From the NCBI GenBank assembly GCA_021803025.1, contig JAJZQV010000015.1, positions 1 to 45,206 on the forward strand: 45,206 nt of DNA, written 5' to 3'. Source of the DNA: Actinomycetes bacterium. Lineage in GTDB: Bacteria > Actinomycetota > Actinomycetes > Propionibacteriales > Propionibacteriaceae. The translations under genes were made by a program, and so were the position numbers. Below are positions 1-45,206 of the stretch, piece after piece. Each line of letters begins with the position of its first letter. Position 1 is the stretch's first letter. The notes beneath the pieces are model-generated. The model saw only the letters and a list, made by a program, of their open reading frames with translations. It had not been told where the DNA came from and ran no database searches.

Positions 1-212
1 GGCGCATGCTCCGTGTCCCGACAGGTGGCATCGAGCACGTAGGCGCCCCTCTCGGGCGTCTCGCCTCCGTTCGCTGACAGCACGGGACTCGCTCCCGTCC
101 CATACCTCGAGGGGTCCTCGACCGCAGCCACTCCTTGAGTGGCGGCACTGTGACTGGCGATCATCACCGGCGGCGCGTGGCCCCTCGATCCATGTCCTCC
201 TGAGCGAGAACA
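1..212. other. Left-edge intergenic stretch, no gene supported
   Basis: No convincing gene is visible. A minus-strand frame from ATG at 164 stays open to the left edge, but its codon choice is not the GC-rich third-position pattern of neighbouring genes and no domain is recognisable. A short hairpin (ACGGGA at 82-87, loop 88-92, TCCCGT at 93-98) could be a weak terminator for a gene left of the window; no T-tract follows it. Confidence 0.3.
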
Positions 213-1517
213 ATGGCCCGCGTGACCTCCTATGACATCACCGACTACCGGATCACCGACCACGACGTGGAGGTGCCGGTGGACTGGGCGGACCCTGACC
301 GGTTCGGCTCGATCACCGTGTTCGTCCGGGAGGTCGTCAAGCTCTCCCAGGTCGATGCCGACCTTCCGCCGCTCGTCTTCCTCCAGGGCGGCCCGGGCGC
401 CGGGTCGCCGCGCCCCCCGCACAACACGTGGATCGAGACGGCGACAGACCACTACCGGGTCCTCCTCCTCGACCAGCGCGGTACGGCGAAGTCGACTCCC
501 ATCACGGGCCGGTTCGTGACCGACTTCATCGAGGGGCACGGAGGCGGTGTCGCCGGGACGAAGGCGGCCGCCGACTACGTGGCCTGCTTCCGTGCAGACG
601 CCATCGCCGACGATGTCGCGCACCTCTGCCGGGTCCTGAACGGCGGCCGGCCGTGGACCACGCTGGGCCAGTCGTTCGGCGGCTTCATCACGCTCTCGCT
701 GCTCTCACGTCATCCGGAGACGGTGCTGCGGTCCATGACGACCGGCGGGATCCCCGCCATCGACCGCACCGCGGACGACCTGTACGACGACCTCATCCCG
801 CTCCAGACCGCGCGCCACGACGAGTTCCGTACCCGCTTCCCCCAGGACCAGGCCCTGCTCGACGACCTCGCGGACCGTGCGGACGCGGGCGAGCTCGTGA
901 CGCTCGCCGGAGACGTGCTCACCACGCACCGCCTCCAGCTGCTCGGCGGGGACTTCGGGATGAGCACCGGCGTCGAGAACCTGCACTGGATGCTCGACCT
1001 CGCCCTCGAGCCGAGCGGCCACGTCTCCCAGAGGTTCGTCGAGGCGGTGGCGCACCGCAGCGAGACCGTCGGAGAGCCGCTGTACTGGACGCTCCAGGAG
1101 GGCTGCTACCACCAGGGCCACCGCGCGGGTGGCTGGGGCGCGTGGCAGGCGCTGCAGCGTCATCCCGAGTACGCGCCGCACGCACGGCCCCTTCTCACGT
1201 ACGCCGAGTTCGCGCAGCCGTGGATGTTCACCGAGCTGCCCGGGCTGCGGCCGTTCGCCGGCGTCGCGGAAGAGCTCGCCGGCGAGCGCAGGTGGCCACA
1301 GCTGTGGGACGCGGAACGGCTCGCTGCCAACGACGTGCCGCTGGCCGCGGTCCAGTACACCCACGACCCGTACGTGGGGATCGAGGGCGCCAAGCGAACG
1401 CTCGCACGCATGGGCAGCGCTGAGCTGTGGGAGACGGACGGGTACCTGCACGACGGGCTGCGCCTGCACGGGGACGTGATCCTGCCCGAGCTCATGCGTA
1501 GGCTCGGCGTCCTCTAG
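213..1517 (+). CDS. pip: Proline iminopeptidase-like alpha/beta hydrolase (S33 family)
   Basis: A 434-aa alpha/beta hydrolase of the prolyl aminopeptidase type (peptidase family S33), expected to release N-terminal proline from small peptides in the cytoplasm. The oxyanion-hole motif GGPGAGS lies near residues 58-64, a DQRG motif follows at about residue 88, and the nucleophile elbow GQSFGG places the catalytic serine at residue 154. The C-terminal part contains HDPYVG and a terminal LHDGLRLHGD stretch that would supply the acid and base of the triad. There is no signal peptide or membrane segment. The ATG start is preceded by GAGCGAGAACA, a modest ribosome site. It appears monocistronic and is followed by about 400 nt of noncoding DNA. 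Substrate specificity is inferred from the family only. Confidence 0.85.
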   Translation: MARVTSYDITDYRITDHDVEVPVDWADPDRFGSITVFVREVVKLSQVDADLPPLVFLQGGPGAGSPRPPHNTWIETATDHYRVLLLDQRGTAKSTPITGRFVTDFIEGHGGGVAGTKAAADYVACFRADAIADDVAHLCRVLNGGRPWTTLGQSFGGFITLSLLSRHPETVLRSMTTGGIPAIDRTADDLYDDLIPLQTARHDEFRTRFPQDQALLDDLADRADAGELVTLAGDVLTTHRLQLLGGDFGMSTGVENLHWMLDLALEPSGHVSQRFVEAVAHRSETVGEPLYWTLQEGCYHQGHRAGGWGAWQALQRHPEYAPHARPLLTYAEFAQPWMFTELPGLRPFAGVAEELAGERRWPQLWDAERLAANDVPLAAVQYTHDPYVGIEGAKRTLARMGSAELWETDGYLHDGLRLHGDVILPELMRRLGVL

Positions 1518-1697
1518 GTGCCGCTAGGTGGCGTCACCCGCTGCTGGAGAGCCTCGACCCCCTCGGCCTGTCGCCACGGTCCTGACCTCGTCTGATGGGT
1601 CAAGGTGCTCATCGGGGGGGCTGAGGGGATCGGTCATGGCGTCCCTGTACCCACTCCCACAGCCGAGGCCGTGCCGCGTGTGCCCGTGCCTGCACGA

Positions 1698-1785
1698 GGT
1701 TCACCATGTTAAGTGGGTGACTTGGATGTTCTCATGGCGAATTCGCCATGAGAACATCCGGTTTGCCCACTTAACATGGTGAACC
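1698..1785. repeat. 88-bp near-perfect palindrome
   Basis: Outer arms of 20 nt (1698-1717 and 1766-1785) are perfect reverse complements. Inner arms of 18 nt (1724-1741 and 1742-1759) meet with no loop at a central GAATTC. Only the 6-nt segments between them (1718-1723 and 1760-1765) fail to match fully, and in RNA most of those positions could still form G-U or A-U pairs. The element is AT-richer than its surroundings and sits in the 403-nt gap between two plus-strand genes. It could be a foldback mobile repeat, a protein-binding palindrome or a strong hairpin terminator; the sequence alone does not decide. Nothing else is supported in 1518-1920. Confidence 0.9.
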
Positions 1786-1920
1786 GACACCCCGGCCGTG
1801 GGCTCCGCCTGAACTGGTAGGCCGGCCGCGGCGACACGCCACCCCCTGGCGTCCCCTCGCCACCGCAGTCACTCGGCCCGGTGTCGTACGCGCGGCGCTC
1901 GTCGGTGCCATCGTGGAGGC

Positions 1921-3714
1921 ATGGCCGCACTGTCGCTGACGTTCCTCGGTGCCGCGGGCACCGTCACGGGCTCGAAGTACCTCGTCGAGGTCTCTGGAAG
2001 GCGCATCCTCGTCGACGCGGGGATGTTCCAGGGCGAGAAGGAGTGGCGCGAGCTGAACTGGGCGGACTTCCCCGTACCGCCGCGCACGATCGACGCCATC
2101 GTCCTCACCCACGCCCACGCCGACCACTGCGGCTATCTCCCCGCCCTTGTCAGGGACGGTTTCAGCGGTCCTATCTGGTGCACGTACGGGACCGCGAAAC
2201 TCGCCACGATCGTCCTGCTCGACGCCGGGCACCTTCAGGAGAAGGAGGCACAGTACGCGCAGGAGGGCGGCTACTCGCGGCACGAGACACCGCTGCCGCT
2301 GTACACGGTGGCGGACGTCGAGGCGACGACGCCGCTGTTCAAGGTCGTGCCGTTCGACACCGACACCGACATCGGCGGGGGCGTGGCGATCCGGATGACA
2401 AGGGCCGGCCACATCCTCGGCTCGGCCTCCGTGACACTGTCCACGCCCGAAGGGGCGGTGCTGTTCTCCGGCGACCTGGGACGGCACGACCACCCGGTGC
2501 TGCGGCCCCGCGACGAGCCGCCCGGGGCCCCGTTCGTGCTCGTCGAGTCCACGTACGGCGACAGGGAGCACCCGGACGCCAAGGGCATGGAGCACGAGGC
2601 GATGGCTGCCGCGATCCGACGGACGATCGCCCGCGGCGGCTCCGTGCTCGTACCCGCCTTCGCCATCGACCGTACGGAGAACGTCCTCAAGGCGCTCTCG
2701 GAGCTCCGTGAGGCGGGCAGGATCCCCAAGGACGTGCCGATCTATGTGAACAGCCCGATGGCCGTCGCCGCGCTCGCCGTCTACCGCGAGGCCGAGGGCC
2801 GGGGTGAGCTGCGCGACGACATCCAGCCCGAGGACTTCTTCAACCTGCCGACCCTGCGCGAGATCACCGACGCGGACGACTCCAAGCGCCTCAACCACCC
2901 CGACCACACCAGCATCATCATCAGCTCGTCGGGCATGGCCATGGGCGGCCGCGTGCTCCACCACCTCGAGGCGATGCTGCCCGACGCGCGCAACACCGTC
3001 GTCTTCACCGGCTACCAGGGCGTCGGCACGCGCGGACGCACCCTGCTGGAGGGCGTGACCGAGATGAAGTTCCGAGGGCGGTACGTGCCGGTGAAGGCCG
3101 AGATCGTCGCCGACGGTGAGTTCTCGGTGCACGCCGACGCGTCCGACCTCATCGACTGGCTCCGCGACCTGCGGCCGCAGCCCGAGACGGTCTTCGTCGT
3201 CCACGGCGAGGAAGGGTCGTCGGAGGCGTTCGCCGCGAAGATCCGCGCGGAGCTCCACCTCACCGCCGTCATCCCCCGGTACCGGGAGAAGGTCACGCTG
3301 TCGCCGCGGGGCGCGTGGACGCCGCTCACGCCGTCCGCCGCCGGCACGGCCCAGGAGCCGGTGCGGGCGCCGGCAACCGTCGCGGAGCCGGGGGCGCGCC
3401 GCGAGACGCCGGGCGCCAAGCTCCCGGTGCGGAAGACGGCAGACACCCACGCGGACGACCTGGACCAGGTCGACGTGATCCTCGAGACCGCGATCGGCCA
3501 GGTGCCGTTCCTGCCCGACGACAAGCAAGAGGAGGTGTCGGCGCTGCTCCACGAAGTGCTCGACCTCGTACGCACCGGCTCTCCGGACCTCCGAGCCGTG
3601 CGGGAGGGCGTCAACCAGGCCCTGTACGCAGCTGCCGGCGCCGTGGAGTCGCCCGGCGGGCAGTCGATCGTCGCGCTTCTGGCCCACGTGCCGAAGGTGC
3701 TCGGCCGAGGCTAG
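1921..3714 (+). CDS. Beta-CASP metallo-beta-lactamase fold hydrolase (probable RNase)
   Basis: A 597-aa protein of the MBL-fold RNA-specificity (beta-CASP/CPSF-like) family, which usually hydrolyses RNA with two zinc ions. Visible parts are the N-terminal sheet FLGAAGTVTGS, the metal motif HAHADHCG (H64, H66, D68, H69), AGHILGS (about 163), SGDLGRHD (about 185), the beta-CASP domain from about 205 to 390 with SSSGMAMGGR, and the late motif FSVHADASD followed by VVHGE. About 130 extra C-terminal residues beyond the usual family end (about 450) start with an Ala/Pro-rich linker and are predicted helical; their role is unknown. The start has GTGGAGG just upstream. The gene converges with the PPOX-type gene on the other strand. 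Confidence 0.88.
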   Translation: MAALSLTFLGAAGTVTGSKYLVEVSGRRILVDAGMFQGEKEWRELNWADFPVPPRTIDAIVLTHAHADHCGYLPALVRDGFSGPIWCTYGTAKLATIVLLDAGHLQEKEAQYAQEGGYSRHETPLPLYTVADVEATTPLFKVVPFDTDTDIGGGVAIRMTRAGHILGSASVTLSTPEGAVLFSGDLGRHDHPVLRPRDEPPGAPFVLVESTYGDREHPDAKGMEHEAMAAAIRRTIARGGSVLVPAFAIDRTENVLKALSELREAGRIPKDVPIYVNSPMAVAALAVYREAEGRGELRDDIQPEDFFNLPTLREITDADDSKRLNHPDHTSIIISSSGMAMGGRVLHHLEAMLPDARNTVVFTGYQGVGTRGRTLLEGVTEMKFRGRYVPVKAEIVADGEFSVHADASDLIDWLRDLRPQPETVFVVHGEEGSSEAFAAKIRAELHLTAVIPRYREKVTLSPRGAWTPLTPSAAGTAQEPVRAPATVAEPGARRETPGAKLPVRKTADTHADDLDQVDVILETAIGQVPFLPDDKQEEVSALLHEVLDLVRTGSPDLRAVREGVNQALYAAAGAVESPGGQSIVALLAHVPKVLGRG

Positions 3715-3739
3715 GCCGCAGGCTAGGCCAGGCTAGGCC
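3709..3739. repeat. Three tandem AGGCTAGGCC decamers
   Basis: Copies lie at 3709-3718, 3720-3729 and 3730-3739. The first carries the TAG stop of the MBL-fold gene and the third carries the TAG stop of the convergent minus-strand gene, so the repeat is the whole space between two convergent gene ends. It probably arose by slippage. Confidence 0.8.
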
Positions 3740-4275
3740 GGCAGTCCGGTCGGCAGCCCGTCGATGCTGACCCGGTTCTTCTCCTGCTGGTACGCGTGAA
3801 GGCCCTCCGGGCCCTTCTTCGCCGCCCAGCTGTCCATGAGCGGACGCTCCCCGGTGAACTCCATGAGCGGGACGCCGTAGCCGCAGGACGTCTGCACGAG
3901 GTCGATGTCGAGGATGAAGATGTTGCGCGCGCCCTTCATGGGCGGGAACAGTGCGAGGAGGTCGTCCCACTCGGCGTCGCCCGCATGGACGGCGCGGGCA
4001 TGGCCGTACATGCGAAGGATGAGCGGCTCCCGTTCGAACGAGCAGAGCATCACCGTCATCCTCGGCGTGTCGAGGAGATGGGCCGCGGTCTCGTTGCCGC
4101 TGCCCGTGCCGTTGAGCCAGATGACCCGAGTGTCCGAGACGATGCGCAGCGAGTCGAGGCCCTTCGGCGACACGTTGACCCGGCCGTCGCGGGCGGCGGT
4201 CGCGACGAAGAAGACGTGCTGGTTCTCGATGAACGTGCGGTGCCGGGCCGTGAGGCCCTCGAACTGCTGTGCCAT
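3733..4275 (-). CDS. Pyridoxamine 5'-phosphate oxidase-family (FMN-binding split barrel) protein
   Basis: A small flavin/F420-binding split-barrel protein of about 180 aa. Family features are the N-terminal helix TARHRTFIENQHVFFVATAA, the core strand GRVNVSPKGLDSLRIV, and ENETAAHLLDTPRMTVMLCSFE-like strands (seen as GSGNETAAHLLD then TVMLCSFE) that shape the cofactor pocket. Such proteins range from PNP oxidases to F420-dependent reductases; the PNPOx substrate residues cannot be confirmed, so only the family is called. An upstream in-frame GTG at 4281 exists, but GAGGGAG stands 5 nt before the ATG at 4275, which is preferred. It is convergent with the preceding plus-strand gene and probably monocistronic. 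Confidence 0.75.
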   Translation of the reverse strand: MAQQFEGLTARHRTFIENQHVFFVATAARDGRVNVSPKGLDSLRIVSDTRVIWLNGTGSGNETAAHLLDTPRMTVMLCSFEREPLILRMYGHARAVHAGDAEWDDLLALFPPMKGARNIFILDIDLVQTSCGYGVPLMEFTGERPLMDSWAAKKGPEGLHAYQQEKNRVSIDGLPTGLPA

Positions 4276-4363
4276 GGTCACTCCCTCGGTGCGCGGCCCA
4301 CTCTAAAGCGCGCTCCCCCGGGCAGCGCAGCAGGCTGCCGTACGGACCGCGTCGGCAGCGTGG

Positions 4364-6241
4364 CTAGGCCTGACGCAGGACCTGCGCGATGGTCGCCGCC
4401 GTCGCGGCGGCCCACGCCTGGGGGTGGCACGCGGCAGGGAACGGCAGCGGCGCCGGCGTCTCGTCGGCCCCGTACCCGGCGTACAGCTCGGGAAGCCGGT
4501 AGCTGTACGCGATGGCCGCGCGGAGCAGCTCGGCCGCCAGCAGCCTCGCCTCGTCGACGAAGCCCTCCCGCAGCATGCCGGCGAGGATGACGCCGTTGTC
4601 GTGGGTCCAGACGCTTCCCACGTGGTAGCCCAGGGGCCAGTACGCGGCGTTGTCGGTCGACAGGGTCCGGATGCCGAACCCGGAGCGCAGGGTGGGGTGC
4701 ATGAGGCGGCCCACGACGACGGCCGCCTCGTCGGGGGTGAGGATCCCCGTGCCGAGGAGGTGGCCCATGTTGGAGGCGACCCCTGTGACGGGGCGCTTGT
4801 CGGCGTCGAGCGCGATGGCCGGGTACGGGCCGAGCTCGTCGCGCACCCAGAACTGCGCGCGGAACCGCTCGGCGAGCCGGTCGGCCCACTCTCGCCAGGA
4901 CGCCGCCTCTGCCGCGTCACCGAGCCGCTCGAGGAGCCGCGCGCCGACGAGCGCCGCCTCGTGCGCGTAGCCCTGTGCCTCGCACAGGGCGATCGGGCCG
5001 CGAGCGAGACTGCCGTCCGCCCAGCGGATCGAGTCCGCCGAGTCCTTCCAGCCCTGGTTCGACAGGCCCTCGCCTGTGTCGGCGTACTCGAGGAAGCCGT
5101 CGCCGTCCGCGTCGCCGTGGTCGCGCACCCAGCCGAGGGCCGCGCGAAGGTGAGGTACGAAGGCCTCGAGCTCGTCGTCCGCGAGGCCCGACTGCTCCAG
5201 GTCGCCGAGCAGCATGACCCACAGGCAGGTCGCGTCGATCGTGCCGTAGTAGACCGGCGGCAGCACGATGTCGTGGTCGCCCTCCTGACGGCCCGACCCG
5301 TACAGTCGCAGCGGCTCTCCGCGGACCTCATGGGGGATCTTCCCCGGCTGCTCGGCGGTGGCGGCGTCTGTCGTCGTGCCCTGGCGCGCGGCGAGAGCCC
5401 TCAGCGTGCCCAGCGCGACGTCTCGCGACCAGCTCAGCGACAGTCGCGCCGACAGCAGGGAGTCCCGGCCGAACAGGGTGAGGAACCACGGGGCTCCGGC
5501 GGCGTAGAAGACCCCGCCGTCGTCTCCCGCCATGCGCAGTGCCGCGAGGTCGCGGGACGCCGTCTGCACGAGCAGGTCGAGCGGCTCCGTACCGGCCCCC
5601 GGCGCGACGTCAACGGACTCGTGGGCGAACGGGAAGCCCTGGTCCGAGGCGAGAAGCCGCCACTGGACCGACACCTCGCCGCGAGCAGGCACCTCGAGGT
5701 CCCAGCTCGCGTGGATCCGGTTGGTCGCCACCTGCACGAACGAGCCTGGCGCCACGAGACAGGCCTCGCCCGCCCGGCCGAACGGCCACGTGTACGTGCC
5801 GTCGTCGTGCGGGGTGGGGACGGGAGGGTCGGCGACGACGATGCTCGCCCGTACGGCCGACATCGGCGTCGAGTCCGGCGCGACGACGAGCGTGAGGGGG
5901 ACGCGAAGTTCGTGAGGAGCGGTGCTCCGGACGACGACGCGCTCGTACAGCCCCTTGGCCGTGACCGTGCGTTCCCGTCGGCAGACGAGGGCCGGGTCGG
6001 CACCGAGGTCAGGCGTGCGCCACACGGTGTCGTAGCGGGCCGTCCCCCCGCCGGGCTCGACCGTGCCGATGTGCTCGTTGGCGTGGCCATCGGCCGTGAG
6101 CGTCACGAGGGACGCGACCCGTACGTCGGCGCTGTAGACGCCCTGGATCGCCGAGTCGAGGATCTGCCCGTCGCGACGGGACCAGCACTGCTGCGCAGCA
6201 GCCAGGACGACACTCAGCTCGTGCAGGTAGGGCTGCTCCAT
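4364..6241 (-). CDS. Amylo-alpha-1,6-glucosidase / glycogen debranching-type protein
   Basis: A 625-aa cytoplasmic protein with the two-part architecture of bacterial glycogen debranching glucosidases: an N-terminal beta-rich domain (about residues 10-230) and a C-terminal (alpha/alpha)6 barrel (about 250-620). Barrel motifs include PWFLTLFGRDSLLSA, in which the aspartate of GRDS is characteristic, then GKIPHEVR, YYGTIDATCLW, NQGWKDSADS and YWPLGYHVGSVWTHDNG. The expected reaction is hydrolysis of alpha-1,6 branches left on limit dextrins, or release of glucose from related oligosaccharides. The length (600-700 aa) is typical. AGGGG lies 5 nt before the ATG. It is divergent from the iron permease gene, and no other glycogen gene is adjacent, so its physiological substrate is uncertain. 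Confidence 0.85.
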   Translation of the reverse strand: MEQPYLHELSVVLAAAQQCWSRRDGQILDSAIQGVYSADVRVASLVTLTADGHANEHIGTVEPGGGTARYDTVWRTPDLGADPALVCRRERTVTAKGLYERVVVRSTAPHELRVPLTLVVAPDSTPMSAVRASIVVADPPVPTPHDDGTYTWPFGRAGEACLVAPGSFVQVATNRIHASWDLEVPARGEVSVQWRLLASDQGFPFAHESVDVAPGAGTEPLDLLVQTASRDLAALRMAGDDGGVFYAAGAPWFLTLFGRDSLLSARLSLSWSRDVALGTLRALAARQGTTTDAATAEQPGKIPHEVRGEPLRLYGSGRQEGDHDIVLPPVYYGTIDATCLWVMLLGDLEQSGLADDELEAFVPHLRAALGWVRDHGDADGDGFLEYADTGEGLSNQGWKDSADSIRWADGSLARGPIALCEAQGYAHEAALVGARLLERLGDAAEAASWREWADRLAERFRAQFWVRDELGPYPAIALDADKRPVTGVASNMGHLLGTGILTPDEAAVVVGRLMHPTLRSGFGIRTLSTDNAAYWPLGYHVGSVWTHDNGVILAGMLREGFVDEARLLAAELLRAAIAYSYRLPELYAGYGADETPAPLPFPAACHPQAWAAATAATIAQVLRQA

Positions 6242-6367
6242 CGGGTCCCCTCCGGGTCTCGGGTCCGCCCACGCTATCGCTTACAAGGCGGGGCGGTGAG
6301 CACGTTCCGGCGGACGTCGTGAAGGCGCAGGCCAGAGCCGGGCTGCTCCCACACAGTGGGACAGCAT

Positions 6368-6396
6368 TTGACAACGAGGATGTTGCGTTATTCAAT
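6368..6396 (+). promoter_or_regulatory. Promoter of the iron permease gene
   Basis: A perfect TTGACA -35 hexamer at 6368-6373 is followed after 17 nt by TTCAAT (4 of 6 matches to TATAAT) at 6391-6396. Transcription would begin at about 6403, at the edge of the iron box. Confidence 0.7.
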
Positions 6397-6403
6397 CGAC
6401 CGC

Positions 6404-6422
6404 GAAAGTAAGGCTTACCTAA
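6404..6422 (+). promoter_or_regulatory. IdeR/DtxR-type iron box
   Basis: The 19-mer GAAAGTAAGGCTTACCTAA matches 14 of 19 positions of the classical DtxR/IdeR operator (TTAGGTTAGGCTAACCTAA), including the complete right half CCTAA and the central GGCT. It overlaps the predicted transcription start of the EfeU gene, so an iron-loaded IdeR/DtxR repressor would block transcription when iron is sufficient. Confidence 0.75.
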
Positions 6423-6435
6423 CTTGAGGAGCGTC

Positions 6436-7284
6436 GTGATCCCCAACCTGCTCATAGGCCTGCGTGAGGGCCTCGAGGCTGTGCTCGTCGTGAGCATCCT
6501 CGTCGCGTACCTGGTGAAGTCCGGACGCCGCGGACAGCTGCCGTTCGTGTGGCTGGGCACGGGGATCGCGGCGGCCGTCTCCCTAGGTTTCGGGGCGCTT
6601 CTCACCTTCGGGCCTCAGGGCCTGGGCGACGAGACGGAGGAGGTCATCGCCGGCACGCTGTCGGTGGTCGCGGTCGCGTTCGTCACCTGGATGATCTTCT
6701 GGATGGCGAGGGTGTCGCGCAGCCTGGCGAGCGACCTGCGCGCCCATGTGGACGCGAGCGGCAGCGCCTGGTCGCTCGTGGTCCTCAGCGCCCTGGCTGT
6801 GGGGCGGGAGGGCCTCGAGACGGCGATGTTCCTCTGGGCCGCGACCACCGCGGCCGTACGTGACGGGATCCCCGCCTCGCAGCCACTGATCGGCGCGCTC
6901 ATCGGCATCGCACTCGCGGTGGTGTTGGGGTACGCCATGTACGCCGGCGCCGTACGGATCAACCTCTCGAAGTTCTTCACCATCACCGGTGGCGCCCTCA
7001 TCGTCGTGGCGGCCGGGGTCCTGGCCTCCGGCGTCGGAGACCTGCAGAAGTCGGGAGTCCTGCCGGGCGCGAACGCGATCGCCTACGACGTGTCGGGGAT
7101 CATCCCTCCTGAGGGGGTGCTCGGCACCCTCCTCAAGGGCTTCCTGAACTTCACTCCGGACCCCACGCTGCTCGGGGTGGTCGTCTGGAGCCTGTACGTG
7201 ATCGTCGTCGGAACGGCCTTCGCCCGCCGCATCCTGGGCCGCTCACACGCGAGCACCTCCCCGCGTCAGCCGGCCAGCGTCTGA
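6436..7284 (+). CDS. efeU: FTR1/EfeU-family iron permease
   Basis: An integral membrane iron permease (about 282 aa) with roughly seven hydrophobic helices. Both diagnostic REXXE iron-coordinating motifs are present: LREGLEAVLVV at the very N-terminus and GREGLETAMFLW near residue 122. Fe(III) produced outside the membrane would pass through this channel. The reading frame can be extended to a TTG at 6424, but GAGGAG stands 5 nt before the GTG at 6436 and family members begin just before LREGLE, so 6436 is chosen. The gene stands alone: no efeO or efeB follows, and the next gene is convergent. The promoter with an iron box supports an iron-uptake role. Confidence 0.9.
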   Translation: MIPNLLIGLREGLEAVLVVSILVAYLVKSGRRGQLPFVWLGTGIAAAVSLGFGALLTFGPQGLGDETEEVIAGTLSVVAVAFVTWMIFWMARVSRSLASDLRAHVDASGSAWSLVVLSALAVGREGLETAMFLWAATTAAVRDGIPASQPLIGALIGIALAVVLGYAMYAGAVRINLSKFFTITGGALIVVAAGVLASGVGDLQKSGVLPGANAIAYDVSGIIPPEGVLGTLLKGFLNFTPDPTLLGVVVWSLYVIVVGTAFARRILGRSHASTSPRQPASV

Positions 7285-7329
7285 GCGGGCCGCCAACCCG
7301 TCTCGGGAGGGCGAGCGCCTGAGTCCGGC

Positions 7330-8244
7330 TCAGCCGCCGAAGCGCACGAGCAGGACGCCGACGAGGACGAGGACGGCACCGAGCAGACGCTGGATGCTCA
7401 GGTGGCGCCGCGGGAAGCCGAAAGCCCCGATGTGGTCGAGCACGAGCCCGCCGGCGACCTGGCCGAGGAGTGTCGCGCTGATGGCCAGCGAGGTGCCGAG
7501 GATCGGCGTCACGTACGCGATCGAGAACACGAAGCCCGCACCGATGAGGCCGCCCGTGAGGCTCCACCACGGCAGGCGGCCCTCGACCCGGGGCCGGCTG
7601 CGGGCGGCGAGGTTGACGAGGACGAGGCCCAGCAGGCCCACCGCGAACGACACGAGGGCCGCGGCCAGGGGCGAGCCCATGACCGTACCGAGCCGGCCGT
7701 TGACGGTGGCCTGGACGGCTCCCAGCACGCCGGCGCCGATCCCCGCGACCCACAGCAGCGCCCTCGCCCACGACGGCCCGGACTCGGCCGGCGCCGGCCG
7801 CCGCCGCAGGTTGACGAGCGCCGCACCCACGGCCACGAGCACGATGCCGATGACCCGGCCGGCCGTGAGGGGCCGCGCGGTCGTGCTGAAGGCCCCGACC
7901 GTGTCGATGGCGAGCCCGCCCAGCACCTGCCCGAAGAGCGGCAGGATGACGGTGGCGGACGCGCCGATCCGGGGCAGCAGCACCATGTTCATCGTCAGGA
8001 AGATGAGGCCGCACACCCCGCCGACCCAGATCCACCACGGCTGTGTCGCGGCCGTGGTGGCCAACGGGAGCGGGGTCCGGGTGAGCACGAGCACGAGAGC
8101 GAGGCCCGCCGTACCGACGCCGAAAGACACGAGCGACGCGAGCAGCGTCACGCCGATGTGACGGGCGAGCCGGGTGTTGACGCCAGTCTGGACGGGAATG
8201 ACGGCACCGACGAGGACGGCGAGCACGACAGCCACTACCGCCAC
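7330..8244 (-). CDS. YdcZ/DUF606-type DMT-superfamily transporter
   Basis: A 304-aa, highly hydrophobic protein with about ten membrane helices in two homologous halves of five, as in two-domain DUF606 (YdcZ) proteins. The repeat signature is visible twice: GAVIPVQTGVNTRLA with PWWIWVGGVCGLIF in the first half, and GAVQATVNGRLGTVMGSP with LPWWSLTGGLIGAGFV in the second. Members belong to the drug/metabolite transporter superfamily and export small molecules that are mostly unknown. The start is GTG with AGGAG 8 nt upstream. It is convergent with the iron permease gene and is probably monocistronic. Confidence 0.85.
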   Translation of the reverse strand: MAVVAVVLAVLVGAVIPVQTGVNTRLARHIGVTLLASLVSFGVGTAGLALVLVLTRTPLPLATTAATQPWWIWVGGVCGLIFLTMNMVLLPRIGASATVILPLFGQVLGGLAIDTVGAFSTTARPLTAGRVIGIVLVAVGAALVNLRRRPAPAESGPSWARALLWVAGIGAGVLGAVQATVNGRLGTVMGSPLAAALVSFAVGLLGLVLVNLAARSRPRVEGRLPWWSLTGGLIGAGFVFSIAYVTPILGTSLAISATLLGQVAGGLVLDHIGAFGFPRRHLSIQRLLGAVLVLVGVLLVRFGG

Positions 8245-8394
8245 GGGCGCTCTCCTCGTCGGTCGACTGCCGCCGGACGCAGGCTACCTGCCGTCGGCGC
8301 GCTCACCTTACGGTGCCGGACCGACGCCCCGTGCTCGCGTCGCACTCGTCGGTGGCCCTGTGCTCGTCGACGAGCCGGCCCCCACTCGGCCGGC

Positions 8395-9456
8395 TCAGCG
8401 CGCGAGCCGCACCGGGATCCGGCGCGTACCGAAGTGGCCGGGCGCCTCGTCGAAGCGCCCCACCAGGGGCGTGCCGCAGTCGGGACACGACCCGTCCGGC
8501 AGGAGCCGGTAGCGCAGGATGTCGTACTGGTCGCGCTCGATGAGCGCGGCCCGGCACCCGGAGCAGTACGTGACCTCGCCGGCCCGGTTCGGGACGTTGC
8601 CCGTGTACACGTGGTGCAGGCCCTCGTCGAGGAGGATCTCGCGGGCCCGGCGAAGCGTCGCTGCGGGAGTCGGGGGTACGTCGCGCATGCGCCAGTCTGG
8701 GTGGAACGCCGTGACGTGGTGCGGGACGTCCGGCCCGAGCTCGGAGCGCACCCACCGGCCCATCGCGTGCAGCTCCTCGTCGGAGTCGTTGTGGCCGGGG
8801 ATGAGGAGCGTCGTGATCTCGACCCAGACGTCTGTCTCGTGCACGAGGTAGGTGAGGGTGTCGAGGACCGGGCCCAGCCGGGTGCCCGTCACCTTGGCGT
8901 AGAAGTCGTCGGTGAACCCCTTGAGGTCGACGTTCGCCGCGTCCATCACCGCGAAGAGGTCACGGCGTGCCTCCGGGTTCACGTACCCGGCGGTCACCGC
9001 GACGGCGTACACGCCGCGCTCATGACAGGCCAGAGCGGTGTCGATGGCGTACTCCGCGAAGATGACCGGGTCGTTGTACGTGAACGCGACGCTCCGGCAG
9101 CCGAGGTCGACCGCCGTCTCGGCGATGACCTCCGGAGACGCCTGGTCCATGAGCCGGTCCATCTCGCGCGCCTTGGACATGTCCCAGTTCTGGCAGAACT
9201 TGCAGCCGAGGTTGCAGCCGGCGGTGCCGAACGACAGCACCGACGTGCCGGGGTGGAAGTGGGCGAGCGGCTTCTTCTCGATGGGGTCGATGCAGAAGCC
9301 GGACGAGCGCCCGTACGTCGTGAGCACCATCTCGTCGCCCTCACGGGCGCGGACGAAGCAGAAGCCGCGCTGCCCGTCTCTCAGTCGGCACTCACGCGGG
9401 CAGAGGTCGCACTGGATGCGGCCGTCGTCGAGCGGATGCCACCAGCGTGCGTTCAT
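8395..9456 (-). CDS. amrS: AmmeMemoRadiSam system radical SAM enzyme
   Basis: A 353-aa radical SAM protein. The AdoMet-cluster motif is C81-x3-C85-x2-C88 within AGCNLGCKFCQNW. An additional N-terminal cysteine set (C16, C19, C23 in CDLCPREC, and C33) and two C-terminal CxxC pairs (TYCSGC and GSCPDCG) suggest a second metal site and a zinc ribbon, as in this family. It is the last gene of a three-gene operon, overlapping the upstream amrA by four bases (ATGA), so the two are translationally coupled. The frame extends upstream through amrA, but the ATG at 9456 is the family-like start (MNARWWHPLDDGR). The reaction is not established; linkage to AMMECR1 and MEMO proteins is the defining context. 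Confidence 0.9.
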   Translation of the reverse strand: MNARWWHPLDDGRIQCDLCPRECRLRDGQRGFCFVRAREGDEMVLTTYGRSSGFCIDPIEKKPLAHFHPGTSVLSFGTAGCNLGCKFCQNWDMSKAREMDRLMDQASPEVIAETAVDLGCRSVAFTYNDPVIFAEYAIDTALACHERGVYAVAVTAGYVNPEARRDLFAVMDAANVDLKGFTDDFYAKVTGTRLGPVLDTLTYLVHETDVWVEITTLLIPGHNDSDEELHAMGRWVRSELGPDVPHHVTAFHPDWRMRDVPPTPAATLRRAREILLDEGLHHVYTGNVPNRAGEVTYCSGCRAALIERDQYDILRYRLLPDGSCPDCGTPLVGRFDEAPGHFGTRRIPVRLAR

Positions 9457-10058
9457 GTCTCCTCGAAAGCCTCGACGGTGTAGCGGGAAAGCCGGACCCG
9501 GTCGTCCCACCAGCCCGAGGGGAGCCCGGCCTTGCGGACGAGGTGCTCCAGGAAGCTGTCGGGGTCGGACAGCGAGTTCCAGACCTGCGGCAGGAACGTG
9601 CTCCGGTGCGTGCCGAACTCGAGGATCACCCCGTCGATGCCCGGACGGAGCCGGGACGCCGCGTCCGCGCGGTCCGTACAGGGGTACGGCTCGGGCGTGG
9701 ACAGCACGGAGACCTCGATGTGTGTGTCCGGCAGCTCTGCCGCGGGCAGCGGCGGGAACCGCGGGTCGTGAAGGGCGGCGTTGACCGCGTTGACGGCCAC
9801 GTCGTCCCGCAGCGGGCGGTGGGCGACGAGGCTGCCGATGCAGCCGCGGAGCTTGCCCGACTGGGTGAGCGTCACGAACGAGGCGCCCTGCGCGTCGAGC
9901 CACCGGCTCTCGTCGTCCGGCGAGGCGGGGGTGGCGCTGGACGCGCTCGGGGAGTGATCGAGACGGCTGTTCTCGGTCGCCGCGCCGATACGAGCCGCGA
10001 TCGCGTCCCGAGCGATCCGGCACAGCACGGGCCCGGCCTCCAGGGGCAGCTCAGGCAT
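9453..10058 (-). CDS. amrA: AmmeMemoRadiSam system protein A (AMMECR1 domain)
   Basis: A 201-aa AMMECR1-domain protein. The invariant LRGCIG motif occurs near residue 81 (KLRGCIGSL), followed by the expected NAALHDPRFPPL segment, then EVSVLSTPEP and GVILEFGTHRSTFLPQVW near the C-terminus. It overlaps amrB upstream by 8 bp and amrS downstream by 4 bp, which indicates coupled translation and a shared pathway. Human AMMECR1 is the namesake; the bacterial biochemical function is unknown. Length matches the family. Confidence 0.9.
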   Translation of the reverse strand: MPELPLEAGPVLCRIARDAIAARIGAATENSRLDHSPSASSATPASPDDESRWLDAQGASFVTLTQSGKLRGCIGSLVAHRPLRDDVAVNAVNAALHDPRFPPLPAAELPDTHIEVSVLSTPEPYPCTDRADAASRLRPGIDGVILEFGTHRSTFLPQVWNSLSDPDSFLEHLVRKAGLPSGWWDDRVRLSRYTVEAFEET

Positions 10059-10857
10059 GGAACTTCCTCAGCCGGAACGCGGCGTAGCCGACGACCCGGT
10101 CTCGCGTGCCCGCTGTGTCCCCGGAGCTGCAGGCGGACAGCAGCTCCGGGACCCAGCTGTGACGCTGGGCGGCGACGAGCGCGCCGTTGAGGGGGTACGC
10201 GCCGCAGGCACGGTCGGTCGGGATGGCGTGGTCGAGCGCGATGACCCGCTCGATCGTGTCCGCGTCGAGCACCGCAGCATCCGCGTACGAGTGGTAGTGG
10301 CTGAGGTCCGTCGAGACCAGCAACGAGGTACCGGGCAGGCGCAGGGCCAGGTCGATGACGTCGGCGACGCTCGTGGCGTCGGCCGCCCCGACGGCGACCG
10401 GTACGACGGGCACGCCAGGTGCGACCACCTGCAGGAACGGCAGCTGGACCTCGAGCGAGTGCTCCTCCGCGTGGACGTCCGGTCGCACGGAGACGGACGG
10501 CGACCTCCGCAGGGCGGCGACCAGCTCGCGGTCCGCCTGGACCATGCCGAGGGGCGTCTCGAAGGCGTCCGCGCCCGACAGTGCGAGCCCCTCCACGTAC
10601 ACGCGGTGGGTCGGCCCGATGAGCAGGATCCGTGACGGCGGGTCATCGCGCAGGGCGGCGTACGCGAACGCCGCCGTGGAGCCGGAGTAGACGTACCCGG
10701 CATGGGGGACGACGAAGCCGGCAGCAGGTACGGGCTCGGCGGTGACCGCATCAGGCTCCGCGCTCACCGCATCGAGGAGCTCTGTCACCATCTGCCTGAG
10801 GCGTGCCGGGTGAGCGGGGTAGAACTGCCCCGCGACGGCAGGCCGCCGTACGGTCAT
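10051..10857 (-). CDS. amrB: AmmeMemoRadiSam system protein B (MEMO family)
   Basis: A 268-aa MEMO-family protein, related in fold to class III extradiol dioxygenases. It begins RRPAVAGQFYP and carries the metal-pocket motifs VVPHAGYVYSG (about residue 49), GPTHR (about 79), HAEEHSLEVQLPFL (about 129) and STDLSHYH (about 182). These histidines correspond to the putative metal site of MEMO proteins. It is the first gene of the operon amrB-amrA-amrS. A TAGATT -10-like hexamer ends exactly 6 nt before the ATG, which indicates a leaderless transcript for the operon. Its substrate is unknown. Confidence 0.9.
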   Translation of the reverse strand: MTVRRPAVAGQFYPAHPARLRQMVTELLDAVSAEPDAVTAEPVPAAGFVVPHAGYVYSGSTAAFAYAALRDDPPSRILLIGPTHRVYVEGLALSGADAFETPLGMVQADRELVAALRRSPSVSVRPDVHAEEHSLEVQLPFLQVVAPGVPVVPVAVGAADATSVADVIDLALRLPGTSLLVSTDLSHYHSYADAAVLDADTIERVIALDHAIPTDRACGAYPLNGALVAAQRHSWVPELLSACSSGDTAGTRDRVVGYAAFRLRKFHA

Positions 10858-10863
10858 GACCCC

Positions 10864-10869
10864 AATCTA
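10864..10869 (-). promoter_or_regulatory. -10 element of the amrBAS operon (leaderless start)
   Basis: On the minus strand TAGATT is followed by exactly 6 nt and the amrB ATG. With the usual 6-7 nt between -10 box and start point, transcription would begin at the ATG itself. No Shine-Dalgarno sequence is present. Confidence 0.6.
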
Positions 10870-10904
10870 CGCCGCGCTCAACCCCCAGGCCGTGGTTCCT
10901 CTGC

Positions 10905-11144
10905 CCGGAGTCAGCGGACGCCGGCCCCCATGTACGGTCCGAGACCACGGACATCATCGCGGGCGTCAACGTGACGACGTGGCGCCAGTCCGAGGGCATC
11001 GAGGTGGCCGGCAGAACCAGCTGGCTCCCACGGCACCTCGAGACCCGCGACGAGCGGTGACTCGGCGAGCAGCGAGACGACGGCGGCCGCCTCCGGCGAG
11101 CCCGGAGGGCCGTACGTGGGGCAGCCGCCGACGCGGACCCTCAC
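10905..11144 (-). pseudogene. Frameshifted, truncated DUF4862 remnant
   Basis: A GTG at 11144 overlaps the stop of the thioredoxin-like gene (GTGA) and opens a frame reading VGGCPTYGPPGSPEAA, then SPLVAGLEVPWE, which resembles the N-terminus of DUF4862 (TIM-barrel, sugar-isomerase-like) proteins. The frame then runs to a stop at 10911 in unconvincing sequence. From about 11005 a different minus-strand frame reads SDWRHVVTLTPAMM, the expected next DUF4862 motif, so one frameshift lies near 10995-11005. The remaining two thirds of such a protein are absent because amrB and its promoter follow. The family call rests on short motifs and is moderately certain. Confidence 0.55.
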
Positions 11145-11596
11145 GACGTGGACTTGGCCGACCGGAAGGCCGTCGCGATCCCCTGGTCGACCCATCGCCG
11201 GAGCTGCGGCAGCTGCAGGGCGCCCGTGTGACGGGCGATCTCCTCGCCCTGCCAGAGCAGCAGGAGCGTCGGGATGAGACGGGCCTCGTGCTTCGACTGC
11301 ACCCTCCGCGCGTCCTCCACGTTCACGCGGACGAGCTTCACGCGTCCGGCGCGTTCGGCGACGACGCGTTCCAGGAGCGGTCCGACGAGACGGCTCGGCT
11401 GCGCCCACCCGGCCCAGAGCTCCACGACGACGACGACCCGAGTGGAGTCCGCGATCGCCGTGTAGTCGGCGTCCACGGCGTCGGTGATCCAGGGGAGGAA
11501 GGCGTGGCACTGAGCGCACCGGGGCGCATCGTCCGCCACGAAGGGCACCTGGTTCTTCGTCCTGCAGGTGGCGCAGGTCACGGTTGCCGCGTCCAT
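11141..11596 (-). CDS. Thioredoxin-like protein with zinc ribbon and no redox cysteines
   Basis: A 151-aa protein with the layout of thioredoxin 2: an N-terminal zinc ribbon (C8, C11, C27, C30) and a thioredoxin fold from about residue 40. The active-site segment reads WAGWAQPSR where catalytic relatives have WCxxC, so both redox cysteines are replaced (A65 and S68) while the conserved proline in RLIPTLLLL is kept. It therefore cannot act as a disulphide reductase and may be a binding or chaperone-like variant. GAGGAG lies 4 nt before the ATG at 11596; an upstream GTG at 11623 is less likely. The stop overlaps the start of the DUF4862 remnant. Confidence 0.8.
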   Translation of the reverse strand: MDAATVTCATCRTKNQVPFVADDAPRCAQCHAFLPWITDAVDADYTAIADSTRVVVVVELWAGWAQPSRLVGPLLERVVAERAGRVKLVRVNVEDARRVQSKHEARLIPTLLLLWQGEEIARHTGALQLPQLRRWVDQGIATAFRSAKSTS

Positions 11597-11704
11597 CTCA
11601 CTCCTCGAAGCCGTCGAGGTCACGTTATCCCGTCCCGGTGGCGGGGTCCGACCAGGTCCGGGCGCGTCGCCGTCGGGCCGGGGGAGCCGGGGCCGGCCCC
11701 GCCT

Positions 11705-12472
11705 TCAGCGGAAGTCGCCCGGGTGGACCGTGATGAAGGGGGCGAGCTGCGGGTCGACCCAGTCGGGCATGCTGCTGAAGCCTCGGCCGACCTTGCAGTA
11801 CAGCTCGTACATGTCGGTCGAGCGGCCGTCGACGAACTCGATCGGCTCGCTGTACTCGTCGGGTCCGGGGTAGCGCTGCGAGACGACGTACTCGGCGCCC
11901 TCACGACGCATGATGAACGTGCTGGAGTTGTACTCGATCGTCGCGAGGATGCGCTCCTCGCCGAACCGCATGTCGGTGAGCGGGGACGCGCCGCGGAGCG
12001 GGACCTGCTTGGGAGGCAGCCACTGGACGCCCGGAAGGTTCGCCATCCACCACGTGTGGGCGTCGGCCGAGAGGTTGTTCCACGGGATCGTCCGGCTGCG
12101 CAGGAAGGCGAGCGACGACTCCATGAGGTAGTCCGTGTCGGGGGTCTCGATCGAGCCGAGGATCTCGGCGATCAGGCGGATCGCGCCATACTCCACCCAG
12201 CCGCCGACGGGCTCGGCGACGACGCGGAGCTCGTGGCAGAACCGTACGGGGTCCGACGTGGCGAACACTTCGAGGTCGGCGCAGAAGTCGAGGGCGCTCT
12301 GCTCGGCCGCCGGGGTCGCCTCGGCGCGACGGATCCAGAAGCGGCCGAAGCTGTCGAGGTCCTTGACGATGGTCCGGGGAAGGGCCTTGAGGTCGCGGCC
12401 GACGCCGAAGCGGCCGTAGGACGCGTCGTCCATCGTCGGCGTGCTCCCTCGGAGCCAGCTGAAGATGCCCAC
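11705..12472 (-). CDS. Hypothetical protein, 255 aa
   Basis: Not recognised. The protein is soluble with no signal peptide, begins MGIFSWLRG and is rich in aromatic residues (WWMANLPGVQWLPPK, GGWVEYGAI). The C-terminal half looks like a beta-rich fold (ILATIEYNSSTFIMRREG, then QRYPGPDEYSEPIEFVDG). The start is GTG at 12472 with GGAAGGGA 5 nt upstream, a good ribosome site. It is transcribed towards the thioredoxin-like gene, but about 108 nt separate them, so an operon is uncertain. Codon use matches the neighbourhood. Confidence 0.75.
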   Translation of the reverse strand: MGIFSWLRGSTPTMDDASYGRFGVGRDLKALPRTIVKDLDSFGRFWIRRAEATPAAEQSALDFCADLEVFATSDPVRFCHELRVVAEPVGGWVEYGAIRLIAEILGSIETPDTDYLMESSLAFLRSRTIPWNNLSADAHTWWMANLPGVQWLPPKQVPLRGASPLTDMRFGEERILATIEYNSSTFIMRREGAEYVVSQRYPGPDEYSEPIEFVDGRSTDMYELYCKVGRGFSSMPDWVDPQLAPFITVHPGDFR

Positions 12473-12667
12473 AACGGTCCCTTCCCCATGGCGCTCCCGG
12501 AGGCCACAGTCGTGACCCTAGGCAGGACTTCCTGGGGGCGTCGGAAAGATGACAAGGTCCACATGAAACGTTCTCAGGGTGGGCTCACGATCGCCGCGCC
12601 GGGCGGCCGACGAGGGGAGCCATGCTTGCGGCTGTGCGGCAGACTGTGATGCGGCAAGGAGGTTCAC

Positions 12668-12892
12668 ATGACGAACCCGCTCGAGATCATCCAGCCGAGC
12701 CTGCGGTACCTGCGCGAGCAGCGGGAGCTCGAGAAGGTGTACATCGTCGACAACCCCGAGGGTGCGGACGGGCTCGGGCGCGTCGACCTCAGCTCCGGCC
12801 ACATCAAGATCCCCGTCCGCCGGCCCGTCGAGAAGTCCGCTCCCGTCGAGGAGTCCGCTGAGGTGGAGAAGTCCGCTCCCACCGACGAGTAG
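12668..12892 (+). CDS. Small acidic hypothetical protein, 74 aa
   Basis: A short gene with a strong ribosome site (AAGGAGG, 6-7 nt before ATG). The protein begins MTNPLEIIQPSLRYLREQ, has a helical N-terminal half, the segment RVDLSSGHIKIPVR in the middle, and a lysine/serine/glutamate-rich tail with the near-repeats EKSAPVEE, SAEVEKSAP. The short "DLxSGxI.IP" stretch recalls small actinobacterial proteins of unknown function; no function is assigned. It is divergent from the 255-aa hypothetical gene. Confidence 0.7.
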   Translation: MTNPLEIIQPSLRYLREQRELEKVYIVDNPEGADGLGRVDLSSGHIKIPVRRPVEKSAPVEESAEVEKSAPTDE

Positions 12893-12921
12893 GCGCTCCC
12901 GCGGCCGACGCGTCCCCCGGC

Positions 12922-13360
12922 TCAGTGGGCCGCGAGGTCTGCGAACCGCGCCATGTGGAGCGGTGACGTCTGCCACGCGAGGCCGGCGCCGGAGTCGTCC
13001 GCCTCCACAACGAGCACGTGCGGGGTGTCGGTGACGCACAGCCGCAGTCGTACCGCTCCGCGGCTCGAGACCGCCGCCGCGAATGCTACGGGTCTCCGCA
13101 CCGCCCGTACGCAGGGGTTGACGGCGCCACGGCCCCTCGGTCGTCAGGGTCCCTGCTCGCCCTCGAGCGTGAACGAGACCACGTATCCCTGCTCGTTCCG
13201 TGTGACTGCGAGGTCCGCCACGTCCGGGAGGTGGAGCTGCTCGGCACCGAGGGCCCGTCGTCATGGAGAGCAGGTGGTGGAACGTGAGCTCCCGGCGCCG
13301 GCCGTCCACGGGCACTGGCGGCTCGATGAGGTCGACGAGCGCGAGCACGGGATCGGTCAC
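12922..13360 (-). pseudogene. Degraded small gene or genes of unknown family
   Basis: The minus strand holds coding-like pieces interrupted by a frameshift and a stop. From GTG at 13360 the frame reads TDPVLALVDLIEPPVPVDG then TFHHLLSMTTG. Near 13255 the sensible reading shifts frame and continues AEQLHLPDVADLAVTRNEQ and GYVVSFTLEGEQGP to a stop at about 13142. Downstream in the same shifted frame a further stretch reads TDTPHVLVVEADDSGAGLAW and ends MARFADLAAH at 12922. It could be one decayed gene or two short ones. Family not recognised. No ribosome site is seen. Confidence 0.4.
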
Positions 13361-13412
13361 GGAGGCTAGCGACGCCGCGCGTCGGCTTTGCCGCACCGGC
13401 GGCTCGCGACCG

Positions 13413-13418
13413 TACGAT
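13413..13418 (+). promoter_or_regulatory. -10 element of the ferredoxin reductase gene (leaderless start)
   Basis: TACGAT is followed by exactly 6 nt and the GTG start at 13425. No ribosome-binding site precedes the GTG. A TTGCCG at 13388-13393 could be the -35, with a long 19-nt spacer. Confidence 0.55.
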
Positions 13419-13424
13419 TCACGC

Positions 13425-14804
13425 GTGGGAGAGCCGAGACGCGTCGCGATCATCGGGGCAGGACCGTCCGGCATCTTCGCGGCCCAGGCGCTCCTGGCCC
13501 ACCCCGGAGTGGTGGTGGACCTCTACGACCGGCTGCCCACGCCGTACGGGCTGCTCCGGTACGGCGTCGCCCCGGACCACACGTCAATCAAGGGCGTGGG
13601 CGAGGCGCTGGCACGGGTGTTCGACTCGCCGGCCGTACGGTTCCTCGGCTACGTGGACTTCGGTAAGGACGTGACCCGCGAGGAGCTGCTCGGTGCGTAC
13701 GACGCGGTCATCTACGCGACAGGCGCGGCCGAGGACGCCGAGATGGCCGTACCGGGCGAGAACCTTCCGGGGAGCCAGTCCGCCCGCTCGTTCGTCGCCT
13801 GGTACTCGGGCCATCCCGACGCCGTCGCCTTCCGCCTCACCGGTGTGCGCTCGGTCGTGACCGTCGGCGTCGGCAACGTCGCGGTCGACGTGTCGCGCAT
13901 CCTGTGCAAGACGGCTGCGGAGCTCACGCCGACCGACATGCCCGACCCGGTGCTCGACGAGCTGCGCGGCCACGTCGTGAGGGACGTCTGGATCGTGGGC
14001 CGCCGTGGGCCGCAGCACGCCTCCTTCACGACGCCGGAGCTCCGCGAGCTGCTCACGCTGCCCGACGTGCAGCCGGTGGTCCACGACGTCCTCGACGACA
14101 TCGACGTCACGACGCTCGAGCGGCGTCCGCGGGCGAACGTCGAGGCGTTACGGGTGGCGAAGGAGCGTGCCGTGCCGGACGCGTCCATGCGTCTGCACCT
14201 CCTGTTCTGGCACCGGCCCGTCGAGATCCGGGGCAGTCGCCGCGTCTCCGGCATCACGCTCGAGCGGACGGCGCTCGACGCCGAGGGGCGACTGGTCGGC
14301 ACGGGCGAGGAGCGTACGGTCCAGTGCGAGCTCGTGCTGCGAGCCATCGGCTACCGGGCCCGCCCGTTGCCGGGCGTGTCCTTCGACGAGGCGCGCGGCG
14401 TCATCCCGAACGCGTCGGGACGCGTCCTCGACTCGTGCGGGCTCGTGCTGCCCCGCGAGTACGCCGTCGGGTGGATCAAGCGGGGACCGACAGGAGTGAT
14501 CGGGACGAACAAGTCCGACGCCGCCGAGACAGTGGCCGCGCTCGTCGCCGATCTGGGGATCGACGCTCCGGCGAGCGAGGTCCCGCCGGAGGTCTTGGGC
14601 GACCGGGCTCCGCACGCCGACGTCGACACGCTTCTGCGTCGCAAGGGCCTGCGTCCGACCACGTACGCCGACTGGATGAGGATCGACGCCGCAGAGACCG
14701 CGCTCGGCGGGCGGCACGGACGGGCGCGGACCAAGATCGCGACCTGGGGCGAGCTCCTCGACATCGCGAGGGGACGGTCGGGTTCTGGGCAGTCGTCGCG
14801 CTGA
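13425..14804 (+). CDS. FprA-type ferredoxin/adrenodoxin NADP+ reductase
   Basis: A 459-aa FAD/NADP oxidoreductase of the adrenodoxin-reductase type (mycobacterial FprA, 456 aa). The FAD-binding fingerprint VAIIGAGPSGIFAAQ is at the N-terminus, followed by YDRLPTPYGLLRYGVAPDH, a signature of this subfamily. The NADP-binding loop VVTVGVGNVAVDVSRIL lies near residue 150 and VGRRGPQHASFT near 192. The C-terminus carries GWIKRGPTGVIGTNKSDA, which contacts FAD. It would transfer electrons between NADPH and ferredoxin. The frame is open upstream, but GTG at 13425 starts just before the FAD motif and lies 6 nt behind a -10 box. It is monocistronic and followed by the duplicated noncoding element. Confidence 0.9.
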   Translation: MGEPRRVAIIGAGPSGIFAAQALLAHPGVVVDLYDRLPTPYGLLRYGVAPDHTSIKGVGEALARVFDSPAVRFLGYVDFGKDVTREELLGAYDAVIYATGAAEDAEMAVPGENLPGSQSARSFVAWYSGHPDAVAFRLTGVRSVVTVGVGNVAVDVSRILCKTAAELTPTDMPDPVLDELRGHVVRDVWIVGRRGPQHASFTTPELRELLTLPDVQPVVHDVLDDIDVTTLERRPRANVEALRVAKERAVPDASMRLHLLFWHRPVEIRGSRRVSGITLERTALDAEGRLVGTGEERTVQCELVLRAIGYRARPLPGVSFDEARGVIPNASGRVLDSCGLVLPREYAVGWIKRGPTGVIGTNKSDAAETVAALVADLGIDAPASEVPPEVLGDRAPHADVDTLLRRKGLRPTTYADWMRIDAAETALGGRHGRARTKIATWGELLDIARGRSGSGQSSR

Positions 14805-14807
14805 GCT

Positions 14808-15133
14808 GTGGACGAGTCGGTGGATTCCTTGTGCAGACTGTGTGGGCGAAATGCCGTCGCGAGCGTGACGGCCTGTGTACAGAAGAAAAGCCGAAGAAGA
14901 TTCCTCAGAATCACTTGACGGGCGCTGGGCGAGACCGCTAGGAATAACCCATCGCAAGCCCGCAAGGAGAATTGCGATGAAAGGTTCAACGAAGTGCCGT
15001 GTACGACGGGTTCGCCCGTCGCGCCGCCCGATGGCGGGCCGTGGGGGCATGGAGTGGGTCTTTCGATCGGAAGGCCATCGTCCGGTCACTGGAAGGGCCC
15101 GTCGAACGACTCATACTCGCTCGCCGGGCCCTT
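14808..15133 (+). ncRNA. Candidate structured RNA element, copy 1
   Basis: First of two diverged tandem copies in a 937-nt gene-free stretch (14805-15741). Conserved landmarks in order are paired GTGGAC-N6-GTGGAT (14808-14825), the block TTCCTCAGAATCACTTG (14901-14917), a CC-GCAA-GG tetraloop (14960-14967) inside the perfect outer stem ATCGCAA/TTGCGAT, a 7-bp stem CGACGGG/CCCGTCG capped by TTCG (15004-15021), and the terminal 41-nt hairpin (15093-15133). The GNRA and UUCG loops favour the plus strand. It is AT-richer than the genes around it and has no coding-like frame. No known RNA family is recognised. It could be an RNA gene or a DNA element bound by proteins. Confidence 0.45.
15093..15133. 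repeat. Terminal hairpin of copy 1
   Basis: The 9-bp stem AAGGGCCCG/CGGGCCCTT is followed inward by a U-C mismatch, CGA/TCG, an A-C mismatch, CGA/TCG and the 7-nt loop CTCATAC. It differs from the copy at 15541-15581 at one base only. On the minus strand the A-C mismatch becomes a G-U pair. It may serve as terminator, RNA domain or dispersed repeat. Confidence 0.8.
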
Positions 15134-15254
15134 TCGCACGCGCAGATCTTGCGTACCCTCACGCCCGCTCCCGCCCAACGGTGGCCGGCGGCCGCCCGAG
15201 GAGCACCTGGCGGGGCGACCGCGCCTGTCTCCACCGCCGCGCGGAGCTGACCTT

Positions 15255-15581
15255 GTGGACAACCCTGTGGATACGCGGTGGAGAATAGGTGCACAACCGG
15301 GACCTGACGGTGCGTGAAAGAACGCCCTGAATTCCACGGATGTAGTTCCTCGAAATCACTTGCGCAGAAACCGCCCGAGGGGATAGAACTCTCTTACGCG
15401 ATTCCGCAAGGAAAAGCGGGGCAACACGAAGGATTGATCGGCGCCCGAGGACTTCGGTCCGAGGAAGTTCGCACGGTGGGTGCGCTGCCGTTCCGGATGT
15501 CGAGTTGCCGGTCCGGCGACCACCGCGCTGACCGAAACAGAAGGGCCCGTCGAACGACTCATACTCGCTCGTCGGGCCCTT
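15255..15581 (+). ncRNA. Candidate structured RNA element, copy 2
   Basis: Second copy, offset 442-448 nt from the first at every landmark: GTGGAC-N6-GTGGAT at 15255-15272, TTCCTCGAAATCACTTG at 15346-15362, CC-GCAA-GG at 15404-15411 (stem TTCC/GGAA), GGAC-TTCG-GTCC at 15449-15460, and the terminal hairpin at 15541-15581. Between landmarks the sequence has diverged, but spacing is kept within a few nucleotides, which argues for constraint on structure. The first box, TTGTGGACAA, and the second, TGTGGATAC, resemble actinobacterial DnaA boxes. The SPFH gene begins 160 nt downstream. Function unknown. Confidence 0.45.
15541..15581. repeat. Terminal hairpin of copy 2
   Basis: Same 9-bp stem, symmetric mismatches and CTCATAC loop as 15093-15133; 40 of 41 bases are identical. 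The single difference (T for C at 15572, opposite T15550) lies at a mismatch position, so the fold is unchanged. Confidence 0.8.
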
Positions 15582-15741
15582 CGCCTTGGCCGGCCGGACG
15601 GCGGTCGCCCAGGCGAGGTGCGACCGCGAAGGATGCGTCCGGTGTGCCCGTGGCCTGCGGGCATCCGTGCGGGATTGCGGGGGCGGTCACGGCGGGAGGC
15701 CCAGCTTCCTAGACTCGATCGTGTCGAGATCGGAGCTGTAC

Positions 15742-16800
15742 ATGACCAGCCAGTCCCAGTTCGAGCAAGCACCTCAGCACGCCCCCTCCCCGCCCCTGGC
15801 GGAGGAGGGCTACCAGCCGCCCGTGACCGAGCCCTTTGCCTATCCGGCTGCCGCCGGCTCGTACCCCGATCAGTCCCTTCAGGTCCCGGAGCCAGGCATC
15901 GCCACGGCGACCCCAGTCGGCCACGAGGGCGTGCGCGTCAACGTCGAGGAGCGGCCGGCCTGGTCCATGCCCGGTGGAGCCGCGCTGGTCGGGCTGCTCG
16001 TCCTCGGCCTCGTCGCCGTCGGGCTGGGCGCGTTCGGAGCTGTGATCAGCGTCCCGCTCGTCACGATCCTCGGGGTCGTCCTCTTCGTCGCCATGTACGT
16101 CGGGCTGACGTCCCTCACCGTCATACAGCCCGGTGAGACGAAGGTGCTGCAGTTCCTCGGCGGCTACGTGGGCACGATCCGCAGGCCCGGGCTGCAGCTC
16201 ACCACGCCCTTCACGACGAAGCGCCGGGTGTCGGTGAAGGTCAACAACTTCGAGACCCACGAGCTCAAGGTCAACGACTTGGCGGGCAACCCGGTCAACA
16301 TCGCCGCGATCATCGTCTGGCAGGTCTCCGACACCGCGAAGGCGACGTTCGCGGTGGAGAACTCGCAGCACTTCGTCGAGGTGCAGGCCGAGGCGGCCCT
16401 CCGGCACGTGGCGTCGACCCACCCGTACGACAACGCCGACCCCGGTGAGGAGAGCCTGCGCGGCTCGACCGAGCTCGTCGCCGCGGAGCTCGCCCAGGAG
16501 GTCGCGGCGCGCGTCGCGATCGCGGGCATCGAGATCGTGGAGGCGCGGATCAGCTCGCTGGCGTACGCGCCGGAGATCGCACACGCGATGCTGCAGCGCC
16601 AGCAGGCGGCCGCCGTGATCGCGGCGCGCTCGATGATCGTCGAGGGTGCGGTGGGCATGGTCGAGCAGGCGCTGCGCCGCCTGGAGACGGACTCGGTGGT
16701 CCAGATGGACGAGGAGCGCAAGGCGCAGATGGTCGCCAACCTGCTGCTCGTGCTGTGCGGCGACTCGCGGGCGACGCCCGTGATCAACACGAACTCGTAG
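15742..16800 (+). CDS. SPFH (band 7/prohibitin-like) membrane protein
   Basis: A 352-aa membrane-anchored protein. An N-terminal cytoplasmic, proline-rich, low-complexity region (about 1-70) is followed by two adjacent hydrophobic segments ([17 protein letters not shown] and [18 protein letters not shown]), then the SPFH domain from about residue 125 ([50 protein letters not shown]) and a helical tail ([20 protein letters not shown]). Such proteins oligomerise at the membrane as scaffolds. ATG at 15742 has GGAG 6-7 nt upstream. A TAGACT -10 box at 15710-15715 stands 5 nt before an in-frame GTG at 15721, so a leaderless start seven codons earlier is an alternative. Confidence 0.87.
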
Positions 16801-16811
16801 CGGGGTCGCTA

Positions 16812-18074
16812 CTACTCCTCGTCGAGTTTCGCGGGCTGCATCGCATCGCGCGGCAGCAGCGTCTCGACGTTGCGCCGCCTGACCACCAGGGACGACGCGA
16901 GGGCGGCGAGGAGCACGACCGCGCTCGCCAGGGCGAGAGCCCAGCGGACGCCCACGTGGTCGGCCATGAGCCCGATGATCATGGCGCCGATGGGCGCGCT
17001 CCCCTGGTTGATCGCCATGTACAGGGCCATGACGCGGCCCCGCATCATGGGGTCGCTCGTGACCTGGACCGTCGAGTTCGTCGTGGTGAGGGCGGTCATG
17101 CTCGCGAGCCCGGAGGGGATGAGGACCAGCGCGAAGAACCAGAACGAGGGCGACACGGCCATGAGCAACGTACAGGCCGCCACGCTCGTCATGGCGAGCA
17201 GGAGGGTACGGAGCTTCGGCGTGGTCCGCCGCGCGTTGAGGAGCGCGCCGGTGAGGGATCCGATCGCGAGCATCGAGCCGAGCAGCCCGTACTCGGTCGC
17301 GCCCTTGTGGAACACCGTCGTCGCCATGAGTGCGTTCGTCACCTGGAAGTTCATCGCGAACATGGTCAGGCAGAAGATCGTCGCCATGATCAGCTGGAGG
17401 TCCGGGCGGCTCTTGAGGTAGACCACCGCCTCCTTGAGCGCTCCGCCCCCGCGTCGGGGCGGCGACGGGTGCATCTCGGAGACGTTCAGCGAGATGAGCG
17501 CGACGAGCACGGCGAGGAACGATGCGGAGTTGACGAGCATTCCGACGCCGACGCTCCACTTCGCGATGATGATGCCGCCCAGCGCGGGCCCTACGAGACG
17601 ACCCGCGTTGAACGACGCGGAGTTGAGGCTCACGGCGTTCATGATGAGGTCGGCCGGGACCATCTCCGACGCGAGGGTCATCCGCGCCGGCCCGTCGAAT
17701 GCCGCGGCGATCCCCTGGGCGCCCGCGAGCGCGTACACCTCCCAGAGCGTGATCCGGCCGCTCATGGTGAGCAGCGCCAGGGCGAGGGAGGTGAGCAGCA
17801 TCGCCGACTGGGTCACCAGCAGGACCCGGCGCTTCGGGAAGCGGTCCGCGACCATGCCGGTCCACGGCGAGAGCAGTGGCATCCAGATGAACTGGACCGT
17901 CGTGATGAAGCCCAGGGCGAAGGCCGAGTTGCGGGTCAGGATGACGAGGACGAGCCAGTCCTGGGCGACGCGTGACACCCAGGTCCCGATGTTCGACACG
18001 AGGGCGCCGAGGAAGTAGCGGCGGTAGTTGGGTACTCGAAGAGAGGCGAACGTCGCTCTCGCCGTACGTGCCAC
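16812..18074 (-). CDS. MFS transporter (EntS-like, MFS_3 type)
   Basis: A 420-aa protein with 12 predicted membrane helices. The start FASLRVPNYRRYFLGALVSNIGTWV and the segment QDWLVLVILT are typical of the MFS_3/EntS-like exporter group, and the loop 2-3 motif appears as GMVADRFPKRRVLLV. Members export siderophores, drugs or unknown metabolites. The start is GTG at 18074, with only a weak GGGA upstream. It is convergent with the SPFH gene (11 nt between the stops) and lies downstream of nagZ on the same strand, 160 nt away. The substrate cannot be deduced. Confidence 0.85.
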   Translation of the reverse strand: MARTARATFASLRVPNYRRYFLGALVSNIGTWVSRVAQDWLVLVILTRNSAFALGFITTVQFIWMPLLSPWTGMVADRFPKRRVLLVTQSAMLLTSLALALLTMSGRITLWEVYALAGAQGIAAAFDGPARMTLASEMVPADLIMNAVSLNSASFNAGRLVGPALGGIIIAKWSVGVGMLVNSASFLAVLVALISLNVSEMHPSPPRRGGGALKEAVVYLKSRPDLQLIMATIFCLTMFAMNFQVTNALMATTVFHKGATEYGLLGSMLAIGSLTGALLNARRTTPKLRTLLLAMTSVAACTLLMAVSPSFWFFALVLIPSGLASMTALTTTNSTVQVTSDPMMRGRVMALYMAINQGSAPIGAMIIGLMADHVGVRWALALASAVVLLAALASSLVVRRRNVETLLPRDAMQPAKLDEE

Positions 18075-18197
18075 AGTCCCATCACCCCGGCGAGACGCTA
18101 CACCCGCCTCTCAAGGCCTTTCGCATCCCTGAGACGCCTGGAGAGCCCCGGGTCGTCGCATCCTGTTCGCCCCCTGTTCCTCGCCTGAGAGGCGCGG

Positions 18198-18254
18198 CTC
18201 GGACCTGGAGCAGAAGCTCGGATCGGGAGCAGCGGCTCAGACCGGGAGCAGCAG
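18198..18254. repeat. Three tandem 19-bp repeats across the nagZ stop codon
   Basis: Units at 18198-18216, 18217-18235 and 18236-18254 share CTCgGAyCkGGAGCAGmrG. The third unit encodes the last residues and the TCA stop complement of nagZ; the other two lie in the 3' untranslated region. The period of 19 is not a multiple of 3, so gain or loss of a unit would alter the protein end. Nothing else is supported in 18075-18197. Confidence 0.75.
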
Positions 18255-19685
18255 GTCCACGACGGCCTCGGCGTTGACCCGGCCGGCGCCGTGGGCGTAC
18301 ACGATCCGCTCCGCGTCGGGCGCGGCGTCGGCGAGGCCTGTGTGGACGACGACCGTGTCGGGCCGCTGCTCGAGCAGCGTGGCCAGGGCCTCCCCCTCCA
18401 CGGCGTCCGCTCGCGGCTCGCGGACGACGGCGACAAGGGTTCCCGGCGTCTCGAGGGCAGCGTGCGGACCCCGTACGAGACGGGCCAGTGCTCCGCGGCG
18501 ATCGAGGGCTTGGGCGAGCGCGAGGGGAGCCTCGCCGGCCGCGATGGAGACCCGGTGACGCAGGTCGGCGACGACGATGGGCGGGTCGCACCGTACGAAG
18601 CCGCCTGTACGGACGGCGCGCGCGGCGGCCTCGCGCCCGACCTCCTCCAGCGCGGCGCGGATCTCGGTCAGGGACGCCGAGGGGGAGGTGGTCCCCGTGA
18701 GAGTGAGGTTGCGCTCGTGGGAGGCGCGGAGCGCGTCGGCGTCGAGGCGCCCGCTGCGGACGGCGGCGGCGACGCCGTCGACAGCGGCCTCGAAGTCGGC
18801 CTGCGCGTCCCGGCCGGTGGGGGAGTCCAGGCACAGCAGGTCGGCGCCGGCCTCCAACGCCCGTACGGCCGCCTCGCCCATGTCGTACAGGTCGGCGACG
18901 GCCCGCATCCCCAGCGCGTCGGTGACGATCGGCCCGGTGATCCCGAGCGACCGCACGTGGTCGGTCGCCCAGGACGAGAGCGTCGCCGGGTCCGGGCCCA
19001 GGACCGGGACGACGACGTGGGCCGTCATCACCGAGTCGACGCCGCATGTGAACGGCGCCTCGTCGCGACGGGCGAGCACGTCGAGCGGCACGTCGAGGAC
19101 CGGAAGCGCGAGGTGGCTGTCGGTCCGGGTGGCGCCGTGCCCCGGGAAGTGCTTCCCGCAGGACCGGATGCCGGCGTGCCTCAGTCCTGCGGCGAAGGCC
19201 GCTCCGTGCCGGGCGACGAGGTCGGGATCCGCGCCGAACGACCGGACGCCGATGACCGGGTTGAGCGGCTCGCTCGCCACGTCCAGGCAGGGAGCGATCG
19301 TGAGGCTGAGTCCCGCGTACGCGAGGAGAGCCCCGTACGCACGCGCGCAGCGCTCCGTGAGGTCGACGTCGTCGACGTCGCCCAGCGCGGCGTTGCCGGG
19401 CAGCGACGAGCCCTCGACGTGCTGGATCCGCGTCACGTCGCCGCCCTCCTCGTCGGCGGCGACGATGAGAGGAGGTCGGCCCATGGTCTGGGCGACGCTC
19501 TGGAACCGGCTCACCACCGCCGGTGTCGTCTCGACGTCGGGGGTGTTCTCGCCGAAGAGGATGATGCCCGCGAGACCGCCTTCCAGGGCGGGGCGCAGCC
19601 ACGCCGGGACGGTGAGTCCCGGGAACTGGGCGAGCAGCACACCGTACGCGAGACGGCGAGCGTCCTCACTCCTGCCGGCGACCAC
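18237..19685 (-). CDS. nagZ: Beta-N-acetylhexosaminidase (NagZ, GH3)
   Basis: A 482-aa glycoside hydrolase family 3 protein. The TIM barrel (about residues 10-330) contains GIILFGEN, AADEEGGDVTRI, the family-specific catalytic loop KHFPGHGATRTDSHL (His of FPGHG near 176 acting as general acid/base) and the nucleophile segment IVTDALGM. These identify NagZ-type enzymes that remove terminal beta-GlcNAc, mainly in cell-wall recycling. A second C-terminal domain (about 350-482) is present as in longer Gram-positive members. No signal peptide is evident. The GTG start lies 12 nt after the stop of the upstream acidic protein gene with no clear ribosome site, so translation is probably coupled. Confidence 0.9.
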   Translation of the reverse strand: MVAGRSEDARRLAYGVLLAQFPGLTVPAWLRPALEGGLAGIILFGENTPDVETTPAVVSRFQSVAQTMGRPPLIVAADEEGGDVTRIQHVEGSSLPGNAALGDVDDVDLTERCARAYGALLAYAGLSLTIAPCLDVASEPLNPVIGVRSFGADPDLVARHGAAFAAGLRHAGIRSCGKHFPGHGATRTDSHLALPVLDVPLDVLARRDEAPFTCGVDSVMTAHVVVPVLGPDPATLSSWATDHVRSLGITGPIVTDALGMRAVADLYDMGEAAVRALEAGADLLCLDSPTGRDAQADFEAAVDGVAAAVRSGRLDADALRASHERNLTLTGTTSPSASLTEIRAALEEVGREAAARAVRTGGFVRCDPPIVVADLRHRVSIAAGEAPLALAQALDRRGALARLVRGPHAALETPGTLVAVVREPRADAVEGEALATLLEQRPDTVVVHTGLADAAPDAERIVYAHGAGRVNAEAVVDLLLPV

Positions 19686-19697
19686 GGCGGTCCGGCT

Positions 19698-21179
19698 TCA
19701 GTGGGTCTGCTCGTCCTGCGGGTGATCGCCGGCGTCCTCGTCGGGGTCGTAGAGGTTGTTGGCGGCCCACATCTTCGCCCTGTCGAACCACCTCCGGTGC
19801 TCCGACTGCTCGTGACCCGGATCCTCTGAAGCCTCGTCCTGGGACGCGGTCAGGTCGGCAGCGAATGCCTCGTCGCCGGCAGGCGCAACGTCGTCGGACC
19901 TCGTGTCCAGGTCGTCGGACCCGGTGACCACGTCGGCCTCGGCAGCGGGGGCGTCGTGGGTCGTGACCTCGCCCGGGATCGGGCCGGACGGATCCCCGGC
20001 AGTGCTGGCCACCATCGCGCCACCCTCGTCGCTCACGATGACAGGAGCCGCGGATTCGGCGATGACGGGGTCCTCCGCGGGGGTCGAAGCCTCACCCAGC
20101 GGCGGGAAGCCCAGGACCGAGGACACGTCCACGCGGAGGTCGTACGCGGCGCTCGCACCCGCCGCCGCATGGACCTGCTCGTGCGCGGCGACTCCGGGGT
20201 CGACGTGGGACGACTTCTCCTGCTCGCCGGCCTGCGCCTCATCGCCCTCCCGCGGAGGGGCGGTGGCGGACCCCGGCTCGGGGATCGGCGTCGTGTCGCC
20301 CCTCGGGGGCGGGAACGGTGAGGGCTCCGAGGAGGGCTGGGGCTCGGGGATGACGTACGGCTCCGGTTCGGGGACCTTGAAGGGGGGCAGCCCGGGCGCC
20401 GCGTACATGTCGGGCTCGGGGATCGGCGTGGTCACGAGGCCGGGGGAGAAGGATGCAGGCTCGGCGACCGAAGGCTGTGGTTCCGGGATCGTCAGTACTT
20501 CGGGTTCCGGAACGTACAGGCCGGACGTCTCGGGCTCGAGCGCGTCAGCCGGCTGCGGCTCGGGCGGCAGCTCCGGCTCGGGCTCGGCGACCTGGAAGGG
20601 GCTGGAACCGGGCATGGAGGGTACGGCCGGTGTGCCGCCCCAGACGCCCCAGGTGCTCGCCGCGGCGAGCGCGGCTGCGGCCGCTCCGGTCAGTCCGACG
20701 CTGTGGTCCGGCTCAGCCCCGGTCTCCGACGGCGCCTCGGCCATGGCGTCACCCTCCTCGGTCCGAGCATCGCCCTCCTCCGTGGCGGCCTCGGCTGAGG
20801 TCTCCACGACGGGAGCTGTGGTGGGCTCCGGCTCCCAGTCGACGAGGTCCAGGTCCTGGGCGTCGTCGGGCGCGACCAGCGGCTCGGCATCAGGCTCGCC
20901 TGCCGCGGTCTCGGGTTCGTCGGCCTCCGACTGGGACGTCGGCTCGGCCTGAGTGACCTCGGGCTCCGCGAAGGCCGCAGCCTCGGCCGTCTCCGCAGCG
21001 GCGGGCTGCGTCTCCTCGTCAGACCCCTGGTCCGCGGGGGCGATGGTCTCCTGCTCCATCACCTCGTCGACGCGCGTGTGGCTGGCCGGCTCCCAGCTGG
21101 AGCGCCACTCCTCGATGAAGTCGTCGTCATCCTCGATCGCGCCGTACAGGCGATCCTGTCCGTAGCCGGTGTTGCTCAC
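19698..21179 (-). CDS. Long acidic Pro/Glu-rich protein of unknown function
   Basis: A 493-aa, strongly acidic, low-complexity protein with no recognised enzyme domain. It begins SNTGYGQDRLYGAIEDDDDF. A middle region (about residues 185-310) is built from degenerate repeats such as AEPEPELPPEPQP, VPEPEPYVIPEPQP and TTPIPEPD, which suggests an extended proline-rich rod. One weakly hydrophobic Ala-rich stretch (GLTGAAAAALAAASTWGVWG) lies before the rod and is too weak to call a membrane segment. The C-terminus ends with a basic-aromatic motif (HRRWFDRAKMWAANNLYD) before an acidic tail. GTG at 21179 has GAGGAG 6 nt upstream. It is immediately upstream of nagZ, so probably co-transcribed and possibly cell-envelope related. 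Confidence 0.7.
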   Translation of the reverse strand: MSNTGYGQDRLYGAIEDDDDFIEEWRSSWEPASHTRVDEVMEQETIAPADQGSDEETQPAAAETAEAAAFAEPEVTQAEPTSQSEADEPETAAGEPDAEPLVAPDDAQDLDLVDWEPEPTTAPVVETSAEAATEEGDARTEEGDAMAEAPSETGAEPDHSVGLTGAAAAALAAASTWGVWGGTPAVPSMPGSSPFQVAEPEPELPPEPQPADALEPETSGLYVPEPEVLTIPEPQPSVAEPASFSPGLVTTPIPEPDMYAAPGLPPFKVPEPEPYVIPEPQPSSEPSPFPPPRGDTTPIPEPGSATAPPREGDEAQAGEQEKSSHVDPGVAAHEQVHAAAGASAAYDLRVDVSSVLGFPPLGEASTPAEDPVIAESAAPVIVSDEGGAMVASTAGDPSGPIPGEVTTHDAPAAEADVVTGSDDLDTRSDDVAPAGDEAFAADLTASQDEASEDPGHEQSEHRRWFDRAKMWAANNLYDPDEDAGDHPQDEQTH

Positions 21180-21311
21180 TGATGACTCCTCACGCGGGGC
21201 ACGGGCGCCTCGGCGCCCAGACCAGCCTATGGAGCCTGGCGCACCCCTGTCACGCAAAGGGATGAACTGCCCGGCGAGTCGCCCCCGGCCGCCCACGAGC
21301 CGGCCTCGCTC

Positions 21312-21452
21312 TCAGGGTGTCCTCCGAAAGGGCCTTCGAGAGCGACTTCGTCGAACATGAGCACCTGCCCCGACCGGCTGCATGAGCACGGTGTTGTCGC
21401 CCTCGAACGTCGCGAAGATGTCGACGTCGGTGCGCAGCAGGTTCTCCGTCAT
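21312..21452 (-). pseudogene. Acyl-CoA oxidase/dehydrogenase C-terminal remnant
   Basis: The frame starts with ATG overlapping the TetR stop (ATGA) and reads MTENLLRTDVDIFATFEGDN then TVLMQ. This is the conserved segment of acyl-CoA oxidases (normally GGxGY.xENRL..RxDxDxFTTFEGDNTVLxQLVAK). After the glutamine the similarity ends and the frame closes at 21312. Only about 25 codons of a 600-700-residue enzyme remain, and the catalytic glutamate region is absent. It is a gene relic next to a live beta-oxidation operon. Confidence 0.7.
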
Positions 21453-22120
21453 GAAACCGGCACCCCCGCGAGCTCGGTGGGCGCCGTGCCGTCGACGGCG
21501 GCGGTGACGCCGCGGGTGAAGGTCGCGGTGATGAGGCGGATGAGGTCGGAGCGTGGCATCGACGCGCTGCCTCCCGCCTCGAGCCAGTGGCCGGTCGCGG
21601 TGCGGATGAAGCCGACGATCCCGAACGCGAGGGTCTCGACCGCCCCTCCGCTCGTGCCGCGGCGGCGCTGCTCGTTGCGGATGGCCTCGGCGAGCTCGAC
21701 GGCGATCCTGTCGGCGATGCCGGTGGCGGGGTCCCCTGCGCCGGCAGGCAGACCCGCCGGGCGGTTCATGACGAAGAGGTAGATGTCGGGGTCGCGGTCG
21801 ACGAGGCCGATGTACGCGTCGGCGAGGTCACGCACGAGGTCGGCGACCTGGCCGCCGTCGCGCAGGGACGCGAAGCGGGGTCCGACCTCGCCGAGGATGT
21901 TCGACGCGACGCGGTCGGCGACCGCCAGGTACAGACCGTTGCGGTCCCCGAAGTAGCGGTAGAGGACCGTCTTGCTCGTGCCGGAGGCGACAGCGATCTC
22001 GTCGACGGTCACCGAGGCGCCATGCACCCGGATGGCGCGCAGCGCCGCGTCGACGAGGGCGGCCCGCCGCTCGACGCGGTGCTCCTCCCAGCGGGTGTCC
22101 CGCCCGTCCCGGTGATCCAT
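21449..22120 (-). CDS. TetR-family regulator, likely of the adjacent fatty-acid operon
   Basis: A 223-aa TetR-type repressor. The N-terminal helix-turn-helix is VTVDEIAVASGTSKTVLYRY followed by FGDRNGLYLAVADRV (about residues 36-72). The remainder is an all-helical ligand domain with DPDIYLFVMNRP and a C-terminal TATGHWLEAGG region, resembling regulators beside fatty-acid genes. It is transcribed divergently from the thiolase operon with an 85-nt spacer, the classical arrangement for a local repressor; acyl-CoA is the likely inducer by inference. There is no ribosome site before the ATG, and a weak TACCCT 7 nt upstream would be compatible with leaderless transcription. Confidence 0.85.
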   Translation of the reverse strand: MDHRDGRDTRWEEHRVERRAALVDAALRAIRVHGASVTVDEIAVASGTSKTVLYRYFGDRNGLYLAVADRVASNILGEVGPRFASLRDGGQVADLVRDLADAYIGLVDRDPDIYLFVMNRPAGLPAGAGDPATGIADRIAVELAEAIRNEQRRRGTSGGAVETLAFGIVGFIRTATGHWLEAGGSASMPRSDLIRLITATFTRGVTAAVDGTAPTELAGVPVS

Positions 22121-22129
22121 GGCGGCGAG

Positions 22130-22151
22130 GGTACCGCGTACTCGACGTACC
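22130..22151. promoter_or_regulatory. Possible TetR operator in the divergent promoter region
   Basis: GGTAC at 22130-22134 and GTACC at 22147-22151 form an inverted repeat with a third GTAC between them. It lies just upstream of the TetR start in the spacer shared with the thiolase operon. GTAC-containing words are common in this genome, so the assignment is weak. Confidence 0.3.
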
Positions 22152-22205
22152 TGCTACTGTCCGTATCGGGTTGCTTGTACCCCTCGGCACCGTCCAAGGA
22201 GACGC

Positions 22206-23498
22206 ATGACTGACCACACCGCCGTCGTCGTGGGCGGCAACCGGATCCCGTTCGCCAGGGCACACGGCGCGTACAGCCGGGCGAGCAACGTCGACATGCT
22301 CACTGCCGCCCTCGACGGGCTCGCGGCACGGTTCGGCTTGGCCGGACGTCGCGTGGGCGAGGTCGTCGGCGGCGCGGTGTTCAAGCACAGCCGCGACTTC
22401 AACCTCACCCGCGAGGCCGTTCTCGGCTCCTCCCTCGACCCGCACACGCCCGCGTGCGACCTGCAGCAGGCCTGTGCGACCGGTCTCGAAGCCACGATCT
22501 ACGTGAGCAACAAGATCCGTCTCGGCCAGATGGTCGACGGGATCGCAGGGGGCGCGGACAGCGTCTCCGACTCTCCCATGGCCATCTCGGACGGCTTGCG
22601 CCGCGCGCTTCTCGCCGCGAACGCCGCCAAGACCGTGCCCGCGCGCCTTGCCGCGCTCGCGTCGATCAGGCCGGGCCACCTCGTCCCCGACCCGCCGGGG
22701 ATCACCGAGCCACGTACGGGCCTGTCGATGGGAGAGCACCAGGCCCTCACCACCATGCGCTGGGGTATCACGCGCGGCGAGCAGGACGAGCTCGCCCTCG
22801 CCAGCCACCAGAACCTCGCCCGCGCCTGGAGCGAGGGCTTCTTCGACGACCTCGTCACCCCTTACCTCGGTGTGACCAAGGACCAGGGTGTACGGGGCGA
22901 CACGACGATCGAGAAGCTCGCCGCTCTCAAGGCCGTGTTCGGTCGGGGCGAAGGCGCCACGATGACCGCGGGCAACTCGACGGGGTTCTTCGACGGCGCA
23001 GCCGTCACGTACCTCGCGGACGCCGACTACGCGGCGGAGCACCACCTCCCGGCACTGGCCCGGGTCGTCGACGCGGAGGTCGCGGCAGTCGACTACACGA
23101 TCGGCGGGGAGGACCTGCTGCTCGCGCCGACGTACGCGATCCCCCGGCTGCTCGCACGCAACGGCCTCACGTGGCAGGACTTCGACTACTACGAGATCCA
23201 CGAGGCGTTCGCCGCGACCGTGCTGGCGACGCTCGACGCGCTCGCCGACGAGACGTACTGCCGTGAGCGGCTCGGTCTCCCCGAGGCGCTCGGCGAGATC
23301 GACCGTGGAGCCCTCAACGTCAACGGCTCCTCGCTCGCGGCCGGCCACCCGTTCGCCGCCACCGGCGGGCGCATCGTCTCCACGCTGGCGAAGCTGCTCC
23401 ACCAGCGCGGAACGGTCGACGGGCGTCCCGCCCGGGGCATCGTGTCCATCTGCGCCGCCGGCGGACAGGGCGCCGTCGCGATCCTGGAGGCCTGCTGA
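22206..23498 (+). CDS. Acetyl-CoA acyltransferase (thiolase, FadI/FadA2-like)
   Basis: A 430-aa thiolase catalysing cleavage of 3-ketoacyl-CoA with CoA, the last step of beta-oxidation. The nucleophilic cysteine is in DLQQACATGLEA (about residue 90); the second-half residues are NVNGSSLAAGHPFAATGGR (histidine), EIHEAFAAT and the acid/base cysteine in ICAAGGQG. The length and the sequence around the active site fit the longer FadI/FadA2 group rather than biosynthetic thiolases. AAGGAG precedes the ATG by 5 nt. The stop overlaps the next start (TGATG). The order thiolase-high-molecular-weight FabG-MaoC matches mycobacterial fadA2-fabG4-htdX (Rv0243-Rv0241c), although there the orientations differ. 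Confidence 0.9.
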   Translation: MTDHTAVVVGGNRIPFARAHGAYSRASNVDMLTAALDGLAARFGLAGRRVGEVVGGAVFKHSRDFNLTREAVLGSSLDPHTPACDLQQACATGLEATIYVSNKIRLGQMVDGIAGGADSVSDSPMAISDGLRRALLAANAAKTVPARLAALASIRPGHLVPDPPGITEPRTGLSMGEHQALTTMRWGITRGEQDELALASHQNLARAWSEGFFDDLVTPYLGVTKDQGVRGDTTIEKLAALKAVFGRGEGATMTAGNSTGFFDGAAVTYLADADYAAEHHLPALARVVDAEVAAVDYTIGGEDLLLAPTYAIPRLLARNGLTWQDFDYYEIHEAFAATVLATLDALADETYCRERLGLPEALGEIDRGALNVNGSSLAAGHPFAATGGRIVSTLAKLLHQRGTVDGRPARGIVSICAAGGQGAVAILEAC

Positions 23499-24928
23499 TG
23501 CCCGCGAAGCGCGACCCGCTCGAGGTCATCGCCACGTCGCCGCTCGCGAGGGCCGTCGTCTCGTCGCCGCTCGGCCGCTCGGTGGCCGCGAAGCTCGGTG
23601 TCTCGCCGGCCCCCGAGCTGCGACGCGGCCGTACGCTTCCCGCCGGCCCGGTGGTGCTGGCCGCCCTCCACGACGGGACGCTCGCAGCCCGCACGCTTGC
23701 GCTGCTCGGGATCGACACCGTCGCACCCGTCGTCGACACCCCGGACGCCCGTACGGTCGGCGAGTCCGGACGGCCCGTACCGCCGGCGTACGAGGGCCGC
23801 ATCGGCGCGCTCGTCCTCGACCTCACGGCACTGCGGGTCGTCGAGGACCTCGAGTACGCGCGCGGCGTGCTGCGTCCTGCGGTCCGCGCCCTCGAGAGGA
23901 GCGGGCGGGTCGTCGTCGTCGCCCGCGCGCCCGAGTCGTACGACGAGCTCGAGCCGCGCGTCCTGGCACAGGGGCTCGACGGCCTCAACCGGACGGTGGC
24001 GAAGGAGCTGCGCGGCGGAGCCACGTCGAACCTCGTCTGGGTGGACCCCGACACCACACCCCAGGCGCTCGCGTCGACCGTGCGCTTCCTCCTCGAGGGA
24101 CGATCGGCGTACGTGGACGGGCAGTCGTGGCGGGTCGCGGCAGCGGCGGTCGACGACGACGTGGCGACGGCCGTCCGCCCGTACGAGGGCAGGATCGTCG
24201 CCGTCACGGGAGCAGCCAGGGGGATCGGAGCCGCGATCGCCCGCACCCTCGCGCGCGACGGCGCGACGGTCGTGGGCATCGATGTGCCCGCCTCGGGCGA
24301 GGCGCTCGCCACGGTGGTGAACGAGATCCACGGCACGGCGCTCCAGCTCGACATCACCCTCCCCGACGCCGGCGAGCGGATCGCGGCGCACGTGGCCGAG
24401 CGGTACGGGCAGGAGGCGCGCCTCTACGCGGTCGTTCACAACGCGGGAATCACGCGCGACCGGATGCTCGCCAACCTCGAAGAGAAGGGCTGGGCCGCGG
24501 TCCTCCAGGTCAACCTGGCCGCCCAGCTCCGCATGAACGAGGCATTGCTCGACGGCCGCGTCGGCGGGCTCGTGGACGGCGGCAGCATCGTGGGGATCTC
24601 CTCGACGTCCGGCATCGCCGGCAACAAGGGCCAGGCCAACTACGCGACGAGCAAGGCGGCGATCGTCGGGCTCGTGCGGGCGATGGCCCCGCGTCTCGCC
24701 TCGCGAGGCATCACCGTGAACGCCGTCGGGCCCGGCTTCATCGAGACGGAGATGACCGCCGCGATCCCGTACCTGCAGCGCACGATCTTCCAGCGCTCGA
24801 ACAGCCTGTCCCAGGGCGGGAAGCCCGTCGACGTGGCGGAGACGATCGCCTACCTCGCGGATCCCGCCTCGGCCGGCGTGACGGGCCAGGTCGTGAGGGT
24901 ATGTGGTCAGTCACTGGTGGGGCAGTAG
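23498..24928 (+). CDS. fabG: High-molecular-weight 3-oxoacyl-ACP/CoA reductase (FabG4-like)
   Basis: A 476-aa two-domain reductase. Residues 1 to about 215 form an N-terminal flavodoxin-like domain that lacks cofactor motifs. Residues about 225-476 are a classical SDR with TGAARGIGAA (cofactor loop), HNAGITRDRML, the catalytic serine in SIVGISSTSGIAG, YATSK (catalytic Tyr/Lys) and the GPGFIETEM loop. This architecture and length match mycobacterial FabG4 (about 454 aa), which interconverts 3-ketoacyl- and 3-hydroxyacyl-CoA with NADH. It overlaps the thiolase stop by one base and is followed 9 nt later by the dehydratase gene, so the three form one operon supplying consecutive beta-oxidation steps. 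Confidence 0.92.
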   Translation: MPAKRDPLEVIATSPLARAVVSSPLGRSVAAKLGVSPAPELRRGRTLPAGPVVLAALHDGTLAARTLALLGIDTVAPVVDTPDARTVGESGRPVPPAYEGRIGALVLDLTALRVVEDLEYARGVLRPAVRALERSGRVVVVARAPESYDELEPRVLAQGLDGLNRTVAKELRGGATSNLVWVDPDTTPQALASTVRFLLEGRSAYVDGQSWRVAAAAVDDDVATAVRPYEGRIVAVTGAARGIGAAIARTLARDGATVVGIDVPASGEALATVVNEIHGTALQLDITLPDAGERIAAHVAERYGQEARLYAVVHNAGITRDRMLANLEEKGWAAVLQVNLAAQLRMNEALLDGRVGGLVDGGSIVGISSTSGIAGNKGQANYATSKAAIVGLVRAMAPRLASRGITVNAVGPGFIETEMTAAIPYLQRTIFQRSNSLSQGGKPVDVAETIAYLADPASAGVTGQVVRVCGQSLVGQ

Positions 24929-24937
24929 GAGGTTCTC

Positions 24938-25840
24938 GTGACAGAACGCGTGGTGCTCGACGCGGCGCCGCAGCTGGCGCCGATGCTCGTGTCGTCGATG
25001 GTCAGGGGGCTCGTGCGGCGGGCGACCGGGAGACGTCCCGGCACCCTGCCGGACCGTGAGGTCGTCTGGACCCACGGCCAGGACGTGGACCGTGTCGCCG
25101 CCTACCAGCGGCTGTGCGGGTTCGCGGTCCGCGACCTCGTCCCCGCGACGTGGATCCACGTCCAGGCGTTCCCGCTCCAGATGGAGCTCATGTCCGCGCC
25201 CGACTCGCCCTTCGCGCTGGCCGGCATCGTGCACGTCACCAACTCGATGACCCTGTACCGGCCAGTGTCGGTACGGGAGGAGCTGACGCTCTCGAGCTCG
25301 TACGGCCCGCCGCGCGAGCACCGCCGCGGTGTCCTCCTCGACCTCGTCGGCGAGGCCCATGTGGGGACCGAGCTCGTGTGGCGCGGCGTGTCGGCCTACC
25401 TCGTGCGAGGGGAGACGCTGCCCGGCATGCTTCCGGAGGCGCAGCCCGGCGGCGTGCACCTTCCCCCCGACGTCGAGGTCGACGCTGACACCGTGTGGCG
25501 GCTCCGGGCAGACCTGGGCAGGCAGTACGCCCGGGTGTCCGGCGACATGAACCCCATCCACACGTCGGCACTGGGCGGGAAGGCGTTCGGGTTCCCTCGC
25601 GCGATCATCCAGGGGATGTGGACGCACGCCCGCGTCCTCGCGGCGCTCGAGCCCCGGCTGCCCGACGCGTACCGGATGGACGTCCGCTTCACGAAGCCCA
25701 TCCTGCTGCCGTCCTCCGTACGTTTCGGAGCCCACCTCGACGGGGACTCCTGGACAGCCGTCGTGCGTGAGCGCGCGGGCTCCAAAACCCATCTCGTGGC
25801 CCGGATCAGCGGCGCCGACAGAGTGCCGAACGTGCCTTGA
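24938..25840 (+). CDS. MaoC-family (R)-hydratase, HtdX-like
   Basis: A 300-aa double hot-dog-fold protein. The hydratase-2 motif is in the second half: YARVSGDMNPIHTS followed by AFGFPRAIIQGMWTHAR, supplying the catalytic aspartate and histidine (D and H of SGDMNPIH). The first half is a degenerate hot-dog domain, as in HtdX and FAS-like dehydratases. It would hydrate enoyl-CoA or dehydrate (R)-3-hydroxyacyl-CoA, complementing the neighbouring FabG4-like reductase and thiolase. The start is GTG at 24938 with AGGAGG 5-6 nt upstream. Its stop codon overlaps the -35 box of the following heat-shock gene. Confidence 0.88.
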   Translation: MTERVVLDAAPQLAPMLVSSMVRGLVRRATGRRPGTLPDREVVWTHGQDVDRVAAYQRLCGFAVRDLVPATWIHVQAFPLQMELMSAPDSPFALAGIVHVTNSMTLYRPVSVREELTLSSSYGPPREHRRGVLLDLVGEAHVGTELVWRGVSAYLVRGETLPGMLPEAQPGGVHLPPDVEVDADTVWRLRADLGRQYARVSGDMNPIHTSALGGKAFGFPRAIIQGMWTHARVLAALEPRLPDAYRMDVRFTKPILLPSSVRFGAHLDGDSWTAVVRERAGSKTHLVARISGADRVPNVP

Positions 25841-25865
25841 GTCTGGTCGGCTCAAGTCCTATGCT
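25837..25865 (+). promoter_or_regulatory. Sigma-A-type promoter of the hsp20 gene
   Basis: TTGAGT (25837-25842) and TATGCT (25860-25865) are separated by 17 nt. The -35 box shares bases with the preceding gene's TGA stop. The CIRCE operator starts 2 nt after the -10 box, over the transcription start. Confidence 0.8.
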
Positions 25866-25866
25866 G

Positions 25867-25893
25867 TTAGCACTCGAACTATTGGAGTGCTAA
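25867..25893. promoter_or_regulatory. CIRCE element (HrcA operator)
   Basis: TTAGCACTC-N9-GAGTGCTAA is present without mismatch (25867-25875 and 25885-25893). This is the binding site of the heat-shock repressor HrcA, placed directly after the -10 box, so hsp20 should be induced when HrcA loses activity on heat shock. Confidence 0.97.
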
Positions 25894-25908
25894 TCAGAGG
25901 AGGACATC

Positions 25909-26367
25909 ATGGCCCGCACGTTCGACCCGTTCCGTGAGATCTTCGGAGAGGCCCCTCGTACGGTCGGCATGCCCATGGACCTGGTTCGTACCGGTGACGA
26001 CTTCGTCGTCTCGATCGACCTCCCTGGCGTCGACCCGTCGAGCATCGACATCGATGCCGAGGAGCGGACGCTGACGATCCGCGCGACCCGCAACACCCAG
26101 ACCGACGAGGGCCAGTGGCTGGTCCGCGAGCGTCCTACGGGCACGTTCGCGCGCCAGCTGACGCTGGGCAACGGTCTGGCGCTCGACCGGGTGAAGGCCG
26201 GCTACGCCGACGGCGTGCTCACCTTGCACATCCCGGTCGCCGAAGAGGCGAAGCCCCGCAAGATCGCGGTCAGCCACTCCGGCGGGCAGCAGTCGATCGA
26301 GAGCGACAAGCCCATCGAGGGCGAGGTCGCGCAGTCGAAGGAGCCCCAGGGGTCGCTGGCCAGCTGA
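25909..26367 (+). CDS. Hsp20/alpha-crystallin small heat-shock protein
   Basis: A 152-aa holding chaperone. The short N-terminus (DPFREIFGEA) is followed by an alpha-crystallin domain at about residues 20-120: MDLVRTGDDFVVSIDLPGVD, the beta-sandwich core LTIRATRN, RPTGTFARQLTLG and the conserved AGYADGVLTLHIPV, in which A-x-x-x-n-GVL is the family hallmark. A charged tail of about 35 residues follows. ATG has GGAGGA 4-5 nt upstream. Control by a perfect CIRCE element is direct evidence of heat-shock regulation; HrcA control of a small heat-shock gene is less usual than of groE or dnaK. A strong terminator follows. Confidence 0.95.
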   Translation: MARTFDPFREIFGEAPRTVGMPMDLVRTGDDFVVSIDLPGVDPSSIDIDAEERTLTIRATRNTQTDEGQWLVRERPTGTFARQLTLGNGLALDRVKAGYADGVLTLHIPVAEEAKPRKIAVSHSGGQQSIESDKPIEGEVAQSKEPQGSLAS

Positions 26368-26380
26368 CGCTCCACGGACG

Positions 26381-26413
26381 ACGGCCCCCCGCACCACGCG
26401 TGCGGGGGGCCGT
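26381..26413 (+). terminator. Strong hairpin terminator after hsp20
   Basis: A perfect 13-bp GC-rich stem (26381-26393 with 26401-26413, containing CCCCCC/GGGGGG) closes a 7-nt loop. It lies between the plus-strand hsp20 gene and the minus-strand methyltransferase gene, and by symmetry may serve both. Only a short TT follows, typical of high-GC actinobacterial terminators. Confidence 0.8.
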
Positions 26414-26442
26414 TCCGTGTGCGGCGGGTGTGGGGCGTCTTC

Positions 26443-27639
26443 TCAGGGCTTGCGCGCCAGCACGTACAGGCGGCTCGTCGGGGACTCGATGTCGGGCAGT
26501 GGCGACCGCACGTACCACTCGCTGATCTCGAGGCCCGCGCCCGTGACCGCGCTGAGGACGACGTCGGGGTCGTGAAGGACGAAGTCCACGTCGACGACGT
26601 GCCCCAGAAGCTCGGTGACGTGACGGGTCTCCGGACCCATGTGGAGGGCGAGCGCCAGGGCTCCCCCGTGGGCGAGGGTCGAGGCGAGCGCGCCGATGGC
26701 ACCGGACAGCTCGGACTCCGTGAGGTGGACGAGCGCGTACCACGCGGTGATCGCCGACCACCCCGCTGCCGTGCGGGGTCGCAGCAGGCGCCGCAGGTCG
26801 CCGACCTCGAACGTCACCTCAGGGTGTCGCGCGCGAGCCTCCGCAACCATGCCGAAGGACGTGTCGATGCCGGTGACGGCGGCTCCAGCGGCCGCGAGCC
26901 GTGCTGCGACGTGGCCCGGTCCCGTGCCGACGTCGACGACCGGTCCGTCGGCCCCCGCGGCGATCCGGTCCAGCAGCCACGCGTCGAACGGCTTGTGGCA
27001 CAGCTCGTCGTCGTACTGCTCCGCGTACGCTTCGGCGACGACGTCGTACGTGCGCTGTACGGCCTGGTCGCGCACTTCGGGGCCCTCGGCGAGCGCGGCC
27101 TCCCGGTCGACGGCCGGCGCCGGGACAGCCTCCCCCGTGGGCAAGGGGCCCAGGAGGTGCACCCAGCGGCGGTCCTGCTCCCGCGGGCGCAGCTCGAGCT
27201 CCCGCACGAGGGCCGGCTCCCGCTCGGCCATCGCTCTGAGCGTCTGCTCGACGGAGGAGCGGTCCGGGAAGACGTGCAGCCGCTCGGTCCGCGTGCGCAG
27301 CTCACCCGGGGCCTGGGCGCCGCGGAGCAGCAGCACGGTGAGGAGCGCCCGCTCCCCCTCGTCGAGGTCGATGACCTGGTCGAGTGCCTGCGCGTACTTG
27401 ACGGTCCGGGACCCCGACGTCCACACGAACCGCACGAGGTCGCGCTTCTTGAGCCGTCTGAGGGTCTCGTCGACCTCCGACTCCGTGTAGTCGACGACCG
27501 GGTCGCGGCTCGAGGCCTGGTTGCTCGCGGTCCGTACGGCGTTGAGCGTCAGGGGGTAGGAGGCAGGCACGGTCAGCTGCTTCTCCAGCAGGCTCCCCAG
27601 CACGCGCTGCTCCCGGACGTCCAGGACGGGCAGGTCCAT
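26443..27639 (-). CDS. DUF480 (YceH-like)-SAM methyltransferase fusion protein
   Basis: A 398-aa fusion. Residues 1 to about 175 are a DUF480/YceH-like double winged-helix domain (VREQRVLGSLLEKQLTVP, YPLTLNAVRTASNQASSRDP, VLLLRGAQAPGELRTRTERL). Residues about 195-398 are a class I methyltransferase with motif I VVDVGTGPGHVAARL, GIDTSFGMVAEAR (motif II) and the later AWYALVHLT. A nucleic-acid-binding helper coupled to a small-molecule or macromolecule methylase is plausible; no substrate is known. TACAGT (27646-27651 on the minus strand) lies 6 nt before the ATG at 27639, so a leaderless ATG start is chosen over the GTG at 27645. Confidence 0.85.
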   Translation of the reverse strand: MDLPVLDVREQRVLGSLLEKQLTVPASYPLTLNAVRTASNQASSRDPVVDYTESEVDETLRRLKKRDLVRFVWTSGSRTVKYAQALDQVIDLDEGERALLTVLLLRGAQAPGELRTRTERLHVFPDRSSVEQTLRAMAEREPALVRELELRPREQDRRWVHLLGPLPTGEAVPAPAVDREAALAEGPEVRDQAVQRTYDVVAEAYAEQYDDELCHKPFDAWLLDRIAAGADGPVVDVGTGPGHVAARLAAAGAAVTGIDTSFGMVAEARARHPEVTFEVGDLRRLLRPRTAAGWSAITAWYALVHLTESELSGAIGALASTLAHGGALALALHMGPETRHVTELLGHVVDVDFVLHDPDVVLSAVTGAGLEISEWYVRSPLPDIESPTSRLYVLARKP

Positions 27640-27645
27640 GCGCAC

Positions 27646-27651
27646 ACTGTA
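27646..27651 (-). promoter_or_regulatory. -10 element of the DUF480-methyltransferase gene (leaderless start)
   Basis: Minus-strand TACAGT is followed by exactly 6 nt and ATG. No ribosome-binding site lies between the box and the start codon. Confidence 0.55.
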
Positions 27652-27694
27652 CGGAGGGGCGAGTCCCGGGGATCAGACGATGCGGCCGCAGGCA

Positions 27695-27708
27695 CTCAAT
27701 CGACTGAG
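27695..27708. promoter_or_regulatory. Operator-like sequence at the sulfatase stop codon
   Basis: CTCAATCGACTGAG matches the operator at 30509-30522 at 11 of 14 positions and is itself palindromic at 12 of 14. It spans the sulfatase stop, at the far end of the putative LacI-controlled operon, and might act as an auxiliary operator for DNA looping. This is a suggestion from sequence similarity only. Confidence 0.3.
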
Positions 27709-29204
27709 TCCTCCTGGTCGAGACCGTCCCGAGCAGCAAGCCTCGGTGTCCACGGCCCTCCGCGGACGACGAGGGTGGCGGCGTCCCGGTCTCGATAGAG
27801 GGCCTCCATCGATCGCATGACGTCCTGGTTGGGGCGCTCCCCTAGCCGGAGTGGAACGTTGTCAGAGGCAGCATCGAGGTCGAGATCCCTCAGGTCCTCG
27901 AAGTGTCGGATGGCATGGTCTCGCATCGTCAGGAGGACGTCACGCCGCCTCGGGTTGTAGGCGACGTTCATCGTCTCCCGCGGGTCGCGTCGGCGGTCGA
28001 TCAGGTACTCGCGCTTGTCGTGCGCCGACCAGATGTACTTCCACTCAGCCGTGATCACCGCGTACAGGCCGAGTTCGGCCTCCTGGTACTGCCCGTAGAT
28101 CTCGCTCGGTCTCGCCGAGTCGATGAGGCTCACGCCGTCACGCGACTCGTAGGTGACGTGGGCCAGGTCAAGCAACGTGGGGTAGACGTCGAGCAGGGAC
28201 GCGAGCTCGCGAGTTCGCTCTGCCCTGATACCGGGGCCGGCGAGCACAAAGGGGATGCGCGCCGCCGCGTCGAGGAACGAGCGTTTGCCGTAGCTCCCGT
28301 AGTCCCCGAGGAACTCACCGTGGTCCGCGGCCAGCAGGATGTAGGTGTTCTCCTGCAGACCCTTCTCCTCGAGGGCCCTGAGGATCCGGCCGATCTGGGA
28401 GTCCACATACGAGACGGAGGCGAAGTAGTACGCCCTGAGCAGCTGGTCCAGACGCCGGCTGCGCCCTCCGTCCCGGTACTTGTAGCGGTTCTGCAGCTCG
28501 TTGTAGCACGTGCGGAGTTCGGCCGACCCTTGCGGCTCGAACGGCTCGGGCATGACCGATGGCTCGAACCTCCGGTGCCACGGGGAGGGCGGCGCGAAGG
28601 GCGGATGCGGAGCGATGAAGCCCGACCACAAGAGGAAAGGCTTCTCGTCCGACTGCTCGTCGAGGAAGCGGATCGATCGGTCCGCGACCCAGTGCGAGTG
28701 GTGCAGTCGCTCTGGAACGGGGGACAGCTGCGGGATGTAGTACATCTCGTCACGAAGGCCGTGCGGATGCTCGACATAGGAGAACCCCTCAGCTTCGACG
28801 AACGCCAGATAGTCGTCGGTCTCAGGAGTGCCGAACTCCTCGCCGATGTCGCGGGAGCTGAAGCCCCGAAGCGCTTGAAGATCCGGAGTGAAGTGCATCT
28901 TGCCCACGCCGTGCGTGCGGTACCCGTTGGCCGTGAGCGCATCCATGAACGTCGACGCATCGGACATCGGCATCTCGTTCTCGAAGCAGTCGCCATGCTG
29001 TGGCTCGAGGCCCGTGATCATCGAAGAGCGCGCCGGAACGCATACCGGAGAGGGTGTGTACGCGGACTCGTAGACGCGCCCTCGCGCGGTGAGGGCGTCC
29101 AGCACCGGGGTGTCGACGATGTCGTTCCCCCACGCACCGATTGCGTCGGCGCGCAGCTGGTCACAGAAGAGGATGACGAAGTTCGGCCTGCTCTCGTCAG
29201 CCAT
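27696..29204 (-). CDS. Type I (formylglycine) sulfatase
   Basis: A 502-aa sulfatase hydrolysing a sulfate ester of an unidentified substrate. The N-terminal metal-binding segment is NFVILFCDQLRAD (D15), the modification motif C55-x-P57-x-R59 lies in SPVCVPARSSMITG and would be converted to formylglycine, then HGVGKMHF and the second metal motif AADHGEFLGDYG. No signal peptide is present, so a cytoplasmic substrate imported by the adjacent MFS transporter is likely. It starts 9 nt after the transporter stop, in one operon under LacI control. The region lacks the host-typical CCGTAC word and has lower GC, which points to acquisition. A formylglycine-generating enzyme is not in the window. Confidence 0.9.
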   Translation of the reverse strand: MADESRPNFVILFCDQLRADAIGAWGNDIVDTPVLDALTARGRVYESAYTPSPVCVPARSSMITGLEPQHGDCFENEMPMSDASTFMDALTANGYRTHGVGKMHFTPDLQALRGFSSRDIGEEFGTPETDDYLAFVEAEGFSYVEHPHGLRDEMYYIPQLSPVPERLHHSHWVADRSIRFLDEQSDEKPFLLWSGFIAPHPPFAPPSPWHRRFEPSVMPEPFEPQGSAELRTCYNELQNRYKYRDGGRSRRLDQLLRAYYFASVSYVDSQIGRILRALEEKGLQENTYILLAADHGEFLGDYGSYGKRSFLDAAARIPFVLAGPGIRAERTRELASLLDVYPTLLDLAHVTYESRDGVSLIDSARPSEIYGQYQEAELGLYAVITAEWKYIWSAHDKREYLIDRRRDPRETMNVAYNPRRRDVLLTMRDHAIRHFEDLRDLDLDAASDNVPLRLGERPNQDVMRSMEALYRDRDAATLVVRGGPWTPRLAARDGLDQEDSVD

Positions 29205-29213
29205 GGTGCGGAC

Positions 29214-30482
29214 TCAGAGCCCCGCAGGGACGTCATCAGCCTTGACGCCCACCATGGCCAGTGAATCGGGACGCTTGGGCATCCAGATGACACCGATGAG
29301 GACGCTGGCGGCCACCGCCGCGAACAGGATCCAGGCGAAGGCCTGGAAACTGTGTGCCACCAGGAGCGGAGTGAAGACGCTCCAGATGGCGAGCACTACC
29401 TTCTGCGCGAAGATGATGAAGCCCTGCGCGGTGGAACGGACCATGGTGGGGAACAGCTCCTGGCACCAGACGCGGTACAGCTGCTCCTGTCCGCATGACG
29501 CCGAGAGAGAGAAGAGCACGACGAAGGCGCCGACGAACAGCGGGTTCGACAGGGGCAGGAAGATCACGATGAGAAGCGACAACGCCGTCAGGGCGCCGGC
29601 CAACCCGTAGAGCACTCGCCGGTTCACACGGTCCACCAACGGCATGAACAGGACGAACACCCCGAGCCCGGTGAGGCCGTAGTACAGGGCGTTGAAGCCG
29701 ACGCTGGCCGCCTGGGTCTGAGCGCCGACGGTCTTCAAGATGTATGGCAAGAAGAAGCCGAAGGTGCCAAGAGCGATGGCGCCGAGAGAATGCACGATGA
29801 ACACGAAGAACAGGCGTCCGCTGTAGTTCTGGAAGAGAGAGCGGATCTGGCTCAGATCGAAGGACTGGGAGGCGCGAGCGTTGACCCACATCTCAGACTC
29901 CGAGAGGCGCCGGCGCAGGACCCAGGTGATGAGGGCAATGAGTGCCAGGTGGACGAAGACAATTCGGATCCCCATCAAGCCCATGTCCGCCAAGCCGAAT
30001 GCGAGAAGCAGGACCACGACAGGGCCGGCACTCCAGAAGACGGAGGTGAGCCCGACCAGACTTCCCCGCCTGTGGTCGGGGGCGATCTCGCCGATGAGCG
30101 CCCAGGACGTGGGTACGTCGGCACCGATCGCCAAACCCATGATGATCATGCCTGCGAAGAGCATCCAGGTCCCGCTCGCGAAGATGATGAACAGGGCGCC
30201 GAGGATGTACACGAGCAGGTCGTACTGGTACACGCGCTTGCGTCCGAGGTGGTCGCCCAGGATGCCCCCGACCAGTGCACCTGCCGCATAGGCACCCGCA
30301 TTAACACCCAGGGCAGCGAGCAGGCCCAGCACGGTGGGGCTGATCCCGAAGGCCTTCGTCCAGAGCGCGAGGCCGGCTGAAGCGGCAACGATGCCGCCGG
30401 CATCGAGGTAGTCGGCCATGCAAGCGAGGATGACCCGCTTCCAATCGACCTTGTGATGGATAGTTTCCCGCCGTGCGGTCAT
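29214..30482 (-). CDS. MFS transporter of the sulfatase operon
   Basis: A 422-aa, 12-helix major facilitator protein. After a short hydrophilic start come LDAGGIVAASAGLALW, the loop 2-3 motif GGILGDHLGRKRVYQYD, the helix-4/5 region GADVPTSWALIGEIAPDHRR typical of sugar/organic-anion porters, and the central GFFLPYIL. It probably imports the sulfated compound processed by the sulfatase or a breakdown product. ATG at 30482 is preferred over ATG at 30488, because AGGAG lies about 6 nt before the former and directly abuts the latter. A LacI-type operator and a promoter lie just upstream. Confidence 0.88.
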   Translation of the reverse strand: MTARRETIHHKVDWKRVILACMADYLDAGGIVAASAGLALWTKAFGISPTVLGLLAALGVNAGAYAAGALVGGILGDHLGRKRVYQYDLLVYILGALFIIFASGTWMLFAGMIIMGLAIGADVPTSWALIGEIAPDHRRGSLVGLTSVFWSAGPVVVLLLAFGLADMGLMGIRIVFVHLALIALITWVLRRRLSESEMWVNARASQSFDLSQIRSLFQNYSGRLFFVFIVHSLGAIALGTFGFFLPYILKTVGAQTQAASVGFNALYYGLTGLGVFVLFMPLVDRVNRRVLYGLAGALTALSLLIVIFLPLSNPLFVGAFVVLFSLSASCGQEQLYRVWCQELFPTMVRSTAQGFIIFAQKVVLAIWSVFTPLLVAHSFQAFAWILFAAVAASVLIGVIWMPKRPDSLAMVGVKADDVPAGL

Positions 30483-30508
30483 GGACATCTCCTTTGATGA
30501 TCCCGACT

Positions 30509-30522
30509 TTCAATCGATTGAA
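30509..30522. promoter_or_regulatory. LacI-family operator upstream of the MFS-sulfatase operon
   Basis: TTCAATCGATTGAA is a perfect 14-bp palindrome with the central CG step typical of LacI/GalR operators. It lies downstream of a minus-strand promoter (TTGCGA, 17 nt, TATCGT, at about 30536-30564), so a bound repressor would block transcription. The adjacent LacI-type gene is the likely cognate repressor. Confidence 0.75.
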
Positions 30523-30535
30523 TTGGGCGTCACGA

Positions 30536-30564
30536 TAGTCGCCCATGCACACAGTCGCAAGCGG
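30536..30564 (-). promoter_or_regulatory. Promoter of the MFS-sulfatase operon
   Basis: On the minus strand TTGCGA and TATCGT are spaced by 17 nt, each matching its consensus hexamer at 4 of 6 positions. The operator lies about 14 nt downstream of the -10 box. Confidence 0.5.
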
Positions 30565-30625
30565 ATGAGCCAATGTCCGCCCAGGCGCCGACCGCTGGAG
30601 AAGACGCCTGTCCCAGGTGTGTGAA

Positions 30626-30648
30626 GGTGATGGGATGCAGGCATCACC
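30626..30648. terminator. Possible terminator after the lacI-type gene
   Basis: A 7-bp perfect stem (GGTGATG at 30626-30632 and CATCACC at 30642-30648) with a 9-nt loop lies about 90 nt downstream of the repressor gene's stop, between it and the operon promoter. No T-tract is present. The remaining intergenic DNA from 30565 to 30740 shows nothing else. Confidence 0.3.
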
Positions 30649-30740
30649 GCCCTGCGCCTGCCGTCACGACCCACGTGGATGGGGTGAGGAAGGTCCTGAT
30701 GAACGAGCGATGGGATGGCCAGACGAACCCGCGTAACCGC

Positions 30741-31796
30741 TCAGCGCTGGTCGCTGTCCGCCAGATCCAGCTGACAGCCGCACGACTCTCGCTGGATCAG
30801 CTGGGGGCCCAAGCTGTCCCGGTCGAACGCGCCGTGCCGACCGCTCGCTTCCGCCAGTAACATACGGCCGGCCTGCGCGCCCATGCGCGCGGGGAAGACC
30901 GCAACGGATGTGAGCGCGGGCGTTGTGAGGAGTCCCGAGGATAGTCCATCAATTCCTACGACCGCGCAGGATCGTCCCCGAGCGTCGATCGCCAGAGCAC
31001 GAAGCAGCCCGATCGCGATCGAGTCACTGTGACACAAGATGGCGTCCGGCAGGGTGGCATCGGAACGCAGCCGCTCGCGGGCCGCTTGGAACGCAGCCAG
31101 GGGCCTCGGCCCTGTCGTGATGTTCCAGGTCTTGTCATCAACAAGACCCGCTCGGCGGAGGTAGGCGCTGAACAACCGGCTCCGGTTCTTCCTCGGCGAG
31201 GCGTCCGAAAGCCCTCCGAAATACCCGGCGCTTCGGATCTTATGGACCTCCACCAGGTGCCTCAGAGCCATCTCGATGAGTGCCGAGTCGTCCGTCCCGA
31301 CGAAGCTGAAGCGACTGCCTGGCACGTCCCGGTTCATGAGCACCGTCGGCACCTTGGACCGGTTGAGCAACTCCAGGTCCTCCGACCGCGTGCCCAGCGC
31401 GGGGATGAGGACGATCCCCATGGCACGCTCTTCGATCAGAGCCGTGAGGATCTCTGTCTGGACGTCGATCTTCTCGCGTGTGTTCGACAGAGCCACGATG
31501 TGGTGCTGAAGCATGCTCGAGTCCTGGAGCCCGAGGGCAGCCTCAGAGGCGAACGGACTTGTGATGTCCGGAACGACGAGCCCGACAACGTTTCGCCGGC
31601 TCTTTCGCAGGTCGGCCGCGCGCCGGTTGTACACGTACCCAAGACGATCGGCCTCGTTGCGAACACGCTCGCGCGTCGACGCGGCCACCAGGTCACTGCC
31701 GCCCAACGCGAGGGAGACGGTGGACACCGACACGCCCAACGAACGAGCGATGTCGAGCATCCTCGTGCTGACGCTTCCCCTGCTGACGTCGTCCAC
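30741..31796 (-). CDS. LacI/GalR-family transcriptional repressor
   Basis: A 351-aa repressor. The helix-turn-helix is MLDIARSLGVSVSTVSLALG followed by the hinge segment ADRLGYVYNRRAADLRKSR. The periplasmic-binding-like effector domain runs from about residue 68 (NVVGLVVPDITSPFASE) to the end, including ILCHSDSIAIGLLRAL and VVGIDGL, and should bind a sugar or related inducer. The start is GTG at 31796; an ATG at 31760, directly before the HTH, is possible but would make an unusually short N-terminus. It is transcribed in the same direction as and upstream of the MFS-sulfatase operon, which carries a matching operator. It lies in the same compositionally distinct block. Confidence 0.88.
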   Translation of the reverse strand: MDDVSRGSVSTRMLDIARSLGVSVSTVSLALGGSDLVAASTRERVRNEADRLGYVYNRRAADLRKSRRNVVGLVVPDITSPFASEAALGLQDSSMLQHHIVALSNTREKIDVQTEILTALIEERAMGIVLIPALGTRSEDLELLNRSKVPTVLMNRDVPGSRFSFVGTDDSALIEMALRHLVEVHKIRSAGYFGGLSDASPRKNRSRLFSAYLRRAGLVDDKTWNITTGPRPLAAFQAARERLRSDATLPDAILCHSDSIAIGLLRALAIDARGRSCAVVGIDGLSSGLLTTPALTSVAVFPARMGAQAGRMLLAEASGRHGAFDRDSLGPQLIQRESCGCQLDLADSDQR

Positions 31797-31875
31797 CCCT
31801 AGATTCTCTCAGAGCCTGCGGCCTATCCCAGAGGGCTCTCTGCACGGCCGGACTGGGTCCGACCCACGAATCTCC

Positions 31876-32511
31876 TCAGTACCAGCCGTGCGCGCTCTTG
31901 AAGGACCAGGCGCCGCAGGGGGTCGAGTACCGGCTCTGGACGTAGCCGAGCGCCCAGGTGATCTGCGTGGCGGGGTTGGTCCGCCAGTCGGCACCGGCCG
32001 TCGCCATCTTGCTGCCGGGCAGTGCCTGCGGGATGCCGTACGCGCCGGACGACGGGTTGGTCGCCGTGGCCTTCCACCCGGACTCGTTCATGATGATGTT
32101 GTTGAAGCACTGGAACTGGCTGTCGCCCCAGCCGTACTTGCTCGCCATGATCTGCCGTGCGATGTCGCGGGGGTCGGTGCTCGACGGGTCGTAGCCCTGG
32201 GACTTCTTCTGCGCCGCCTTCTGCGCCGCCTGCTGCTGGGCGACCTGCTGGGCCCGCAGGTCGTCTGCGGCCTTGGCGATCTCGCCGGACAGTGCGGACA
32301 GCTGGGTGGTCCGGGCCTCGACCGCTCCCTCGATCGAGGCCAGCTGGATCCCGCGCTCCTCGATGCTGGCGCGCGAGAGCGTCGCATCGACGGTCCGGAC
32401 CGCGGTCGCGGCTGTCTCCGGGGTCGACGGCGTGGGGGAGGATCCCCCGACGACCGAGGCCACTGCGGCGACGACTGCGAGGGCCAGCCTGATCGGGTAG
32501 CTCAGATGCAC
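31876..32511 (-). CDS. Secreted transglycosylase-like cell-wall protein
   Basis: A 211-aa exported protein. An N-terminal hydrophobic signal (IRLALAVVAAVASVVGG, about residues 7-23) is followed by a coiled-coil-like Ala/Gln-rich stretch (AAQKAAQKKSQ, about 85-105) and a C-terminal lysozyme/SLT-like domain: FQCFNNIIMNESGWKATATN (glutamate of NESGW as catalytic acid), SGAYGIPQALPG and WALGYVQSRYSTPCGAWSF. Such proteins cleave peptidoglycan glycan strands. The GTG start at 32511 has only a weak AGAG upstream. TATGTAAT just upstream may be the -10 region. It is downstream of putA on the same strand with a 39-nt gap, but probably has its own promoter. Confidence 0.82.
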   Translation of the reverse strand: MHLSYPIRLALAVVAAVASVVGGSSPTPSTPETAATAVRTVDATLSRASIEERGIQLASIEGAVEARTTQLSALSGEIAKAADDLRAQQVAQQQAAQKAAQKKSQGYDPSSTDPRDIARQIMASKYGWGDSQFQCFNNIIMNESGWKATATNPSSGAYGIPQALPGSKMATAGADWRTNPATQITWALGYVQSRYSTPCGAWSFKSAHGWY

Positions 32512-32550
32512 GTCTCTGATGATTACATAAGAGACGCGTTCAGGAAAATC

Positions 32551-35500
32551 TCAGGAGAAGTTGCCTATCTCGATCCTCCGCGGAGTCCCGAACCTGTGGG
32601 CTGTCACGCACACCGCCTGCTCCCTCAGGAAGGGCAGGAGCTCGACCCGGCCAGCCCTGGTCACACGGTTGTCGTACAGCGCCATGTCCGGCGAGCCGTG
32701 GGTCGCCCTGGCGGTGGCTGCGGCGGATGCGCCCACGAGGCGTACCCGGCCCCCCTTCTCGGCGATCTGCTCCGCACGCGCGGCCCACTGGGCGTCGTCC
32801 TCGGCCCACCACGTCACGCCGGCACTGCCGAGGTACGTCTCGACGCCCCGCTCGTAGCGCCGCGCGCTCACGGACACCCGCGACCCGGCCCGCAGGCCGG
32901 CGACCACGACGCGGAGGAGGTCGACGACACGCGTCCCTTCGAACCGGACGGTGACGGGGACGGCTTGGTAGCGGAACGCGTTCTGCTCTCGGACGAGCCC
33001 TGTCACGTCGCGGACGACGCCCAGCTCCTCGGCCCACACGGTCGCGTCCGTGGCGAGAGCCTGCCGCAGCCACGCCACGTCCTCGTTGCCGACGCCGGCA
33101 CCTTGTGCCGCTGCGACCGCTGCGGCGGTGATGGCGTCGGCGCTCGAGGGGACAGCCGTTGCCGGCGCGTCGGCCCACCGCGTCAGGCCGTACAGGTAGT
33201 TCGGGCCGCCCGCCTTCCAGCCCGCGCCGACCACGGACCGCTTCCACCCCCCGAACGGCTGCCTCTGGACGATGGCGCCCGTCGTACCGCGGTTGACGTA
33301 GAGGTTGCCGGCCTCGATCCGAGCGAGCCACTGCTGGATCTCGGCGTCGTCCAGGGAGTGCAGGCCGCTGGTGAGGCCGTACGAGATCTGGTTGACGATG
33401 TCGATGGCCTCGCCGAGCGTCTTGGCCGTCATGATGCCGAGCACCGGGCCGAAGTACTCGACGAGGTGGTACTCGGAGCCCGGCTGCACGCCGAGGCGGA
33501 TCCCCGGACGCCACAGCGTCCCGGCGTCGTCGAGGCGCCGCGGCTCCACGAGCCACGACTGTCCGGGCTCGACGCTGGTCAGCGCCCGGAGCAGCTTGTC
33601 CTCCGCCGGCCCGATGAGCGGCCCGATGCGCGACGACGCCTCCCACGGCATGCCGACCGTGTACGCGCTCACCGCGTCGACGAGCTGACGCCGGAAGCGC
33701 TCGGAGGTGGCGACGGAGCCGACCAGCACGACGAGCGAGGCCGCCGAGCACTTCTGGCCCGCGTGGCCGAACGCCGAGTAGACGACGTCCTTCGCGGCAA
33801 GGTCGAGGTCGGCGCTCGGGGTCACGATGATGGCGTTCTTTCCGCTCGTCTCCGCGAGCAGCGGCAGGTCGGGACGGAACGACCGGAACAGCTCCGCGGT
33901 CTCGTACGACCCGGTGAGGATCACCCGCTCGACCCGCTCGTCGCGGATGAGCCGCTCGCCCAGCGACCGGTCGTCGAGCTGGACGCACGCGAGGGCGTCG
34001 CGGGGGACGCCGGCCTCCCAGAGGGCTTCGACCATGACCTGGGCGCTGCGGCGCGACGGGTGCGCGGGCTTGATGATGACCGGGGAGCCGGCGGCGAGGG
34101 CGGCGAGCGTCGAGCCGGCGGGGATCGCCACGGGGAAGTTCCAGGGCGGTGTGACGACGGTGAGACGGACGGGCTCGGGCCGGGCGCCGTCGACCTCGTC
34201 CAGCGCCTGGGCGGACACGGCGTAGTAGTGGGCGAAGTCGATGGCCTCGGAGACCTCCGGGTCTCCCTGCTCGAGCACCTTGCCGCACTCAGCGCCCATG
34301 ATCTCGAGCAGGTCGGCGCGGTGCGCCTCGAGAGCGTCGCCCGCGGCGTGCAGGATGCGGGCGCGCCCGTCGGCGCCGAGGTCGCGCCACGCGGCACCGG
34401 CCGCGACCGTACGGGCCAGGAGTGCGCCGAGGTCGTCGGCGGAAGCCACGTGCGTGATGGCCGTGCCCAGGGTGGACGTCTGCATGCGTGCCCGGATCCC
34501 GTCGGCCCACGCACGGTTCGCTGCGATCGCCGGGTCGCTGTCGGGGGTGTTCTCGAAGGGGCGACGTACGGGCTGGCGCGCGGCCGGGACCGGGGTGGGC
34601 GGCTGGGTGCGGTCCTGCACACGGTTCGGGGTCGGCACGGTCGTCGGCATCTCCGCGACGGAGGCGAGGAACCGGTCGCGCTCACGGGCGAACATCGCGG
34701 GGTCGTCGAGGTCGAAGACCGCGGACATGAAGTTCTCGCTCGACGCGCCCTCCTCGAGGCGGCGGATGAGGTAGGCGATCGCGACGTCGAACTCGTCCGG
34801 GTGGACGACGGGCGTGTAGAGCAGGATCGAGCCGGCGTCGCGGCGGACGACCTCCGCCTGTGCCGACGCCATGCCGAGGAGCATCTCGACGTCGACGGCC
34901 TCGGTGACCCCCCGCTGGCGCGCCAGGAGCATGGCGAGCGCGACGTCGAACAGGTTGTGGCCGGCGACCCCCACCCGTACGGCGCGCGTGTGCTCGGGAC
35001 GCAGCGCGTAGTCGAGGACGGCTTTGTACGAGGCATCCGTGGCCCGCTTCGATCCCCAGGTCGCCAGCGGCCAGCCGTGGATCTCGGCGTCGACGTTCTC
35101 CATGGGCAGGTTCGCGCCCTTGACGACCCGCACCTTGATCGGCGCGCCGCCGGAGACCACACGCTCAGCCGCCCACTCCTGCAGGCGGATCATCGCGCCG
35201 AGGGCGTCCGGCAGGTACGTCTGGAGCACGATCCCGGCGGAGTAGTGGCGGAGCTCCGGCCGCTCGAGCAGCGTCGTGAAGACGGCGATCGTGAGGTCGA
35301 GGTCCTTGTACTCCTCCATGTCGAGGTTGATGAACGTGGCCGGGGTCGTGGTCGCGGCGAGCTCGTACAGGGGCGCGAGCGCCTCGACGGCGTCCGCCAC
35401 CGCCGCGTTGAACGCCCACGGCGTGTGCGGGGCGACGACGGCCGACACCTTCACGGAGACGTAGTCGACGTCGTCGCGGGCGATGAGCGCCCGCGTCCCG

Positions 35501-36018
35501 GCGAGACGCTTCGCGGCCTCACCCTCCCCGAGGATCGCCTCGCCGAGGAGGTTGAGGTTGAGCTGCACCGACCCGTCGGCCTTGAGCTTCGTGATCGCGC
35601 CGCCGAGGCGCGCGTCGCTCGCGTCGATGATGAGGTGGCGCACCAGGTGGCGCAGCACGCGACGGGCGGCGGGGATGACGAGCCGGGGTGTCACGGGTCC
35701 CAGGGCGGCTCCGACGCGGAACAGGGCCCGCATCGGCAGCGGCAGGAACCGAGGCATGATCGGCAACAGCTCGCGCAGCGCACGGCCTGCGACGTGCAGG
35801 TCCTCGGGCCGCACGACGCGGTCGACGAAGCCCACGGTGAAGTCGAGGCCGTTCGGGTCGCGAAGGACGTCGGCGAGGAGCTTCGCCGAGGAGTCGGGTT
35901 CGATGTCGCGGCTTGCCGCGAGCCAGGTCCGTACCTGCTCGACCGCCGCATCGGCGAGGCCCGCGACCTCGTCGGTGGCCGGGACGTAGGGAGCCGTCCG
36001 CTCGGCGTGTGTGGTCAT
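32551..36018 (-). CDS. putA: Bifunctional proline dehydrogenase / glutamate-semialdehyde dehydrogenase
   Basis: An 1155-aa PutA converting proline to glutamate. The FAD-dependent proline dehydrogenase domain occupies about residues 100-450 (VSVKVSAVVAPH, INLDMEEYKDLDLT, GIVLQTYLPDA, VRVVKGANLPMENV, RVGVAGHNLFD). The aldehyde dehydrogenase domain covers about 520-1000 with PWNFPVAIPAGS, ILTGSYETAELF, LLAETSGKNAIIV (catalytic glutamate) and GHAGQKCSAASLVV (catalytic cysteine about 757). About 150 further residues form an Arg-rich C-terminal region. It lacks the DNA-binding domain of enteric PutA. GGAAGG is 7-8 nt before the ATG. The divergent LysR gene is the obvious regulator candidate. Confidence 0.95.
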   Translation of the reverse strand: MTTHAERTAPYVPATDEVAGLADAAVEQVRTWLAASRDIEPDSSAKLLADVLRDPNGLDFTVGFVDRVVRPEDLHVAGRALRELLPIMPRFLPLPMRALFRVGAALGPVTPRLVIPAARRVLRHLVRHLIIDASDARLGGAITKLKADGSVQLNLNLLGEAILGEGEAAKRLAGTRALIARDDVDYVSVKVSAVVAPHTPWAFNAAVADAVEALAPLYELAATTTPATFINLDMEEYKDLDLTIAVFTTLLERPELRHYSAGIVLQTYLPDALGAMIRLQEWAAERVVSGGAPIKVRVVKGANLPMENVDAEIHGWPLATWGSKRATDASYKAVLDYALRPEHTRAVRVGVAGHNLFDVALAMLLARQRGVTEAVDVEMLLGMASAQAEVVRRDAGSILLYTPVVHPDEFDVAIAYLIRRLEEGASSENFMSAVFDLDDPAMFARERDRFLASVAEMPTTVPTPNRVQDRTQPPTPVPAARQPVRRPFENTPDSDPAIAANRAWADGIRARMQTSTLGTAITHVASADDLGALLARTVAAGAAWRDLGADGRARILHAAGDALEAHRADLLEIMGAECGKVLEQGDPEVSEAIDFAHYYAVSAQALDEVDGARPEPVRLTVVTPPWNFPVAIPAGSTLAALAAGSPVIIKPAHPSRRSAQVMVEALWEAGVPRDALACVQLDDRSLGERLIRDERVERVILTGSYETAELFRSFRPDLPLLAETSGKNAIIVTPSADLDLAAKDVVYSAFGHAGQKCSAASLVVLVGSVATSERFRRQLVDAVSAYTVGMPWEASSRIGPLIGPAEDKLLRALTSVEPGQSWLVEPRRLDDAGTLWRPGIRLGVQPGSEYHLVEYFGPVLGIMTAKTLGEAIDIVNQISYGLTSGLHSLDDAEIQQWLARIEAGNLYVNRGTTGAIVQRQPFGGWKRSVVGAGWKAGGPNYLYGLTRWADAPATAVPSSADAITAAAVAAAQGAGVGNEDVAWLRQALATDATVWAEELGVVRDVTGLVREQNAFRYQAVPVTVRFEGTRVVDLLRVVVAGLRAGSRVSVSARRYERGVETYLGSAGVTWWAEDDAQWAARAEQIAEKGGRVRLVGASAAATARATHGSPDMALYDNRVTRAGRVELLPFLREQAVCVTAHRFGTPRRIEIGNFS

Positions 36019-36136
36019 GGCGATGCCTTCCGTCGGCGACTCCTCCCAGTCTCCCCTCGACGATCATTCGAGAAAAGCGAGCAATCATGACGGGTAATGT
36101 TCGTCAACAACGGCTGGTGTGATCGAGAGGTGGGCG
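36019..36136. promoter_or_regulatory. Divergent putA/lysR control region
   Basis: This 118-nt spacer is clearly AT-richer than the flanking genes around 36060-36120, with a repeated ATCAT (36062 and 36082 areas) and a minus-strand TTGACG near 36110. No unambiguous T-N11-A LysR site or complete -35/-10 pair can be fixed by eye. Confidence 0.4.
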
Positions 36137-37027
36137 ATGTACGAGCTGAGGCGGCTGCGGCTGCTCCACGAGCTCTCGCTGCGGGGCACGCTGGCGGCGG
36201 TGGCCGATGCCCTCTCGTACAGCCCGTCGACGATCTCGTCGCAGCTCTCCGTGCTCGAGCGGGAGGCCGGTGTTCCCCTGCTGGAGCCGGACGGGCGCCG
36301 CGTGCGGCTCACACCCGCCGGCCAGGTACTGGCCGCACACGCCGCCCGGGTCCTCGCTCTCGAGGAGTCCGTGCGTGCCGAGCTCGCCGCCGTGCGTCCG
36401 GGCCTCGCGACGGTACGGCTCGCGGTGATCCAGTCCGTGGCGCAGTCGATCGTGCCGCGCGCGCTCACGCTCCTGAGGGAGCGCGAGCCAGGGCTGCGCG
36501 TCGAGATCGCCCAGGTGCCTCCGGAGGAGGGCCTGTTCGAGCTCACCGCACGGACGTTCGACCTCGTGGTGGCCGAGCAGTATCCCGGCCATACGCGGGC
36601 GCACGCCGAGGGAATCGAGCGTCACCCGCTCGGTGCGGACCCGATCCGTCTCGCGCTGTCTCGGGACGACCCGGCGCGTCAGCTGGGCGACCTTCGCGAC
36701 AGGGCCTGGGTACTCGAGCCCGCCGGCACGGCCGCGCGGGCGTGGGCCGTGCAGCAGTGCCGGGCTGCGGGCTTCGAGCCGGACGTCAGGTACGAGCTCG
36801 CCGACCTGACGAGCCACGTACGCCTGGTCGCGGCGGGTCATGCCGTCGGGCTGATCCCCGACCTGGTGTGGGCCGGACAGCCGCCGCCGGTACGGCTGCT
36901 GCCCCTGCCCGGTGAGAACGTCCGCGACCTGTTCCTCGCCACCCGTACCTCCTCAGCGGGTCGTACGGACCTCGCCGCCGTCGGCCGGGCGCTGTCCGAC
37001 GCACTCGCCGAGCTGGGCCGCCAATAG
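36137..37027 (+). CDS. LysR-family regulator divergent from putA
   Basis: A 296-aa LysR-type regulator. The N-terminal winged HTH reads LRLLHELSLRGTLAAVADAL and SYSPSTISSQLSVLEREAG (about residues 6-45). The co-inducer domain covers about 88-290, with RLAVIQSVAQSIVPRAL at its start and AAGHAVGLIPDLVW near the end. ATG at 36137 has GAGAGG 6 nt upstream; a GTG at 36119 is less likely. The gene is divergent from putA with a 118-nt AT-rich spacer, the usual LysR arrangement, so it probably controls proline use. The identity of the inducer is inferred only from context. Confidence 0.87.
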   Translation: MYELRRLRLLHELSLRGTLAAVADALSYSPSTISSQLSVLEREAGVPLLEPDGRRVRLTPAGQVLAAHAARVLALEESVRAELAAVRPGLATVRLAVIQSVAQSIVPRALTLLREREPGLRVEIAQVPPEEGLFELTARTFDLVVAEQYPGHTRAHAEGIERHPLGADPIRLALSRDDPARQLGDLRDRAWVLEPAGTAARAWAVQQCRAAGFEPDVRYELADLTSHVRLVAAGHAVGLIPDLVWAGQPPPVRLLPLPGENVRDLFLATRTSSAGRTDLAAVGRALSDALAELGRQ

Positions 37028-37107
37028 CGGTCGTCGCGGCGGCACGCGGCAGCTGACGGCTCGCGTGTCAGCCGGACCTCGCGAGCGACGAGCAATGGCC
37101 GGGGTCC

Positions 37108-38268
37108 TCACTCGGTGCGGCGGGCGCCACCGGCGGGTGTGGCGAGGAAGAACGCGGGCTTGCGGAACCCCTTGCGCTCGTACGAGGCGAGGATCGCCTT
37201 CTCGACGCCGGGTACCAGGCGCTCGGGCACGAGCGCGATCGCTGAGCCGCCGAAGCCGCCGCCCGTCATCCTGGCTCCGAGGGCGCCCGCCTCGAGCGCC
37301 GCGTCGACCGCGGCGTCGAGCTCCTCGCACGAGACCTCGAAGTCGTCGCGCAGCGACAGGTGCGACGCGGTGAACAGCAGGCCCACCTCGGCCAGCTCGC
37401 CGGCCTCGAGCGCCTCGACGGTGTCCCGTACGCGCTGGATCTCCGAGACGACGTGCTGGACGCGGGTGAACAGCTCGGGATCGTGCTCGAGCTTGTGGAG
37501 CGTCTGTCCGAGGTGGGAGTACGGGACGTCGCGGAGGCTGGCGACGCCGAGCAGGGCTGCTGCCCGCTCGCAGGCCGCGCGGCGCTTCCCGTACTGGCCG
37601 TCGCTGTTCGCGTGCTCGGCCTTCGTGTCGATGACGAGGAGCACGAGGCCATGCCTGGTGAGCTCGAACGGGATCTGGGAGACATGGCCGTTGCGGCAGT
37701 CGAGCAGGATGGCGTGGCCCTCGGTGCAGCGCAGGCTCGCCGCCTGGTCCATGCCGCCGGTCGGTGCCTCGGCGATGACGTTCTCGGCCTTCTGGCACAG
37801 GGAGGCGAGCGTCGCGCGGGTCGAGTCGTCGGCGAGGAGGCCCAGCCCGAAGAGGTCGCTGGCGGCGGCGGCGACCGCGCCCTCGAGAGCGGCCGAGCTC
37901 GATAGACCGGCACCGATCGGTACGGTCGAGTCGATCGCGATGTCGAGCCCGCCCACGAGGTAGCCCGCCTCGCGGAGCGCCCACAGCACGCCGGCCGCGT
38001 AGCGGCCCCAGCTCTCGGGGACGCCGGGTGCGATGTCGTGCAGCGCGACCTCGACGACGTCGCCCCCCGCGGTCGAGGTGAGCCGCAGCATCCCGTCGGC
38101 CCGGCGTCGCGCGGCCGCGTACGTGCGCTGGGGCAGTGCGATCGGCAGGACGAGGCCGTTGTTGTAGTCGGTGTGCTCACCGATGAGGTTGACGCGGCCA
38201 GGCGACTCCCAGACGCCTTCGGGCTCCTCGCCGAAGACGGTGCGGAACTGGTCGGTGACAGTGCTCAT
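37108..38268 (-). CDS. galK: Galactokinase
   Basis: A 386-aa GHMP-family kinase phosphorylating galactose at C1 (Leloir pathway). Signatures are GRVNLIGEHTDYNNG (galactokinase signature, about residues 25-39), the ATP-binding GHMP motif PIGAGLSSSAALE (about 118), GGMDQAAS with the catalytic aspartate, and MTGGGFGGSAIAL near the C-terminus. ATG at 38268 is preceded by GAAGGGG. The frame is open further upstream, but the family start fits ATG. It is convergent with the lysR gene and divergent from the uridylyltransferase gene. galT and galE are not in the window; the neighbouring UDP-sugar enzyme is a plausible partner. Confidence 0.96.
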   Translation of the reverse strand: MSTVTDQFRTVFGEEPEGVWESPGRVNLIGEHTDYNNGLVLPIALPQRTYAAARRRADGMLRLTSTAGGDVVEVALHDIAPGVPESWGRYAAGVLWALREAGYLVGGLDIAIDSTVPIGAGLSSSAALEGAVAAAASDLFGLGLLADDSTRATLASLCQKAENVIAEAPTGGMDQAASLRCTEGHAILLDCRNGHVSQIPFELTRHGLVLLVIDTKAEHANSDGQYGKRRAACERAAALLGVASLRDVPYSHLGQTLHKLEHDPELFTRVQHVVSEIQRVRDTVEALEAGELAEVGLLFTASHLSLRDDFEVSCEELDAAVDAALEAGALGARMTGGGFGGSAIALVPERLVPGVEKAILASYERKGFRKPAFFLATPAGGARRTE

Positions 38269-38410
38269 CGGGGCCCCTTCGCTCTCGTTGTCGTCACTGT
38301 ACGGGGAGGGGCTCCCGCTCACCGACGCCGACCCGATTCGCGCGCTGGATGCCTGAAGCGCCGCCGTTCCGCCCTCTGTGGACGGTCCAGCGCACACGTC
38401 GCGTCGGAAC

Positions 38411-38416
38411 TAGAGT
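38411..38416 (+). promoter_or_regulatory. -10 element of the UDPGP-family gene (leaderless start)
   Basis: TAGAGT is followed by exactly 6 nt and the ATG at 38423; no ribosome-binding site is present. Confidence 0.55.
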
Positions 38417-38422
38417 CTGGCC

Positions 38423-39784
38423 ATGACCGATGGACTCGCCCTGGCCACGGAGAAGATGCGCGCGGCGGGGGTGACCGATACCGCGGTTGCGATCTTCGCC
38501 GACTACTACGCCCAGCTCGTCGCCGGAACGACAGGCCTCGTGAGCGAGGAGTCGATCATGCCGGTCGGCGAGGTGGCCCGCTACGAGGATGCTGAGCCCA
38601 CGCGGGAGGATGTCGACGCGTTCGGCCGTACGGTGATGATCCGGCTGAACGGCGGGCTCGGGACGTCGATGGGGCTGAGCGCCGCGAAGACCCTCCTGCC
38701 TGTACGGGACGGGCTGACCTTCCTCGACCTCATCGCCCGTCAGGTGCTGGCGGCCCGCGCCAGGTACGGGGTCCGGCTGCCGCTGCTGTTCCTCCACTCG
38801 TTCAACACCCGTGACGACTGCCTTGCCGCGCTCCGCGCGTACCCGGACCTGGCCGTCGACGGGCTGCCGCTCGACATGGTCCAGTCCCAGGAGCCGAAGC
38901 TGCGGGCCGACGACCTCACGCCGGTGTCGTGGCCCGCGGACCCGCGCCTCGAGTGGTGCCCGCCCGGACACGGCGACATCTATCCGACATTGCTGGACTC
39001 GGGCGTCCTCGACGCGCTGATCGACGCCGGGTTCCGGTACGCGAACGTGTCGAACTCCGACAACCTTGGCGCCTCGCCGAGCCCGGTGCTCGCCGGCTGG
39101 TTCGCCCGGAGCGGTGCGCCGTTCGCGGCCGAGATCACGCCGCGTACGCCCATGGACGTCAAGGGCGGCCATCTCGCGCGGCGCCGGTCCGACGGTCGCC
39201 TGATCCTGCGCGAGTCGGCGCAGACGACGCCGGAGGACATGCGGTACTTCACGGACCCGTCGATCCACCCGTACGCGTCGACGAACAACCTGTGGTTCGA
39301 CCTGCGGATCCTGCGCGACGTGCTGACCGAGCGCGGGGGAGTGCTGGGGCTGCCGATCATCCGGAACACGAAGACCGTCGACCCGAAGGACCCGACCAGC
39401 CCCGAGGTGGTCCAGATCGAGTCGGCCATGGGGGCGGCGATCGAGGTCTTCGAGGGTGCGACCGCCATCGTCGTGCCGCGAAGCCGGTTCCTGCCGGTGA
39501 AGACGACGAACGAGCTCGTCCTGCTGCGCAGCGACGTGTACGAGTGGGGAGACGACGACGTGCCGCGCGCCACGGTGAACACCTTGCCGGTTGTGACGCT
39601 CTCCGGCTCGTACAAGAAGATCGGCGACCTCGAAGCCCGCATGCCGTCTCCGCTGGGGCTGCGGGAGGCGAGGTCGCTCTCCGTGACGGGGGACTGGACG
39701 TTCGGTGCGGGCGTGACAGTCGTCGGCGAGGTCACGCTCGGAGACGAAGGTGGCCACGTACCGGACGGAACCCGCTTGACGTAG
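38423..39784 (+). CDS. UTP--glucose-1-phosphate uridylyltransferase, UDPGP family
   Basis: A 453-aa nucleotidyltransferase of the eukaryote-like UDPGP (UGP2/UAP-type) family rather than the usual bacterial GalU. The nucleotide-binding loop RLNGGLGTSMGLSAAKTLL lies near residues 73-91; LEWCPPGHGDIYPTL (about 173) and NVSNSDNLGA (about 210) surround the metal and sugar site, and the FLPVKTTNELVLL segment follows. It would make UDP-glucose (or UDP-galactose) from UTP and the sugar 1-phosphate. Divergence from galK suggests a joint role in galactose use. A -10 box 6 nt before the ATG indicates leaderless transcription. Confidence 0.88.
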   Translation: MTDGLALATEKMRAAGVTDTAVAIFADYYAQLVAGTTGLVSEESIMPVGEVARYEDAEPTREDVDAFGRTVMIRLNGGLGTSMGLSAAKTLLPVRDGLTFLDLIARQVLAARARYGVRLPLLFLHSFNTRDDCLAALRAYPDLAVDGLPLDMVQSQEPKLRADDLTPVSWPADPRLEWCPPGHGDIYPTLLDSGVLDALIDAGFRYANVSNSDNLGASPSPVLAGWFARSGAPFAAEITPRTPMDVKGGHLARRRSDGRLILRESAQTTPEDMRYFTDPSIHPYASTNNLWFDLRILRDVLTERGGVLGLPIIRNTKTVDPKDPTSPEVVQIESAMGAAIEVFEGATAIVVPRSRFLPVKTTNELVLLRSDVYEWGDDDVPRATVNTLPVVTLSGSYKKIGDLEARMPSPLGLREARSLSVTGDWTFGAGVTVVGEVTLGDEGGHVPDGTRLT

Positions 39785-39789
39785 AGCCG

Positions 39790-39951
39790 TCCTCCGAAAC
39801 GGTCGTCATTCCGGGGCTTCCGCCGCGCCGCGCCGGCGCGTCCTCCGAAGTTGTCGTCAAACCAGGTGTGGCGGTGCCTCATGGCGACACGTTCGGAGCA
39901 CGCCTCTCGGTCGATTGGTCATCTGGCCGGAATGGCGACGACTTCGGAGGA
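39790..39951. repeat. Four mirror-arranged copies of a short repeat
   Basis: The core CTCCGAA-N3-GTCGYCAW occurs four times: plus strand from 39790 and 39841, minus strand from 39900 and 39951. Like-oriented copies are exactly 51 nt apart on both sides, so the unit pair is mirrored about a centre near 39870. Outer copies match over 25 nt (21 identical). The 51-nt period could reflect a 17-codon repeat from a lost reading frame, or a binding-site array. It fills the gap between the UDPGP-family gene and tRNA-Leu. Confidence 0.75.
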
Positions 39952-40032
39952 TCGTCACCGTCACCCGGCCGGTCCGGCCCTGAGCAGGCTGTCCCACGCA
40001 GTTGTCCCGCGGGGCTGTGGTAACCTCTTCTG

Positions 40033-40052
40033 GCTGCCGGGAGACCGGCAGC
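40033..40052 (+). other. GNRA-capped hairpin in the tRNA-Leu leader
   Basis: GCTGCCGG (40033-40040) pairs perfectly with CCGGCAGC (40045-40052) around a GAGA loop, ending 3 nt before the tRNA. A possible -10 (TAACCT, 40021-40026) would start transcription right at the hairpin, making it the 5' leader of the precursor tRNA. Confidence 0.6.
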
Positions 40053-40055
40053 ATT

Positions 40056-40138
40056 GCGCGAGTGGCGGAATGGCAGACGCGCTGGCTTCAGGTGCCAGTG
40101 CCCGCAAGGGCGTGGAGGTTCAACTCCTCTCTCGCGCA
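40056..40138 (+). tRNA. tRNA-Leu (anticodon CAG)
   Basis: The 83-nt type II tRNA has acceptor GCGCGAG/CTCGCGC, anticodon stem CTGGC/GCCAG with loop TTCAGGT (anticodon CAG, reading CUG), a long variable arm around GTGCCCGCAAGGGCGT, a T arm with TTCAACT, and discriminator A. CCA is not encoded. It lies beside recombinase remnants and is a likely attachment site. Confidence 0.95.
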
Positions 40139-40179
40139 CAGTGATGTATGGCTTGCTGACTACGGCAAATCCCTTCTGA

Positions 40180-40197
40180 CAAGGACTTTAGTCCTTG
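40180..40197 (+). terminator. Hairpin downstream of tRNA-Leu
   Basis: CAAGGAC (40180-40186) pairs with GTCCTTG (40191-40197) around TTTA. It lies about 40 nt after the tRNA 3' end and is a plausible terminator, though no long T-run follows. Confidence 0.5.
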
Positions 40198-40363
40198 GCG
40201 GTTGTGGACCCCTGTGGACACAAGTGGCCCTGAGTGGCCATTCATTCCCAACGTATTCCCCACGGAACTGCTCGCGTAGGGAACTGCGTGCCCGCAGCGC
40301 CGGTCTCCGATGTCCACGGGTCAGGCTTGTCGCCCGTTACGGACGGTGACGGGAGGGCGCATC

Positions 40364-40555
40364 ATGGGTAGACCACGAGCCAAGGTCAAGCGCGGCTTCG
40401 GTGAGGTCGGCCAGCTGCCGAGCGGGCGGTACCGGGCGCGCTACACCGGCCCCGACGGCAGCCGGCATAGCGCTCCGATCACCTTCGTCGCCCGGATCGA
40501 CGCCGAGGCGTGGCTGGTTGAGCAGGAGCGGTTGATCAGCCGCGGCGAGTGCGGC
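40364..40555 (+). pseudogene. Tyrosine recombinase (integrase) N-terminal fragment
   Basis: From ATG at 40364 (GGGAGG 7 nt upstream) the product reads MGRPRAKVKRGFGEVGQLP then SGRYRARYTGPDGSRHSAP and AEAWLVEQERLISRGE, the arm-binding N-terminus of actinophage/ICE-type tyrosine recombinases. Similarity stops after about 63 codons. The frame runs on to 40807 only as antisense of an inverted integrase piece. It starts about 225 nt from the tRNA-Leu 3' end, the usual place for int beside its attachment site. The direct repeats of TGTGGAC between them (about 40204-40220) could be arm-type sites. Confidence 0.7.
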
Positions 40556-40565
40556 CGTCGACACG

Positions 40566-40925
40566 TCAAGCCTGCGAGGCGTCTTTTCGGTTGGGTGAGT
40601 AGGCCGCCGTGGCTGCGTGCCCGGTCGTGGCGGATCGTGGTGGACAGTGCCGACCGGCGATCTGGAAATCGCGTGGGTCGACCCCGGTCTCCAGCATCGT
40701 GGCCACGAACGTGTGGTGCAGCATGTGCGGTTGCCGGTGGCTTGTCCGATGGAGCGGGCGACGGCGGGTGGGAGCGAGGTGAGGACGATCTTGCCGCCGA
40801 ACCTTGAGGACCCGCTGACAGTGCTCTGCGCCCAGGTCCTCGATGTTCGCGCCGGAGGCCTGGAAGCTCCGCAAGCTCAACAATCCGGGCATGGCGAGCA
40901 GGAACGGGCTCGCTGTGGTCGCCTT
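40566..40925 (-). pseudogene. Tyrosine recombinase catalytic-domain remnant, inverted and frameshifted
   Basis: The minus strand carries the core-binding to catalytic part of a tyrosine recombinase in three frames. LLAMPGLLSLRSFQASGANI and EDLGAEHCQRVLKV (40840-40920) are followed, after a frameshift, by GGKIVLTSLPPAVARSIGQA. After a second shift come HMLHHTFVATMLETGVDPRD and FQIAGRHCPPR, ending at a stop at 40566. The HxxRH box has become HMLHH, losing the catalytic arginine. The stop lies about 10 nt from the end of the plus-strand N-terminal fragment, so the two pieces abut head to tail in opposite orientation. This fits inversion of the distal part of one int gene. Confidence 0.65.
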
Positions 40926-41001
40926 GTTGGCAACGCCGACGACGCTGCCTGCGATCGACCCGCAACGCGCGCTGACGGCCCTGACGAGGGACAGGCCGCC
41001 A

Positions 41002-42198
41002 TCAGTCGCCAGATTCGCCCAGTCCGCGCCAAAGGCTCGCCACCGCCTGGCCGCCACCGATGCACATCGTGGCCAAGCCGAGCTGGCCCGGTGACAGGTT
41101 CGCGATGGTGCGGGCAGTGATGATCGCGCCCGTCGCGCCGATCGGGTGCCCCCACGCGATGGCGCCGCCGAGCGGGTTCACCTTCGTCGGGTCAAGGCCT
41201 GCGTCGCGGATCACGGGGACGGCCTGTGCCGCGAAGGCTTCGTTCAGCTCGATCCACGCCAGGTCAGCGGGCTCGAGGCCGTTCCGGTCGAGGATCTTCT
41301 CGATGGCCGCCTTCGGCGCGTAACCCATGATCGCCGGGTCTATGCCGACCTTGGTGAAGTCCACCAGCTCCGCCATGGGGGTGAGTCCCCGCTCCGCGGC
41401 AACGGATGCCCGCGTCAGGACCACCATGGCTCCCGCATCGTTGATGCCGGACGAGTTGCCCGCCGTGACCGTGCCGCCAGCCTTGAAGACAGGCCTCATC
41501 GAGGCGAGCTTCTCCACGGTGATCCCGGCGCGCGGATGCTCATCCGTATCGATGACGACGTCGCCCTTGCGAGTCCGCACCGTCACCGGCGCGATCTCCT
41601 TCGTGACGGCGCCCGACGCGAGCGCCTCCTGCGCTCGGCGCTGCGACTCGACTGCGAACGCGTCCTGCTCCTCGCGTGTGACGCTGTACCGTTCGGCCAC
41701 GTTCTCGGCCGTGACCCCCATGGGTTCGGCGCTGAAGGGGTCAGTCACCAGGACGTTCGTCCCGTCCACCAGTGTCCGGTCGCCCAGCGTGACACCGGCG
41801 CGCGCCGCGAAGTCGAGGAAGGGCTGGGCCGACATGTTCTCGACCCCGCCGGCAACGACGATGTCGGACTCACCCACCAGCAGCTCCTGAGCGCCCAGCG
41901 CGATCGCCTGCATCGCGGAGCCGCAGAGGCGGTTGACCGTCATCGCGGTCGACTCGAATGGTGCGCCCGCCTCGAGGGCGACGCGGCGGGAGACGTACGC
42001 GTCGTTCCCGACGGCTCCCACGCAGCCCACGATCCACTCATCGATGTCGTTCGGGGTGAGGCCCGCCCTTTCGATCGCGGCCTTGGCGGCGGTTGCGCCG
42101 AGCATGTGTGCCGGCACAGAGGCCAGCGACCTGCCGAACGCGCCTACGGGCGTGCGGGCGTAGCCAACCACGACCACGGGGTCAGTCGAGTGCTTCAT
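41002..42198 (-). CDS. Acetyl-CoA C-acetyltransferase (thiolase)
   Basis: A 398-aa thiolase. The nucleophile C92 lies in TVNRLCGSAMQAIALG, the catalytic histidine in GAIAWGHPIGATGA, NEAFAAQAVP is present, and the C-terminal acid/base cysteine is in ATMCIGGGQAVA. With the adjacent 3-hydroxybutyrate dehydrogenase and CoA-transferase it would split acetoacetyl-CoA into two acetyl-CoA. The last residues (SLWRGLGESGD) differ from the usual short hydrophobic end, and the gene stops next to the recombinase remnant, which suggests the 3' end was altered at a rearrangement junction. GAGGAG lies upstream of the ATG at 42198. It follows the dehydrogenase gene by 17 nt in one operon. Confidence 0.9.
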   Translation of the reverse strand: MKHSTDPVVVVGYARTPVGAFGRSLASVPAHMLGATAAKAAIERAGLTPNDIDEWIVGCVGAVGNDAYVSRRVALEAGAPFESTAMTVNRLCGSAMQAIALGAQELLVGESDIVVAGGVENMSAQPFLDFAARAGVTLGDRTLVDGTNVLVTDPFSAEPMGVTAENVAERYSVTREEQDAFAVESQRRAQEALASGAVTKEIAPVTVRTRKGDVVIDTDEHPRAGITVEKLASMRPVFKAGGTVTAGNSSGINDAGAMVVLTRASVAAERGLTPMAELVDFTKVGIDPAIMGYAPKAAIEKILDRNGLEPADLAWIELNEAFAAQAVPVIRDAGLDPTKVNPLGGAIAWGHPIGATGAIITARTIANLSPGQLGLATMCIGGGQAVASLWRGLGESGD

Positions 42199-42215
42199 CA
42201 GTGTCTCTCCTCGTC

Positions 42216-42977
42216 CTAGTACGCGGTCCAGGCGCCGTCGATGGCGTAGCTGGTCCCGCTCATCGACGCCGACGCGGGCCCGGTCAGGAAGAGCACGAGC
42301 TCACCGACCTCGTCCGGCTCGATCAGCCGCTTCACGTGCACCCGGTCGAGCATGATCTTCGAGACGACCTCGTCCTCGCTGATCCCGTGCGTACGGGCTT
42401 GGTCGGCGATCTGCTTCTCGACCAGCGGAGTCCGGACGTAGGCCGGGTTCACGGTCACCGAGTTCACGCCGTGGGGGGCACCCTCGAGGGCGGCTACCTT
42501 GCTCAGACCTTCGAGACCGTGTTTCGCGGTGACGTAGGCGGACTTGAACTCGGACGCCCTGAGACCGTGCGCGCTCGAGAGATTGACGATGCGACCCCAG
42601 CCCTTCTCGTACATGTGGGGGATGGTCTGGCGGATCAGGTACCACGGGGCATGCAGCATGACGCGCATGATCAGCTCGAAGCGCTCGACCGGGAAGTCCT
42701 CGATCGGGCTGACCGTCTGGATGCCCGCATTGTTGACCAGGATGTCGACGTCCTTCGGCAGGGCCAGCAGGGCGTCCAGGTCTGACAGGTCGCAGGTCAC
42801 CGGCTCGACATGGGGGACCTCGGACGCCAGGGCTGCAAGGCCCTGAGCATTGAGGTCGACGGCGAGGACGTGTGCGCCGGCCTCGGCCAGCTTGATGGCT
42901 GCGGCGCGGCCGATCCCGGATGCTGCGCCGGTGACGAGGGCACGGCGTCCGGTGTGGTAGCTGGGGTAGGTGCTCAC
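42216..42977 (-). CDS. 3-Hydroxybutyrate dehydrogenase (SDR)
   Basis: A 253-aa short-chain dehydrogenase oxidising 3-hydroxybutyrate to acetoacetate with NAD. It shows ALVTGAASGIGRAAA (cofactor loop), an aspartate-ended second strand (HVLAVDLN), VDILVNNAGIQTVSPIEDFP, IVNLSSAHGLRAS (catalytic serine), AYVTAKHG (catalytic Tyr/Lys) and the family-typical VNPAYVRTPLVEKQIADQA segment of bacterial 3-HB dehydrogenases. The start is GTG at 42977 with AAGGAA 7 nt upstream. It lies 15 nt after the permease stop and 17 nt before the thiolase start, so it is part of a single operon. Confidence 0.92.
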   Translation of the reverse strand: MSTYPSYHTGRRALVTGAASGIGRAAAIKLAEAGAHVLAVDLNAQGLAALASEVPHVEPVTCDLSDLDALLALPKDVDILVNNAGIQTVSPIEDFPVERFELIMRVMLHAPWYLIRQTIPHMYEKGWGRIVNLSSAHGLRASEFKSAYVTAKHGLEGLSKVAALEGAPHGVNSVTVNPAYVRTPLVEKQIADQARTHGISEDEVVSKIMLDRVHVKRLIEPDEVGELVLFLTGPASASMSGTSYAIDGAWTAY

Positions 42978-42992
42978 TGCGAACTTCCTTTC

Positions 42993-44399
42993 TCAGACGA
43001 GGTGAGTGGCGTAGTAGATGCCGATGACGACGAAGACCGTGAGTGTCTTGATGACGGTCATGGCGAAGATGTCCTTGTACGAGCTCTTGTGGGTGAGCCC
43101 CGTCACGGCCAGCAAGGTGATCACGGCGCCGTTGTGGGGCAGCGTGTCCATGCCACCCGACGCCATGGCGGCGACCCGGTGCAGGACCTCCATCGGGATG
43201 CCGGCAGCGTTCGCGGCATCGATGAAGGACTGCGACATGGCGCCCAGCGCAATGCTCATGCCGCCCGAGGCCGAGCCGGTGATGCCCGCGAGCGAGGTGA
43301 CGGTGACGGCCTCGCGAACGAGCGGGTTCGGGATGGCCTCGAGGCCGCGCGCGACAACTCCGAAGCCTGCCAGTGAGGCGATGACGGCGCCGAATCCGTA
43401 CTCCGAGGCGGTGTTCATGGTGGCGAGAAGCGCCCCGGCGATGGCGGGCTTCACCCCCTGGGTGAAGTGCGCTTTGACCGTGCGGAAGGAGGTGATGATG
43501 ACGAACAGGATGCCGAGAGCCAGGGCAGCCTCGACAGCCCAGATCGCGATGTTGGCCGCTGTGGGGACCGTGACCGGAGCGGGCGTCCCGACGACCACTG
43601 CGTTGAACTTGGTCTCCTTGCCGAAGGCCTTGGGGATGAGGTTGGTGAGGATCAGGTTGGCGACGCCGACGATGACCAGCGGCGCCAATGCCAGCAGGGG
43701 ATGGGGGAGATTCCCCTCATGGAAGTTCACGGGCTCGTTGAGGTGACCCTCGCCATATCCCTCGCCGGCCGCCAGCGCCTTGCGCCGCTGCCACTCGAGG
43801 TAGGCCATGCCGGCAGCGAAGATCACGAGGCCGCCGATGGTGCCCAGCACAGGGGCGGCGTAGCTGGTGGTCTTGAAGAACGTGGTGGGAATGATGTTCT
43901 GGATCTGCGGCGTACCTGGCAGGGAGTCCATGGTGAAGGTGAACGCGCCGAGGGCGATCGTGCCGGGGATCAGGCGCTTGGGGATATCGGCCTGGCGGAA
44001 CATCTCCGCGGCGAAGGGGTAGACCGCGAAGACCACAACGAACAGAGACACGCCGCCATAGGTGAGCACTGCACCGACGATGACGATCGTGAGGATCGCC
44101 CGGCTGGCCCCGACCAGCTTCACCACAGCGGTGACGATCGACTTGGCGAACCCGGACATCTCCATCAACTTGCCGAAGATGGCGCCCAGCAGGAACACCG
44201 GGAAGTAGCTCTTGATGAAGCCGACCATCTTGTCCATGAAGAGACCGGTGAAGACGGGCGCTACGAGGGCGGGCGCCGTCAGGAGCACCGCAGCGAGGGC
44301 GGCGATGGGTGCGAAGAGGATGACGCTATGGCCCTTGTAGGCCATGAACATGAGGAATCCGAGCGCCGCGATGACGACGAGAAGGCTGTATATGGTCAC
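42993..44399 (-). CDS. GntP-family permease (probable 3-hydroxybutyrate/organic acid importer)
   Basis: A 468-aa membrane protein with about 12-14 helices and GntP-type features: FMAYKGHSVILFAPIAAL, FGKLMEMSGFAKSIV, GVSLFVVVFAVYPFAAEMFR, FTFTMDSLPGTPQIQN, and the late GSASGGMSIALGAM and ASGGMDTLPHNGAV. GntP members move gluconate or small organic acids; in operons with 3-hydroxybutyrate dehydrogenase and CoA transferase the likely cargo is 3-hydroxybutyrate or acetoacetate. The frame is open to 44660, but GTG at 44399 begins right before the first membrane helix and has GGAGAG upstream, so it is chosen. The 92-nt gap to the CoA-transferase gene shows no other feature. Confidence 0.88.
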   Translation of the reverse strand: MTIYSLLVVIAALGFLMFMAYKGHSVILFAPIAALAAVLLTAPALVAPVFTGLFMDKMVGFIKSYFPVFLLGAIFGKLMEMSGFAKSIVTAVVKLVGASRAILTIVIVGAVLTYGGVSLFVVVFAVYPFAAEMFRQADIPKRLIPGTIALGAFTFTMDSLPGTPQIQNIIPTTFFKTTSYAAPVLGTIGGLVIFAAGMAYLEWQRRKALAAGEGYGEGHLNEPVNFHEGNLPHPLLALAPLVIVGVANLILTNLIPKAFGKETKFNAVVVGTPAPVTVPTAANIAIWAVEAALALGILFVIITSFRTVKAHFTQGVKPAIAGALLATMNTASEYGFGAVIASLAGFGVVARGLEAIPNPLVREAVTVTSLAGITGSASGGMSIALGAMSQSFIDAANAAGIPMEVLHRVAAMASGGMDTLPHNGAVITLLAVTGLTHKSSYKDIFAMTVIKTLTVFVVIGIYYATHLV

Positions 44400-44491
44400 G
44401 AGATCGATCTCTCCATTGAGGGGACAGTGACAATCGGGGGTTGAAGCGTGGAGCCCGCCGTGTCCTTGAGGGGACCGGAAGGGCTTGCGAT

Positions 44492-45206
44492 CTAGGTGAG
44501 CGCGACGGCGAAGGCCGGCTCGGTCTTGATGCGAACCTCGTCCTCGGTCACACCGGGGGCGAGCTGTCGGAGCACGAGACCGTCCGGGCCCACGTCGAAC
44601 ACGGCAAGGTCGGTGATGATGCGGTCGACGACGCCGATCCCGGTAAGCGGCAGTGAGCACTCGTTGACGATCTTGGGATTGCCGTCCTTGGAGCAGTGCT
44701 CCGTCATGACGATCACGCGGCGGGTGCCCGCGACAAGATCCATCGCGCCGCCCATGCCCTTGACGAGCTTGCCGGGGATCTGCCAGTTGGCGAGATCACC
44801 GGTGCCCGACACCTGCATGGCTCCGAGGATGGCGGCGGCCATCTTGCCGCCGCGGATCATGCCGAAGGACGTGGCCGAGTCGAAGATCGCGGCACCCGGA
44901 AGCAACGTGACGGTCTGCTTGCCGGCGTTGATCAGGTCAGCGTCCTCGTCCCCAGAGAGCGGGAAGGGCCCTGTGCCTAGGATGCCGTTCTCGCTCTGCA
45001 GGACGACACGTACTCCTTGAGGAAGGTTGTTGGCGACGAGGGTCGGCATCCCGATGCCCAGGTTCACGTAGTCGCCGTCCTTCAGCTCAGTATCCGGGGC
45101 CGCGTCGCGGCCCTCGTGGGATGGGAAGAATCCGCGCTGGTCCCGACGGCTGGCGGTCGGGAGAATAGTGCTTGTGGACGGTGGTCGACCTCGAACACTC
45201 CTTCGT
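44492..45206 (-). CDS. scoB: 3-Oxoacid CoA-transferase subunit B (start unclear, may be partial)
   Basis: The beta subunit of a succinyl-CoA:3-ketoacid-type transferase, activating acetoacetate to acetoacetyl-CoA. From GTG at 45067 it has [16 protein letters not shown], then [16 protein letters not shown], whose SENG contains the catalytic glutamate, [35 protein letters not shown] and VIVMTEH, ending in a normal C-terminus. The conserved lead-in ELKDGDY precedes the GTG in frame, but the expected family N-terminus before it is missing. The frame instead stays open with unfamiliar sequence to the right edge. The true start is therefore unknown; coordinates cover the open frame. The partner subunit A is not recognisable in the last 140 nt. 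Confidence 0.8.

Follow-up and report, generated by a model that had tools for sequence, protein, structure and literature searches.

Two predicted tandem small-RNA genes in a Propionibacteriaceae genome and their family in the order Propionibacteriales

The locus and its two tandem copies

The window, that is, the whole stretch of 45,206 nt that was analysed, contains on its forward strand a gene for an FprA-like pyridine-nucleotide-disulphide oxidoreductase (an ORF at 13425 to 14804; Pfam Pyr_redox_2, E 1.4e-12) and, downstream of it, a gene for an SPFH/Band 7 protein (15742 to 16800; Pfam Band_7, E 1.2e-21 on 15586 to 16800), the start codons of both having been chosen by us. With the start of the SPFH gene taken at the ATG at 15742, the two are separated by a gene-free gap of 937 nt (14805 to 15741), as a preceding sequence-only reading had stated. 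Elsewhere in the window (8395 to 10857), we could notice by eye, from the translations, ORFs resembling an AMMECR1/MEMO1/radical-SAM (AmmeMemoRadiSam) cluster.

The sequence-only reading had described five landmarks in the gap that recur in the same order at offsets of 442 to 448 nt, and we confirmed all of them: the pair GTGGAC-N6-GTGGAT (14808 and 15255, offset 447), the block TTCCTC..AATCACTTG (14901 and 15346, offset 445), the CC-GCAA-GG element (14960 and 15404, offset 444), the TTCG of a TTCG-capped stem (15011 and 15453, offset 442), and the terminal hairpins (15092 to 15133 and 15540 to 15581, offset 448), which are 42 nt long and 98% identical. The gap between the two protein genes appears to hold two tandem paralogous small-RNA genes, both predicted on the forward strand. 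RNA1 (14951 to 15136, about 186 nt) is matched by our covariance model R3 from 14945 to 15135 with 118.9 bits, and RNA2 (15396 to 15583, about 188 nt) from 15389 to 15583 with 119.1 bits; the ends of both are deduced, those of RNA1 from the -10 box and the terminator. The likeness of the two copies exceeds chance, since a model built on copy 2 only (R2) detects copy 1 (64.7 bits, E 6e-20) and one built on copy 1 only (R1) detects copy 2 (62.9 bits, E 8e-16), scores that owe part of their height to the shared terminator. The earlier suggestion of a duplicated small-RNA gene pair is thus supported, with a predicted promoter and terminator for each copy and helices that co-vary, whereas the 250 to 330 nt guessed for the transcripts give way to the shorter lengths above. 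The landmarks had also been taken for one structured element: the GCAA hairpin, the UUCG hairpin and the terminator do fall within the RNA, whereas the GTGGA pairs and the TTCCTC block are DNA upstream of the predicted transcripts.

When the copies are aligned separately, the conserved block before each RNA reads as a promoter, with the TTCCTC block running into the -35 box. The predicted promoter of RNA1 (14915 to 14944, forward strand) consists of a -35 box TTGACG (14915 to 14920), an 18-bp spacer and a -10 box TAGGAA (14939 to 14944), and that of RNA2 (15360 to 15389, forward strand) of TTGCGC (15360 to 15365), again an 18-bp spacer, and TAGAAC (15384 to 15389). A promoter of the form TTGNN-N17/18-TA.., a feature that lies outside the covariance model, directly precedes 82 of the 99 homologues described below, versus 0 of 99 in a control 60 nt upstream.

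The GTGGAC-N6-GTGGAT pairs are members of helically phased GTGGA arrays upstream of the promoters. On the forward strand, the array of RNA1 (14807 to 14846) comprises TGTGGA at 14807, GGTGGA at 14819, TGTGCA at 14830 and TGTGGG at 14841, 11 to 12 bp apart, and that of RNA2 (15254 to 15297) comprises TGTGGA at 15254 and 15266, GGTGGA at 15277 and GGTGCA at 15288, spaced by 12, 11 and 11 bp. Upstream of the homologues, TGTGGA occurs 148 times on either strand (11.4 in shuffled sequence; 61 of 99 loci) and GACACGC 58 times (3.9 in shuffled sequence; 40 of 99 loci). The sites run mostly in one direction (GTGGA 167, TCCAC 44), and the GTGGA sites lie mostly 70 to 140 nt before the RNA, with neighbours 21 bp (34 cases), 11 bp (13) or 12 bp (10) apart, as would be expected of a protein binding one face of the helix. 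TGTGGA is the core of a DnaA box; as the perfect box TGTGGAYAA is found at merely 4 of the 99 loci, and the array matches the core alone, we do not claim DnaA. The motif GACAC contained in GACACGC is that of WhiA in Streptomyces, according to the cited passages of the source (PMC3781837). DnaA and WhiA are candidate names by motif, and we do not assert that either acts at these arrays.

When 57 genomes were searched at the nucleotide level, 12 gave matches at E<=0.001, namely the genome of the window, six others of its genus, and five that were left uncounted, with matches of merely 28 to 52 nt. The tandem locus is present in all six other genomes of the genus; four of these genomes show both copies, with part of RNA2 given as N in G005, and G004 and G006 present a single whole copy at a contig end. 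ORFs through the copies (e.g., 14875 to 15288) are broken among these relatives by indels of 1 and 2 nt, so that no reading frame is conserved; as these indels are not multiples of three, they speak against a conserved protein spanning both copies, which the sequence-only reading had named as evidence against its proposal. Similarly, a search for a type I toxin-antitoxin arrangement gave no toxin ORF, and no ORF is conserved across either copy among the same-genus relatives. R3 finds just two copies in the window's own genome and no third. Near matches in that genome (G000:C143) and in a relative (G002:C95) were rejected as further copies, both lying within coding DNA, and so was the third of the three occurrences of ACTCATACT in the own genome, two of which belong to this locus. 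In another genome of the genus (G003), we observed two extra CUCAUAC-loop RNAs outside the tandem locus (L127 and L128), one of them apparently of about 90 nt. Among named genomes, an 18-nt piece of the terminator matched 10 stretches. Six belong to metagenome-assembled genomes of the window's genus, which carry the labels Propionibacteriaceae, Propionibacteriales or Actinomycetota, and one to Micropruina sp. SSC1; the other three, in unrelated bacteria, appear to be chance matches.

Predicted fold and distribution of the family

From starts near 14951 and 15396, the predicted transcripts run through a GCAA hairpin, a UUCG hairpin, further stems and an intrinsic terminator ending at about 15136 and 15583, respectively. 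In RNA1, helix P1 with its GCAA tetraloop (14951 to 14978) and helix P2b with its UUCG loop (15005 to 15020) are drawn from covariation and alignment; the strand CGAUGGC in the loop of P3 (15029 to 15035) can form 7 bp with GCCAUCG (15074 to 15080) in the loop of hairpin P4 (15065 to 15087), and the terminator hairpin P5 (15092 to 15136) carries the loop CUCAUAC at 15110 to 15116. The corresponding elements of RNA2, also on the forward strand, are P1 with GCAA (15397 to 15418), P2b with UUCG (15449 to 15460), the kissing strand CGGUGG (15474 to 15479), able to form 6 bp with CCACCG (15520 to 15525) in the loop of the P4 region (15510 to 15533), and P5 (15540 to 15583) with CUCAUAC at 15558 to 15564.

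In an alignment of 18 diverse members (A5), aligned from sequence alone and itself part of the basis on which the 32-pair structure was chosen, 86.3% of the cells are paired (38.9 to 48.1% when the structure is slid) and 25 of the 32 pairs show double-sided changes (3 to 12 when slid). Model R3 was built from A5, and the larger alignment A6 holds 99 R3 matches at E<=1e-7 from 92 sources (the window and 91 of 240 loci), with repeats of the same place and some further loci left out. There, 90.8% of the cells are paired (34.6 to 53.5% when slid) and 30 of the 32 pairs show double changes (11 to 17 when slid), figures that lean toward pairing because A6 was fitted to R3. Close relatives are numerous among the 99 homologues, so that the counts do not represent independent events. 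We show by sequence comparison that helices P1, P2b and P5 covary and that two hairpin loops are conserved as complementary. The covariance models and homologue search for which the sequence-only reading had called thus yielded homologues with covarying stems, and its view of an RNA under structural constraint is borne out.

The complementary loops of P3 and P4 are of the GGUGAYG/CRUCACC type. Their kissing complementarity, which is part of R3, reaches at least 6 bp in 83 of 96 members versus 14.6% at random, and the two copies of the window keep it with different letters. The P3 stem, of at least 5 bp in 57 of 96 members, and the P4 stem, in 55 of 96, compare with 24% at random places and lie outside R3; P3, P4 and the kissing helix are all of at least 5 bp together in just 34 of 96. 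An intramolecular kissing loop is likely in these RNAs. No single long conserved hairpin was found: covariation supports P1, P2b, the kissing helix and P5, and the stems of P3 and P4 stand above random.

At its gathering threshold, Rfam 15 left the RNAs unmatched in the window, in 18 loci and in 12 further loci, its matches being tRNA genes outside the RNAs (one in the window, none in the 18 loci, three in the 12), and a relaxed scan of the gap (E<=10) gave nothing better than E 0.8; the sequence-only reading, which had recognised no known family, agrees with these results. The Rfam library includes 6S models, and the 6S covariance model found no match either at gathering or in relaxed scans at E<=10 (window) and E<=2 (two homologues). 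ARAGORN did not call the RNAs tRNA in the 24 loci scanned. Furthermore, literature searches on sRNAs of Propionibacterium, tandem actinobacterial sRNAs, sRNAs of Kribbella and Nocardioides, and the letters of the loop returned no description of these RNAs among the matches listed, the P. acnes supplementary list aside. Each copy has its own predicted promoter and terminator, and the two belong to a family of the order Propionibacteriales that is absent from Rfam 15.

Models R1 and R2 also match members in other genera. With the limit at E<=0.01, R3 gives matches in 90 of the 197 genomes of Propionibacteriaceae and in 76 of the 117 sampled across the order; since the weak matches (about 1e-7 to 1e-2) are mostly chance, only one of 20 re-read stretches having a CUCAUAC-loop hairpin, and that one without a promoter by our pattern, the family tallies use E<=1e-8. 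At this threshold, R3 matches 70 of 197 Propionibacteriaceae genomes and 10 of 29 genera, as we counted from the rows, and the remaining 127 genomes are without a strong match at the stricter filters of Infernal. Sampling within the order gave 65 of 117 genomes, ten of the window's own family and 37 and 18 of two further families; two genomes of another family were matched with E above 0.001. A single genome holds up to four R3 matches. One member lies in a genome of Micropruina, a genus that has cultured species. In a genus with no strong family match, we observed a long CUCAUAC-loop hairpin (L257, G024, position 581). With regard to carriage by phages, one 19-nt terminator pattern gave no matches in viral contigs.

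No fixed neighbour of the RNA genes was found among 20 Pfam-scanned proteins from the window and the loci of 12 other genomes, whose names include RecO, LamB/YcsF, biotin carboxylase, sigma factor, DinB-type polymerase, SpoIIE-type phosphatase, ABC-2 permease, acyltransferase, ParA-type ATPase and GNAT; by eye, MarR-like genes stand beside some loci. All 11 stretches from genus g8 (L241 to L251, from 11 genomes), which were fetched because R3 showed a pair there, have the two copies facing each other with loops 0.6 to 4.1 kb apart; in 8 of the 11, an ORF of 828 to 879 aa lies between them, identified by Pfam in L241 as LuxR-type. In the same genus, we also noticed an OsmC-like ORF between the copies in some stretches (assigned to OsmC by Pfam in the case of L242), a third copy of the RNA gene in L247, and, in L246 (G155, from 4702), an FprA-like gene recognised by eye that adjoins an RNA copy as in the window. 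In three genomes of genus g28 (L207, L210 and L215), which belongs to the further family with 18 matched genomes, a tRNA-Leu(GAG) gene follows the RNA gene by about 53 nt on the same strand.

The terminator loop and its putative partner

The strongest feature of the family, missing from the sequence-only reading, is the invariant loop CUCAUAC. In the DNA, it reads CTCATAC in 97 of 99 homologues and CTCATAT in two; six of its columns are identical in 99 of 99, whereas five standard types of pair are represented at each of the four stem positions next to it. The closing pair (A-U 78, G-C 10, U-A 3, C-G 2 and G-U 2 of 99, that is, 95 standard) varies yet pairs, so that the loop is of exactly 7 nt. 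The predicted terminator stem thus keeps changing and co-varying around a 7-nt loop that is near-invariant. All training sequences of R3 carry the loop, and a match without it would lose bits; 30 of the 99 members score above 100 bits and would be detectable even without the loop, and none of these is without it. Some further members have, by eye, a very different body and have kept the loop. The CUCA of the loop fits the YUNR U-turn.

At many loci, the sRNA terminator is accompanied, at a distance of about 100 to 600 bp, by a second hairpin whose loop reads CTCATAC/GTATGAG (L125, L126, L130, L134 to L136, L142, L144, L179, L183 to L188, L191 to L196, L048 and L080). These hairpins share the stem of the terminator, and one of their strands reads GUAUGAG; as they are near-palindromes, their strand is ambiguous. 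In some, a -10-like TAGAAAT or TAGACAT stands directly before the GUAUGAG strand. The pattern TA[GC]A[AC]NT, chosen after looking, occurs there in 12 of 47 second hairpins, which include ordinary terminators missed by the promoter pattern, versus 1 of 121 sRNA terminators read backwards. The window has GTATGAG nowhere but on the reverse strand of its two terminators, and searches with the loop seed in the own genome and the window gave no usable target. In genus g34, a GTATGAG hairpin was considered as an mRNA leader and rejected by eye, because the TAGAGT-like box of the divergent GNAT gene, an apparent leaderless promoter, sits just before the GTG, beyond the hairpin.

We infer that the RNAs are transcribed, and a regulatory role is likely because the seven-letter loop at their tail is near-always identical. 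As judged from sequence, they have the marks of a trans-acting sRNA: an independent unit, no overlap with genes, a conserved structure, and an exposed invariant element. It is possible to hypothesize, with a confidence that we would set at about the halfway mark, that they form an undescribed family of free-standing, trans-acting sRNAs that recognise a partner, most probably a second RNA, through their invariant U-turn loop. Each gene would give an RNA of about 186 to 188 nt from its own housekeeping-type promoter, located behind a phased GTGGA array, and each RNA would end at its own intrinsic terminator. The body would be a compactly folded scaffold, shielding the RNA and presenting its loop, and the U-turn loop (YUNR: C-U-C-A) might then bind GUAUGAG in trans on one or more partner RNAs. 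The pAD1 transcripts RNA I and RNA II are described as meeting at the loops of their terminators (PMC7472228), and by analogy the pairing with GUAUGAG would probably be a loop-loop contact, through which the partner RNAs would be regulated.

The GUAUGAG-reading hairpins beside many of the RNA genes count in favour of an RNA partner, whereas the conservation of six of the seven letters across three families, which would equally fit a protein partner, counts against it. In the main alternative, which is possible albeit rather unlikely, the CUCAUAC loop would be the site of a conserved RNA-binding protein that the several copies per genome would titrate as decoys or scaffolds. The near-absolute conservation of the loop across families, also in members whose bodies differ by eye, and the presence of up to four R3 matches per genome would suit such a role; however, each RNA offers one loop, unlike multi-site sponges, no protein is known to bind it, and the nearby complementary hairpins point to RNA. 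A further role of the loop is suggested by its letters. The CAU anticodon loop of tRNA-Met, tRNA-fMet and tRNA-Ile2 is CUCAUAA, which equals the six invariant positions in a loop that is likewise of exactly 7 nt and whose closing pair is free to vary. The terminator loop might thus mimic this anticodon loop and engage tRNA-acting enzymes, toxins or the decoding site, yet we saw the likeness only in hindsight, the seventh position holds C where the anticodon loop has A, a long terminator takes the place of the 5-bp arm, and ARAGORN gave no tRNA call for the RNAs in the 24 loci, so that we regard the mimicry as very doubtful.

The opposite stance, that only the terminators matter, the remainder being a leader under no selection and the loop an element favoured for termination or as a bidirectional insulator, could draw on the second hairpins with the same stem that occur without an obvious RNA body; it is highly improbable, as P1 and P2b covary, the promoters are conserved, the body has kissing loops, and ACTCATACT is so rare in the own genome. 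A divergent RNA of the Ms1/6S type, binding RNA polymerase, would be of comparable size (186 to 188 nt versus about 230 and about 300 nt) with hairpins near both ends, and Ms1 is predicted in Kribbella, Nocardioides, Aeromicrobium and Microlunatus in the cited sections of PMC9130861. Two of the broad synteny words listed for Ms1 also have counterparts at single loci, an oxidoreductase in the window and a ParA/MinD-type ATPase in L134. Nevertheless, the covarying junction with kissing hairpins differs from the long hairpin with a central bubble described for Ms1 in the corresponding portion of PMC4191392, and none of the 20 flanking proteins scanned is a HAD hydrolase, which makes this identity quite unlikely.

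Returning to the trans-acting sRNAs with an RNA partner, a wider speculation, which we consider unlikely, is that they represent a widespread actinobacterial RNA class in which the intrinsic terminator would serve at the same time as a universal means of recognition, its anticodon-like 7-nt U-turn loop coupling members with different bodies to one common partner under the control of the phased arrays. If this were true, the common partner could be, for example, the decoding/tRNA machinery or a global regulatory RNA.

Comparison with known RNAs

We conclude that the RNA family is new, that it belongs to a known kind, probably that of the trans-acting sRNAs, and that its architecture is unusual. 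To our knowledge, few actinobacterial sRNA families have been described outside Streptomyces and Mycobacterium. The present one, with a well-supported fold, occurs in more than half of the sampled genomes of its order (65 of 117 at E<=1e-8), and its single invariant loop makes the partner directly testable by mutation and pull-down.

At one g34 locus (L134), the ATPase of the ParA/MinD type lies downstream of the RNA gene, as identified by Pfam. This ATPase is of the same superfamily as CpaE. By eye, no HAD hydrolase was recognised in the ORF starts listed for other loci. Both proteins matter for the comparison with Ms1 (MTS2823, scr3559), the actinobacterial RNA-polymerase-binding sRNA of about 230 nt in Streptomyces coelicolor and about 300 nt in Mycobacterium smegmatis (PMC9130861, PMC4191392), whose gene neighbours are given as HAD hydrolase and CpaE, with broad synteny words that include oxidoreductase and chromosome partitioning, in the relevant passages of PMC9130861. 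As far as those passages describe it, Ms1 resembles the new RNA in being a free-standing intergenic actinobacterial sRNA with a sigma-A-like promoter and an intrinsic terminator. Different from Ms1, the new RNA folds, by prediction, into a junction with kissing hairpins, occurs in tandem or multiple copies, carries the invariant CUCAUAC loop and measures 186 to 188 nt. Its distinction from Ms1 is drawn from such described features as the fold and the neighbours, and a kinship of the two is conceivable.

The recently found CoRP RNA is also a structured actinobacterial RNA and binds RNA polymerase; however, its description in the cited text gives 516 nt, close homologues only in Corynebacterium, and a position between tRNA genes (PMC11077062). 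The actinobacterial sodF_sRNA of Rfam (RF02790) had the lowest E in the relaxed scans of two homologues (0.12 and 0.34), but we rejected it as a chance match, with about half the gathering score, on the opposite strand, at the terminator. A parallel in working is that of pAD1 RNA I and RNA II, for which the passages at hand describe a first contact at the loops of the intrinsic terminators, aided by a YUNR U-turn (PMC7472228). RNA II is an antitoxin of about 40 nt that overlaps the toxin mRNA, whereas the new RNA is structured, of about 190 nt, and has no toxin gene found with it; the resemblance would therefore be one of working only.
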